From assembly GCA_021018995.1 (NCBI GenBank), contig CM037586.1:5740328-5804327 (forward strand): a stretch of 64,000 nucleotides of DNA, in the 5' to 3' direction. The notes beneath the pieces are model-generated. The model did not search any database and had not been told where the DNA came from. It worked only from the letters and a program-made list of their open reading frames with translations. The position numbers were made by a program, and so were the translations under genes. Each line of letters begins with the position of its first letter. Position 1 is the stretch's first letter. This document shows positions 1 through 64,000 of this stretch, piece after piece. The DNA is from Chloranthus sessilifolius (taxonomy: Eukaryota; Streptophyta; Magnoliopsida; Chloranthales; Chloranthaceae).

Positions 1-1340
1 ATTTCACAATTTTTTCCAACATATCCAAATACCCTTGTGCTTACAGTGACCAAGAAGATAACCTTGTCAAATTGCTATTATTGTTCATTTCCAAGGACTA
101 GTAGAAAACTTAAGGTCCATGCCTAAGAATTCACAACTACCTCTGAAGCTCCGAAACCCTTTATGCTTAAGAGGAATGGGGTATCCTATCATTAATTTGG
201 TAAACGATCTAAGATATTTATTAGTCTTTGAAGAAATAAGGGTCAATTGGAAGTTTAATGAATTCCAAATGATTGATTTTGTGTTTTCTAGTTGGTTGCA
301 TCATTGAGAACATAGATGCAACAAGGTCTCTGCTTCATACACATAGAGTGATACTATTAGAGAGGAGAGAAAGAAATGTGAGAGAATAGCTTGAGATGGT
401 ATCAAGTGCCTCATCTTCAATCTTTTATATTATTCAACAAATAAAATGTTACAAATATGCCATTTACACTATCCACACCACTCTCTAGTCTTCACACACC
501 ACACATAAGTAGTACATGTACAGACACAAACACTCCCTAAGCTGGAGCACACGCATCAAACATGCACAACTTGGCAGTGATATATGAAGAAGTGCAATCC
601 CAATGATCTTAGTAAACCTTGTCTAACATGAAAGAAGAATTTTTTACAAGTGGATTGCCACTTAGAGAATGCTAGAGTTTTATCTCTAGGATCGCACCTT
701 CCGCAAGTCTTAATGGATCTCGCACACCAGATTGAACCCTAAGCGAACCAAGCATGGTCACTTAAGTGAAAATCCCCGAAACCCTAAGGTATTGCTTTAA
801 TTTGGGTTTTATTTCTTAATTAATTAGTTTAATTTCGCCAAAGTAGCATCTCCTGATCATTCACGTGTTGTATGGTCGTTGTCCCACATCAGATTTGTTG
901 GGTAAGAAAGAGCGTAGAGGCATAAGTACACAATACTTTGCAACAGAATGGACAACGATAAGCTAGTGTAGAAAACAAATGAAGAAAGAATTGTCAAAAT
1001 ATGGTCTTGTCCCTATCAAGGATCCAAAAATTAAATTTTTACGAATGCTCATTAGCAAATTTGGGCTAGTCAGCATTGGAGGACTCTCCCGGAACCATGA
1101 TCCCATGTAGACTTCTTCACTATTATTTTATTATTTTAGTGGTGTGATGAAAAGGAAATAGTATATCCTCTAAACATGTCAGGAGAGAAGCAACCTTGGA
1201 ATCTGAAAAACTTGCGAAAGAGGAGGAAAAAATTTCTCCTTGAATATGAGATAGTATGTGATAGATTAATTTGTGTGTTAATCTTTGTAACATATTTTCT
1301 CTATTTTAGTAAAGGATCATTTGAAAAAAATAATGGTACC
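1..1340. other. Intergenic, no gene recognised
   Basis: No coding frame with recognisable protein similarity was found. The sequence is AT-rich with only short open frames (for example 119-307 and one starting at 1175) that resemble no family I know. The missing first exon of the SEC14 gene could lie here or further upstream, but I could not identify it. Confidence 0.5.
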
Positions 1341-1349
1341 AATTTGTAG

Positions 1350-1755
1350 ATTCTAAACATTTTTCTTCCGGTCACAATTTCGCTCCAAGTCTTTATTTAT
1401 CTTCCCCTTCTCCTAATTCCCTTATGCTTGTGTTCTAGCAATCTTCATACAGGAGTTCATTTCAGATTTTCGAATGCCCAAATTGGACATGGCTAAACCG
1501 TCTCAAATGACATTCTTTAAGTTTCTTTGGTATCGGGGCTACCCTTAAGCTTCCTCTTATGCACTTCCCAAATTTTATAATTCATTATTACTCCACATAC
1601 TGCATATGCATCTCAGTTGCATGTAATCTATCTCCTTATCGCTTTTTCGTAGCCTAGCACTCTACACCATACAGTAATGCAGGTATTAATGTTGCCTTAG
1701 AAAGCCTTCTCTTTAATTGAAGTGGCACTTGTAGGCGCCCAGTACACCATTCACT
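1350..1755 (-). pseudogene. LINE reverse transcriptase C-terminal remnant
   Basis: Read on the minus strand, the segment gives broken peptides typical of the C-terminal part of plant L1-type LINE polymerases: a stretch like LSKATLIPALLYGVEC near 1640-1710, then an ATEM motif, then VAPIPKK and a degraded FGHV-type motif near 1480-1530. Several stops and frameshifts break the frame, so this is a fossil. It belongs to the same family region as the plus-strand remnant at 5147-5605. The extent is approximate. Confidence 0.6.
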
Positions 1756-1759
1756 TATC

Positions 1760-2846
1760 TCTACTTCATCACCCTACACTGTCTAGGGAAGAATGGGAAT
1801 AAGAAATGAAAATGTGTATTATGTTGTAAATGGTTTTACTTGTTCGGAGCAATCACCTAGGCGACAGGAGAGGGCTATGATGCCCAAGTTATGGTTACCT
1901 GCAATTCCCTTGTGCAGGTGAGTTCTTGCTAGGCCTTTCCAAGTCGTAGGTGGTGATTGCAGCTTGAGGAAAAAATTAGCCTCTCAAAGACTAATGAAAC
2001 TCATTCTTTTCTGCACAAGGATAATGAGTTAGGTTAATAGGGTTAATGTTCTAATGGTGATTTTGCACTAAGGATTGCTTAAAAACATTCACTATAATCT
2101 TTGATTTAAACTGCTCTTTTATATGGACAATGATTATAATATTGTTGTTTTTTGTTATATCTTATATTTTATAGTGATCTTGTTTTTCAAGTCATTGCAC
2201 TTGCGGGAAATTGTTGGTTTGTAGTATGAACTCTTAGCCGTATTTGTGGATCTGGTTGTTACTTTGGATTTGCAGATCTTTTGTGAGCTCTATAATTAGT
2301 CCTTGCATTACGGAACTTTAAAAAGTGTCAAGTAGAATACTCCGCGGCTTTGGCTGTTAGCTCTTTAGCAGTTAAATTGTGGAAGTGATTTATGTTTTCG
2401 ACTTCTTAATGTTGGTTTTTTTTTTTATTTCTTTATTTGGTTTATTTTGGAATTGACTTTTGGTTTTGTTTGATATTAGTATGATATATTATTAATTTAC
2501 TATCCTGAATCAATTCCAAAGTGATATATTCTAATATATTCTAGATATATTAGAAGTAAGCCTTCAAAGTGATACCAAGACCACAGCGAGAGAGAGGATT
2601 AAAAAACAATAAAATAAGAACAGTTAGTTAAAAAAGAACAAGCCTAATACACCAATCGCTATTCAATAGATCCAGTAATGCTGCCATAACATATTGATAC
2701 CATTACCATAAGCATATAAAAGTATCTAAGTTCCCACGTCTTAAGGTAAGCAATAAATTATTTCTTAGAAAAAATCTTTTGGAAAAATGCTACACTTCCA
2801 TGTAATTACTTTTGGGCTAACATATATTTGTGGGACTATTTTTCAG
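1760..2846. other. Sequence upstream of the first visible SEC14 exon
   Basis: AT-rich, with no recognisable coding frame or mobile-element boundary. It ends in the splice acceptor (tttttcag at about 2839-2846) of the first visible SEC14 exon, so at least its right end is intronic if the gene is transcribed as modelled. An ATG at 2787 is in frame with that exon, but it lies in the intron-like sequence before the acceptor. Confidence 0.5.
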
Positions 2847-3023
2847 ATTAATGACGTTAGAAGATTGTTAGGACCATTATCAGAGAAGTTGCTAGTGTAC
2901 TGTTCTGATGCATCTATATCAAGATATCTGAGAGCAAGGAACTGGAGTGTGAAGAAGGCAACTAAAATGCTAAAAGAAACCTTGAAATGGAGGTTTGAAT
3001 ATAAGCCAGAAGAAATTCGCTGG
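2847..3023 (+). CDS. SEC14-like gene, exon with CRAL-TRIO N domain
   Basis: 59 codons in phase 0. The acceptor cag ends at 2846 and the donor gtatgc starts at 3024. It encodes the helical N domain, from INDVRRLLGPL to EYKPEEIRW. Confidence 0.85.
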
Positions 3024-6000
3024 GTATGCCTCTGCCTATGCATTGTTTACTTGATATGTTTTGTTTGCAGTCATTTCTGTTCCTCTAACTAATGCTTTTA
3101 TCTTTATGTTTTGCTTCTGATATAGTGAGCATTGATCAAGATAGATTTTTCCTTTAGAGGCATTCATGGTATTTGCAAATGTTTAGAGGAAACCTGTTTA
3201 AACAAATCATTTATTATATTTGTTAAAATGCAGCATTGTGTTGGTCTATGCGGATGAATCATCCACCATAGCTAGTAGTTTCAATGGGCTGGAACTTAAT
3301 GCAGGATAATTTTAAGGCTCGAACCCGACCTGATAAATAACCAGGGCCGCCGGGATAGGAAAAATTATTCCAGCTGAGTGGGACCTGGAGTAAGATCAGG
3401 CATTTGCGTAATTGAATTCAATTCGGGCCAGTTCAAATTGGGTCTGAACTGGGTCTATAGCCTATTTGGCCCAGGTTTGTGCCAACCCAAAACCAATTTT
3501 TTTTATGTCATAGTCACTCGATGGGCAGGATAGCCTCGGTCAAGCAAGCCTATTTGACTAATTGACCCGCCCGAGTTTAATAAATGGGCAGCTCGGTCTA
3601 TTGAAACCTCGAGCTATAGCGAATCTCCACTTAACAATATTGAGTTATTCGCCATCTGTAACGTGTAAGCCTCATGTTTCTCATTATAACCATCAATGTT
3701 GTCAAATGGCTTAAGCGATGCTAAGCGATTTGGCTCAATTTCGCTTAAGCGAATCGCTTAATCGCTTAAGCCATGACATATTATTATTATTATTTTTTTT
3801 TTTTCAAAAAAAAGAAAAAAAACAAAAAAAAAAAAACAGTAAGTATTCAAGTCTCTAGAAGGAAAAAATAGACATTCTTGCATTTAAAAAAGAAGTTTTA
3901 CATACTAGTATGGAATTTATATCGTCTGACTGGCCATATTTTCAACCCGGATCATTCGATTTAGTTTTTAGAGGATCCGGGGTCGAAGATGTAGACATAA
4001 TTAATTGGTCAATGATGATAGAAAGTAGGAATTAGGAAAAGAAAATTAGAGATTTAAAACTTTTGAAACAAAAATAATAAAACTCAAACCTCTCAAAAGG
4101 CTTGCTTGCTTGCTTTATCCAAGTTACTTGATTGATAGAAGACTAGAACTATAAGCTTGCTTCACTCTTGAATCTTGATCCTTGATCTTTCCCTTTGAGG
4201 CTTTATAACACACTAACATTAATATTACTAAGTTTACAATAATTTAATTCACTAAAAAAAAGGATTACAAAGCATAAAATAAAATAAAAACTAGACAAGA
4301 TAGATGGGAGGAGATTGGGAGTAAAGAATGGAGATTAGAGAGGAAGTTGAAGTCAAAATAGTTGTGTGAGGAGTAGAGAACCCAACCCACCCTTTATAAA
4401 GGCAATGAGACCTTAAAAAGTAACAAAAAAAAATTTTTAAGTGCTTGGATACTATTGCATACTGAGTATGCGATCGCATAAGCCATAAAACATGGCTTAT
4501 GCCATCGCATACTTTGTATGCCATGGCACAATGTCAAAATTGCATAAGCCATCATGGCTTATGCGATTTTATGGCTTAAGATGGCATAAGCGATCGCTTA
4601 TGACAACAGTGATAACCATGAACATGCAATTGGTGCTCCCCTAATAGAACCGGCCAACCCTCCAATTCCCTTTAATAATATTCTGGACTCGTCGGGATAA
4701 AAAGAATGTATATGATGTTGCCATGTACAATCTTTTGCTTGTCCAGGAAGGCGTCTTGATCAATCGGAAGAAGATTCATATGCAAAGATTATATATACTC
4801 TAAAAAATGCAGCCCATCTCCATTTTTATATCACAATTTTCCTTTTCAGAACGTGTCTTGATGGATGCAGCATGATTTTGCTTTGATGAGATCTCAAGGA
4901 AAGCGATAGGCACATTTTATCCAAACATGACTGTCATAGGGAATTAGGGATTGTATCAGTTAATTAGTTTGCTTCTTGAAGACTGAAAGAAGATCTTGAT
5001 GACAAGCTGTTAAAAAGAAACTCAAAAGGTCCTAAAATCTTTTTAACAATTAGTTCATATTGTGTTTCTTATTTTCTATGATTATGCACTACACTTTTCC
5101 GGCGTCCTACAACCTTTTCAAGTTTGGATTGGAAGTATAATGTGGTGTGATATCAATTAAAGATTGTCAAAATGATTTAAAGCAGAGATTTAAAATGGGC
5201 CCAGGCACGTTTGCAAATTTGGTGGAGAATGTTAGGCTACAAAAAAGCAACATGGCTGAGATATGTATATTAAAATGGATGTGTGGAGTAAAAAGAAAGG
5301 ATAAAATTTGTATACGAGGAAATTCCAGAGTGACAGCTATAAACAAAAAATTCATGGAATGTCTCTTATGATGGTTTGGACATGTTTCACATGTCCATGG
5401 GAGGCCAGAAACAGACCCTGTATGAAGGCTTGAGACACGATTAGCACAAGGAAGTAGGAAAAGATCAAGACCAGTGAGAAGAGACATGAAGGATTGCAAA
5501 GTTACAAAGGTTAACACTAATTAGAAACAAGGGGAGAAATAGAACTCTTGCAAAGCCGACCCCATGTAGATTGGATAAGGCTGTTATGATGATGATAATG
5601 TGAGAAGGGTTCATCTTAGAAAAAGAAACCAAGCTTCTAAGTAGCTTTAGTCCAACTATACAGATTAGTTAACGGTACAGAGGTTTTCATTTTTACAGTA
5701 TGAACGGAATTGTTTCATCATTAGCAACTATTTTCATTTTTAGGATTGTGATTTTGAGTTTAGACCATGGACAGATAACACAACTGGTGAAGATCACTTT
5801 TCAATTAGTTAAATAATAGGCTTTTTTTTGTTCAAAAATCCCATTACTAATACTTTTTAGGGACATTACCATTTTCCATATGAAGTCTGCCTCAGTTACT
5901 CTACTTCACGTCTGTCTTCAATCTAAGTCCATATGATGAAATGGGTTCTTTCTTCTTGCCTCTATCAATTTATTAAGTATAAGGCAAGTATTTTTGAAAG

Positions 6001-8091
6001 GGAGATAGTTCTGTTTGAGAAATTCCAATTTTGCTCAATTTGCATATCTTTTGTCGTAGGAAGAAGTTTCCCATGAAGCTGAGACGGGAAAAATCTACAG
6101 ATCAAATTATATCGACAAGTATGGAAGAACTGTTCTTGTCATGAGACCTGGCTGCCAGGTTTGATCCAAATTTACATGGTCAAGTTTCGAATGGAAGTTT
6201 CTGTTGCACCTTTTGGTGCTTTTCCTAAATCACATTATTTTTAATTTCACTGCAGAACACGAGGTCGACTAAAGGACAAATTAGGTATTTAGTATATTGT
6301 ATGGAGAATGCTATATTAAATCTGCCAACAGATCAGGAACAGATGGTCTGGCTCATTGATTTCCAGGGCTTCAACTTGTCTAATTTATCAGTTAAGGTGG
6401 CACGCGAAACGGCCCATGTTTTGCAAGACCATTACCCGGAAAGGCTGGGTCTCGCAATTTTGTACAATCCACCAAAGTTCTTCGAACCGTTCTTTTTGGT
6501 ACGCCTATGCCTTTTTTCAAAGAAAATTACTCGTATTAACTGTTTCGTTTACCCTTGGATGGGAAAGTAAAAAAGTAATTGAATAAATCTTAAGCATTTG
6601 TTTTAGTGCCATCATATAGCACTCTGCTTCTTATGTACGGGTAGCGTTATTTACACCCTGTGCAACTGTGACCTCACCCCATCTTCTCCGGCCAGTGTGC
6701 ATCTGTTTTCATCCCAATCTTCCACAAAATTGATCTTGAGATCATGGGCGTACCATCTGACGGTTTGTTTTTAATTCAACGTGGCTTAACTCGCAAAAAG
6801 TCACCCTAAAATCACGTTTGAGCATGATATGTACCGTGTGATTTTAGGATCACTTTTTGGGATGCATGCCACGTAGAATTAAAAACTAATCGTCTGATGA
6901 TACACCCATGATCTCAAGATCCATTTTGTGGAGGATTGGTATGAAAAACGATCTCCATCGCCTGTTTCAAAGGGGCCAATGCATACCAGCTGGACGAGAT
7001 GGGTGAGGTAACAGTATATGTTGTTGGAAACTCTTTTATTAACCTGTATCATTATCATTACATTGGTGAGTGATGCCTTGTGGCCAGCGTCCGATCATGC
7101 CAAACTTTCGTTCGACCTGCCCGATAGGCCAAATGTATGTGCCCGACCTGTTTAAAAACCAGTTAGGGTGGCTCGGGTAACTGATCTACCTGATCCATTG
7201 ACAGCACTACTTGTGGCTGATCGAATGCCAAAGCCTTTCTTCTTGATTCTGTCACAAAATTTCAAAATTAATCAAAATTTTAAAAAAATTCCTCTGAATA
7301 GTTGGTCTGTGGAACTAATGGTCACATATTCACTTAATTCATCGATTCTCTGATTTTTTTCGAATTTTTCTCATTATAATACATCATACATGCTCTAATC
7401 ATACTTTGCAGTATTTTTTTTTATTGTAAATGGTTAATGCGCTCGGACTATGCATGTAAATTATGTAATCTCCAATCTTTTTCCGAATTTTTCTGTGACT
7501 CTTTTTCTAATTTATTCGAATTAAACTGAACTCACCCCACCGAATGGTTGTGGAATCCGAACTTTGCTACTATGCTTCTTGGCTGTTTATGTTAATATGG
7601 TTGGGAGCTTAAAAAGTATATTGCAGCTGGTAAAGCCCTTTCTAGAGCCGAAGACTTACAGGAAAGTGAAGTTTGTTTACTCTGATGATCTTGGCACCAA
7701 GAAGATAATGGAGGACCTCTTCGATATGGACAAACTTGAATCTGCATTTGGGGGGAATAATCAATTGGGTTTCAACGTTACCGATTATGCTGAACGGATG
7801 AGAGAAGACGACAAACGGATGCCCTTATTTTGGACCAGAAATAAGCTCCCTGAGTCATCGGAAATTCCAGCTGTGACCGCCATCTCATCTTTTAATGCAG
7901 GCAACTCAGAGTCGGACTCCGATGAATCCAATAAAGAGCTTGTAGAAAACTCTACTCTGTACGAACTTGGTTCAAAACACTCTTCTGTGGACAGTTTGGA
8001 GGAGGCAAATTGCTGCAGCAATGGTGTCGCAGATGTCCGGACTAGTGTGGGAGCAATGAACCTGGAGCCGTGCTCTAATAAGGCGCTATGA
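2847..8091 (+). CDS. SEC14-like / CRAL-TRIO phosphatidylinositol-transfer protein (5' exon missing)
   Basis: Four exons, 2847-3023, 6060-6158, 6256-6498 and 7627-8091, join in phase 0 with GT-AG introns and give about 327 residues plus a missing N-terminal exon. Exon 1 here carries the CRAL-TRIO N domain (YLRARNWSVKKATKML). Exons 2-4 carry the lipid-binding domain with VLVMRPGCQ, WLIDFQGFN, HYPERLG and NPPKFFEPF, then KPFLEPKTY, FVYSDD and ESAFGG. These match the small plant Sec14p-like family, which in yeast and plants binds or exchanges phosphatidylinositol at membranes. The tail after about residue 240 is acidic and serine-rich and looks disordered. All visible exons are open, so the gene may be functional. 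The first exon, expected to encode some 20-30 residues, was not found in the 2.8 kb upstream. An in-frame ATG at 2787 would be an intronic alternative start. Confidence 0.88.
3694..4611. mobile_element. Palindrome-rich non-autonomous DNA transposon (hAT-like)
   Basis: An exact 8-bp TSD, ATAACCAT, lies at 3686-3693 and 4612-4619. The ends are inverted (CAATGTTGTCA on the left, CACTGTTGTCA read inward from the right). The two arms are tiled with short self-complementary words built on GCGATCGC, CTTAAGCG, CATAAGCC and GCATACxxxGTATGC. The middle is AT-rich with a poly-T/poly-A stretch near 3790-3838. No transposase is encoded. The 8-bp TSD points to the hAT superfamily (inference). Confidence 0.8.
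4620..5146. other. Intronic sequence, nothing recognised
   Basis: Between the palindrome-rich element and the LINE tail. There is no coding frame, repeat boundary or RNA-gene signal that I can support. Confidence 0.5.
5147..5605 (+). pseudogene. LINE 3' end inside a SEC14 intron
   Basis: The plus-strand frame reads MAEICILKWMCGVKRKDK, then a broken WFGHVSHVHGRPETDPV, which is the C-terminal end of plant LINE polymerases. It is followed by the typical LINE 3' terminus (accccatgtagattggataaggc, 5550-5572) and a (GAT)n-like tail. It lies in the sense direction of the host gene. The frame is broken after the ILKWMCG block, and the 5' part is missing, as is usual for 5'-truncated LINE copies. Confidence 0.7.
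6060..6158 (+). CDS. SEC14-like gene, second visible exon
   Basis: 33 codons, EEVSHEAETG to RPGCQ, phase 0 on both sides. The acceptor tag ends at 6059 and the donor is gtttga. Confidence 0.85.
6256..6498 (+). CDS. SEC14-like gene, third visible exon (lipid-binding core)
   Basis: 81 codons in phase 0 after a 97-nt intron ending in tgcag. It holds WLIDFQGFN, HYPERLG and NPPKFFEPF, the conserved core of CRAL-TRIO. The donor gtacgc follows FEPFFL; related proteins usually have a Trp at this point, so the exact splice site could differ by a few bases. Confidence 0.83.
6642..7031. mobile_element. Family A foldback MITE in the SEC14 intron
   Basis: The element folds on itself. The left arm contains gatcttgagatcatggg and an accatctgacggt block; the right arm holds their complements (tcgtctgatgatacaccc, then atgatctcaagatcc). 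The TIR-like ends are gttatttacaccctgtgc and its diverged complement near 7020. It is one of about 19 copies or fragments of this family in the window and encodes nothing. Confidence 0.75.
7627..8091 (+). CDS. SEC14-like gene, last exon
   Basis: 154 codons plus stop. It begins LVKPFLEPKTY, contains FVYSDD, MEDLFDMDKLESAFGG and YAERMREDDK, and ends in a Ser/Glu/Asn-rich tail with no recognised domain. The acceptor is ttgcag at 7621-7626. The intron before it (6499-7626) carries a family A MITE. Confidence 0.85.
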   Translation: MVKPFLEPKTYRKVKFVYSDDLGTKKIMEDLFDMDKLESAFGGNNQLGFNVTDYAERMREDDKRMPLFWTRNKLPESSEIPAVTAISSFNAGNSESDSDESNKELVENSTLYELGSKHSSVDSLEEANCCSNGVADVRTSVGAMNLEPCSNKAL

Positions 8092-8922
8092 TCTAAGTAG
8101 CGATTTACCATGCTAACTTTTCGTAAGTTATTTGCAATTTAACATTTGATTCGAACTCGAAATCAATGCGATAAAAATCTCTTTTCTTGAGCAGCAGTCT
8201 CTGAGCATCTGTATCTTGAAATCTAAGCAATTTTCACGAATTTCAATTTACGCACAATTTGTTTATTGCATCTACTTTGAATAATTGACATTTACATGTG
8301 GTAAGCATAGTAAGGTACATGAAGGCTTCCTTAACCATTTTATTTGAATTCTTTAACGTTAACCTCTAAATTGGCGTTCTCAATTTCCGTTCGACGCGAT
8401 GATAAACCAGTTCCGGGAACTCAATAGACTTGAAAACCAATTTTTCTCAAATGCTTATCTACGGCCAAATAGTGGTCTCCTCTTCGGATGCGATTTTATC
8501 ATCTTCTCGTATGTATTACGGCTGAGGAAATAAAGACTACTGAATTCGCAACCCAGGAAGAAAACAAAAACAAAAACCCAAAAAAAAAAAACAGATTTTA
8601 TTGAAAGCTTTAGATTGACTAAATTGGAGCTTTCTATTGGATTATGTGAATGGGATGGGTTTCCTTGGCTGCAGGTTGATCTGGATTAAGGTGTGCATTA
8701 CCTTCTCTAGCTAGTGCATCCTGATTAATGGCTCCCCACATCACTATTTCTGCTATCTTACCATGAATGCAATAACCAAATGGTCTCATCGGAGGCACGA
8801 AGCACACGTTGTACGAAGGGTTGGGCTGTGCCCTCCTCTCGACTCAAATTTGTCATCACAGATGCATTCATGCAAGCCTGTGCCGGTGTTTTCTCCAGGG
8901 CTCATCAAATTATTTTTTCTCT
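8092..8922 (+). other. SEC14 3' flank
   Basis: No coding signal. An aataaa near 8527 could serve as a poly(A) signal, but nothing decides it. Confidence 0.4.
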
Positions 8923-9167
8923 TAGGGTGTGTTTGGCATTGCTCTTTGGGAGAGTAGAAAAGAGCAGCAGCTGCTTTCTGTTATTGCAAAGAAATGTCAG
9001 GCTGCGCTTTGAAATAGGAAAACAACCATTTTTAAAAGAGCATGATTTAAAGAGGGATGTTTCTCATCTTTTACTCCAATTTTTCTCTCCCCATATTTAT
9101 TTGCAACATCAAAGAATAGCAGCTGCTCCTTTCTACTCTCCCAAAGAGCAATGCCAAACATAGCCTA
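8923..9167. mobile_element. 245-bp MITE with long terminal inverted repeats
   Basis: The left end TAGGGTGTGTTTGGCATTGC and the inverted right end TAGGCTATGTTTGGCATTGC agree over about 38 bp (two or three mismatches). The internal arms also pair around AGCAGCTGCT. No clear TSD. The TGTTTGGC-type ends are common in plant hAT MITEs (established knowledge; the class here is inference). Confidence 0.75.
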
Positions 9168-9299
9168 GGGCCCATTTTCTATAAGCACATATGTTGATCT
9201 TCCAATCTGCAGTTCAGTTCAAGATTCTTCATTCTCATCCCAGGTTTCATTGCTTAAACCATTGACAGCTTTGAATCAGAAAATGGAGATCCTACCTCT

Positions 9300-9370
9300 T
9301 CCCAACTGACACAATAGATCTTGAGATCATGGTCCTACCATCAGACATTCAGATTTTTTTTAAGTGATCA
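9300..9370. repeat. Family A MITE fragment (left arm)
   Basis: Carries the arm signature agatcttgagatcatgg followed by taccatcagac. The rest of the element is missing. Confidence 0.6.
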
Positions 9371-9959
9371 TTCAAGAGCCTTTCAAGCCAACAATCTCAT
9401 ATAGGCCAAATTCTACTGCCTTTTTTGAAAAGTGGCGCATAATTTGTAATTTTTTGAAAAATAAAAATAAAATTATAGTTATTTGCGGCTTTTTCAAAAA
9501 ATTGCAAATTTCAAGACCTATTCACGAATTATTCATAAATTTCTTTAACTTTTTCAATTTTTAAAAAATTTTCAATTTTATATTTATAGTTTATAATTAA
9601 TATAATTTTATAATTTGTCTTTCTTATTTTTCTGAATTTTGATTTTCTTCTCGAATTTGACCAAATTTGCCAGATTTTTTCCAATCCGACCTAACCTCGG
9701 CTTGACCACTTTGATCAATCTCTTCAAAAGCGGACTTAAAATATGCATATCAAAGAAATTATATTTTCTTTTATCATAATTCATAAGGGTCAAAGAAAAC
9801 AGCCGTCAATATAAATTTCATTACCAATTGATGTTAGCTCAAACATTGAAGAAGGAAAATAAAATAGAGGCAAAATTTAAGGTTCAGTGCCAATTAATAT
9901 TACCCAAGCGTAAACAAAATTCAAATAAAAAAAAAAAAAGACATAAAAGAATAAAATTT
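9371..9959. other. AT-rich spacer, nothing recognised
   Basis: No coding frame or repeat boundary that I can support. Immediately left of the RING pseudogene remnant. Confidence 0.5.
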
Positions 9960-10558
9960 ATGAGATCCACTTAACAAGTCAATCTCCATAAAAAATATGA
10001 TCGCAGTCCATCCATATAACGCCTGCCCCACCACTAGATTCTTCCCTACAAACCACACTCATCTTTCTCTTCGATCGAAGCTTTCGATGCAGGTACCACA
10101 CTAATTCCTCCCATCTCGCTTGATTCCTCTATAGCCCGACCCATCTCCGATTCTTCGCTGTATCGAAAAGCATGTGACACCTTTATTTCGGCAAGTATGT
10201 ATAGAGCCTTATCACCTCTTTCTCGCGCTACGTCGAACAGCTCGAGAGCGCGGGCTGATATGTTACGTTGGAGGACCTCGAGGGCCTTGCTACCAATGCG
10301 CAAAGTCGATAGCATATCAAACACCGACGTCTGGACATCCGATTTTGAGAAACGATCAAATTTTAGGGTGCGGTATGTAAAAGAATCGGGCGATTCTTTT
10401 CTGAAGCTAACTCGGTCGCTCAATTGCCACCGATAGTCCTTGTTCTTGCAAATAGAAATACATACTAGGTCTTCTTCGAGCTCGGCTTCTGGAACTTGTT
10501 CTTGATTGAAGGATGAAACCCATAATAACTCGGTTTTCACGTCGAAAGGCATCTTCAC
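9960..10558 (-). pseudogene. Paralogue of the RING-H2 gene with decayed RING
   Basis: A 170-residue frame (10046-10558) aligns by eye with the intact RING-H2 protein at 12785-13636 over its helical middle: FDRF.SDV, then a long helical stretch, then VVPAS..SI against AVPASSSSI. It stops just where the RING should start. Downstream, another frame still reads EESSGGAG and DCDHIFYGD, matching EEFCGGAE and PCNHIFHGD of the paralogue. A TGA replaces a zinc-binding Cys, and only a few residues follow. It is therefore a frameshifted, truncated RING gene. A short protein without RING could still be made from the 170-codon frame. Confidence 0.75.
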
Positions 10559-11000
10559 TAGTAGCTGTAGCCACTGCTTTCCTTGCTTCAGTGGGTCTTC
10601 TATATCTCTTTATTTCGAGTGTTAATAGAAGAATTGAGTTTATTGCTTTCAGTGTTATAGCAAAATTATGAGAAAGCGAAAATAGAAAGAAAGGAAGTCA
10701 ATAATGGCTGACTATCAAGTAAGGTTATTTTATGGTATGGATTGAAGAATAGAGTACGGAATTCTGGTAAAAGTTGATGATGCATTCTAAATAAGTTGAC
10801 TTAGAATGTTAACGCCTAAGAATGTTAACGCAGTCGAGAAACGAAAAAGACTGGAAACCGGGTGAGGAATTGTTTCTTAGGGAAGAAGTAAAAGGGCCGA
10901 AATATAGTGTATTTATTATACAAGTAAGAAGATTTGTAAAGAACCTAGCTTCCGTTGGATTGGGGCTCCTACCCTCAAATATGTGGACACAAAATTAAAT
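10559..11000. other. Flank of RING pseudogene
   Basis: AT-rich, no coding signal. It would hold the former promoter of the minus-strand RING pseudogene; I see no convincing TATA element. Confidence 0.4.
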
Positions 11001-11397
11001 GACTGGTGTTACTACTACACCACTTTATGTTACAGCCACCTTATTTAAGCAAAGTAAAAAGCAATTGACTGCTTTAAATATGATGATGGAGGCCATTTTT
11101 CGTCCGAGTGTTCAACAAAATAGATCTTGAAATCGTGGGCCTACTATCATATGGTCATATGTTTATTCCCTGTGGCACACATCCCAAATAGTAAACTTGA
11201 ACCACATTTGATGGTATGCCATTCACTTTTGGGATGTATGCTATGTGGAATCAACATTTGACTGTTTGATGGTTGGCTACGATCTCAAGATCTAATGCAT
11301 GAAAAATCTCTATTTTATGATTTAAAGTAGTTAACTGATATTTCATTTATTTAAGTATGATGGTTATAAATAAAGTGGTGCGGTAATAACACCAGCC
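11001..11397. mobile_element. Family A MITE, complete copy with TSD
   Basis: The TSD AATTAAAT lies at 10993-11000 and 11398-11405 (9 bp if one mismatch is allowed). TIRs are GACTGGTGTTACTACTACAC and, from the right, GGCTGGTGTTATTACCGCAC. The whole 397-bp element is one imperfect hairpin with atcttgaaatcgtggg on the left and its complement on the right. There is no ORF. The 9-bp TSDs of other copies favour a Mutator-type origin. Confidence 0.88.
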
Positions 11398-11469
11398 AAT
11401 TAAATCCTTTTCGTAGGTAATAAATGCCATGCTGCAAAATTGAAGATTCTTGTAGGGCAACTAATGGGT

Positions 11470-11965
11470 GACCATTGACTGCCTTGGATTAGATGATGTG
11501 GATCAATTTTCGTCCCAATGTTTCACCCAAATATATCTTGAGATAATGTTCCACCTATCACACGGTCAGAGGTTTTACACATTTGCAAGCGGGTTCTTTA
11601 CAATAAGAGGTTTTAGTACGGGATGCCAATGCGGGTTCCCATCCAAGCGGGTTCTTTACAATAAGAGGTTTTAGTACGGGAAAAAACTGATTGCCTTGAA
11701 TCAATAGATGGATATCGTTTTTCCTCGCAATCTTTTACCGAACATATCTTAAGGTCATGGCGTACCTATCAGACCTCAAATGTTGATCCCAAGTGGCACA
11801 CATCCCAAAAAATGATTGTGATCATTGATGTATTATGAGAAAGAGTTTTGAAGTCACTTCTAGGGATGTGTGTCATATGGAATCAACTCCCGACTGTCTG
11901 ATAGGTGCACCATAATATCAAGATCTATTATGTGAAAGATTAAGCAAAAATAACAAATTTCAATA
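11470..11965. mobile_element. Two partial family A MITEs joined by a tandem duplication
   Basis: The left arm of one copy (11470-11585) is followed by a nearly complete second copy (about 11690-11965). Between them a roughly 37-bp unit (starting aagcgggttctttacaataa) is repeated at 11587 and 11645. Arm signatures: tatcttgagataatg on the left, accataatatcaagatct on the right. Confidence 0.65.
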
Positions 11966-12386
11966 CTTGATTGGAAGCAATCAATGGTTTCTATGTTTGG
12001 AAACCTTTTTTACAGGTATAAAATTTCTAATTGGAAATAACATTACTCTTCTTTTTACAAAACTTCTTGCTGGAAATAACCTTACTCTTTGTTTTTTTTA
12101 AATAATTTTCGTAATTTCGATTAATGGGTTGAATAATATGGATGGTGTAGATTAAACTTTAGATGTGGTAAGAGTGGCCTCTAGATCTAGGTAAAATACC
12201 CACTCGTAATGATGATCATTCTGCATCCTTCACATTCAACCATCTAGGTAGTTACCAAAATATCGGTGATTAATCACGATTCTACGATTATCAATGTCGT
12301 TGACCATTTATCTCATGAGACCATCAATCTTATGGTTGACCCTGTACTTTTAAAAGATAAACACAGTCATAAGATTTCACCACAAT
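11966..12386. other. Spacer, nothing recognised
   Basis: No gene or delimited repeat. It ends in the SINE target site ttcaccacaat (12376-12386). Confidence 0.45.
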
Positions 12387-12656
12387 ACTAAAGAGGCATT
12401 AGCCCAGTTGGTACCCTCCCTCCATTGTGAGGGAGGAGGTCGTGGGTTGGATACTCGTGTTCCACGCTGTTTCTCACCCTTGTCTTTACAAGGTGTGGGT
12501 TGGGTTCGGTTAGTTAGTTAACCCTCATAACTGTAGTTGGTGTTCTTTTATGCTCCTCCCCAACTATCATATGTGTATGCGTGCCTGCTCCTCGGTTCTC
12601 AAGATTGTCTCAACTCTAAATAGTCGTATTTAAACAAAAAATAAAAATAAAAAAAA
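12387..12656 (+). mobile_element. tRNA-derived SINE with exact TSD
   Basis: The 11-bp TSD TTCACCACAAT lies at 12376-12386 and 12657-12667. The head has Pol III promoter-like boxes: box A TAGCCCAGTTGG at 12400-12411 and box B GGTTGGATACT near 12446-12456 (consensus GGTTCGANNCC, partly decayed). It ends in an A-rich tail. The length of 270 bp fits plant SINEs. It lies downstream of the RING gene on the opposite strand. Confidence 0.85.
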
Positions 12657-12711
12657 TTCACCACAATTGGTTAGAGCATTGGTCTTATAAGTGATTTCAC
12701 CACAATTGGTT

Positions 12712-12786
12712 AACAGAAAATAAATACATCAATTCTCAGAAATATTCATTAACAGAAAATAAATACATCAATTCTCGGAAATATTT
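12712..12786. repeat. Tandem duplication of about 37 bp at the 3' end of the RING gene
   Basis: Two adjacent units beginning aacagaaaataaatacatca, with two differences, lie immediately 3' of the RING stop codon. The RING CDS ends at the right edge of the second unit. Confidence 0.8.
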
Positions 12787-13636
12787 ATGCCGGCATTGCA
12801 AACCGACATAGTGGGCAAAGATGGCTCCGCTCCAGCCACCCTATTATGCAATCTCCATGAAAAATATGATTGCATGGCATCTCTATAATCTCAGCACCTC
12901 CACAAAATTCTTCCATGCAAATCACACACGAAGCCTCCTCGCCAGATTTCTTCTCCTCAAATCTTCTCCGCTTCAATAACTTAATCGAAGAACTCGATGC
13001 AGGGACCGCACCGAACCCTTCCCTTTGGCTATCTTCAACAGATTCTTGTAAAACCCTATTCATATAATCTTCAGAGTCACTATATTCTCTAGTTATGGAA
13101 ATAATTATATCGGCGACAACAAGTAATTTCGTTTCACCACTTTCTCTTGCTCGTGCCGCCAATTCGACAGCGCCTTTTAGAAATCTCCCTCCAATGATCT
13201 CGCAATTTGCTGCACTAATAATTCCCATGCTCAAAAGCATTTCCAAAATGGAGACCCAAGCCACATCAGATACCAAGAAGCGATCGAATTCGACCATACA
13301 AGCTCTCTCCATAAGCGACACCTCTTCCTCCCTTATAACAAAAGGGCCATAAAACCCGTTGCGAATTTGAAGTCGACTCTTGATTATTAAGCGGATTCCC
13401 ATGGAAACATGGTCTTCTCTGAGATCCCTTCCTTGGGCTCGTTCTCGAACTTGCTCCTGAGTCAAGGCTTCAATCGATAAACCTCTCCTCACCTCAGTTA
13501 TAGACATCACTATTGGTTCTTCTCTAAGCTCTTTTCTTTGAGTTGGGTACAAATTTTTCTGTTTTTTCAACACCGGCTTGTTTATATAGTCCTTCTTATA
13601 TAGTCCTAAGTTAAAAGTTGTTGTCAGTCCTAACAC
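12785..13636 (-). CDS. Intronless RING-H2 E3 ubiquitin ligase candidate
   Basis: 283 codons. The C-terminal 50 residues form a complete RING-H2 finger: CVIC, then C-N-H at PCNHIFHGDC, W at IIGWLE, and CPLC, i.e. C-x2-C-x11-C-x-H-x2-H-x2-C-x10-C-x2-C. Such domains recruit E2 enzymes to ubiquitinate substrates. The N-terminal 230 residues resemble no domain I know; they are predicted helical (long Leu/Ile/Ala runs near residues 120-190) and are shared with the paralogue at 9960-10558. There is no signal peptide or membrane segment. Start choice is uncertain: the ATG at 13636 gives 283 aa, while one at 13507 (MSITEVRRG) gives 240 aa and drops a Lys/Tyr-rich leader with no counterpart in the paralogue. 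Substrate and pathway are unknown. Confidence 0.85.
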   Translation of the reverse strand: MLGLTTTFNLGLYKKDYINKPVLKKQKNLYPTQRKELREEPIVMSITEVRRGLSIEALTQEQVRERAQGRDLREDHVSMGIRLIIKSRLQIRNGFYGPFVIREEEVSLMERACMVEFDRFLVSDVAWVSILEMLLSMGIISAANCEIIGGRFLKGAVELAARARESGETKLLVVADIIISITREYSDSEDYMNRVLQESVEDSQREGFGAVPASSSSIKLLKRRRFEEKKSGEEASCVICMEEFCGGAEIIEMPCNHIFHGDCIIGWLERSHLCPLCRFAMPA

Positions 13637-13639
13637 TAA

Positions 13640-14134
13640 TTAGATACCGCGTTCTGTTTAATTAGCAACATTAAAGATGCTAGTAGTTATCCTATCTCAC
13701 TGTTGTATCATCTTCACCGTCCATTCAACAAACGTTTCTTTTTTTTTTTGAGATGAACAACAAACGTTTCTTGGATTTCAAGATTTATCCTATAAAAATT
13801 GGAGTTTCAAAAGGTACAGTTAAGGTGATAGATCACAGGCTCAAAATTGGTGCTTTAGGGAGAATTAAATCTTCGGATCTGTTAGTTATAATATCATCCG
13901 CTGATTTTAATTTTAATGGTTAATATTAAATTTCATGAATCCGATGGTTCACATTCACTTATAGGCATATTTCTTTGGGCTGAGACATGTTCCAATAATG
14001 AATTACCATTTGGGCAATCTAGATTGCTCACAGAGTTGCACCGGCCAAATGGCTTATGATAAATCATACGTCAATGGTGTAAGATCATCTAAACATTATT
14101 TTAGTGTATAAATGACCTTCAGGAGCCACTATCC
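13640..14134. other. RING gene upstream region with a dispersed repeat
   Basis: No convincing TATA box for the minus-strand RING gene. The part from about 13870 to 14130 (containing gataaatcatacgtcaatgg and a conserved gatcatctaaac) recurs at about 15510-15770 and 48520-48630, so it is a dispersed repeat of unknown class. Confidence 0.5.
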
Positions 14135-14142
14135 CTATAAAG

Positions 14143-14350
14143 CAAGGATCAAAATTTTGGTTTTCGTTTCAATTTCGGAGGGGATCAAAACCGAAATTTT
14201 GGACCGAAATTTCGGCCGAAAATTTGAATTTCGGCCAAAATTTCAGCCAATAATTTCAATCCCACATATTCTATGACCGAAATTTCGGTCCCAAATTATC
14301 GTTTCAGTGGGGACCAAAACTGATAATTTTGGCCGAAATTTTGATCCTTG
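14143..14350. mobile_element. Family B palindrome-tiled MITE with exact TSD
   Basis: The TSD CTATAAAG lies at 14135-14142 and 14351-14358. TIRs are CAAGGATCAAAATTTTGG and, from the right, CAAGGATCAAAATTTCGG. The interior repeats the self-complementary word CCGAAATTTCGG(CC) several times. It is 208 bp with no ORF, and the 8-bp TSD suggests hAT. Confidence 0.85.
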
Positions 14351-14489
14351 CTATAAAGTAGTAAGTAACTACGGATCGGTTTGGATAGGGGGAAGGAAAA
14401 GAAACGGTGGGAAAAGACTAGAAATGGTGGGGAAAGTTTATTTGAATAAGCGTTAAACACGGAAATAGTGTTTAAATGATTTGACACCC

Positions 14490-14720
14490 TTAAGGGCCTG
14501 TATTGATAAAAATAGTGGAAACATGGGAAAGCAAAATAATATTCCTATAATTTCCTATGCATACCTAAGTTGTAGAAAATCATGGGATGCCTTTTTTCCC
14601 TTTATTTTTCATTGTTCGGATAACCACATTGTTAGTTGGGAAAATGCAGGATTAACCAAATTCTATATTTGGATACATATATAAGAAATTGTAGGAAAAT
14701 AATATATCTAAAATGACCAA
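14490..14720. repeat. Dispersed repeat, copy 1
   Basis: Similar by eye to 26505-26735: both contain aaaatcatgggat, then cctttatttttc.ttgtt.ggata and tttttggatacatatg. The class is unknown; no ORF. Confidence 0.55.
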
Positions 14721-14944
14721 AAAATTATATATGTATTAAATTTTTTTCTCTTTACATATCTTTAGTGAATTGCTCTAGTGGTTGACCTAGTGTTTTGTGA
14801 AGGTTAGGTTCTAAGTTGAAACTTTACGTGTAATAAATTGTTTATTTTTTTAAATTAATTATATTAGAGCATATACAACATATACGTGAGTATATAGGTG
14901 AAAACAAATGGTCAATTGACCACCCAAGTCATAATATGACTCTG

Positions 14945-15125
14945 ATTCTAATTTTTGGGGATGTGTGCCATATAGAATCAACACCAGACCATCTGATAGG
15001 GGCGTCATGATCTTAAGATCTATCATGAGGAAGATGAAAAAAAATAATCTCCATCGTCTGATTCAAATTAGTCAATGGTTTTCGTCCGTGAAAAAATTGT
15101 GTTGTATTACTGCACGGGTGAGAAG
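14945..15125. repeat. Family A MITE fragment (right arm)
   Basis: Contains ggggatgtgtgccatat, agaatcaacaccagacc, and catgatcttaagatct, the right-arm signature of family A. The left arm is missing. Confidence 0.65.
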
Positions 15126-16140
15126 AGTGATAAGAAGTCCAAAGGGTCAGAAGATAGAAAATCGATTTCTTACCCTTTGGATCTCATCCAAGCAACGAGA
15201 ATCTCGACAATTCATTTGCTGCATATGAGTTTTTCCTTATTTCTCTTTGTTTCCCTTCAAACTAATTCACATTTTCAAATGATAGATCATACATCAAAGG
15301 GTAATGGCCCAAAAATTAAACTTTTTAAGAGAAACTCAAACAGAGAGAAACTATAAAAAAAGTTTAAGGAAAACACAAAGAAAAAACAAGTAGAGGAACT
15401 AAGACATGGTGGGAAGACCACCACAGTTGCAGATGAAGGGTCCTTGGCCAGAGAGAGTTAACGGTCGATTTAACTGAGAAAGATCTGTCTTTGTTTTCAA
15501 ATCATTGTTTTTAGTTTTAATGGCTGATAATAAAGTTCATCAATCAGATGGTTCATATCTACTAATAAGTATAATTTTTTGTGTTGGGCTATTTTCCAAT
15601 GATGGATTGTCACTTGGATAATTTAGATTGGTCAAAATATGCGCCACATGCCATAAAAATAAATCATACTTCAATAATGTGAGATAGAAAGTATAAATTT
15701 AATAGTATAAGATCATTTAAACACTTTTTTAGTGTTTAAATATCGGTCTAGAGTTATTATCCTTAATGGTAGTTCTTAGTTATTTTTATTACTGTTATTA
15801 GTAGTAGAGAGGGAGCGAAAACTTGCACCCGACATTTGTATAATAGCAAATGCAAAAGACTTCGTTATTTTTGAAACAGATCAACACCATCTAAGTCATT
15901 TTATTTAAAGACTAGGAAAATGCACCAGGCATTAGAATGCATTTAGAGTATTGAAGGGGGTCAAGGAGCTAGCCGCCAGGTTGGGTGGGGTCCTTCCGCG
16001 AATGGGAAATTTCCATATAAGTAGGCTATTAATCTTATACGGAATGGAGAAACAAAGGATGCATGGTGCAAATTCATTTGCACAGTATTATATGACAGGC
16101 AGATTTTATGCAGACAAAGTATAGGTGACTGATGTGTTGG
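15126..16140. other. Repeat-rich spacer, no gene
   Basis: 15510-15770 is the second copy of the dispersed repeat seen at 13870-14130. The rest shows no coding similarity. Confidence 0.5.
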
Positions 16141-16143
16141 GAC

Positions 16144-16505
16144 TATGGTATCAAAAATCGGCTGATACCAATACAAATTGGCGATACCTATCGATTTCTC
16201 GGCAAACTAATACGTATCGGTATCTCAACTCGGTATCGGATACCGTATCGGATATCAGCCAATACAGTATCAATTTCGGCCGATATGTCTATTTTCTATT
16301 TTTTTTTGTTTAAAATATGCCGATACGTATTAGTATACAAAAATTAAGACTATTAGTGGCAGTCATAAACTGTCGCTAATAATAAAAAAACTATCACTAA
16401 TACCTTTGTCGCTAATAGTCTTAATAATTTTTTTATTAATAGCCTTATTTTTTATAGTGTCGTCTAATGCGTATCAGCCAATGCGTATCGATCTTTTATG
16501 GACCA
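16144..16505. mobile_element. Family B element (GATACGTATC type) with nested CACTA MITE
   Basis: Rich in reiterated cgatacgtatcgg, ggtatcggataccgtatcgg and similar self-complementary words. The left end atggtatcaaaaatcggc resembles the family B TIR. A CACTA-type MITE (16333-16459) splits it. Boundaries are approximate; no clear TSD. Confidence 0.6.
16333..16459. mobile_element. CACTA-type MITE, degraded ends
   Basis: Contains taagactattagtggcag near the left end and gctaatagtcttaataa and tatagtg near the right. The same family as the TSD-flanked copies at 17093, 23957, 27066, 39760 and 41176. No matching TSD here. Confidence 0.6.
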
Positions 16506-17092
16506 ATTCTTGAGTCCGATACCGATTTAAATAACTTAATTGACAAGCAATTAGTTGCAAGTGCAGTGGGGCCAAATAATGCAGTAGCAGAATTTTGGAC
16601 GCAAGCGAAAAATTACTTGAAAAGCATTATTGTTGATGCTTCTATTAAAAGTTGAAGACTTTGGTTCCAATCGTCGACCAGCGGGGCACTCGCAGTAAAA
16701 GGGTAGGATGTCTGCACGCTTTTCTATTAAAAACAAAAAAATGTTTGATTTGAGGAAAAAAAATTGGCGTGAAAGAGAAATTTAATCATCATATGATTAA
16801 ATATAGTCAAAGACTAACATCTGATTCAATAGTTGACTTTGATAAATTTGATGATAAAATTCATGTTTTGTGCCAATTTTTTGCCTTAGAGATCTTTATA
16901 TCATGGTCTTCAAATCACACAGCCCATACGGTGTTCAATGTAGCACATATCTCAAAAATAACAAATTTTAACCATGAGCCAAGGTATAAATCCCTTGTGT
17001 AAGTTTTAGCTACTTTATTATTATTATTATTATATTATGAAGCCCGATACTTTGAGAGCGAAAGTAGGGATGATATCCATACCTTCAAACTT
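16506..17092. other. Spacer with unidentified short open frames
   Basis: A frame near 16520-16655 gives about 40 residues of protein-like composition but no recognisable domain. Nothing else is supported. Confidence 0.35.
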
Positions 17093-17236
17093 CACTATAA
17101 ATATAAGACTATTAGTGGCAATTTTTGCCGTTATTAACAAAAATACTATTAAAAACTATTAAGACTATTAGCGACAGTTTTTTTGTTAATAACAATAGTT
17201 TTTGGTTGCCGCTAATAATCTTATTTTTTTGTAGTG
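17093..17236. mobile_element. CACTA-type MITE with TSD CTT
   Basis: The left end cactataaatataagactat and right end cttatttttttgtagtg are inverted repeats. The 3-bp TSD is CTT (17090-17092, 17237-17239). The arms contain ctattagtggcaatt and its complement. A 3-bp TSD and CACTA ends define the CACTA superfamily. Confidence 0.8.
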
Positions 17237-17991
17237 CTTGCAAGATGCATCTAAAAAAATTTAAAAAAAAGATATCCGTCTACTATGTAAAAGTTAGTCA
17301 ATGCTGCAGATTTTCAACGCACCAGGTCTAGGTGATAGAAGAGAAAGTTTGACCTGAATTTCAAAGGGAAAAATTATTTGAGTTTTCTTTTTCTTCCTAA
17401 AAACCTGAAGGAGTGCCCTGGAGGGCCGCACCTGGATGCTAGATTACATGCCACGTGGTAGTATCAATTGGCCCTGTCGGCCTTGCAACCTGGCCCAGCC
17501 AAGCCTAGAAAAACCTTGCTTTTTAATGACTTAACCTAGCATGTATGTATGGCCAGGCTTAGATGATGGAGGCCTGAAAATATCGAGCCGAGTTAGAGCC
17601 TAACGATGTGCCCCCGCTTAATATATGTATACACACACGCACACACACATATGCAGCCATGTAGGTATCATTTGGGTGTCACATGGCACCTACCAAGGCA
17701 ACATGTGGAAGGTAGATTAGATCCATCTCCAAAATGAAAAAATAAGAATTACATCATCCCCACCCTCCCAAAGTTAGAAAAAATCAAATGCACTACGTTA
17801 ATGGGGTGGAGGGCCAAAGTTTAACCACCTATTTAAGGAGCTAGAAATTGGTACAACTGAATTTTTGTGGGTAGAATCATATGCTGTGTGGGTAATGATC
17901 GCAAAGTGAGTTTTTGTTTTGGGAGCACATGGCTTGGCACATGATCCCAACACTAGTATAGCATTCAACCGCTACACCTCTAAGGCATTTA

Positions 17992-18034
<43 letters not shown>

Positions 18035-19432
18035 TAAACATAGTTTATGTCAATTTTTCATGCCTAAAATGCCCCGAACCCCGAACTCATCCCTCAATTC
18101 CCTCCTCTCTCCCGTAATCTCTCACTAATCTCTCTTTGTCTCTCTAATCTCTTAGCTATTGTCTCGCTCTTCTCTCTCTCTCTCTAATATCTTCCTCTAG
18201 CTAATCTGTATCTCTGGCTGTCACTAATTCCTCTCTTTCTCTCTCCTTCGACTCAGCTTAGGTTTCTTCGTCTTCATCTTCGCCTGCAAAAAGAAAATAG
18301 TTGAAGCCATTGCTTGCTTCTTCAAAGAAGAAGAGCGCAACACTCTTTGGAGTCAGTTACATTCTTTGAGTTCATCAATCCTATTTGGGTAAACCCTTAA
18401 AAAAAATAATTAATAAATAAGGGGAAATATCTCTTCCCCCTTTTGTGTTGAATCTCTGTGTATTTGTTATTTTTATATTTTTATTTTAGTTTTTTAAGAT
18501 TCGTCAGTTTGAATTCCTCCTTCTGTTGTTTATTTCAATAGGGCTTTGTTTGATTCCTTGTACCTCATAGGATTTGCTTCTTAATTTTACAAGATTCATC
18601 ATCATCATCATTTTTCTTGGTTAGATTCTATAGTTCATATTGGAAATTTTGTTTTGAGATCAATCCTCATAATATCTATGGGTTTAAACCCAGCCAAAGG
18701 CGCTGGGCTTGAATCAATTGATTTATAGTTACCGACGATCTCTCTATAGTCAAAATACTATGGATCAATGGTATATGATCTACTTGTTATGAAGATCAAT
18801 GATCTACGAAAGGGATCAATAGTTTGAGGCCTTTTCGTTTTAAAACATAATAACTATAAATCAATATTTTTAATTGATAGATATAGTTAAAGGTATGAGC
18901 TATGGAATTCTCATGAAAAGTTGCTATCATTTGATATTTTATTTAATTAACTTATATAATTTTGGATTTTTAGTAAAAAAGAATTTGGGCATATTGAGAT
19001 ATAAATTAAATTATCATGGAACGTGTTACAGGTTTACTATAACTTGCTAATTCATCACAGTAAGTAAATTACATATCCATTGGGTTAACATAATATAAAC
19101 TACAAAATAACTCTCTCTCTCTCAAATTTTTTGTTAAACTAAGCAAGGTGTTCTGCATTTGTATCTACTGAAAGGTAGGGGTGCAAGGTTTGACCCAAAC
19201 CGAAAGTTCTACATAAGTATTGAAACATTAAGCATCCATATGACATTAAACCCCATGTCTATACTATTTGAGCCTCCATTGAATCCAATTCATGATGATC
19301 GAATGGTGACGGATGGAAGTAAGATTGCAAAAATTGTGCACAGATAAAGAAATCAAAAAATTTATTTGTTATCAATCGAAAGCCATTCGGACCCATATCA
19401 TAGGACCGTGCTCCGCACGATGATAGTGCAGC
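17237..19432. other. Non-coding stretch with microsatellites
   Basis: A (CA)n run lies near 17632-17650 and a (TA)n tract at about 17994-18032, followed by a CT-rich stretch (18090-18250) that could be a 5' leader or part of an unrecognised element. No coding frame with similarity. The small frame at 17919-18128 is mostly translated microsatellite. Confidence 0.5.
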
Positions 19433-19437
19433 CCTTC

Positions 19438-20391
19438 TGTAATGACCTGAAAAATTCGAGCCCGAACTCGACTGACCCCGTGTGAGTGTTCGACACGGTA
19501 ACCAATGTCGTCATGAGTTTTTATATAATATTAAATCATTAAATAATGTCGGGATAACATGGTGCGAAAGGATTCAAGTTTAAAAGTTGATTTAAGCCTT
19601 TAGTGGATAACCTGTGCACAGACTCACCATGTGCCGCTCAACGCCGAAGCCAAGTTTAAGGTAAGTGGATAGAATTTTGTAACAAATATCTAAGATATTT
19701 AGTTGGATTTTTTCGGTTATAAGAGAAAGAGAGAAGGGTTGCTTAATGGCTAAGTTTAGCCTTTTAAAAATTTGAAGAGATAGAGAGAGTGAGCCGAAAG
19801 CCATTGAAGCACCGTCACCTTTGAACCCTTTGTGAGATTTCGACCGTGTGATCGCATGCAATCTCCGCAGAACACGTGACGCCGGTATCGATGGTGCTCC
19901 GCCGTTTGTAAATTCTGAATCGAACCATCCAAACCACTTTTCTTTTGAAACCCATTTTCAAAGAACGTTCCGTCTCGTGATCGTTAACCGCGTGTTGAGA
20001 AGATTGAAATCGATCCGGGATCGTTGATGACTTCATCTTGAGTTTGCTGTGACCATTAGCTGTGAAATTGCCGTAGGAATCCGTAGATTTCGCTCTGAAA
20101 TCCTCTTTGGACAATACTCTTCAAACCGTGAAATTGATCGGTGAAAAGGTATGATTTTATTGAGATTGATGGTCTAAATTCGTAAAATAAAAGTCTTAAC
20201 ATGTATGTGTGTATGTGTGTGTGTGTGATTAGTCGAAAATCATTAAAGATTTGGGTGAAATTTGAAGGAAAATAGACCAAGGAAGATGACCGAGGGTTTT
20301 GAACCTGTCGAAATTCGAACCATCAAATTTGGAATCCGATCGATCAAATTTAGAAATGATCGATCAAATTGGAATTCGATCAATCAAATTG

Positions 20392-20471
<80 letters not shown>

Positions 20472-22520
20472 CATAAAGTATGGTTTTTTTTTGGAATTTG
20501 ATCGATCAAATTGGAATCTGATCGATCAAATTGGGAATCCGATCAATCAAATTGGACTGAAGTGCCGACACTGCTTTGATATTTTGGCCATAACGTTTTC
20601 CTTTGAACTCCGATTGATGCGATTCTTGTGGCGTTGGAAAGAAGACAACGAGCTCTACAACTTTTATGAATTAACAAACTCATGAATCAAATGTTTTGAG
20701 GGTTAAAATTAAGCAGAAAGTTGGGTCAAGTTTCGAGTCAGTACGAACTAGCCCATTTCTGACTCGTTTGTGAGTGAGCACTATAAATACGTTGATTTTG
20801 TTAGTAATTAGATTTATTCCTTAATACATCATCGTATGTGTGATGTAGATTGAAAGTTGGAGTGTCATAGATTTGAACTGTTGGATTACTTTGAATGGTT
20901 CCGAAATTAAGGAAGGGGAAACTCAACGAAAATTATATTTTATAAATTGATTCATGATTTCTTTGATATTCGACATGATTCTTTGTTTCCATTTTGACAT
21001 GTTTTGTTTCCGTTATGTTCCCGCATATGTTCTGATATATTCTGTTTTTGTCCTGTTTCCGCATGTGTTCTGATATGTTTTATTTCTGTTCTGTTTTTGC
21101 ATATGATCTAACTATTCTGTTTTCAACTTTTGAATCCGATACGTTCTGTTCAGTATGCTTTGATCTGTTTCGTTCTGATGATATATTCATTCTGTTAAAT
21201 TTAATTCATCCTATTTTTGTGTTTGTGATCCGCCTTGTCTAAATTGCATACGAACCTTGAATTCAATTAAGTTAGGAACGGTGTACGATAAGAAAGCGTA
21301 ATGTGATTAGACTTGACTTCTGAGTTTGAGTCATAGTGAGGTTTCTTTCTCAGGCATGTGAAACTTTAAACGTAGGCATCCATGTACGGATGCAACTCCT
21401 CTATGGTATTATGCGATGTCACACGAAGTACATCCAGGTTACTATGGACCCTATCCCTTAGAAAACATGATTGTGAAGCTATCGCACTGTGACCCATTCT
21501 AGTTAAACTAAGACAATAGGGAATATGATTATGTTAAGGGCCTTGTTTAGAATGAGGGATAACTGTTGACCTGAACTGTACTTGCGGACATAGAGTGGAT
21601 GATTGGACTCTGAACTTTAGAAATAAGATAGACTTAGTGTGGATTAATTAAGTTAAGGGTGAACCTTGAACCCCGTATCTGAGTGTGAATGTGAGTATTG
21701 AGAACATATCCGGACTTTGACTGTGAGTAGACATTGACAAGTGGACCGGTACGGCGGTTATTCGTACACAATGTACAGTGCATAACATACATAGTGGGCC
21801 GATACAGCGGCGATCCGTACACATTGCATAACATACATAAGTGAATGCAGTAAAGTAAACACAATGAGTGAAGTGAATACTGAGTGAACAAAGTGAACAC
21901 AATGAGTGAAGTAAATACGGAAATCTGGAAATTGAGTACGGTGAATAAGAATTACAAGCTTTTGTTTCTGTTATCAAATATCTGCCTTGTTATAGCTTTT
22001 GTTTTGCCATCAAATGTTTGATCTGTTATCACTTTTATTCTGCTATCGATTATCTGATTTGTTAAATCTTTGAATTTCGTCTTGAATATCTGATCTGCTT
22101 CTGCTTTGACCTTTGTCATTAGTAAGATGTAACTGCTATTGATGTTCTTCTACTAAGTTTAGATGTTAGCTTACCCCCAACTATACGTCACAGGTGTAGC
22201 TCTTCATCGGGACTTTGGACTTGAGAAGAATTTGAAGTTGCCTATTGGAGGGAGAGCTCAATTGGTTTGACACAATGACTTCTGTGTTTTAAACTTGGTA
22301 CATCCCTTTGTTTTAGATGTTTTGTATAAAATTAGAGGTTTTTAGTTATGCCATATGCATATTTGTTTTAATTTTCGTTTAAAAGGTGTTTATATACCAA
22401 GTAAATTTTGTATCAGATTGTGTTCTACGATCTAGCGGTCTGAGTTTCTCATTTGGTTTGGTTTAAAGAAAAAAAAAAATATCTTAAAAAATTTAGGTTG
22501 GAAAAATTCGGGCTGTCACA
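19438..22520 (-). mobile_element. 3.08-kb solo LTR
   Basis: Read on the minus strand it starts TGTGACAGCCCGAA and ends TTTTTCAGGTCATTACA, with short inverted termini (TGT...ACA). The TSD CCTTC lies at 19433-19437 and 22521-22525. No internal domain, primer site or coding sequence is present, so it is a solo LTR left by unequal recombination. LTRs of about 3 kb starting TGTGACAGCCC are seen in plant Ty3/gypsy elements (established; exact lineage not assigned). Inside are a 78-bp (TA)n tract (20393-20470), six or so copies of a gatcgatcaaattgg unit around it, and several imperfect tandem blocks near 21000-21240 and 21760-21920. Confidence 0.85.
20316..20560. repeat. GATCGATCAAATTGGAAT units flanking a (TA)n tract
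   Basis: Imperfect units of about 18-20 bp (ccgatcgatcaaatt) stand on both sides of the (TA)n tract at 20393-20470, all in direct orientation. They lie inside the solo LTR. Confidence 0.75.
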
Positions 22521-22525
22521 CCTTC

Positions 22526-23402
22526 TAAGCTTGCGAGTGTGTGAGGCTTATGGTGGTCTTTTCGGCAGCCATAACCCACACCATTGCAAGATCGAAGATT
22601 AAATTGGATGCACCATCATGCAATTCTGATATCAACTAATATGAGACTTCCTTAATTAAGCAAAACAAAAAAAATAGGATAACCAACAGAATTGGAAACA
22701 CCAAGACTTCAATTTGGATTAATTGTTTGCTATTGAAATTATACAATTAGGCGTAGGATCAGGTCATCATCTCCATGAACTCTTCAAAATTCACTATCGC
22801 AAAAGCGTTCCTAAGATCTTCAATGCACTTAGCTGAATCACACTCTGTCTTTTCTTTTTTTTCGAGTAGTAACGAACACTTGAAATGCTATATTTTTTTT
22901 TAATGTTCAAATCACCCGATAAATGTCTAAAAATCAAATTTAATCATTTAAAGGTCTTAACTTCCACGTGCATTTACACGTGCCTTTTTATTAGTATATA
23001 TATATGGTAACTGTGCTTAAGGTTCATTTGAGTGCATGACAATGACTACATTTGAATGCTAGATTAGGAGTCATGAGGCACGTGATTGCAAGTTACACCA
23101 CACCTCTAATGATTACCCTATCATGTTTTTAGAAAAATAAATATTTATGAATTTTTTGCGCTTCAAATTATAAGTGAAAATTTCAAGTTCATGACCTAAA
23201 CATTATGCACTACTAAAATTTTGCACCTTTGACCAAAGATTCAAGGGTGTATAAATACCCTTCTTAATTCTTTTAGATGGTACAGTATTGACCTTGGGCA
23301 AGTTGTCTTGCCACCCGATCCTTAAGTTGAGTGTCATGTGGCGCTCAATTTGTTCAAACAAAAGGTTAACCCAGATTGTAGTTTCCACTTTCATGTATCA
23401 TG
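22526..23402. other. Spacer with one EF-hand-like peptide remnant
   Basis: Apart from the short minus-strand EF-hand-like end at 22759-22857, nothing coding is recognised. A run of tatata lies near 22995. Confidence 0.45.
22759..22857 (-). pseudogene. Possible calmodulin-like EF-hand C-terminal fragment
   Basis: The minus-strand frame ends NFEEFMEMMT-stop, which looks like the end of the last EF-hand of calmodulin-like proteins (…VNFEEFM.MM). The 20 residues before it do not form a clear Ca-binding loop. No upstream EF-hands were found. It could be chance; kept as a weak call. Confidence 0.3.
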
Positions 23403-23410
23403 TCACGTCC

Positions 23411-23606
23411 AAGGATTAAAATTTCGGAAAACCGATACATATCGTTCGAGCCCATAACCGATACGTATTAGACGATACGCATCGGTACCGGTCTAGTACA
23501 TTGGATAAAATGTATGGGAAACCATAGATACGGTACATTCAATGTACCGTATCGATGAGTTCCGATACCGATACGTATCGGTATAGGATGAAATTTTGAT
23601 CCATGG
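23411..23606. mobile_element. Family B MITE, GATACGTATCGG type, exact TSD
   Basis: The TSD TCACGTCC lies at 23403-23410 and 23607-23614. The left end AAGGATTAAAATTTCGG and the inverted right end CCATGGATCAAAATTTCATC are family B TIRs. The interior is tiled with ccgatacgtatcgg-like palindromes. 196 bp, no ORF. Confidence 0.85.
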
Positions 23607-23669
23607 TCACGTCCCACGCCAAATATCGGATCTTTCCCCACTTTATTTGTACCATAATCAATGTATATA

Positions 23670-24150
23670 CATACGGTATTGAACATAGTAGAGGGGTACA
23701 TGGGAGGCTCCATGGAAAACTCTAGAAAACTAGAGAAAGACCCTAGGAAGACTGGAGAACCGAAGAAGAGTGGAGAAGTCTCTAGGGAAAATTCTAGAAC
23801 TTTCCCAACCGTTGGATGTGAGACACATATCCCAATCTCATATCGTCCGTTGTATACTTTTTAGCCTATAAATAGGAAAGAGGGTTTCATTTGTAAGACA
23901 CTTCAACAATTATAAACATTCATGAGTGTAATACAAGTGTTCTTTCATTCCCTCTCCACTACAAAAAATAAGACTATTAGTGACATAGTTTTTTAATAAA
24001 AAACTGCCGCTAATAATCTTATTTCTTGTAGTGCTCTTAAGATCCCTTCTAGCTATTTGTGGGTTTTCGGTAATTAGACTAATCTTGAGATGCTAGGGAG
24101 CAACTAAGCGCAAAAGTCACACGGATTGTCAAGGCACAACACTAAGTCCG
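23670..24150 (+). mobile_element. Putative solo LTR (Copia-like), interrupted by a CACTA MITE
   Basis: LTR-like structure: tattgaacatagtagagggg at the left, a TATA box cctataaatagg at about 23862-23873, a following leader-like stretch (attcatgagtgtaatacaag) and a likely end cgtgaca near 24151. No clear TSD, and no primer site follows. Boundaries are approximate. Confidence 0.4.
23957..24033. mobile_element. 77-bp CACTA MITE with TSD CTC
   Basis: cactacaaaaaataagac and tcttatttcttgtagtg are inverted. The TSD CTC lies at 23954-23956 and 24034-24036. It is almost a pure hairpin and sits in the putative LTR. Confidence 0.85.
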
Positions 24151-24391
24151 TGACAACCAACTAAAAAAACGTAGCACAACTACTCCGTCCATCAACCATT
24201 TGAAGAGTGAGTTACGGTCTACCATGGTTACACTTACACATAAGTTTATGAGTTATCAAAATTGGGAGGCCCAAGGCGCTGCCTAACCCGCATGGACCCC
24301 ACCTGGTTCGTATGCATGGATCCACTAAGTTAAAAAAAAAAAAAAAAATTAACATTAGGTTTACTTTTTTTTTTGAATCAAGGATCTCAAG

Positions 24392-24608
24392 CATGCATGG
24401 TTCAAAATCTAGTCCCAAATTTAGATTTGGAGGTCACCGATACAATACTTTGAATGTATTGTAATGGGGCATTACATTTATACTGTACTGTGTCGAATTA
24501 TATGTACCAATATATCGTCCGGAGCCGGAATGTATCAGACGATACGTACCAGTTTTGGAGTTGGACTATATATATATATATATCGGAAAACCGGTATTTT
24601 AAACCATG
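24392..24608. mobile_element. Family B MITE
   Basis: The left end catggttcaaaatc and inverted right end CCATGGTTTAAAATACCGG match. The TSD is ATCTCAAG / GTCTCAAG (24384-24391, 24609-24616; one mismatch). The interior has gatacgtacc and a short (TA)n. Confidence 0.7.
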
Positions 24609-24616
24609 GTCTCAAG

Positions 24617-25220
24617 TCTCAATGGCTTCAGTTTCTTTATGTAGTTGTTCTTGTATCGTGTGAATGAATTAGTTACAAGTAAACTTCAACTCTAATTCAC
24701 TTAGATGGTGTGTGGTGCTTAGCACCAATAAAGAAGATAGTGTACCTAGCACAGTGTTATGTAATCTTGACCGTCCATTCAACAGACGATTCTTAGATGT
24801 ACCATATACGTAGTTGACCATCTATATCACTGTTTAATCTTTTATACTATCAATGTTGTTCTCGTATAAGAACAAAACTTGATCTTATCCTTCTAATCTT
24901 CCTATGCAAGAAAACAATTTCTACCGCATTTACAATTGTCTTTCCGTTCTTATAGTTTGGTTTCCATTTTTAGATTGAGCTTTTATATGATAGTACAACC
25001 TCTTAACTTTTATCAGAACCAGTGAATCTAGACCATCCATCAGATCGATGTGCCACCTCTGGGATAGACACATTTCCTCATTGACTAAGATTGGAGAGGC
25101 CACCATCTTTGATGATCCTACAAACCACACTGTAAAAGGTAGTATGGATTCTCTATTTCCAATATTAACTTAGTTAAGCAACTTCCTCCTCCCCTCAAAT
25201 TGAAGCATATTTCAACAGAA
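24617..25220. other. Spacer, no gene recognised
   Basis: Contains a short stretch similar to 13700-13730 (accgtccattcaaca), probably an unclassified repeat. No coding signal. Confidence 0.4.
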
Positions 25221-25633
25221 GGTGCCATTGTTTATACCCCTGAAATTGTAACCTTACCCATATTAACTTAGTTTGCCTCTTTGAATCATAGATCATGGAC
25301 GCATACTTGCACCATGCAGTCAATTTTTTATTCCACGTGGCACACATCCGTAAAAATTGACCGTAAAATTATATTTAAGCCCTAAAAATTGACCGTAAAA
25401 TTATATTTAAGTGTGATGGATGCTGCATGATTTTAGAGTAACTTTCCAAAATGGGTGCTAGGTTGAAAGCAAAATTGATCGTCTGATAGTACGCCCATGA
25501 TCTCAAAATCAATTGTCTAAAAAATTAGGACGAAAACTATCTTCAATGACTAATTCAGAGCAGTTGATGCATTTCGGCTAGAGGAGCTGGGGTACTGAGG
25601 TTAGAATCTCATACGGTCTAAATAATGGTACCC
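25221..25633. mobile_element. Family A MITE, complete
   Basis: TIRs are ggtgccattgtttatacccc and, from the right, gggtaccattatttagaccg. The hairpin arms carry gatcatggacg and cgcccatgatctcaaaatc. The TSD is decayed (about ttcaacaga / ttcaataaa). It abuts the next copy, which inserted into its flank. Confidence 0.75.
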
Positions 25634-25643
25634 TTTCAATAAA

Positions 25644-26056
25644 GGGTAGCTTTAATAGCACCCACAGAATCTTTCAGGGCACCTACTCCCAAAATCATTG
25701 ATTGCTTTGGATCAGATGATGAAGATCGCATTTCCCTCGAATCTCCCACAAAAGGGATCTAGATCATGGCGCACCTATCGGACGGTCAGTTTTCGAATCC
25801 ACATAGCACAATTCTCAAAAACTTGGCCCTAAAGTCAGTTTTGAGCATGATGTGTGCTATGTGATTTTAGGGCTACTTCTTAGGGATATGTGTTATGTGG
25901 AATATAAAACTGACCGTCAGCTAGGTGCACCATGATCTCAAGATCCCTTGTGTTGAAGATCAGGGTGAAACACGATTTTCATCATCTGATCAGAATCAAT
26001 CAATGTTTTGAGTGTAGGTGCCCTGGAAGATTCCGTAGGCACTATTACAACTATCC
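25644..26056. mobile_element. Family A MITE, complete, exact 9-bp TSD
   Basis: The TSD TTCAATAAA lies at 25635-25643 and 26057-26065. TIRs are GGGTAGCTTTAATAGCACCC and GGATAGTTGTAATAGTGCCT. Arms contain gatctagatcatggcgcacc and the complement around ggtgcaccatgatctcaaga. A 9-bp TSD is the Mutator signature. Confidence 0.9.
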
Positions 26057-26065
26057 TTCAATAAA

Positions 26066-26831
26066 TGGCGAAGAAGAAAAAAGTGATGTAGCACACTATG
26101 CAGGTTGCCTGAGGGTGTGATAGTCATATGGGTCTCGGCTGGGCTTGAGCCTGTCCGAAACGGGTCAGTATCTGTTAAAGTTAGTGGGGCCCAAAATATA
26201 AACGTGCCGGCTCGGTTTGATTAGTCTATGGGGCCAGATATGTGTTGTTGCAAAAGCCCGATTAAAACCCAGCTCGTTTACGCCAGGCTCTAACTCGGCC
26301 AAGCCCGGTCAATGAGCAGGGTATGGGCTAAGGTAGGTAAGCCCTATAAAAAATAGGCTTGTCCCAGTTCGATTAGTAAGTGGGTTGGGTATGGTTAGTT
26401 CAAAGAGACCCAATTATTATTGGCCCATTTAATGCCCGGCCTGGCCCATTGAGACCCCTAGATAGTGAGGATGTGATCTATTGCAATAAATGACCAGTGT
26501 TACCCTCAGCTTGTTTGAAAAAAAATACCGAAAATGTAAGAAAGTAAAATAATATTTCTACATTTTCCCATAAATATCCGAATTGTAAAAAATCATGGGA
26601 TTCCTTTGTTTCCCTTTATTTTTCGTTGTTTGGATAGTCACATTGGTAGCCAAAAAAACGCATGATCAAGGGAATCCTATTTTTGGATACATATGCAGGA
26701 AATTTTACGAAAATAACATATCCGAATAAAAAAAACCGTAATACCACAAAAGATCATTCAAACTGAAAAACAACTGTAATATCATAAAATTGATCATCCA
26801 CAAGAATGATCTACAAAAATGACCATCCACA
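26066..26831. other. Unclassified repeats, no gene
   Basis: 26110-26460 is GC-richer, with words such as gggcttgagcctg and ggcccattgagacccctag, resembling short elements that end in TAGGGGTC. 26505-26735 is copy 2 of the dispersed repeat at 14490-14720. Confidence 0.5.
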
Positions 26832-27045
26832 TAAATGACTAATCATGGGCGTGAGTCTATCGTTAGACGATCAAATTTTGATTCCGCGTGGAGATCATGG
26901 ACGTACCTTGAGAGGGATTCGAGGGTCACTTTTGGGATGTGTTCAACTTGAAATTAACATCTGGCTGTCTAATAAGTGAGTCATAATCTAAAGATCAATT
27001 CAATGAAATATTGGGGGAAAAATAATTTTGATCATGTGTCTAATA
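26832..27045. repeat. Family A MITE, internally deleted
   Basis: Carries agacgatcaaattttgattcc, gatcatggacgtacc and the right arm gggatgtgttcaac with tcataatctaaagatc. The arms are shortened. Confidence 0.55.
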
Positions 27046-27065
27046 CCCGTATACAAGTAACATAA

Positions 27066-27192
27066 CACTACAAAAAATAAGACTAAAAACTGCCACTATT
27101 AACAAAAAAACTATTAAGTTATAAAGACTATTAGTGGCAAGGGTAATAGCGGCAGTTTTTGGGTGTCACTAACAGTCTTATTTTTTGTAGTG
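27066..27192. mobile_element. CACTA MITE with TSD TAA
   Basis: cactacaaaaaataagact and cttattttttgtagtg are inverted. The TSD TAA lies at 27063-27065 and 27193-27195. Internal arms agtggcaaggg / cactaacagtc. Confidence 0.85.
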
Positions 27193-27229
27193 TAAAATAA
27201 TTGGACGCCTCCTTGTCGCCGTGAATACC

Positions 27230-28860
27230 ATTTCAAACCCTCAGATCTTTGAGTCAATAGATTTTGAGATTATGGTCCAATCATTAGATGGACAGATGTT
27301 AATTTACGTAACATATGATCGATTTTAAAATGTACCCTTACAAGTGCACAAGATCTGTTGTAGAACGGTGAAATCAAGGGTGTCGTACCCACAGGAAAGC
27401 GCGAAATTTAATTAATCCTTAAAGAGATTTAAAACACCCAAGGAAGTACCAAGGGAGAGAAAATTGATTTACCACACAAGTCTAGATGCAATAAAATAAA
27501 TCAATCTAAGCCAGAACAAATTATGATAAAGAAAAATGACAGTTTATGAAATGATCAATGAGTTAGCTTACCATCGATTCGTAACTTTTCTACCATTTAA
27601 CTCATAATTTCTTTTAAATCAAAATACCATCATTTATTAGGAAAACAAATTAATCGAGAAGAACATGACTATTAATCTGACATACCTTATCTAAAAATTA
27701 TGACTCAGTCTATCATTGCGGTATGAATCATGTAAAAAACATAGCGTATCTCAAAACTTTAAGTCATGACAATGATAAATTAATCATTTTGCAGCCTAAA
27801 TCGGCCTGCAGGAACAGATCTAGATGGAGTGCCTCTTTTACAGTCGTTGAAAACCACGATCAACGACTGTAAACGAAGACTCGATAATATTTAATCAAGC
27901 ACACACTTATGACAGAATGATTAAATGACAATACCATGAAATTGTGGAATCAATAATAGAACAATTACTTATTTACGGTTCGCTTCCTCCTTGAGCAAGT
28001 GAATTTAGCCGCTCATCCTCGGTGTACAAGCCTGTTGTAGATCCGAAGACATCATCTTAATAATGCTCTTTTATTTATCACAAAATTTCTCCTTACAATG
28101 CTTTTATTTCTAGGTACAATTTATGCTTTAAAAGTTGTCAAGAAGAAGAAAATCAAAACTTACTATAATCTACTAAGAGAAGAAGAAGGACCTAAAAACA
28201 AATGAGATAACCAACCCCTTAACCTTAAGCCATAGCTTTGTTTTTATAGGAGCCGGTCATAACAATTTTCATAATAGGCTCAATCGATTGAGAATCCATT
28301 CTCAATCGATTGAGTCTAAGTTGACCAAATTTGAATTCGAAATTCAAATTTGAAGTAGAGGGAAAAGCTGACTTCCTGGTCAATTGTTTGAGGATGGATT
28401 CTCAATCGATTGACACATAGGGGTAAGATCTTCCTTCTTCTGATGGATGCTAAGGTCAATCACTTATTTTCATGAATTTTAATGTTTCTGTTGACTTCTT
28501 GGTCCACTGTTCTTCTGTAACCTTTAATTATCCTCTTTTATGCTCTTTGAATATCCAGTGGTCAGAAACACCTGTAATCATTAAAACTATATAACAACCA
28601 TCAGATGCTTTCATCGGATAGCTAAATGTAAGAATTAAGGTGTGAAATATAGTCACATTTCGACACCGATCAACACACCTCGAATAAATTATCTGAGAAA
28701 TATAATCGATATATGCTCATAATCACATTCATTTTTTGGAATGTGTATATGTGAAATCAAAATCTGATTGCCTGATTTGAAGATCTAATGTATCGAAGAT
28801 TGAGCTGAAAAATAATATTTATCATTAGATTAAAAAGTTTACTATTTAAGCACATAATAC
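27230..28860. repeat. Family A MITE split by a retrotransposon-like insertion
   Basis: The left arm (27236-27330, gattttgagattatggtcc) and right arm (28690-28860, ggaatgtgtatatgtg) of one family A copy are separated by about 1.3 kb. The insert starts tgtacccttacaag and contains a ggtgtcgtacccacagg motif often seen in plant LTR-type repeats. It ends near ccgatcaaca at 28674. It also has a caatcgattgagaatcc palindrome near 28285. No coding sequence and no certain TSD. Confidence 0.45.
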
Positions 28861-29017
28861 TCGAGTTGAGAACAAAGAATTTTGAATTTTAATTACAAAT
28901 ACCCTATTGCTTGTAAATAAGGATGATGAGAATAATCACAAAATATATTAGGATGCTTTCACTTACAACTTACCATTCTTTCTTCTCAACTTGGACTTCA
29001 ATGCTTAAATTATTTGA

Positions 29018-29375
29018 CTATTTGAAATCATGTGATGGAGATTGTTTTTCGCCCGAATCTTCAATACAAATGATTTTGAGATCATAGAATTGCTATCAGA
29101 CGATCAAGTTTTGATTATGTATGATACACATCCCAAATATTACACGATTATGGTGTATATAAAAGTGATTTTTAGATCACTTTTTGTGATATATATCAAG
29201 TGGAATAAAAAACTGACTCCTTGATGATAGGCCCATGAGCACGAAATCCACTGTATAGAAGATTAAAGTGAAGAACAATCATCATCATCCGATTCAAAGC
29301 AATCAACGATTCAAATCAATCCATAGTTTTCGTCCGCAAAAACTTGTGTGATATTACTAATAAACGGGTGAGAAG
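29018..29375. mobile_element. Family A MITE, near complete
   Basis: The left arm gattttgagatcatagaatt with atcagacgatcaagttttg pairs with the right arm aaaactgactccttgatgat and a gcccatgagcac block. No clear TSD. Confidence 0.6.
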
Positions 29376-30039
29376 TGTCATACTCTTTTTCTTCTCCACT
29401 CGTCATGTTATTTTCCAATCTCAACAAATTAAAATGTCGAGGGGTACCCTCGAACTCTTCACTCGAAAATGAGCGAAAAGCTTGTGTTTTGTATTCGGAC
29501 CCATAACTCGCTGCCAAATACGAAAAATAGAATCTGAGTCTAATCAAGTATCCCATTGTTTCCCCATATTATATTTAGTTCCCAACGGGCGAAACTCCTA
29601 AGCTTTAATCCGGGCCTTTCTGGCGGGCCAGACCCATTTCTGGAGGTGGTTGAGTTCAGTTGTATGGGTAGACTTCTATCAAGCAGCGAAGAGCGTCAAT
29701 ATTGTGGTCCCACCTCTGACCGCGTCAACGAAGACCGATTCCACCTATATGTTGCCGTATCTCACGAAAATTCAGACACCTTTATTTGTGCCAACCAAAT
29801 CTAAAATGGTGGAGATTGTTTTTTTATCTCAACCCTTCGCATAGTAAATCTTTAGGTTACGAGTGTATCATCATCCAATCAATTTTGTTATGAACACTGA
29901 TATATGACATACCACAAACATCAGATCATTCAACGACTGCTTATGTGGTTCTATGCAAGTGCAATGGGTCCCACTAATACAGGTGGGGCCACATTGCGTC
30001 ACATAAGCAGTCCCTTGTTGGTCTATTCCTTGAGGTCTT
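29376..30039. other. Spacer, no gene recognised
   Basis: Open frames of about 80 codons on both strands (29311-29556 and 29556-29804) have no recognisable similarity and overlap repeat arms. I do not call genes here. Confidence 0.4.
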
Positions 30040-30215
30040 CTTTTTATTACATGTGACACACATTTTTAAAAAATGACCAAACAATCCCGTGGTACACAAC
30101 ATGCTCGATTGGGATTTTAAGCTTATTTTTAAGATATGTGTCACATGAAATCAAAAATTGATCGTATGATGGTATACAATGATTTCAACTTTCATTGTGC
30201 AGAAAATAGGGGTTA
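30040..30215. repeat. Family A MITE core fragment
   Basis: Carries the two pairing core blocks only: catgtgacacacattttta and atatgtgtcacatgaaatc, followed by tgatcgtatgatggta. Confidence 0.55.
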
Positions 30216-30222
30216 AGAATGA

Positions 30223-30605
30223 CAGCACCCGTTTAATAGTAAATACCACAGTTTTTCACGAATGAAAATCATTGACCGATTTGAATTAGATGATGAAGAT
30301 ATTGTTTTACTTCAATCTTCCAAAATCCAGATCTTATGATCATGTCGAACCTATCAGGCGGTGAGATGTTGATTCCACATAGCACACATCCCTAAAAGCG
30401 ACTTAGATCATGGACAAAAGAGTTGACCTTCACTTTTAGAGATGTGTTGTGTGGAATCAATATCTGACTATTTGATAGGTGCTCCATTATCTTAAGATCT
30501 ATCGTGAAGAAGATTGAAACAAAACAAAAAATTTACATTCCCTAAGTCAAATCAGGCAATGGTTTTCACCTGTGAAATAAGCGTGTGATACTATTAATCA
30601 CTTGA
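30223..30605. mobile_element. Family A MITE
   Basis: The left end cccgtttaatagtaaatacc and right end gtgatactattaatcac pair. Arms hold cagatcttatgatcatg and cattatcttaagatct. The core cacatagcacacatcccta pairs with tagagatgtgttgtgtgg. Confidence 0.65.
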
Positions 30606-30682
30606 GAATAACCGTACCTCTAACAAATTCTCAAGCTTTATATGCCCGTATGATCCGCTCTTTTCAGACAACTAAAGAAGAA

Positions 30683-31025
30683 GGCTGGTGCTACTACTTA
30701 CCACTCTACCTTATTTTTTAGCCTTAGCCTTCCACACAATAGATTTAAAGATCATAAGACCAACGGTAGAAGATCAATTATTGATTCGGCATGACACACA
30801 TTTCAAAAAGTGAACATAAACTATATACGATGGTACATCATATATTCACTTTTTGGGATGTGTCATGTGGAATCAATATCTAATGGTCTGATGGTAATTA
30901 AGTTCATGATCTCAAGATCTTTTTTGTGAAAACTTGGGTCCATCATATGCTTCAAAGCAGCCAACAGTTTTTACTTTTATTAAGTAGGTGCCTATAACAT
31001 AAGGGGTGCGATCATAACATCAGTC
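30683..31025. mobile_element. Family A MITE, complete
   Basis: TIRs are GGCTGGTGCTACTACTTACC and, from the right, GACTGATGTTATGATCGCAC. Flanks aagaagaa / aaagaaaa may be a decayed TSD. A long perfect-looking core hairpin is formed by catatacgatgg-type words. Confidence 0.7.
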
Positions 31026-31251
31026 AAAGAAAAATATCATTTAACACGAAATTTTCCTTGATAAATTGATATAGCCAAGTGGGCCGGCCCATACACCATC
31101 ATCGATTTTGTACATGTTGCACACAACTTCAACAGTTTGAAATTGGCAAGGGCGTTCTCTCTCTTGCTCCTACTTGCGGTTTCTCTGTCAAGCGTTCTTT
31201 CATTGCTGGGCAATGGGCACCTGCATCAACAATCCAAGAATCTCTCTTTTC

Positions 31252-31405
31252 AACTAGGCGATGAAGATAAATTTTCCTTCCAATCTTCCATACAATGAAC
31301 TACAAATCTACTGCTTGATAGTACCCATGATTTCAAGATCCATTGTATAGAAGAATGGGGCGAATAATGATCTCCATTGTCGGATTCAAAGTAGTCTAAC
31401 AACTT
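31252..31405. repeat. Family A MITE with deleted core
   Basis: Arm ends only: gatgaagataaattttcctt and atgatttcaagatccattgt, then gcgaataatgatctcc. Confidence 0.55.
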
Positions 31406-31509
31406 AAACATGTGAAATCCAAGTTGAAAAGAAAGATTCCTTGATTGTAAATACAAATACTCGTAATTATTGACAACTGGCCGATTTGGCTTTCTTTTCA
31501 ACTTGGTAT

Positions 31510-31900
31510 TTGTTAAGGGCATCTATGTTAGGGCCTACCCAATTACTTAGGGTTCCTACATTGTTGATTGCATCGAAAGAGATGATGAAGATTGCTTTTC
31601 ATCTAATAGTTTTCCACACAATTTATCTTGACAACATGGGCATACCATCAAGCCGTCCAAGTATAAAAAAAGTGTTCCTAAAATCATGTTTAATCGCGAT
31701 GTGTCCCACTTGATTTTTAAGTTACTTTTTTGGGATTTGTGTCACATGGACTACCAAGCTTACTACCTTAGGGTGTGCCCATCGTGTTAAGATCAATCAT
31801 ATGGGAGAGTGGGATGAAAATCTCTTTTCATTGTCGGATTCAATACAGTCAATAGGTTTACATTTCATGCTCACCTATTTACCGAAAGCACCTACTTAAT
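31510..31900. mobile_element. Family A MITE, diverged
   Basis: tatcttgacaacatgggcat and accatcaagccgtccaa pair with the right arm gggtgtgcccatcgtgttaa. The core has gtgtcccacttgattttt. Confidence 0.6.
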
Positions 31901-32850
31901 GATGTCCAGCTGTGTGGTGGGTATTAGCGCACACCTTCATTAAGTGGGCACTTTCAATAAATAAGTAGGCGCAAATAGAGGTACAAGTTGGCCCTTCCAC
32001 ATGATTTGAAAGAGTGGCTTAGTATGTTGGGCACATGTGTCATGTGAAAATACATTTAAGCCGTATGAGTTGAAGTATTGATCTAAAGATCTTAGGTGAA
32101 GACGGCTGTCCCTAAATATGACCTTTATCATATGATTTGATGCAATCATATGATAAAGATCTTTAGATCAAAACTTCAAATAGTTGAATGTGTTGAATTA
32201 TATGATAGATCCACTTGAGCCCAAAATCTTTAGATCGGGGCCTTCAAATCAAATGGTTTAGATTATACTTTTTTCATTGCACAAATCCCCAAAATACAAT
32301 TCTTTTTAATAGATTCTGTGCAACATACAAACTTTTCATGTGCAAGTAATGGTTGCTTAATTAAATTCGATCGGTTTATTTACATTTTTTCTTCTAGGGT
32401 GATTTATTTTTAACATACAGCCACTATTGGGTAACCCACTTCAAGAGAATCCTGCGTTCGCAACCATATGACTAAATTATCTATTTTATTTAGAGTTATA
32501 CCTCTTGGCGAGCGGTCAGCAAAATTTGGAAGGTATGTTTTTTATTCAAGGTTTGCAGTCGACCGACTCGGACGGTCAAACAGTCAACCGGTTGAGCAGG
32601 CAGTCGATCAGGCTGATATTCTTTTCAAGATTTGCAGGTGATTGAAATTTTTATTGGTCGCCCGCTCCATTGCTTGTTCAATTGACGCTCGGACGAGTGG
32701 GCGGCTGATCGGGCGTCTAACCAGCCACTTGATAAGTCGATCGGTCAGTCACCCTATCGATCACCCCTCGAGCAAGCGAAAGAAAAAGAGGGACATTCTT
32801 GGTATTTTTCTGATGGAATAATAGTTGCCCATAGTTTTTTTTTTTTTATG
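31901..32850. other. Spacer, repeat-derived, no gene
   Basis: A short direct/inverted block around atatgataaagatctttagatc (32149-32170) and a stretch rich in gatcgg/cggtcag words (32560-32765) look repeat-derived. No coding similarity. Confidence 0.45.
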
Positions 32851-33207
32851 ATTAAAGTTAGGGATGTGTAGAAAACCCACCAAACCGATCCGACGGATCG
32901 AAGCCGATCGAAATTTCGGTTCGATTTCGATTTTAGGGCATGCTGGTTTGATTTCGTTTATAGAAATGTGACTTATCGGTTTTTTGGTTCGGTTTCATTT
33001 TTGAAGTAAAATACCCGAAACCGAACTGATAAGAAATTGAAAATAGGGTATTACTTAGGTGCATACAAAAATAGGTTACAATTAAAATTTAAGCATTTCG
33101 CAAATAACCCTCTAACTTATCTTGAAATTACAAATAATCCCTTGACTTAAGCCTATTTGCACTTCTGTCTTGGATTAGCACTTTTGTATCCATAAAACAC
33201 CATGGGT

Positions 33208-33874
33208 TAGGGTTGTGCAAAAAACCAACCGAACCGACCTGACAGACCGAAATTTTGATTCGGTTTCGGTTTTAGGGCATATTAGTTCGGTTTCGATTTT
33301 GAAAAAGTGGCTTATCAGGTTATTGGTTTCGGTTTTAACGTAAAAACCCCGAAACCAAATCGATAAGAAACCGATAATAGAGTATTTCTTCGGTGCATAT
33401 AAAAATAGGTTGCAATTAAAATTTTCTCTTTTAAAAGCTGAACTTAAAAGTTAAAATGTAGAAACTAGAAAATAAGGGATAAAACTTAAAACTTAAAACA
33501 AGCAAAAAGCCAAAAACCCTTCCTGTTCCATTACCGCTTCTCAGTTCCCATCGGCCACCTTTGGCCGTTTGCCATACTTTCGCTCGTTGAGGTCGTCCAT
33601 CACAAGCCACACGGCCACACTCAACAACAAACAACAAGTTTCTTTCTCTCTCTCTCTCTCTCTATTCTTCATTGTCTCTCTCTCTTGTATTTCTTTTTTA
33701 ATTTTACAAACAAAAAAATTGAGGTTTAGAAACCGAAAATCGATCGAACCGATAACTATCGGTTTGATTTCGGTTTAGAGGCTTATCAGTTTGGTTTCGA
33801 TTTGAGAAACTAGAAACAGATAGTTATCGGTTCGGTTTCGGTTTAGCATGAAAACCGACCCGATAACACCCCTA
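33208..33874. mobile_element. Element R copy 2, nested in the MULE
   Basis: 667 bp with ends tagggttgtgc and inverted TAGGGGTGTTATC. TSD CCATGGGT / CCTTGGGT (33200-33207, 33875-33882; one mismatch). It contains a (CT)n run at 33640-33662 and clusters of gataactatcggtt palindromes. It lies about 50 bp inside the MULE left TIR. Confidence 0.85.
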
Positions 33875-34019
33875 CCTTGGGTAGCGGAGCCACAATTTTA
33901 AAAGCACCTATCCGTGATAGGGCCTAGCATGTTACTCCCCTCTTATGGGAGAAATTTATTATAATTTACAATTGTGCCACAACCCATAAGTGGTGTAGTT
34001 GGCACCAAATTATACCTCT

Positions 34020-34265
34020 ATTTGCACCTTACGGGCACCCCTTACAAAAACCGATTTGCATCGAATAAACGCACCCTACCAATCAAACGGGCAGAACGGT
34101 CGGATGCATGGTGCAGATGGCACAAAAAATAGACGTTATTATTTACAATATACGAACTCCTTACAATATGCACTAGATCTGCATCCAGTAAATGCACCCC
34201 ACCAATCGGACGGTCAGATCACTCGTATGCATGGCGTAGATGGCGTCAAAAATATATGCATGGTC
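34020..34265. repeat. Two imperfect tandem units inside the MULE
   Basis: Two units of about 115 bp share aatgcaccccaccaatcgg-like and tgcatggtgcagatgg-like words (first 34060-34130, second 34185-34245). Function unknown. Confidence 0.55.
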
Positions 34266-34439
34266 ATGTACTCAAAAATCATCAGACAATCTTCACCCTT
34301 TTACGCACTATAAATATCTAGAAAATCATAAAAACGAGAACTTGAACACGTGAAAAAAATTGTTTCCTAAATAAACATCATACAAACTAATTTAAAGGAT
34401 TTTTCAAAGACAAACAGATTTATCATCAGACGATTAGAT

Positions 34440-34775
34440 TTATCCCTCATTCTTTATGGAACTAGTGATCTTGAACCTCTTTGCGAGGTCTTCTATCTCA
34501 TTGGTGACTGTGACTGTAACGTCAATTTCCACTAGCTTTTTGCCTTCACGTTTGACCGATGGATTCGCAATCCCCGATGTTCCATCCTGTCACTTATAAA
34601 ACCCACATTCATAGCATCTAAAATATTAGCGTCCTGAGTTTCTTTCTGAATTTGAAACATGATGGGTCAAAGGCTTTTTACAGTAGTAAAGCGGTGTATC
34701 TTTACACTCAATCGACTTTCTCTTCGGGCAATCCTTAACGCAATGCCCTCATTCGCGGCATCTGAAACACATCCA
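34440..34775 (-). pseudogene. CCHC zinc-knuckle remnant within the MULE
   Basis: Minus-strand reading gives CFRC...GHCVKDCPK, a C-x2-C-x4-H-x4-C knuckle (34728-34769) with a TGA inside it, then a second partial CYECGFYK block and EIEDLAKRFK. It lies about 0.8 kb past the transposase C-terminus, which has its own terminal knuckle. It may be a captured host zinc-knuckle gene fragment or an extra domain of the transposase. Low certainty on origin. Confidence 0.5.
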
Positions 34776-34799
34776 TCTGACTTAAAATATCTGTTATAT

Positions 34800-35500
34800 G
34801 AACTGTTTGAATAAAAAATATAGACCCAACATCACATAAAACAATAAATCATATATAAAACAATAACATTGTATATCATGTATATATAACAGCCATACAC
34901 GTTGCAAGCAGCAATAACATTGTATACTACGTATAAACTACCCAGCTTCTCAACAACAACTATACACGTTGACAATTGTAAATCCACTTAATACCATATA
35001 AACACACTTAGAATCATACAAACCATATATAAATAACCCAACTGGAACAACAACCTATAAACCATGTATAAGAGATGAAAATCATAAATAAACCAATAAC
35101 ACCATGTGAATCATGTATAAATGATGAAAATCATATATAAACCAATGGTACTATGTATGAACCTAACAACATCATGTATAAACCCAACAGCACCATGTAA
35201 ATCATATAATAAAGAAAGCAACAACAACAGCCATAGGAACCATGTATAAATGGAGAAAAGCTCAAAAATCATATAAGATTGTTCAAAGCATATGTTAGTT
35301 TATTATATTCAAACCATATATACTTAAGCACACACACCATATGTTAGTTTCCTAAATATACCCAGCATTGTTCAAACCCAACCTGTACTGTACCAAATAT
35401 TTTGGTACCCTAAAAACACAACCAAAATTCTAGTAACTATATGAACATTTATATATAAGTCTATTCTCTTCTAAAAAAAATCATATATAAACCTCAATCA
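34800..35500. repeat. Degenerate A-rich repeat inside the MULE
   Basis: Many loose copies of words such as accatgtataaa, catatataaacc and aacaacaaca. No coding signal. It probably lies 3' of the transposase gene or in its intron. Confidence 0.5.
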
Positions 35501-35596
35501 AGATCTCGGCCTCCTTGCAGCACCTTCATGTCCTCTTCCACTTCCACTGGCTAATCCACTCCCCCAAGCTGCTCCACGTGCACCAGCCCTTACACT

Positions 35597-37720
35597 CTAT
35601 GAAGTTGCCTCGAAAGGTTGGGTCTGACGGACTGGAGCTTCTTTGCAACTCCTTCTATTACGGTCTCCTATATTACAATTGTCACACTTTGGATGAGAGC
35701 ACTCTTCCCTGGCTCGATGGCTACTCATCATCTCCTTTGGTACGAGTCTTTTTTTGTCTATCAGGGGGTCAACATGTATGTGGAGGATCAACTCTAATAT
35801 CTTATGTGTCCATTGGTTCTTATCCGGAAGTGAATGACAAACTACAAGGTATAGATTATAGTACATATTGACAGTGTAAAAGTGTGAGCAATACTTTTCA
35901 GGACTTTGTCGTACATGAACGATGCATGTCATAGCATGGATGCAAGGCAACCCAGATAACTGTCAGACTCGGCAAGAGTACGTCCAATGGTCCAAATGTA
36001 CGGTATTCTGAGATGTACCGGCAATGGTGGTATGTGTGACTTCAAACTCATAATCATCTGCATGGTGGATCCAGCAGTCTTTAGTCTCTCTTCCTTTAAT
36101 TTCTCCAATTGTGTACAAATGAAAGGGACTACAATTCTGGTCCACTTTACGGCCTCTACCTGCCGACTATGCATCCTAGTTATGATTAACGAGCTTATGC
36201 TATTCACGAGTTTCGTCACTAGCATGAACCTCGATTCTCCAACCGCGTTGTTGAAAGACTCAGAGATGTTATTAGTGATGACATCGCACTTAGCCTGCTC
36301 ACCAAAATCAACGCAACTCCAATGCCCTTTCAGTTCTTCATCATTAATCAATTTCCAAGTTTCCTCCTATTTTTTTTTAACGACTGTTATGTATATGCAT
36401 CAAACTCATGCCTTACAAAGGCCCTAGCGACACCCCAAAACAATTTCTTATAAGCTTTCCCTCTAAACACTGACTTGAATTTTTTATACAAGTGACGAAC
36501 ACAAAACCTGAAAATTTGCATATGATCAGAAAAAAAATTTACACTAATATCACATTAAGTCAAATGACAATGCTTATATTTATAGTGTTACCTATGGTGG
36601 GCATTCGGATAAGTCTTTCAACGAGCCTTTAGCAAGCCCTTTTGTTGGTCAGACATGAGAACCAGGTTGTTCATGAATCTGATTACCAACTTAAGCTGCT
36701 CCAAAAACTAACTCCAACACTCTTCATTTTCAATCTCAACAACGGTGTAGGCAAGAGGAAATAATCCACTATTCTCATCCAAACATGTAGCTACTAGAAG
36801 ACAACACTTATATTTTCCTTTAAGAGACACCGATCTAATCCAATAAATGGGCGACAAGCACTTACAAACCCAACTTGTGAAGTGTGTAGGCATAAGAAGA
36901 CTCTTTCAAAAATATGGTGCCCCTCCAACTTATGTTTGGCGATACTTTCGGGATTTGTGAGGAGCATAATATTACAAAACGATGGGAACAACTTATATGA
37001 TTATTCAAATGATCCGTAAACACTTCCTAAAGCCAATTCACTTCCACGCCATAGCCGGTGATATGGAAGATTCACACAATATGCTACAAATAAGATTTTA
37101 GCCAAACTCTTAATGACAATCTCGTGATTGATACGAACTTGTTCTTCAACTCTATGCAAAATCTATCTTGCAGACGTCATTTTGTTCTCATTTCTATTAT
37201 ATCTAGAGCATGTATGCTCTTCTACGAAAGTCTTGATCCGGAATGTGGTGTTGTCCTCGTAGAAAGATGTGTGGATCCTCCATGGGCAATCTTTAGCCTC
37301 GCACTTACAAGTCATCCTATTTTTTCATTATTTATTATTCAAGCTGGAAGTCATGTGTCACGGTGTAATGTAAGAGGGCATCTCTGGATATATAAACGAA
37401 TTCGAACATCATGCCAATACGTATCATTGGTTTCGATCTCTCCTATCGAACATTTTATTTTTACAAACCATAGTCTAAGACCACTTCTTCTAAATCATCT
37501 TCGCTCATGGAATTGGAGAAGGAGACGTATCCCTACAGATCCTCATAATCCGAAAGATCATTGCTAGGAAAATTTTCTTTCCAATCTTGCCGCACTAACT
37601 CCTCCTCTTCTTTGTTCGACTCATCCCAATAACCCTCAAAGGGCTCGGAATCATAATAATACTCCAACTCATTATCATATGAGAAACATGATTCTAAGGG
37701 GGTCGGGTTATCTTCCAATT

Positions 37721-37774
<54 letters not shown>

Positions 37775-38245
37775 ACACATCTTTTTGGGATCAAATCTCT
37801 CGAACATCAACATAAGATCCGCATCAAATGTAATCGGTATTAACTCCTCTTTCGAAGTTTCATCCTTGAACTTGTATTACATGTGTAAGAGAAATTGGGC
37901 AAGGATATTACAAATTTCAATTATGTCGGTATAAAATAAAAGAAATGAAATACGATCTCGATCCCAACTTCCTTCCTCACAATTGTCGCGTACATACCTA
38001 CTGCGGCCATTGTGGGAGTTGAATGTACCGCCCCATTGCAATCTAATCTTCATGTACCCATAATCGAACGAAAATTTATCGGCCATCTTTCCTAACCTAA
38101 TAAAGAATAAAGAGATGGATGACATATATACACCATCAGTCATGTAGAAAATTATATAAACTAGCAAGTGTACATTGTTTAGGGCACATAGAAAATCATA
38201 ATCATATATAAACCAGCAGCACCAACAACAGTCATATAAACCCAC
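35597..38245 (-). pseudogene. MuDR-type transposase of the MULE, decayed
   Basis: Fragments in several frames, in N-to-C order. 38245-37880: an N-terminal domain with IRLQWGGTF. 37724-37533: an acidic linker. 36991-36708: a piece of the transposase core with GKYKCCLLVATCLDENSG.FPLAYTVVE, the usual context of the MULE catalytic domain. 36351-35929: ITNNISESFNNAV and KWTRIVVPFI. 35950-35597: a SWIM-type zinc finger (PCIHAM) followed by a C-terminal knuckle (CDNCNIGDRNRRSC). Frameshifts separate the pieces, so it is not translatable as one protein. Such proteins cut and move MULE DNA by a DDE mechanism. Confidence 0.85.
37722..37772. repeat. (AT)n microsatellite
   Basis: About 50 bp of perfect AT repeat inside the MULE, 5' of the acidic linker segment of the transposase. 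Confidence 0.9.
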
Positions 38246-39325
38246 TTAGTAGCAACAGCCATATAAACCCACTTAGTAACAATACCCATATGATCTCATA
38301 TAAACCCTTGTTGATGGCCTAAAGCAGAGTTACGTTCAGATTTAAATATCAGTGTAAATACAAACTATTTAAATAAGAAACTCATTGAGATTACATTGCA
38401 AGCGTTTTTTTACAAATTGTTGTATAACTAAAAATTTGGGTTTAATTTTTTTCCAAAATACCAAATTTAGGGTTCTAACAGAAAAAAAATCAGAGAAAGT
38501 AAGGTTTCACTCAAAGATTCCACTTAGACAAAATCAAAGAAAGTAACAAAATCATTTCACAAATCAAAACAAATGAACTCAAGTAAACCCTATTTTCTCA
38601 TGGCCAAATTAGACCCCTGTAAAATCGTCAAAAAAATACCTTAAATCTAACAACATGCAATAATGGCTGCTACCTAAAGCTAAATACATACATGCAGTAC
38701 AAAATAGGTATGTACCTTTTGAAATGACGGACGTCGGCGGATTAGAAAGAAGATCGTTGCTTCCAATTGTGCAGCCAGTACCGGAGGAGCAATTCGTCGT
38801 TTACTCTTATCGTCACTGCCTGGAGGAAGAAAAAGCATTGTAGTGGTAGGAAGGAAGAAGCTTGGTGATTGGACGTTTGAAAGAAAGGACCAATAGATGT
38901 TAATTAATGAATGGAGGCATTTTCAGTTTTTCACATTTGTAGCCTACAGTTAAACAATAAACCCAAACGGAAAGTTGACGACCGTAACTGCAGGGGGGTA
39001 TTTGTACAGGGAACATAGGCTTAAGTCAGGTGATTGTTTGTAATTTCAAGATAAGTCAGGGGGTATTTACAAAATGCCCTTAAAATTTTCTCTTTTAAAA
39101 CCTAAGCTTAAAAGTTAAAACATAGAAACTAGGAAATAAGGGATAAACCTTAAAACTTAAAATATACAAAAAGTCAAAAACCTTTGCTGTCCCATATCCC
39201 ATTTGTTTCCACTTCCCAGCTCCCACCGGCCACCGTCGGCTGTTCGTTGTTCGCCGTCCTTTCGCTAGCAGTCGTCGATGCCATCCATCACAAGCCCACA
39301 CGACCACACTCCACAGTAGACAACA

Positions 39326-39363
<38 letters not shown>

Positions 39364-39568
39364 CCTCTCTTTATTCTTTATTGTCTCTCTCGTCTTTGAT
39401 GTTTTTTTTTTTTATTTTACAAATAAAAAAACGGATGTTTAGAATCTAAAAACTGACCGAACCGATAACTATTGATTCGATTTTGGTTTGAGAAACTAAA
39501 AATCGATAGTTATCGGTTTGGTTTCGATTTAGCATGAAAATCGGCCCGATAACAACCCTAGTTAGAGT

Positions 39569-40038
39569 CATGGTTTAAAATTTTGGCCGATAATTCAAAT
39601 ATAGACCGAATTATATCGGTTCCAGTCGGCACCGAAAAGACAATTCAAATTGTTGTTCCGGTCGGGCCATAATATTGGAAGTTCAAATTATCGATCGATA
39701 ATTATCTAATCACCAAATTATTGGCCAATAATTTGAGATTATAAGACCATTTTTAGAGTCACTATAAAAGTAAGGTGTTTCAGCAGCACTTGTTGTTAAG
39801 GCGATTTTTAGTAGCGAGAGGACTAATAGCGGTAGTTTTTTGTAGCAATAGGACTAATAGCAACAATTTTTTGTTAATAGCGATAGTTTTTGGTTGCCAC
39901 TAATAGTCTTATATTTTGTAGTGAGTCTTTGAAAAAAAAAATGGCACTGACATTTCGGCCCAACCTTGATAATTTCAACCGAAATTTCGGTTTCAGTCAT
40001 GGCCGAAACCAATATTGAAATCAACATTTTGACCCTTG
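39569..40038. mobile_element. Family B element with exact TSD
   Basis: The TSD GTTAGAGT lies at 39561-39568 and 40039-40046. Ends are CATGGTTTAAAATTTTGGCC and, from the right, CAAGGGTCAAAATGTTG. The interior is rich in gccgataatt / aattatcggc-type words and holds a nested CACTA MITE. It sits directly against element R copy 1, which shares the same GTTAGAGT. Confidence 0.85.
39760..39923. mobile_element. CACTA MITE with TSD AGT
   Basis: Left end cactataaaagtaag, right end cttatattttgtagtg. The TSD AGT lies at 39757-39759 and 39924-39926. Nested in the family B element. Confidence 0.75.
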
Positions 40039-40696
40039 GTTAGAGTTGAATAGTGAACCGGCCAATTTCAAAAGTTTGGAAGCGAACTTACAAATGTCTT
40101 TTACAAAATTAAGTGTCTAAAAAAATATTTTAAAAAATAAATTAATAAATTCTAAAAGTTCTTTTAAGGGTTGCTTTATTTACAATCGCAAAATCTTGGA
40201 GGGCACCTATGCCAAAAACCATTGACTGCTTTAAATAAAATGATAGAGATCTTTCTTGCTCCAATCTTTCACACAAAAGATCTTGATATCATAGGCCTAC
40301 CATCAGACGGTCAGTTTTCTATTCCACGTGGCACAGAATCCACGTTTAAGCGTATGATGTGTGCCATGTGATTTTAGGGTCACTTATTCTGGATTTGTGC
40401 TCCATGGAATAAAAATAGACTGTCTGATGATACCTCATGATATCAAGATCCCTTTTGTAGATGATTAGGGCAAAAAATGATCTCCCCAAGGTGTTAAAAT
40501 CGGTATTGGGCTCGGGTATCTGTTCATGGAGGACCAATACGACTCGGCCGATACCAATACGTATCAGCCTATTTTAAAAGAATAAAAGAAAATGGAGGTA
40601 TCGGCCGAAACCGATACCTGATACGTATTGGCTGATACAGGCCTATATCAATCGATATCGATACCAAATTGAGATACCGATACGTATCACCGATAT

Positions 40697-41323
40697 TGTT
40701 TGCCTCTAACTTGGAGGATGAATTGTAGTTTGACTCTAACTTGGAGGTTGAATTGTAGTTTGACTCTAACTTAAAGGATGGCTCTAACTTGGAGGTTGAA
40801 TTATTGTTTAACTCTAATTAACGATGGCCCAGTTATGTTCACACTCTATATAAGGCTAGTTTCTCTTAGATTAGAAGTAGGATTTGCGTCTTCTATATAA
40901 AGGGAAAGCTCTTGGACAAATTATAGAGTTGAGATATCATTGTAAAGCTTTGGAAAACCTATCTAGGGTTTTAAGGAGAGTTTTGGTGAGGCTCGAGTGT
41001 TCTTGTATTCTTGTGTATGTAATTATCAATATAATGGATTATCGTTACCCGTAGACGTAGGTATATTATCGAATCACGTAAATATTGTCTCTTGTGTATG
41101 TGTGATTAATTTTCTTATATTTTTTTTTTCTTATTTGATCGTTTATCGTGAGATCATTCGTTAATTTGCAAGCTTCACTACAAAAAATAAGACTAACAAA
41201 AAACTGCTGCTATAAGTTCTATTGCTGCCAAAAACTGCCGCTATTAGTCTTGCCGCTACCAAAAACTGCCTTTACAGTAAGTGCTGCTAAAATATCTTAT
41301 TTTTGTAGTGCTTCCACGCAACA
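40697..41323 (+). mobile_element. Solo LTR (Copia-like), third level of the nest
   Basis: Starts tgtttgcctctaac and ends cacgcaaca, flanked by cgata on the left and ccgata on the right. It has three or four tandem units of about 31 bp (ttgaattgtagtttgactct) at 40703-40805, a TATA-like ctatataagg near 40846, and the acccgtagacgtagg / aatcacgtaaat U5 signature common in plant Copia LTRs. It hosts a CACTA MITE. Confidence 0.75.
41176..41310. mobile_element. CACTA MITE with TSD CTT, innermost level of the nest
   Basis: cactacaaaaaataagac and cttatttttgtagtg are inverted. The TSD CTT lies at 41173-41175 and 41311-41313. Confidence 0.85.
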
Positions 41324-41472
41324 ACCGATACGTATTGGTGTCGGCCGATTTTTTATACCATGTCTCTACCACCTGATTCAAAGAAGTCAAACAATGATTT
41401 TTGGCATTGGTGCCCTCCAATATTCGTGGGGTGTTATTAAAGCTACCTTCTTCTAATCTAATGGACGGTAAA

Positions 41473-41566
41473 TTCCTGTCTCGTTTTGAACTTTGAGAGA
41501 AATAGAAGAGGACTTGGGTCAATCCTCTGTCTAGTTTTGAACTTCGAGAGAAATAGAAGAGGACCG
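41473..41566. repeat. Tandem duplication of about 38 bp upstream of the peroxidase
   Basis: Two units ctgtctcgttttgaactttg and ctgtctagttttgaacttcg, each followed by agagaaatagaagaggac. They lie about 200 bp upstream of the peroxidase start. Confidence 0.75.
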
Positions 41567-41679
41567 CAATTGGAAGCCCTTGTAAGTTGTAAGCCCCACG
41601 AACCACTAACCAAAAATTCAAACTTTGAAGTTTCACAGTTCCCACCAAGCCGTCTTACTTTACTGGGACCTTACAAACT

Positions 41680-41688
41680 TATAAAAAT
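41680..41688 (+). promoter_or_regulatory. TATA box of the peroxidase fragment
   Basis: TATAAAAAT, 84-92 nt upstream of the ATG at 41772 that sits in a good plant context (caccATGG). It suggests that the real gene start and leader are preserved. Confidence 0.6.
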
Positions 41689-41771
41689 ATAGTATATCCT
41701 CACTTTAATTTCTTCTTCATCACTACTGAAACACAGCTCTTCTCTTAGCCTTCCGCCACCTTTGCTCCACC

Positions 41772-42008
41772 ATGGAGATCTTAACGACTTTGCACTATTC
41801 TTCCCTCTCTCACTAGCCTTGGCCTCCACCAATGTTCAAGGCCAAGGCACACGAGTAGGATTTTACTCATCCACATGCCCGCAAGTTGAATCAATAATCC
41901 GATCAACCATTCAAGCGCATTTCCGCTTCGATCCCACCGTCGCACCCAGATTACTCAGAATACATTTCCATGACTGCTTTGTTCAAGGTTGTGATGCCTC
42001 TATTCTCA
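41772..42008 (+). pseudogene. Class III peroxidase, first exon only, truncated by a LINE
   Basis: After a short leader the frame reads [17 protein letters not shown], then [17 protein letters not shown], the N-terminal domain with the distal haem His and Ca-site Asp of secreted plant (class III) peroxidases. The ATG at 41772 is in a different frame from this domain, so a small indel lies in the signal-peptide region; the domain frame itself runs back to an ATG at 41762 without a normal signal peptide. The protein stops after about 80 residues where a poly-T tract (LINE tail) starts. The rest of the gene, normally about 320 residues, is not found downstream. Confidence 0.8.
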
Positions 42009-43728
42009 TTTTTTTTTTTTTTTGACATTGTTTTGTATTATATAAAAAGCTAAACTAATGCCTCGAGAAGACCGATAAAAACACTAGTTAGCGCCACTGA
42101 CATTGCTACTTGGAAAATCAAACTTCTCGGAGAAACCCAATGTAGGTACCAGGGCGAGCCCGAAATGAAATGGAAAAAACCTATACCAGGAGGAAAATTG
42201 GTGATCATGGAAAAAACTTATACCGGGAGGAAACTTGGTGATCATGGAAAAAACCCCGATACATCAAAGTGCCTAATAAATAAATAAAAACTCAACATAA
42301 ACAATAAGTCCACCCTTACAAAGTAAACAAAATGCATAATAGGTGCTCAACTTCAAAACTCCTCAAAGAGAACAAAGAGGGGTTCTCTTTACCGATGGAC
42401 ATGACCCAGCTGCAGGAGGAGAAAATAGTGTCACGAATTAAAATGTCTTGATTAAAATAGCCACTATTGCACCCAATGTTGTTTCTCATGAGCCAAATCT
42501 TCCATAAAAAGGAAATAGGTATGCAACTCTACAACCAATTTTCCAGCCTAGACAAAATAGACACATTCCAGTTAATAATGAGATCTAAGACGATTTTGTC
42601 AAAGCAAGAGAGAACATCGACAGCATTAAGAATTCTTCCCCAAGTAGGACAAACTTTATCGCAGTGCAAGAATAAGTGATCAAAATCTTCCACCCTAACA
42701 TTGCACAAAAAGCGCATACTATTAATTGTCATTCTTCTCCTCTTGAGATTAAAAATAGTAACCATTTTACTCCACATAAGATATCAGAGAAAGAAACTTA
42801 TCTTTGATGGCAGCCTGAGATCCCAAATAAAGCTCCCGGGAGGTTTTTTGTAATGGAAATTAATGGCTTGAAAGGCACATTTTACCGAAAACATGTGATT
42901 CTTACTATTGATCCAAATGCGGTCATTTTCATGGTCAGGGCTGATCTGGGAGTTATCTAGAATAGCTGATCAGGAAGTAAATTCTTCAATCTCCCTATCA
43001 CTGAGGTTGTGTATGGCATAGCTCTCTGCTAGCCCCTACCATAGCAAAGTTCATGTGCTTTAGTATGTTCTCATGCACTTTGCTAACATCCTGCTACCTA
43101 CTTTAGCAGGTCCCCCTTCTCCTTGATAATTCCTTGCATAGAAAGATTTTATGCAAGATTTGACTGTTCAGTAGTTCTACCCTCCTCTGTACTCACTCCT
43201 TGCCAGAGCAGATTTTATTTATCCTGGTAGAGAGGTAATAGAGAGCAGAGAGGTTGCTGTTAGAGCAAGTAAATCCTCATTTGCAGGAAGTTAGAAAAGA
43301 AAATAGGAATCAACTAAAACAGGTAAACTCTGTTGTGACAGGGGCTAGCAGAGAGCTATGTCATACACGAGACCTAAGTCTCCTTTTAAAATTAATGATT
43401 CATTGATTTCCGTCTTGGGAAGCGAAAATATTTGCGATACTGGCACTCGGATTCACTGGAATGGCAAAGAGATTAGGAATTTGATGCTCGGGCGCTCATC
43501 TAAGTTACCCCACTTATCAGACCAAAAAGATATATTCTCACCATTGCCCAAGGTGAAAGAGATATTATTGTTAAATTCCTCCCTAATGGAGAGAATCCCT
43601 CTCTACCACCAAGAGGATCCGGTATATTTGATATCTAAGTTGTGCTACCCATTTTGATCGACTGTATTTATTAATGATGAGATCTTTCCACCAGTTTTCT
43701 AAGTTCTCCCCCCCCTATCATAGATGTG
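42009..43728 (-). pseudogene. LINE remnant inserted into the peroxidase
   Basis: On the minus strand, C-terminal LINE polymerase peptides appear in order: FTLGNGENIFFWSDKW (about 43540), LSDREIEEF and FSVKCAF (about 42990-42880), SKISFFLW, and the zinc-binding block VEDFDHLFLHCDKVCPTWG (near 42670). The copy ends in a poly-A (T run at 42008-42023 on +). Stops and frameshifts are present. A MITE (43011-43366) interrupts it, and the LTR element at 43734 cuts its 5' part. Confidence 0.8.
43011..43366. mobile_element. 356-bp MITE inside the LINE
   Basis: The TIRs GTATGGCATAGCTCTCTGCT and, from the right, GTATGACATAGCTCTCTGCT continue into AGCCCCT on both sides. No ORF, and no clear TSD. Confidence 0.8.
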
Positions 43729-43733
43729 TCATA

Positions 43734-44131
43734 TGTTAGATTTTTTGTGGTTAACACCTTAACCCATCCTTATGTTTCGTTAAAAAAATTGGGTTGGACT
43801 TTTGATCACACGTATCTCGAGGCGATAGGAAGTAGTTTCCTAATATAAGTGATATGTCTCCATTTTCTTTCCTTGATAGGTTAGGAAAGAGAGGTGGCTA
43901 TATAAGGAGACCACCGTCCCCTCTTCCTCTAACCATAGCTCATTCCCATCTAGAGGCTAAACTTAGAGACGACAAGAGGTAACGTGGTTTCGAATTCTTT
44001 GGCGGAGATCATCGGTTCCATTAAGGAGATCGCTGACTTGGCGACCCGATAATAAATACAAAGTACGCGTGTTCTTACAAAAGTATATTTTGATCATGTG
44101 ATTCGAGCCTAGATCTTAAAATTTTCTAACA
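43734..44131 (+). repeat. 5' LTR of the non-coding retrotransposon
   Basis: 398 bp, TGTTAGA...TCTAACA, with a TATA-like ggctatataagg near 43897 that fits an LTR promoter. Confidence 0.9.
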
Positions 44132-44133
44132 AT

Positions 44134-44145
44134 TGGTATCAGAGC
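44134..44145 (+). other. tRNA-Met primer binding site
   Basis: TGGTATCAGAGC, two bases after the 5' LTR, complementary to the 3' end of plant initiator tRNA-Met. Confidence 0.9.
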
Positions 44146-44878
44146 TAGGTTTGCTTTATCACATGATCAAATGATTTATGTACTATTTATTTTTAAATTA
44201 TAAGCAAAATTATTGTTGCCTTAGAGTTTTAGTTTGACTCGAATTTAAGATTTTCAATCCGTGTCCACATTAGGATGCACGATCTCTAAAATCAACAAAA
44301 CCCGTTTAACAAGGCTGGGATCGGGTCCTGGCATGTGCACCTAATTACTAACTGTTTTTTAATATTCAAATTCAAAAAGTATTGGACGAAGGTACCCAAA
44401 TCGTCTCTATATCCAAATTCAATAAATCGAAGAAGGTACCCAAATCGTCTCTGGATACTAAATCCTTGAAGATTGTTACTAGGTCTCTAGTCACTTTTAA
44501 GTCTCTTTAATTTTGATATCTGAGTCTTTTTTTTTCCACGATGGGTTAAATGGACTAGAGACCTAACTCGTCTTTTATTTCCTATACAAACGACTCGGCC
44601 AGTGAACTGAATATGCGGGTGATCAAACTCCCATTGTTTGGATAAGGGGAGTCACCCGCTTTATTAGATTTCAAAAATTATGAAGCTGATAATAACCAGC
44701 TTTTGAAGGGATACATCTCCTGGAAGGTCGGAAGCATATAAGGGAAAAGGAGACATCTGTGGATTCTTTTCCAAAGTTGATCGAAGTTGGAGCACCAAGG
44801 TTGGTGCTTCCCAACTCTCCATAACTTTGGATAGGTTTGTTTTGGGGAGTTTGGTAGGACTCCCTTAAGAGGAAAGAG

Positions 44879-45054
44879 ACTATTAACACCTTGAGATTCT
44901 AAATTTGAAGATTGGGACGAGGATAAGGTCGACTTTCCCATTCTCATGGATAGAGAATGAGATGGAAAGAGGCTATTAAAGACTATTAAAAACTTGAGAT
45001 CCTAAATTTGAAGATTGGGACGAGGATAAGGTCGACTTTCCCATTCTCATGGGT
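44879..45054. repeat. Direct repeat of about 71 bp in the retrotransposon interior
   Basis: Units at 44879-44949 and 44984-45054 share aaatttgaagattgggacga and ggataaggtcgactttccc with few differences. Confidence 0.8.
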
Positions 45055-46669
45055 CTATGGAGACTATAAAAAATAAAATAAATAAAAATAAATAAACAAA
45101 TAAATAAAAAGGCTCAAAGATGAGCCATCGATGCTTAACAAACGTTAAATTTGCATTGTTCTATTTTATAGCAAAAGAATTATGATTTTCTTCAATAGAG
45201 CAACTCTTGGATGACTTGTGTCACACATCTATGATTTATTCTAGAAATAGTGAATGGTAAATAACAAGCTTAATTAGGTGAATTCAAGTAAGTTAAGAAT
45301 TAAAATGAGTACGAATTGCCTAAACCGACCCGCCCACTGACCCGGTTTTGGCTCATGGTCCGGTCTAGTCCATTCCTAGCCTATGGTTCATGACCCGATT
45401 CAGCTCGTTAGGCACGACCCGTTTGTCCTTAAGGCCCATTTTGACCCGTATTATTCCTTATTCTTTTCGGGCCATTTTTGGGCTATTTATAGGTCCGATT
45501 TTCGAACATTATATATGAATTTTGACTTTCTCGGACATTCCAGATTTGTTTTTGAGGTCTAATTTTTTTAATAAGTTCCCTGTTGTAATTTTTTAATGAC
45601 CTGACGTCTTTTGACATTTTTTAATCGGTTAATTATTGTGTATTTGAGTGCTTTTAATTAAAATTGAATTTTGTGAGAAAATATAGGGTTGGGTATTGAA
45701 GGTTGTGCTCTAGCACTAACGCTGGTACATACATAATGTTACCCATAATTATTATTAATTTTGGCACTTACCGACCACACGAGTTAGATTTGGCTACTTG
45801 AAAGGATTCTTCTGCCCAATGGTGATGATCTTTCCTAGTGCCGTGGTTTTTATAAATGAGGTTTAATCCTATTTGATTGTTCTCAACATATCATATTCAA
45901 TTCAAGATAAATATCATGTGTATTTTTCAATATTTAATTATCGATGTTGACTAGATGTGACATGCATGCCCACATAATCATAGTTTGATGATTATAGATA
46001 ACATGTTCACTTAATGCATATGTATCTTATAATTGTTTGATTTTGATTAATTTGTTCATCAATTGCAATGTGTGGCATTGATTTATCTTTCAATAGTAGA
46101 TTAGTTAGCAAGATATGCATATATCTGAAAATACGCTTTTGAAACCTTGAATCAGACTTGATATGGTTGAATGAAATTTAGGTCATACCTTAGGGATCAA
46201 GGTAGACTGGTAAAACGTTCGTTCGAGAGTACATAGCTAAAATAGGCTGAGGTCTGCCCAAAGGTGACCACCTATGTAGGTTGCATGACTTTTGAATTTT
46301 GATACTTGTATCTCATTAAGATCGAGTTGGCACATGCATCTATGAGGTTTCTAACTTCTGGCCAAAGCTGATTTAGGAATTTCATATAAGTAGGGTGAAG
46401 AGAATGGTCATAAGTGTTTAAGGGAGAGAAGGATAATCTTTTCGGCCAAAGCTGATGGAGAGTCTAGATCAACCATACAACACTAGTGATTAGGTCTATG
46501 CGTGTTTTCTTAAACACGATCATGGGAAGCAAACTGCATGTCGAAGTTTCTGCCCAAAAGTGATGCTGAGACGATGCGATCGGACTGTCCCATAGAGTGA
46601 ATGTTAGCACATGACTTACACTCTAATTAATTCAAATTTGACCCTAAGTTCGAGTTAAGTCTTCGGAGG

Positions 46670-46900
46670 TTAGTGACATATGGTTATAGTTCATGATGAA
46701 TTTTTTTTGTGACATATGGTCATTCCGTAATTCTCAAGGATGATCCGTAACATATGGTTATAGATTAATCTGACATATGATCATGATGTATTTCACAGAG
46801 AATAGTCAGTGATATATGGACAAAATATTTAATAAATTGTAGAAGTATAGTGACATATTTTTAATATTATCTAATGGTATATGGTCACTGTTAGTACAAT
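46670..46900. repeat. Reiterated GACATATGGTCAT words
   Basis: Five to seven loose copies of gtgacatatggttat in about 230 bp, spaced 30-60 bp, inside the non-coding retrotransposon. Upstream (46240-46600) the word gccaaagctgat recurs three times. Confidence 0.6.
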
Positions 46901-48118
46901 TATAATTGTGTCTAGCGTTTTTGAAATTTTAATGGTATTGAGCATCGAATAGATTTCAATTTTTGAATTTGGCGTGTGACTAGTGATTTTATAATATGAT
47001 AAATGAGAAAAGTTAAATAATGACGATAATGATTCGTGCATCAATAACTAAGATATAAAATGAATAACTATAGATGTGATAGAAATGTAGCACTCAAGAA
47101 CATGTTTTGAGAATATTAATATTTTTAATTTGAAGATGATTTTGTAATTTATCTCATAATTTGTTTGCTTCCGTCGTTGTATTGATATATTTGAGGTGAA
47201 CTATACTAAAACATTGGAGTTGATATAGATAAAAGTTAGAATACCAAAATTGATAATCGAACCTTATTATTGTAATTAGATTTTTAGAAAAATTTAATAA
47301 TTTTTGGTTGATATCAATTTTTATAGATATGAAACATTTAAAATTATAAACAGTTAATGCAGTTAGGATTAAGCTATTCTTGTAGGAAATTTATTGATTT
47401 TAAGAAATGTTTAAATAAGTGGGAGCTTGTAGTTGTTGATAGTTATTACGAATCTTAAAATTGTGATGCTCATATCGAATTAGTTTTAACTGCACAGTTT
47501 TAGTGAGAGTTGTTTATCTGATATTGGTTAGTTTGTTTTGTTATTAATGCATCAAATATTTTATTTTTGTACACGTGCTATTGATGGTATAAGTGATTAT
47601 ACTCTATCCATTTACATGAGAATTTTATCACATGACAAGATGATGAGGTTGTACCTCGTTATGCCTGAATTTTGCTTGGGTTAGATGTGATTGGGCACTA
47701 CATCGGTAAACCTTTGTTCTGATAGTTTGGTAACTGATAGTCATAGGCGGGGAGCCAATAATGTATCAGGAACGACATATCCTTGGGGGTATGACGCATG
47801 GACAAATATAGGAACTGTACAGATATGTAAGTTGCCTGATATCACTAAGTAAAGACTTAAATTCATTAATGATGCTAGTTTTGTGACTATGGATTGCCTA
47901 GTGTCGATTTGTAAGATGGAATACTCTGTGCGTTATGATCCTTTACTGGTGTTATTATTGAATTTGGGTGGTTGTTATGAAGCATTGAGGTAGTGGGGGT
48001 CAATGATTTGTCGAAATATAAAATGGATGGCCATCCGCTTTTCAAAGTTTGTCAGCCTAGAGAGTCGTTTTAAAAAATTATGTTTAGATGAGTTAAGGTG
48101 TAGACAAAGTGGGAGAAT

Positions 48119-48515
48119 ACTAGATTTTTTGTGGTTAACACCTTAACCCATCCTTATGTTTCATTAAAAAAACTGGGTTGGACTTTTGATAACGCGTATC
48201 TTGAGGTGATAGGAAGTAGTTTCCTAATATAAGTGATATGTCTCCACTATCTTTCTTTGATGGGTTAGGAAAGAGAGGTGGCTATATAAGGAGACCACCG
48301 TCCCCTCTTCCTCTAATCATAGCTCATTCCCATCTAGAGGCTAAACTTAGAGAAGGCGAGAGGTAACGTGGTTTCGGATTCTTTGGCGGAGATCATCGGT
48401 TCCATTAAGGAGATCGCTAACTTGGCGACCAGATAATAAATACAAGGTACGCGTGTTCTTACAAAGGTATATTTTGATCATATGATTCGAGCCTAAATCT
48501 TAAAATTTTCTAACA
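48119..48515 (+). repeat. 3' LTR of the non-coding retrotransposon
   Basis: Matches the 5' LTR throughout. Its first two or three bases are altered (tac instead of tgt), and it ends tctaaca before the TSD. Confidence 0.88.
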
Positions 48516-48520
48516 TCATA

Positions 48521-48862
48521 TGGCACAACAATAAATCATACTTTAATGATGTGAGATAAAAAGTGACATTTTAATGGTAGAAGATCATTTGGTGTTTAAA
48601 TGTCTGCCAGGAGCTATTATACCTTTTTATTTATCAGTAACCATTTAATTTAATCCGATCCTAAGACTACCGTAGAGATGTTGTTTTGATTCAATCTTCG
48701 ACATCAAGTTGCATACTTGATGAAAACAGTGTCACCCTCATCTTAGTGACCCTTAGTGACTCGTTTCCTTATGCGACTTAAACCCTCAAATGTGTGTTTT
48801 CGAAAAATTGGCCCTTTGGTTCATATGGTAATGCCCGCTCATCTAAAATTTCTGCAAATACG
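48521..48862. other. Spacer, dispersed repeat
   Basis: 48520-48630 is a third copy of the repeat at 13870-14130 and 15510-15770. No gene. Confidence 0.5.
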
Positions 48863-48870
48863 CAAACTTT

Positions 48871-48997
48871 GAAAAATTTGCATTTTCGGCCCTACAAGTT
48901 TGCTTATTTGCAAAAACGGTCCTATAATTTGAAACTGTGCAAAATAAGCTAGCTCCAAGCCAAGCCGTTTCTACTTCAACATCCACCTGTTTTTTCG

Positions 48998-49045
<48 letters not shown>

Positions 49046-49366
49046 CATTTTTTTTATTGTCCATTTTTTCAGTTTCGACTATAGTAGTGCTCGCTTATAA
49101 TTGCGGGTCGTGATACTCGATATTTTAAGCGCTATCTTGGACGCTATTTTACGATAACGGACGATATTTTATGATCGCAATTGCTAACATTTGATAGATT
49201 TTAGGGTACGAAGAAAAAAAAGAGATTACTGTGTTTATTAGTTAGTGATCTGCCAAAAATATAACAACATAAGACATAAGTAAACAAAAAAAAAAAAAAA
49301 AATTAAAAAACTCGCTAACATACCGCTATCTTAAGATAGCGACCGTTATCTTAAGATTGTGGTCAC

Positions 49367-49424
<58 letters not shown>

Positions 49425-50875
49425 CACCCGCTATCCTAAGATAACGGCCGATATTTATAAAAAATATATATATATATATTTTTATAAGATATTGGCCGAT
49501 ATTTTAAGATATTGACCGATATCCTAAGATAGCGGTTGATATCTTATAAAAAGAATAAAAATAAAAATTATTATTATTATTATTTTTTAAGTTAGCGGTA
49601 TGTTAGCGGCCACTTTCTTAAGATAGCGGCTGCTAACTTATAATTTAAATTATTATATATATATATATATATTTTAAGTTAGCGGTATGTTAGCGGCCGC
49701 TAACTTATAAAAATAAATAAATAATTTTTAAAGATAGCGGCCGCTAACATACTACAAACTTAAAATAAATAAAAATAAATTTTTTTTTTTTTTTAAAAGA
49801 TGTCGGCCGATATCTTAGCGGCCGATATTTTAAGATATCACCTGCTATCCTAAGATAACGGCCGATATTAAAATTTTTTTTTTTTTTTTTTTTTTTTAAG
49901 TTAGCGGTAAGTTAGCGATTTTTTTTTTTAAGTTAGCGGTATGTTAGCGGCCGCTAACTATAAAAAAAAAAAAGAGAATAAATTATTATTATTATTTATT
50001 TTTTTATTTTTTTTAAGATAGCGGTATGTTAGCGGCCGCTAACTTATTAAAAAAAATAATTTTTTTTTTTTTTTTTTTTTTAAGATATCGGCCGATAACT
50101 TAAAATATTGGCCGATATTATAAGATATCGTCTGATATTATAAGTTATCGGTCGATATTATAAGCTATCGGCCGATATGATAAGTTATCGGCCGATATCT
50201 TTAAAAAAAAAAAAAAAAAAAAATTTTTAAAAAAATAAGTTAGCGGTCGCTAACATACCGCTAACTTAAAAAAAAATTTTTTTTTTTATTTTTTATAAGA
50301 TATCGGCCGATATTTAAAAAAAAAAAAAAAAAAATTTTAAGTTAGCGGTATGTTAGTGGCGGCCGCTATCTTATAAAAAAAAAATTGGCGGTATGTTAGC
50401 GGGTAATTTATTATAATTTTTTTTTTTTTTTTTTTAAGTTAGCGGCCCCTAACTTATAATAAAAAAAAAAAGAATAAATTTATTATTATTATTATTATAT
50501 TTTTTTAAGATAGCAATATATTAGCGGCCGCTAACTTATTAAAAAAAAAAAAAATTTAAGTTTGCGGTATGTTAGCGGCTGCTATCTTAAGATAGTGGCC
50601 GCTAACTTTAAAAATAAAAAATAAAAAATAAAATTTAATTCGGCCGATATTTTAAGTTATCGGCCGATATCCTACGATAGCGGCCGATATTAAAAAAATA
50701 TATATATATATTTTTTAAGTTAGCGGTATGTTTGCGGTCATTATCTTAAGATAGCGGTTGCTAACTATAAAAAAAAAAAAAAAAATTTTTTTTTTTTTTA
50801 ATTATTATTTTTTGTAAGATAGCGGTATGTTAGCGGCCGCTAACATACCGCAACAGCCGCTAATAAGCTAGGGAA

Positions 50876-50925
<50 letters not shown>

Positions 50926-51156
50926 AAAACGTGGAACCGACTTGGCTTGGAACTGGCCTATTATGTAAGGATTGAGATTATAGGGTCGTTTCTGCAAATA
51001 CACAAACTTATAAGGCTGAAAGTAAAAATTTCCTATATATATATAAGGGAAACGTGGAACCGGCTTGACTTGGAGCTGGCCTGTTATGTAAGGATTGAAA
51101 TTATAGGGCCGTTTTTGCAAATACACAAACTTATAAGGCCGAAAGTGCAAATTTCC
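48871..51156. mobile_element. 2.3-kb palindrome-tiled foldback element
   Basis: The TSD CAAACTTT lies at 48863-48870 and 51157-51164. Long inverted ends of about 115 bp: from the right GGAAATTTGCACTTTCGGCC, from the left gaaaaatttgcattttcggc, both continuing through tttgcaaaaacgg. The right end is tandemly duplicated (50922-51040 and 51047-51156). Between two (TA)n tracts (48998-49043 and 50878-50922) lie about 1.8 kb made almost wholly of the perfect palindromes TTAGCGGCCGCTAA and ATATCGGCCGATAT and their variants, separated by A or T runs. No coding frame. The 8-bp TSD suggests hAT; the TIR sequence also recalls Mutator ends. Confidence 0.85.
49080..50860. repeat. Array of short GC-core palindromes in AT-rich DNA
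   Basis: At least six perfect or near-perfect gttagcggccgctaac units (for example near 49690, 49735, 49945, 50030, 50525 and 50835) and many atcggccgatat units, plus half-units gcggtatgttagcgg. Each can form a hairpin alone and also pair with its neighbours in either orientation. Confidence 0.85.
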
Positions 51157-51164
51157 CAAACTTT

Positions 51165-51690
51165 AGATGCTATTTTACTTTAGAGTTTGTCTACAAAGGC
51201 AATGGCTAGGTCCTATCAGATAGAATCAGATTTTCAGTGCTACCCCATCTGTTGCCTTTAGAAATAGGAAAACTTTGACTTTCTTAGTTTTCACTCTTTA
51301 TAGCATGACGTGCAGATTAGATTCTCCTATTTCCAAGGACATCAAATGGGGCTGGACTGAAAATCCAATTTTACTTGGTAAGATTGGACCATTGCCCTAG
51401 ATGTACCATAAAGCAGTCTACACTTTTGTCGGGCTGCATGACATGCGCGGACTTCCATGCATTAAAAGAGTGAACTGCGGTATCCACCCATGATGGGTGG
51501 ACGCCCATTGAAGACTTAATTCCTTACTTTATGTTGAAGAGAACAAACTCTAAAATCTACTTTATAAGTTATTTTGCCTTACTTTCCATCAAAATATTAA
51601 ATTTATTCAAAACTATTGCCTTTTTTATTTACAGTTTTTTAGTATTACAAAGCTAGATTAGTAAGTTAAAAACAGTGCAAGTAAAATTTA
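51165..51690. other. Spacer, nothing recognised
   Basis: No coding signal; it ends in the TSD of the next MITE. Confidence 0.45.
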
Positions 51691-52032
51691 GGTTGGCGTT
51701 ATTTGTATCCATTTTTTCTGTGAAGAATGCACGCATATGCACTATAAAAGATTGTTGAGTACTTTGAATCAGATGATGGCAATCGTCTTTCGTCTCAATC
51801 TTTTACAAAACAGTTCTTTAGCTCGTGGTGCACCTATCACATGGTCACATATTGATTCTATGGGGCACAAATCCCCACTAACCGTCCGTTAGGTTCGCCA
51901 TGATTTCAAGATAAATTTTGTGAAAGACAGATAAAAACAGTCTCTATTGTTTGATTCAAGTCAGTCAGTGATTTCTTATGGTAGAAATGAGTGTGTTCTT
52001 CACAAGAAAAATAGGTGCCAATAAAGCCACCC
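51691..52032. mobile_element. Family A MITE, complete, 9-bp TSD
   Basis: TSD TAAAATTTA / TAAAATCTA (51682-51690, 52033-52041). TIRs are ggttggcgttatttgtatcc and, from the right, gggtggctttattggcacct. The core hairpin is partly deleted. Confidence 0.85.
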
Positions 52033-52041
52033 TAAAATCTA

Positions 52042-52985
52042 TTAACACAAACTTACTGTGAAAAGAATAAACAGAATTATACTTTATGTTGTAATATGGG
52101 AGGATTGCGGGTAATATGGTCATACTATGGTGTACCGAACATTGTTTATAAGTCAGGAAAAATATGTTTAACAAACAAATACAAACCTTACATCCGAATA
52201 AACTTATATATTTTTTACGGGCGAGTTCCATTTTTATAACAAATTAACCCTTATTTTCGTTTAAATCACGAAAAGTCTTAAATCGTGGCTATTTATAAAT
52301 CCCAAATAAGTCTTTAGTTGTGGCCTCTCCCCATTTCATGGGAATAGGAGGAGATTGACTTATGCATCGCCTTACACAAACGGGTCTGGCACCTAATACC
52401 AGCTGAAACAGTGTATGTATATGAGAAGGGTGGCATTATTTGCACCCAAGAGCATACTGTGATGGGATATATATTCTGGGTAGTAGCAAGAAGGCGTGAA
52501 GGCCTTGTAGCTGATTAGTTAGCAGTAAAAAGGTGTAAGAGCTTTGGAGCTTATTGGTGGTGCGATATGGTCGCGACGCAGTCGCATGAGAAGATAATGC
52601 GAGGAGTCATTGGCATAGTGGTATAGGGCATGACACTGTATGTCATGAAAAGAGTCCATGTGCCATGGGGGTATGACAAACCAATACGTTTGAGGCTCTA
52701 GAGTTGTTTGTCCATAGATGACATTTTGACCATCTATGCAGGAGAGGTATTAGATGAGATGTCTCCCACCCATACGGGGCCTTGCGTCGCCAAAGGGTGG
52801 GTGCGCAAATGTCTCCTATGCCTGAAAGGGTGAGCTGAGGACATTGCGTCGGCAATGCCGAGTGGCACTCAAGGTGAGGTTGTCACATAGCCCGATCGAC
52901 ATCGCAGTGCGCATGGGTCGATAATGAGGGAGGCACTCGAGAGCTACATGGGGCACGATAGCTGAGGGTCGGATGCAGACGTGTG
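52042..52985. other. Flank of the viral locus, unassigned
   Basis: Somewhat GC-richer from 52560 on (a stretch with gcgtcggcaatgccg, cgatcgacatcgcag). No protein similarity in any frame. It could be viral leader, an LTR or host DNA; I cannot tell. Confidence 0.35.
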
Positions 52986-53108
52986 TTAGTAACGGATACG
53001 CCCATGAGTTTTTAATTGTAAGTTTGTAATCATGGGCGTATCCGCCATACATCGTGTGTTACTAACACCCGCCATACGTGTGTTAGTAAGATTCCAACAC
53101 TAGCCACC
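52986..53108. other. Left edge of the viral locus: hairpin and leader-like block
   Basis: ggatacgcccatga and its complement tcatgggcgtatcc (52998-53044) form a hairpin. The block caacactagccacccgcc (53091-53108) recurs at 60791-60808 next to the primer site of the viral genome, in the same orientation, so a leader piece is fused here to the protease segment. Confidence 0.6.
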
Positions 53109-53696
53109 CGCCTGATTATCCTCACAATTTATGACATCATCGCCCTTATTGACAGTGGTGCTGACATGAATTGTCTTCAAGAGGGATTAGTCCCTTCCTT
53201 TTATTTGACCTCCACTCGTCAGAGTCTCACCAATGCTAGTGGATATCCCATACCTATCCACCACAAACTTAACCATGCTGCTATCCAGCATCATGATATT
53301 TCCATTCCCACTTCCTTTGTGATTCTCCCAAATATCACTCAAACCCTTATCTTAGGGATTCCTTTTAATTCTTCCATCTTTCCCTTTACTCGAGTTGATT
53401 CTCACGGCATTTCTGCCCAATTTCAGGGTCATCCCCTTCACTTCCACTTTCTCTCCTCTCCTTCTGAGGACTCCTTTCCTCATCTTTGTTGTGTCTCCCT
53501 TAACGGAAATACCCAATTCTGGGGGGGTCATCACTACAATCACACTACTCACCATAATCGAATTGGTTCTTCCCATTTGCATGAGCATTTGCATTCACAT
53601 TTGCATACCATCAATCCAGTGGTCTTATATTTATGTGGTGATCCTACACTAGGAAATCACCAGATCACCATTACTTTTCGTGCAGAGGATGACTAG
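53109..53696 (+). pseudogene. Viral segment B, copy 1: aspartic protease with His-rich tail
   Basis: The frame enters from a rearrangement junction and is open to the TAG at 53694. It contains the retroviral-type active site ALIDSGAD (DSG at 53151-53159), NCLQEGLVP and LILGIPF, all matching the protease of the RT-bearing genome (58117-58125). Then comes a segment with 11 His in about 29 residues (around 53527-53613), ending CGDPTLGNHQ and AEDD-stop. No reverse transcriptase follows. The N-terminal part of the polyprotein is missing. In the RT-bearing genome the same position leads straight into RT, so this is a different segment, not a copy of it. Annotated as a fossil. Confidence 0.8.
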
Positions 53697-54519
53697 TTAT
53701 GCTGGAAGCTCTTCTGCCAATGCAGCCAATTCAACAGAAGACAATTTCTCGCCACAAAGAAAAGTTTATGTTGTCCTCAAAGGACACCAACCAGGACTAT
53801 ACACTTCATGGCAATCCTGCCATAGCCAAATTTATAATTTTCCTAGCCCATTATACCAAATGTATAATTCCATCAGAGAAGGCAAATATGCTTTTCAAAC
53901 CTATCAAACCATGCATATCCTTGCCCAATCTCCTATTATGGAAATCAAATACTACTCCAAATAAGAAATTTTCAACATTAGCCATATATCTAATTTCATT
54001 AGCCCACGTATTGATTCCTCCATATACCAAGAAATTAATGGAGTATGGAAAAACCATGTTGCCAATAATAAAAGAAAAGTCAGACAACATTTGAGCATTC
54101 TGGCATCCAAAATTCAGGCTCAAGAAGCCCATACCCAACAACTTTATGAAGGCCTAACCTCATTACTCAAGAACTTCAATTGGGAAGAAGAAACCTTTTC
54201 CTTTGAGAAAATTTCCTATTTCCTCAACCTTATTGAATTGGTGAAACAAAATGATCCAATTCTGCATCGCCTTAAAAGAATCTGCATGTTTGAAAAAGCC
54301 AAACATGTTCTTCCAATTGATATTTCCCAAAATATTGTATCTCAAGTTGAGGATTCGGCTACTCAGATCAAACAAATCTTATTGCAGAATTGTCAATTTA
54401 TCAACCACCTTCAGGGTTACTATCTCTCAAAATTTTCTTTGTTCACGCCTGATTATCCTCATAATCTTTCCCAAGGTTTTGATTGGAGATTAGAAAGAAC
54501 AAGAGAGAATGCTAGATAA
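53689..54519 (+). pseudogene. Viral segment B, copy 1: hybrid-binding-domain ORF
   Basis: The ATG at 53689 overlaps the protease stop (ATGACTAG). After a Ser/Asn-rich 25-residue start, YVVLKGHQPGLYTSW followed by an aromatic QIYNF block matches the RNase H1 / caulimovirus viroplasmin N-terminal domain, which binds RNA-DNA hybrids or RNA. A TAA at 53962 interrupts the frame; it then stays open to 54519 through a helical domain with LKRICMFEK and PIDISQ. The last codons are read from the fused promoter region, so the natural C-terminus is lost (compare copy 2, 62022-62833). Confidence 0.78.
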
Positions 54520-54930
54520 AATTTTCGGTGTAAATACTCGGTGTGAATTTTTGATGTCCTGAACAATCCCCAGGCTAACCCTTTTATAGATGAATGCGGA
54601 TTTGAAGTGGTTTGAAATCCGCTATTGATTGATGAATACGGACTTGAAATGAATTGAAATCCGCCGCTGAGTGGGACACGTGTGCTGGGTGGATTGGTTG
54701 CAGTCGCTTCGTCCCTTGATAATTGTGTTCTGACGTAAGGGCATGCGTCAGTGCTTCATAATTGGAATGATGACTTCATGGACAGCTGGTAAGGCTATTG
54801 GCCTTTAATAATTTAAATGGTAGGGTCTCTGATGATGTGTGAGCAAATAACTACTTTGACTGATTTGTCACTTTATTAATGTGAAGTGACAGCTTCATTG
54901 GCTGTATTGATAGTTGCTTGGAGTGATGGA
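54494..54930 (-). promoter_or_regulatory. Pararetroviral promoter region, copy 1
   Basis: A 35S-like arrangement on the minus strand: an as-1-like pair of TGACG motifs (TGACGcatgcccttACGTCA, 54731-54750), a TATA box TATAAAAG at 54581-54588, and a leader start in a CT-rich stretch. The first 300 bp agree with copy 2 (61093-61400) at most positions, and similarity continues weakly to the ORF ends. It lies downstream of ORF2 of the RT-bearing genome. as-1 elements bind TGA-type bZIP factors in 35S promoters (established). Confidence 0.82.
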
Positions 54931-54973
54931 CAGCTGTATTGGCTGGGAAATAGCTGTATTGATGGTTGGCTAA

Positions 54974-56266
54974 TTATTTCTTACTTTTGACCTGATTAAT
55001 GGTTGAGTCCCAATATTCGCCGAGTGAATGATCAGGACTGTCTGATTGCGATTCCCCTGCTAGAACATGGAAGGAATTATTGTTTTCAGACGAAGTGAGG
55101 GAATCTTCATCCGAATGGGATACTGAATTGAAGGTTTGAAGAAAATAGGCTTTCATGGAAGCAAGACAACGATGATTAATCTGTGTCTCAGATAAATCGG
55201 GATGTTGTTTTCGAATCATGGATTTGAATATTTCAAAAGGATTAGATTTTAAAGAAGATAAAGAAGCCTCAGGTTTTGCTGTTTTGGCATGCCGAGATAT
55301 AATGGATGAAATTTCAAGTAGTTTTTTGTCAAAATCGGGAATATTATCCCACCATCGGATCCAGTAAGTTCTTTGAAGTGTGGGAAGATGGTCAATAGTG
55401 GTAATTTGAATATTCCATATCCAAATCCATGGAATACTGCATTCTGTGAAGAAAAAGAAATCAACTTCAGAGAAATAAAAATTTTTTCCTTTGAATTTTA
55501 CTCCTTCATATTAATTATATAAAGGAATTAATGATTTGGGTAAAATTTTGGTAGTTGGACCGAAATAACTCCACCAATTATAGAACCAATTAGGAATGCC
55601 AGCTTGAAGGATATCTGGACAAATCTTTAGAAACCAGGAATGTTTCTGTTTGGGATTCATATAATAGAAGGCATTGGTGAAGGATTGAATATAATCCCAA
55701 TAATTAAAAGAATGGCCTGAACTGAGTTTGCGGGATTTATTTAGGTCAAAACCCCAAATGGAGGGTTTAATGATTTTATGAATAATGGCTTTACTATAGG
55801 TAATTGGGCTATTTGGCCGTAGGTTTTCCATATGATGGGTAAAGGTAATGGATCCAGTAGCGGTCAAAATTGCTTCTGCAATTAGACGGGTTTTACCATC
55901 CAATGCAGGAAATCCTTGATTGTCAAGATATCGTCTCTTTAGTTCCCAGGGATCAGATATCCATTGCTGATCTTCTGGTTCAATTACCAGAATGGTGAAA
56001 AATATATCCTTTTGAATATAAGAAATTTCTTTTGTTTCCATCTTCTCTTTATTGAGAGAAGTTTTCTCTTTATTGGAAGTAGTTTTTTCTTTATTGAGAG
56101 AAATATCTTTTTTAGCAGAGTCCTTAAATTGAAAGCCTCCTTTTGTTCGATGTCTATTACTTTGGATAATTGTCCAAAGAGCATGATCATCTATGGATTC
56201 TTGATTTGAGGCTAAGGGGATATTGCCCCTTTCTTTACCTTTTCCTCCTGAGGAGGATGCCGCCAT
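54974..56266 (-). pseudogene. Viral ORF2 of the RT-bearing genome (one internal stop)
   Basis: One frame from an ATG at 56266 to a stop at 54974, about 430 codons, interrupted only by a TAA at 55511-55513. Its ATG overlaps the stop of the preceding polyprotein as TAATG. It begins MAASSSGGKGKERG, has a Lys/Ser-rich repeat (SLNKEK-type, three copies), then a Trp/aromatic-rich central domain (WDYIQSFTNAFYYMNP, WFYNWWSYFGP) and an acidic C-terminus. A second ORF of unknown function after RT is typical of florendoviruses (established); no biochemical role can be read from the sequence. Confidence 0.75.
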
Positions 56267-57899
56267 TAAGAAATATCCTGTAAAAATTCTCTAGTTAGAA
56301 AATCAGGGAGAGAATTTGTTTCTCCTTGTATATATTCAATTTGAAAATCAAAGGAGGATAGTTCAGCTTGCCATTTAGCAAAGATTTGCTTTGATGCAAG
56401 ATTTTTGACATCTTTTTGTAAAACAGATTTTGCTGAACTACAATCTATTCGAAGCAAGAAGGACTGATTAAGTAAATCATCCTGAAATTTTTGAATACAT
56501 TTGACAATGGCGAGAACTTCTTTTTTAATAGTTGAATAATTAATTTGGGGATCTTTCCAAACACCAGAAGTATATCTAATTAATTCTTCCTTCTGTTTGG
56601 AGGGATTGAGTTGTTTTAAAATTCCTCCATAGCCTAGTTGAGAGGCATCTCTCTCAACTGTCTTATACCAAAGTGGATTAGCTAAAGAGAGACAGAGAAT
56701 TTGTTTGACTTTTAATTTGATTTGCTGAACAGCTTTGGTATGGGCATCAGTCCATGGAGATGGATTCTTTTGGAGTCGTGATTGTAATATCTTTACATCA
56801 TATGTCAGGTTAGGAATAAAATTTACAACATAATTCAGACTGCCTAAAAATCTTTGTAATTGGGTTTTGTCCAGAATTACATCAGAAAATTTTGAGGCAA
56901 ATTCAATACTTCTGTCATTTGGGATAATTTGACCTTGGTGAATATTATGACCAAGAAATCGAATAGATGTTTGAAATAACTTGATTTTAGGAGCAGAAAC
57001 TACTAACCCATTTTTGTGGATAATGTCTTTGAAAATTTTGAGATGTTTAAAATGTTGGTCAATAGACTTTGAAAAGATAAATATGTCATCAATATAGACT
57101 ATAGAAAATTCAGTATATGGAGTAAATATCTCATTCATAATATTTTGAAATTCAGAAGGAGCATTTTTAAGGCCAAATGGCATAACATTCCATTCAAAGT
57201 GTCCAAAAGGAACAGTAAAAGCAGTTTTATACCAGTCAGTCTCGGCCACCTGAATTTGCCAATACCTTGATTTGAGATCAAACTTGGAAAAAATAGTGGC
57301 TGAATGTAAGCGATCCAGCAAATCCTTTTTGTTAGGAATAGGATAACGAATCCATTGGAGGCAATCATTTAATGGTTTATAATTGATAACTAGTCGAGGA
57401 GTTCCTCGTTCTCGTTCAGCATTTTTATTCACATAAAAAGCTGTACAACTCCATGGGGAGTGACTGGGACGAATAAGTTGTTTGTGCAATAAACTGGCAA
57501 TTTCAGTTTTGCATAATTCCAAATAAGCAAGTTTCATTTGACTTGGTCTTGCTTTAGTTGGAATATGTCGTTCATTGAAATCAGGATTATAGGGAAGAGA
57601 AACAATATGTTTCTTGCGATCCCAAAAAGCATTTAGTATATCACTACAAATTTCATTGTGGTAAGACTTCAAAAGTTGAGAAATCTTGGTTTGGATTGAA
57701 GGGGATTCCAATTGTTTTTCTAAAGATAAGAATTTGACTTCTTGTTGTAAGAAGTTAAGTTGCTGTTCTTTGAAAAATAAATTAGATTCCACAGAATTGA
57801 TAACTTTTATTTGTGGTGGAGTTACAAATTGAAATAGGAGATTATATCCATTATATTGGGCATAAATACCATTTTCATCTACCTTGGTTAAGGGGAAAA
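56266..57899 (-). pseudogene. Viral reverse transcriptase and RNase H
   Basis: The frame is open for 508 codons (57792-56266) and continues upstream in frame to a stop at 58021. RT signatures: RLVINYKPLN, FSKFDLKS, FTVPFGHFEWNVMPFGLKNAP, the catalytic YIDD (57085-57096), and FLGHNI. RNase H signatures: DASQLGYGG, then a Glu in KKEVLA, an Asp in LRIDC and an Asp in LPDFL, so the catalytic acidic residues are all present. It copies pregenomic RNA into DNA and removes the RNA. Being so open it may be a rather young or selected copy, but the rest of the polyprotein is broken. Confidence 0.9.
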
Positions 57900-58410
57900 T
57901 TGAGGTGATAAAAGGAGTACCAAGAATAACTATTTGAGTTAAATCTTTGATAAGTATAAAATTGGCTGAAATACATACTCCATTATTACAAATTGAGACA
58001 TAATTTAATTTGTATTTAATTTACATTTTGTAACCACTAGCATTATTAAGGGTTTGAGTGGTTTTATCAAAATATTGGGTAGGAACCAATCCTTCCTGTA
58101 TACAATTTAAATCAGTGCCACTATCAATTAGAGCAACAACATCTTTGATAGTGAATTCTTGATTGATTACCAAAGTAATTTGAATATACCATTTTTGAGC
58201 TGTTACTTGGCTCAGGACATTGATTAGATTATGTTGTTGAATTGGTGGTTGAGTAGCAAGAGATTTCTTTTGCTTACTCATCTCGATTTTTAATGAATTA
58301 ATTTCATGCTTAAGGTCACTGATTGTAACAGGTCTAGGTATAGACTCATTATTTGAATATTGAGGTTGAGATTCTTTTATTGGATTAGTAATTTTGTGTG
58401 CTAATTCCAA
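57900..58410 (-). pseudogene. Viral aspartic protease
   Basis: Active site VALIDSGTDLN (DSG at 58117-58125), then CIQEGLVP. An in-frame TAA at 58021-58023 falls between the active site and the ILGTPF flap-side block, so the polyprotein cannot be made whole. The frame is the same as the downstream RT. It would process the viral polyprotein. Confidence 0.85.
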
Positions 58411-59272
58411 TAAAGATGGTTGATTATTTGTAGGAATGGTGGTTCCAGAATTTTGACAATTTATTATTGATTGATCAAAAGATGGAGAAAATTCAGATTT
58501 TGTCTGAATAAGTTTTGGGTCTTTGTCATAAAGTTGGTCTGATTTTTTCTTGACCTTACACCTGTTGGCATAATGACCAAACTTTAAACATTTATAACAT
58601 TGAATATGTTCTCGTGATTTTGATTTAGATTTTGATTTCTTTGGTGAAGAAGACTCAAATATTTTTTTAGTTTTCTGTTTATAAAAACTTGGAGGATAAG
58701 ATTTGGATTTAGAATTTTCTTTTTGAGTTAAAACATTTATCTGAGAATTTGTTTGTTTTATTTATTTTTTACCAGATAATGCTTTTAATCGAGATTTTAA
58801 TTGATAAATAAATTCTTGATAGGGATTAGTATATTGTACTAAGGAAGTGTTTGATTTATCAATAGATTTGATACAAACTTTGGTTTCCAAAGTTGTTGTG
58901 GGATTCGATTGAGGAAGTTTTAAGGCTTCAATAGGAGGGTAAACTGACTGAATAGTTAACCCATCCAGTTTTTTCCATTCTTTTTGGAAATCCTCAAGGA
59001 GAAATATTTTCCTTTCATCCTGAGTCATTTCAAGATATTTTGTTGCTTTAAACCAAGTAACAAATGGAATTACTTGGTAAAAAGTTTCAATATATTGATA
59101 GAATTATTCTTTGAATTCCTGTAATTTTGATGCAGAAAATTTTTTAAAATACCATTCACGGAATGGTGCATATTTATCTTGCTAAAACTCAGCATTGATT
59201 TCTTGTCTATTGATAACAAAGTTTTCTGGTTTTATAAAAGCCATAAAAACTTTTATTAATGAATTGAGAAAT
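58411..59272 (-). pseudogene. Viral capsid region with CCHC zinc knuckle
   Basis: A zinc knuckle CYKCLKFGHYANRC (58558-58599; C-x2-C-x4-H-x4-C) lies in a Lys/Arg-rich context, as at the C-terminus of caulimovirid coat proteins, where it binds the viral RNA. Upstream, 59028-58762 is open with a basic end. Several stops interrupt the region 59040-59272. The frame is mostly that of the protease. Confidence 0.8.
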
Positions 59273-60309
59273 TCATCTCGCTAGCAGTAGGGGATTCCCT
59301 CTGCTGTTGGGTATATATCCCATGAAGAATCTGTTGTTCAGAAACTTGAATTCCTTCCAGATTTGGTTGATTAAATTCAGAAGAAACAAATGAGTTAGCT
59401 TCTGAATAAGATGATCGAGCAGTCGAGGGTATAGAAACTCTATAAGGACCTCGAGACCTCGAATCAGAATAAGAACTCCTATAAGAAGTTCTGTGGGATG
59501 TTGATCTATCAAATTTTAAGATTACATCACCCTGGGTATTTTGAACAATTTGTTCAATTTCTTAGTTTAAAATTGGTTTAGGTGAGACAGCTTGAGGTAT
59601 ACGTCAAGCATCAGGAAAAGTAATATTTTTCCATTCACATAGTTTTTGTGTAGCAACATTAGTGGTTGCACTATTAGTCTCAATTAAGACTATTCTTCCT
59701 GGTTCATTTTGATAATTAATTTTAGGAACCAGAGAAGTCATCACCTTATAATGAAGGCGATAGATCAGAGCAATAGTCTCTGATCCAGGCATAAAGTTGT
59801 ATCCCTCAGTTTAGAGATGAAGGGTACAAGCATGAAAAATATTTTTATCTGTTAAAGATAAAGTTAAAATTGGGAAAACATTGTAGTATATTGGACCAAG
59901 GCATAAGCTGGTCTCAATAGCGGCCATCAGAGAGGATCGCCAATCAAGGCATCTAGCATCTCTGAGAGTGCTAAGTATACTAATATTTTCTAGACCCAAT
60001 AAGGTCAAAGGCTTGAATGCATCCTAAATGAAGAAATTTGAAACGATGAAGGTCATGTAAAAGATCTTCGTTGGAAAGTAATTGAAAACCTTCATTTTGA
60101 CTTTCTTCATTTATACTGAGAGTTTGCTCAGTAGTTTTGATCGACATGTCGGTGGACCAATCTTTCCATCCATATTGATAGATTGTTTTAGGATTGATGA
60201 AATGTATTGTCCATCGATTTAATTGATTTTGTTGGTCATCAATTTGAGACCATTTATCTAATTGCTTATTTTTGATTAATTTTTTGGAGGAAAAATTAAA
60301 AAGAGACAT
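59273..60309 (-). pseudogene. Viral movement protein region and N-terminus of ORF1, frameshifted
   Basis: The start MSLFNFSSKKLIK at 60309, followed by WTIHFINPKTIYQYGW, matches the N-terminus of florendo/petuvirus-type polyproteins, where the 30K-type movement protein that widens plasmodesmata comes first. The coding continues in other frames (60008-59811, 59792-59604), so at least two frameshifts and stops are present. The part 59512-59273 is rich in Ser/Arg and of uncertain frame. Confidence 0.7.
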
Positions 60310-61092
60310 AAAATTGATGATTTTTTTTTTTTTTTTTAAACAGTAAAAATAAGAAAGGGTAAAAGAGCTTTTGGTAAAACCAATAAGACTGTAATTACAT
60401 ATGGGAATAGTAATGTTGGAATAGTTTTACTATAGTGAATAGTGATTCGAAATACTATTCATCAGCATAGTAAATTACTATTTACCTTCTCCTCCATAAA
60501 TTTCCATGGACTTCTTACAGAAATTCATTTAGATTTACTACTAGATTGTTGTTGCAAAACTACGTCCGTCCACGATAACTTTTACGGGGAATCAACCGGC
60601 AACAACACAATCCCTGCTATAATGCCATCAAGTCATCCCAACGCGACTTCCCACGCTACCACAGCATAATAGTAAATCTAAACAGACCATTATAAGTCAT
60701 CCATAAAAACCGCTGAAGAAGACGATGAACAGTAGTTCATACGCCCATGATTAGCTACCCTAATCATGATGCACTACCTCTCAAGATTTCAACACTAGCC
60801 ACCCGCCATATGTAATTATCACGGGCTTAGCCGGACATGGCTCTGATACCAAACTCAGAGTAGGGGGAAGACGTGGTTGCGGAAGAGACGAAAGCACACG
60901 GGAAGAAAACCTTATATCATATATTAATACTAATAAAATAAACTTACAATTCTCAAAACATATGGAATCTTACACTATACACACACTATGCAACTACTAT
61001 GCAGCTACTATGCATGCATTAAACAAATATATACAAATGGAGGAAGCTTACCGAAACCTTGAGTAGCTTCTCCGATACACACTTATACTAAA
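60310..61092 (-). other. Viral leader between promoter and ORF1
   Basis: About 780 nt with no long frame. It holds the primer site (60836-60851), a poly-A run just before ORF1 (T run at 60322-60338 on +), and an insert-like block about 60416-60690 whose ends (gttggaatagttttactat and ggtctgtttagatttactat) are roughly inverted, possibly a MITE. Long leaders are usual in this virus family. Confidence 0.6.
60836..60851 (-). other. tRNA-Met primer binding site of the pararetrovirus
   Basis: The minus strand reads TGGTATCAGAGCCATG, complementary to plant initiator tRNA-Met. It lies about 290 nt downstream of the expected transcription start, where minus-strand DNA synthesis of caulimovirids begins. 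Confidence 0.92.
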
Positions 61093-61516
61093 AGAAAGAA
61101 CAAGAGAGAATGCTAGGTAAAATTTTCGGTGAAAATACTCGGTGTCCTGGACAATCCCCAGGCTAACCCTTTTATAGATGAATGCGGATTTGAAGTGGTT
61201 TGAAATCCGCTACTGATTGATGAATGCGGACTTAAGATGAATTGAGATCTGCCGCTGAGTGGGACACGTGTGCTGGGTGGATTGGTTGCAGTCGCTTCGT
61301 CCCTTGATAATTGTGACCTAACGTAAGGGCATGCGTCAGTGCTTCATAATTGGAATGATGACTTCTTGGGTAGCATCATGGAAAGCTGGTGAGACTATTA
61401 TATTGGCCGACAATAATCGATATATGGGGTCCAGTAAGATTCTTGGACGATTTGTCATTGGCAGCTTTATTGACTGTTTTGGATGTTGCTTGGAGTAGTG
61501 ACAGCAGTATTGTCTA
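61093..61516 (-). promoter_or_regulatory. Pararetroviral promoter region, copy 2
   Basis: TATA box TATAAAAG at 61169-61176 and an as-1-like site (61319-61338; one TGACG changed to TAACG on the plus side). It is followed leftward by the leader and primer site, so it would drive the RT-bearing genome; upstream of it stands the 3' end of segment B (61529). Confidence 0.82.
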
Positions 61517-61528
61517 GACCTTATGATT

Positions 61529-62833
61529 TCATGCGATTGCCAAGATTCTGATAAAATCTTCAATGTCATGAGATAAGCCATATAATTCTTTTTCTTGAAT
61601 AGCGGCAACAATTTTTAAGTCAACAGGAAGATAGAGATTTGTCCTGCTAATTAATTGTTGGAGGAATTGGTCTGCTTCATGATCTTGCTGAGAAGTCGTC
61701 ATGCACTCCATTGATAAATTTGTGAGAAAGATTCTTCTTCCGTCAGTAATTTTGAAGGAATAATTTTCTTTGGTATTTCTGCTTGCTTCTTGTGAGAAAT
61801 GTATTAATGAATGGATCCAATAAGATCGGGGAGAAATTGATTCAGCCAGAGATAGCGAAGAAGGATGAGGCAAACATTTTGGCATGTGGATATATGAAAA
61901 TTCATGGAGGAGGGTTTTTCGAAGAATCCACATTTGATAAGGTTGAAAGAATTGTTCTCTAGATCTCCAGCCAATAGTGCTAGTGATCCATAAGGCAAGA
62001 TGAATACTACTAGGTAAGGATCTAGCAGCATGGAATAGCATAGATTTGATCATTGTCAGAAATGGAGAAAATAATTTGATTGATCAAACCCCAATCAAGG
62101 CATTGAAGAAGATTGTGAGGGTAATCATGACTGAAAAGAGAAATTTTTAGAAGATGAAAACCCTGAAGAGTATTAAGGAATTGATAGTTTTTCAAGAGAA
62201 TTGTTTTGATTTCAAAAGCAGGATTCTCAATAATAGATTGAGAAATATCAATGGGGAAAGCATATTTGAGTTTCTCAAACATGCAGATGCGTTTGAGACT
62301 GTGGAAAATAGGATCATTGAAATGAGGTTCAATGGAGGCAATGAGGTCAAGAAAATGATTGATAATGGAAAATTTTTCTTCTTCCCAGTTGAACTCCCTT
62401 AATAAAGAGATAAGACTATCATATAATAATTTAATTTGGCATTGTTGAGTCTGGCTCTTGTTGGTAAGGAAACTCAGATGTTGCTGAATTCTTTTCATAT
62501 TTTGATCCATATGGTTTGGACCTATATCACTTCCATCCTGGTAAAGGTCAGGGTTAATACAGTCAGGGATAGGTCTTGGGTTATGGATACTAGGTTTTGG
62601 TAGTATTTGGGTAGTTAAATATGAGTCAAAAGCTTCTTGGGCTTTTTGTAGGGAATTGTGTATCTGGTATAATGAATTGGGAAATTATAGATTTGGCTAT
62701 GACAAGTTTGCCAAGAGGTATAAACACCTGGGTTGAAACCTCTAAGGACAGTATAAGCTTTTCTTTGGGGCGAAAAATTGTCTTCTGTTGAATTGGCTGT
62801 ATTGGCAGAAGAGTTTCCTGTAAGGCTAGTCAT
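61529..62833 (-). pseudogene. Viral segment B, copy 2: hybrid-binding-domain ORF
   Basis: The ATG at 62831-62833 again overlaps the protease stop (ATGACTAG). The N-terminal domain has VYTSWQTCHSQIYNF (62833-62615). After a break, the helical domain with LKRICMFEK and PIDISQ follows (62510-62022); then, one frame over, about 170 residues with GWRSREQFFQP and a C-terminus ELYGLSHDIEDFIRIL (62053-61529) that copy 1 lacks. Two frameshifts and one stop at least. The ORF ends 13 nt before the shared promoter region. The protein would be about 430 residues. Confidence 0.75.
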
Positions 62834-62834
62834 T

Positions 62835-63185
62835 CTCTGCAATAAAATTAGTGGTGAGCTGGTGATTTCCTATTGTAGGATCACCGCATAAATATAAGAC
62901 CACTGGAGTGGTGGTGTGCGAATGCTCATGCAAATGGGAATAAACAATTCTATTATTGTGAGTAGTGTGATTGTAGTGATGAGCCCCTCAGAATTGGTTA
63001 TTACCGGAAAGGGAGACACAACAAAGGTGAGGAAAGGAGTCCTCAGAAGGAGAGGAGAGAAAATGAAATCGAAGGGGATGACCCTTAAATTGGGCAGAAA
63101 TGTCATGAGAATCTACCCTGGTAAAGGGAAAGATAGAAGGAATCCCTAAGATAAGAGTTTGAGTGATGTTTGGAAGAATCACAAA
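62835..63185 (-). pseudogene. Viral segment B, copy 2: protease C-terminal half with His-rich tail
   Basis: ILPNITQTLILGIP and CCVSLSGNNQF, a TGA at 62988, then a His-rich block (8 His in about 27 residues), CGDPTIGNHQ and END-stop, matching copy 1 throughout. Sequence to the right of about 63220 no longer matches copy 1, so the DSG half is missing or replaced. Confidence 0.75.
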
Positions 63186-63219
63186 AGAAGTGGAAATGGA
63201 AGTTTTTACGAAGTATGAT

Positions 63220-64000
63220 GCATACCTCTAATAGTAATGCTGAAAATACCAATTGTTTACTGGGGTTGTTTGATACTTAAAAAACTTTTAGTTTAGCTTG
63301 CTGGGGTAATTACCCTGCTAGGGATAATAAGGCGTCCAAAAAGATGGAATTTTGGAACGACTTTGAAGATAAGATTTTGTGGGATAAACAAGAGAAAAGA
63401 ATAAAAACGGATTTGGGTTAAATTCCATTGGGAATAAAAGAAATAAATTTGTATGCTGGCAAATTCCATGCAAAATCATTTATGGGGGTTTGGAAATTAT
63501 GACCAAGAAATTAAATAATTTATAATTTTATGATTGGATTAATCATGCTATTCTCAAAGATTTTTAAATATTTATATGGGAATTTGGTGTGCATAAGGCC
63601 TGATGGCCATTCATGCCATTCCAAATGCCAAGAAAGACTAAAGGTAGCATAATAATTTGTGTGCCTATGATTGTGTTGGTTATAGGCATTGTATTGGTTG
63701 TACCTATTCGTGTAGGTATATTGTTGGATGAGGTTATTCATTGGATGTAAAAAAGGAAGTAAATTTGCATGGAGAGTCCTTGGAATGAAAAGTTTATTGT
63801 GTAATTTAATAATAAAAAGAAAAGTAAGTAGAAATGGAATGATAGGAAAAGTTAGGAGAAATAGAAAGGAAAGTGGTAGGAGACATGGGGGCCCCAAAAT
63901 TACACAATGAGGTTTTGGGATGAGACATAAAGAGGAACCCAAAGAAGGAGATTCCAAAGGATGTGTGAATGGGATATTGTCTACCGTAGGTGAATAAGGT
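63220..64000 (-). other. Continuation of segment B (unassigned) to the window edge
   Basis: A minus-strand frame of 145 codons (63957-63520) has a Pro/Leu-rich start and an Asn/Tyr-rich YNQYNAYNQHNHRHTNYY stretch. A low-complexity region of this kind could be an interdomain linker of a viral polyprotein, but no domain is recognised. The locus runs beyond the window. Confidence 0.4.

What the first reader, a model, noticed from the sequence alone, without database searches (positions are those of the whole stretch)
53109..63185. A second viral segment with protease and hybrid-binding ORF but no RT beside an RT-bearing pararetrovirus: candidate bipartite genome
Two inverted copies (53109-54519 on +, 63185-61529 on -) carry the same gene order: protease, short overlap, then an ORF starting with a viroplasmin/RNase H1-type hybrid-binding domain. 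Neither has RT after the protease, whereas the minus-strand genome between them has protease-RT-RNase H-ORF2. Protease active-site blocks are alike (ALIDSG.D, NC.QEGLVP), so both segments come from related viruses. Some florendoviruses were proposed to have bipartite genomes (Geering et al. 2014); the content seen here, particularly the hybrid-binding ORF, may be a new form of the second component.
Basis: partly seen in the sequence, partly recalled or inferred. Interest (0 to 1): 0.88.

Follow-up and report, generated by a model that had tools for sequence, protein, structure and literature searches.

The report
Three-part fossil plant pararetrovirus
This plant genome holds well over a hundred fossil copies of a pararetrovirus whose genes lie on two, likely three, kinds of DNA unit with a shared control region, and these units likely travelled together as one divided viral genome.

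Summary
An RT-bearing pararetrovirus unit (A, minus strand) lies between two RT-less protease + hybrid-binding-ORF pieces, which are not copies of one segment. The left piece (53124-54491, +) is class B-I; whole B-I units carry movement protein, coat protein, zinc finger, protease and an ORF with a Cauli_VI (RNase H1 N-terminal) domain. The right piece (64000-61529, -) is class B-II: no coat-protein core, a class-specific ORF, a B-type protease, a diverged Cauli_VI ORF. The A copies tested lack the coat-protein core; B-I and B-II lack RT. The classes share the movement-protein gene and primer-side intergenic half at ~95% identity, as alike between classes as within (the other half is 86-91%). 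Units are ~6.5-6.7 kb, co-locate far above chance and join head to tail in six class combinations. Of 126 coat-protein hits compared with 80 RT hits, one sits directly upstream of RT, only 212 bases away.

The divided-genome reading is supported and resembles the bipartite florendoviruses of Geering 2014. Apparently new: a Cauli_VI (TAV-like) domain on the RT-less component, and a likely third component. Joint packaging and replication are inferred; genus was not tested with a reference tree.

The parts
53124..54491 (+). B-I fragment (end of protease, start/stop overlap, Cauli_VI ORF), truncated at both ends
53124..53693 (+). B-I aspartic protease part (PF00077)
53689..54491 (+). B-I Cauli_VI (PF01693) ORF from its ATG inside ATGACTAG; here truncated and broken by an in-frame stop
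54492..54781 (-). A unit: second, partial copy of the intergenic region (91% to 61093-61369); abrupt junction with B-I at 54491/54492; sets the A unit length at 6601 bases
54974..56290 (-). A unit: third ORF (position of florendovirus ORF2), in two open pieces; no Pfam match
56266..58020 (-). A unit: reverse transcriptase and RNase H (PF00078, PF17919, PF17917)
58021..58761 (-). A unit: zinc knuckle and start of protease (PF00077)
58762..59103 (-). A unit: stretch that leads directly to the zinc finger; coat-protein core absent
59300..60426 (-). Movement-protein gene region shared by A, B-I and B-II; PF01107 found in the L035 copies
60430..61369 (-). Shared intergenic region
60840..60851 (-). 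Exact tRNA-Met primer-site motif
   Evidence: motif recalled
61529..62869 (-). B-II Cauli_VI ORF, in several open pieces here
62870..63201 (-). B-II protease part
63523..64000 (-). Part of the B-II-specific ORF; the unit runs on past the window end

Best explanation
The window holds one compound insertion of three kinds of unit, A (RT, no coat-protein core), B-I (in its whole copies coat protein and an ORF with a hybrid-binding-type domain, no RT) and B-II (such an ORF plus a class-specific ORF, neither RT nor coat-protein core), which share an intergenic region and movement-protein gene and likely co-replicated as the divided genome of one florendovirus-like virus. Likely mechanism (inferred): each unit was a ~6.5-6.7 kb circle transcribed from the common region; A supplied RT-RNase H in trans, B-I supplied the capsid, and the common tRNA-Met primer site let that RT copy every unit. 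Template switching or recombination in the common region would have kept it uniform and joined units head to tail. The Cauli_VI protein is predicted to bind duplex RNA or RNA:DNA hybrids, like caulimovirus P6/TAV, would have organised the replication/translation compartment, and is probably translated by reinitiation at the ATGACTAG overlap. Units were then captured together into the chromosome.
For: Shown here. (a) Complementary gene content: RT found in A, coat-protein core (PF24925 3.1e-30, PF22909 5.7e-7) in B-I. The core is absent in 6 of 6 A copies tested and in the B-II copy L033. (b) Of 126 of the 127 coat-protein rows (one row lost in copying), compared with 80 RT rows, 1 lies directly upstream of an RT within 5 kb on the same strand; its gap of 212 bases leaves no room for zinc finger and protease. 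(c) Movement-protein gene, 16 rows: A1-A1 95.3%, A1-BI 95.0%, A1-BII 95.8%; the classes interleave on the tree, as much as shuffled labels. (d) Intergenic half next to the movement protein: A1-A1 94.7, A1-BI 95.0, A1-BII 95.2, BI-BI 95.0%. (e) Co-location: 13 of 13 close A copies (A1) lie within 50 kb of a listed B copy, class-by-class chance <0.1; 30 of 80 RT rows lie within 50 kb of a coat-protein row, ~0.5 expected. (f) Matched lineages: B-I partners of A1 are 94-100% like the window's (10 of 10 pairs), those of A2 89-90% (3 of 3); an A2 and two lower-identity B-I movement proteins form one clade, support 100/100. (g) Head-to-tail joins B-I>A, B-I>B-II, B-I>B-I, B-II>A, B-II>B-I and, by spacing (4.05-4.27 kb), A>B-I at 6 loci. 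(h) Unit lengths 6601 (A), 6714 (B-I in L035). (i) Cauli_VI ORF, B-I against B-II: dN/dS 0.22 over 280 codons; open for 464 codons in 5 of 21 B-I copies.
Against: No particle, transcript or episome was seen; trans-replication and packaging are inferred. The intergenic half away from the movement protein is only 86-91% alike. A2 copies are near a listed B copy in only 4 of 27 cases, though the lists hold the 40 best rows per query. Co-location could also arise by repeated insertion into older viral DNA. Both structure models failed (mean pLDDT 35.6 and 33.6), so the fold of the Cauli_VI protein is untested. No relative of that protein was found elsewhere, so the arrangement rests on one genome. 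The nearest (TA)n run lies 2.2 kb from the left edge, outside the 1 kb that Geering et al. counted. Each dN/dS value is one pair.
Confidence: 0.72

Rival explanations
1. A and B-I form a bipartite virus; B-II is a parasitic or defective satellite that kept the common region and a second Cauli_VI gene but added nothing the virus needed.
For: B-II has neither RT nor coat-protein core in the copies read and looks mosaic: an A-like 5' half whose protease region lost the active-site motif, and a B-like 3' half. Its class-specific ORF shows no measurable constraint among copies (ratios 0.80 and 1.00). Its protease is far closer to B-I's (dS 0.26) than its Cauli_VI ORF is (dS 1.33), a recombinant's mark.
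Against: 41 rows at 88-98% identity, 40 of 517 candidates scored; near A1 in 8 of 13 cases. Its Cauli_VI ORF diverged to 56% identity under purifying selection (0.22), so it was used.
Confidence: 0.45
2. B units are defective elements that depended on a complete helper virus (coat protein and RT in one unit); A is another defective form.
For: A one-piece relative exists: the Cajanus protein P0059 has coat-protein core, zinc finger, protease and RT in one chain. Geering et al. leave the helper possibility open.
Against: In this genome 1 of 126 coat-protein rows compared lies directly upstream of RT, without room for zinc finger and protease. A more distant A lineage (RT 83% aa) also seems to lack the core, though only 1.5 kb was read.
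Confidence: 0.15
3. One large ~13 kb genome with A and B halves in fixed order and a duplicated common region.
For: A>B-I joins at a near-constant 4.05-4.27 kb spacing at 6 loci, and B-I>A joins.
Against: B-I>B-I, B-I>B-II, B-II>A and B-II>B-I joins also occur, so no order is fixed.
Confidence: 0.04
4. An LTR retrotransposon, or rearrangement of one virus after integration.
For: Ty3/Gypsy elements also have protease and RT; the locus is rearranged.
Against: RT matches an 'Enzymatic polyprotein' (8r0s, 1.1e-85) better than Ty3 (2e-56) (that 8r0s is caulimovirid is recalled); movement and coat proteins are present; no integrase family in the ORFs scanned; the same unit architecture recurs at many loci.
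Confidence: 0.02

Closest known systems
Bipartite florendoviruses (Vitis vinifera B and D virus, Oryza sativa B virus, Sorghum bicolor virus; Geering et al. 2014, PMC4241990, abstract and passages seen)
   Same: Component A with the coat protein reduced and RT kept; component B with movement protein, coat protein and protease but no RT; common intergenic region and movement protein; compound insertions; unit size 5.5-6.9 kb.
   Different: Their B carries a C-terminal extension homologous to the A component's ORF2 in one polyprotein. Here it is a separate overlapping ORF with a Cauli_VI domain and no detectable similarity to the A third ORF, and there is a second B class without the coat-protein core.
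Glycine max virus (florendovirus with ORF1 split after the movement protein; PMC4241990, passages seen)
   Same: A double stop follows the movement protein in 17 of the 19 places matched here.
   Different: That virus is presented as a single three-ORF genome in the passages seen.
Cauliflower mosaic virus P6/TAV (PMC5670102, PMC7102451, passages seen)
   Same: Domain PF01693, related to the RNase H1 hybrid-binding domain, on a downstream ORF of a caulimovirid.
   Different: Only the ~40-residue domain is recognisable here. PMC5902531 (passages) states that no TAV homologue is recognisable by BLAST in Florendovirus.
Geminivirus common region (recalled)
   Same: A near-identical non-coding region that marks the parts of a divided DNA genome.
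   Different: Rolling-circle DNA viruses, unrelated replication.

Membership tests
Caulimoviridae | RT closest to caulimovirids, movement protein, no integrase | tested here: met
   8r0s 'Enzymatic polyprotein' 1.1e-85 against Ty3 2e-56 (that 8r0s is caulimovirid is recalled); MP PF01107 1.6e-11 and coat domain PF22909 5.7e-7; no integrase family in the ORFs scanned
Florendovirus | RT falls in the florendovirus clade | not tested
   No named genus references at hand; among named hosts, Vitis 65% and Cajanus 68%
Florendovirus | Domain order MP-CP(zinc finger)-AP-RT-RH1 plus ORF2 | tested here: inconclusive
   Met only when A and B-I are read together; MP is split off by stops
Florendovirus | ORF2 homologous to the florendovirus ORF2 protein | not tested
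   A third ORF sits in that place; no reference sequence compared
Florendovirus | tRNA-Met primer site in the intergenic region | tested here: met
   Exact motif at 60840-60851(-) and in 17 of 48 loci (several loci overlap, many do not reach the region)
Bipartite florendovirus | Complementary components: A with reduced CP, B without RT | tested here: met
Bipartite florendovirus | Intergenic region >90% and MP >87% nucleotide identity between components | tested here: inconclusive
   MP ~95% and primer-side intergenic half ~95% pass; the other half averages 86-91%, within class as well as between
Bipartite florendovirus | B carries an ORF2-homologous C-terminal extension | tested here: not met
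   phmmer E >= 0.2 between Cauli_VI ORF pieces and A third ORF; structure comparison impossible, so very remote homology is not excluded
TAV / viroplasmin (P6) | PF01693 domain | tested here: met
   3.6e-10 in L031, 1.7e-9 in B-II L048; RNase H1 1qhk 5.9e-5
TAV / viroplasmin (P6) | Translational transactivation, inclusion bodies | not testable with these tools
   needs expression
LTR retrotransposon (Metaviridae) | Integrase and LTRs | tested here: not met
   no integrase family in the ORFs scanned; repeats are unit-length tandem copies of the intergenic region

The most novel reading that the evidence does not exclude
A tripartite reverse-transcribing virus: one unit makes the enzyme, one the capsid, and a third a second TAV-like protein plus a class-specific protein, all tied together by a common promoter/primer and movement-protein region. 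It would be the first three-part genome among viral retroelements and the first florendovirus with a TAV-like domain.
Probability: 0.38. Interest if true: 0.87.

Novelty: new variant of a known kind. Interest (0 to 1): 0.7.

Why it matters
In the papers seen, divided genomes among viral retroelements are reported only for florendoviruses (PMC4241990, PMC10377300, passages), and their B components are hard to annotate (PMC9719215, passages). This case adds a recognisable domain, Cauli_VI, to the RT-less component and suggests a third component. A common region shared by three classes in dozens of loci makes co-evolution of the parts testable by sequence alone in related hosts. It also bears on how a one-piece pararetrovirus, with coat protein and RT in one polyprotein as in the Cajanus relative, came to be split.

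Tried and rejected
Considered and rejected: LTR retrotransposon (no integrase family in the ORFs scanned, tandem unit instead of LTRs); simple inverted duplication of one segment (82%/66% identity); fixed 13 kb fusion genome (joins in many combinations).

Led nowhere: structure prediction of the Cauli_VI protein and of the A third ORF (mean pLDDT 35.6 and 33.6), so no fold search was made; protein database searches with the Cauli_VI protein, single and as profile, no hit; scan of viral contigs, no relative; the PF01693 genome search scored 150 of 1598 candidates, and the two loci read (L001, L002) are transposon ORFs rather than viral. A genome search with the B-II-specific ORF did not complete. 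The first script for the start/stop overlap had a pattern error and was redone.
Full report
Check of the observation. The window lies in an unnamed plant genome of 2.17 Gb in 32 contigs (that it is a plant is inferred from the virus and its copies). The left piece is 53124-54491: the 39 other rows of a genome search start and end close to those limits, and the next base belongs to the intergenic region of unit A. The right piece is a different class, 82% then 66% alike to the left, and reaches the window end.

What whole B units look like. In 16 fetched loci the B-I homology extends far beyond the window piece. Unit B-I reads: shared intergenic region; movement protein (PF01107, 1.6e-11); coat protein (PF24925 3.1e-30, PF22909 5.7e-7); zinc finger and protease (PF00077, 1.9e-5); ORF with Cauli_VI (2.2e-9); intergenic region again. 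In 16 of 16 loci an intergenic match of 61-304 bases follows the Cauli_VI ORF and no RT lies between. RT matches elsewhere in these loci, in the same scan, were two: an A unit on the other strand in L037 and a distant RT in L032 beyond the intergenic region. Intergenic copies in L035 are 6714 bases apart.

Unit A and the missing coat protein. The window's A unit has a 6601-base period. Between movement protein and zinc finger, A copies match only about the first 77 residues of the B-I coat-protein ORF; its core is absent in 6 of 6 A copies tested (window, L034, L035, L042, L049, L050) and in the B-II copy L033. A more distant A lineage (RT 83% aa) seems to have the same gap in the 1.5 kb read. 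A Cajanus protein with 68% RT identity carries coat core, zinc finger, protease and RT in one chain; the B-I coat protein matches it at 45% over 143 residues. Genome-wide, 126 of 127 coat-protein rows (127 of 911 candidates scored) were compared with 80 RT rows (80 of 88614 candidates scored). One lies directly upstream of an RT, 212 bases away, too close for zinc finger and protease; eight lie within 6 kb downstream of an RT, six of them at 4.05-4.27 kb, the spacing of an A unit followed by a B-I unit.

Class B-II. It has 41 rows at 88-98%, 40 of 517 candidates scored. Reading L033, L044 and L048: shared intergenic region and movement protein; the A-like stretch without coat core; zinc finger; a protease-like region without the active-site motif; a class-specific ORF with a second, weak zinc-finger-like repeat (E 4e-5); a B-type protease; a Cauli_VI ORF (1.7e-9). 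The class-specific ORF has no Pfam match. Unit length is about 6.5 kb by adding the parts seen in two loci (an estimate).

Shared region. Movement-protein genes are as alike between classes as within (A1-A1 95.3, A1-BI 95.0, A1-BII 95.8, BI-BI 94.8%) and interleave: the B-I label needs 6 changes, shuffled mean 5.5 (one A2 and one B-II row only; 3 of 13 inner branches well supported). The intergenic half next to the movement protein gives 94.6-95.3% for every class pair; the far half averages 86-91%, within class as between.

Co-location and matched lineages. With the 40, 40 and 41 rows listed, 13 of 13 A1 copies lie within 50 kb of a B copy, 12 of 12 without the window's cluster, and 4 of 27 A2 copies do; Fisher p 2e-7 for the difference. 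The low A2 figure is probably in part a limit of capped lists: with the coat-protein rows, 30 of 80 RT rows lie within 50 kb of a coat-protein row, ~0.5 expected. The 121 copies fall into 78 clusters, three with A1, B-I and B-II together. A1's B-I partners are 94-100% like the window's (10 pairs), A2's 89-90% (3 pairs), and an A2 movement protein groups with those of two lower-identity B-I units at 100/100. Later insertion into older viral DNA could inflate clustering, but would not by itself give the lineage match. Head-to-tail joins occur in six class combinations, one of them (A then B-I) inferred from spacing.

The Cauli_VI ORF. Between B-I and B-II it is 56% identical with dN/dS 0.22 (dS 1.33); the protease gives 0.43 with dS 0.26, which points to a mosaic history. 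It is open for 464 codons in 5 of 21 B-I copies, and its ATG overlaps the protease stop as ATGACTAG in 24 of 26 B copies. The domain matches RNase H1 structures (1qhk 5.9e-5, 3bsu 0.04). Nothing similar was found in the protein database or viral contigs. It has no detectable similarity to the A third ORF, unlike the B extension described by Geering et al.. [quoted passage not shown]

Against known systems. Geering et al. 2014 (abstract and passages) define A and B by complementary domains, >90% intergenic and >87% movement-protein identity, and compound insertions; this case fits, with the far intergenic half on average at or below that mark. Beet is a further reported case (PMC10377300, passages). 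No mention of a viroplasmin domain in a florendovirus B component, or of three components, came up in the listings of searches or in the passages read; these cover open-licence papers only, most listed papers were not opened, and the supplements of Geering et al. were not read. PMC5902531 (passages) says no TAV homologue is recognisable by BLAST in Florendovirus. Genus membership remains untested.

Verdict. Divided genome with A and B-I: well supported by sequence. B-II as a working third component: likely but open; a satellite is about as likely. Replication in trans, packaging and the role of the Cauli_VI protein: inferred.

Noticed in passing
L001 and L002 (best PF01693 hits of the host genome): A Cauli_VI ORF sits beside a transposase-like ORF in both loci (DDE_Tnp_4 tested in L001); the genome search had 1598 candidates, so a hybrid-binding-type domain may be common in host DNA transposons.
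   Followed up: partly
window 48990-51156: Long (TA)n runs and arrays of a palindromic repeat 2-4 kb left of the viral insertion.
   Followed up: no
window 44134-44145 (+): An exact tRNA-Met primer-site motif outside the viral insertion, possibly an LTR element.
   Followed up: no
L034 245-1711: A diverged movement-protein copy (73-78% nt), in both orientations, perhaps of another related virus.
   Followed up: no
L032, oriented 7861-8921: A distant RT (36% and 23% aa) beside a B-I copy.
   Followed up: no
L051 (G000:C13:13676900-13678400): A third A lineage (RT 83% aa; movement-protein end about 60% aa) that seems to lack the coat-protein core and lacks the double stop after the movement protein.
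   Followed up: partly
G000:C10:32340917-32343623 (-): The only coat-protein hit directly upstream of an RT among those compared, 212 bases apart; not read in detail.
   Followed up: no
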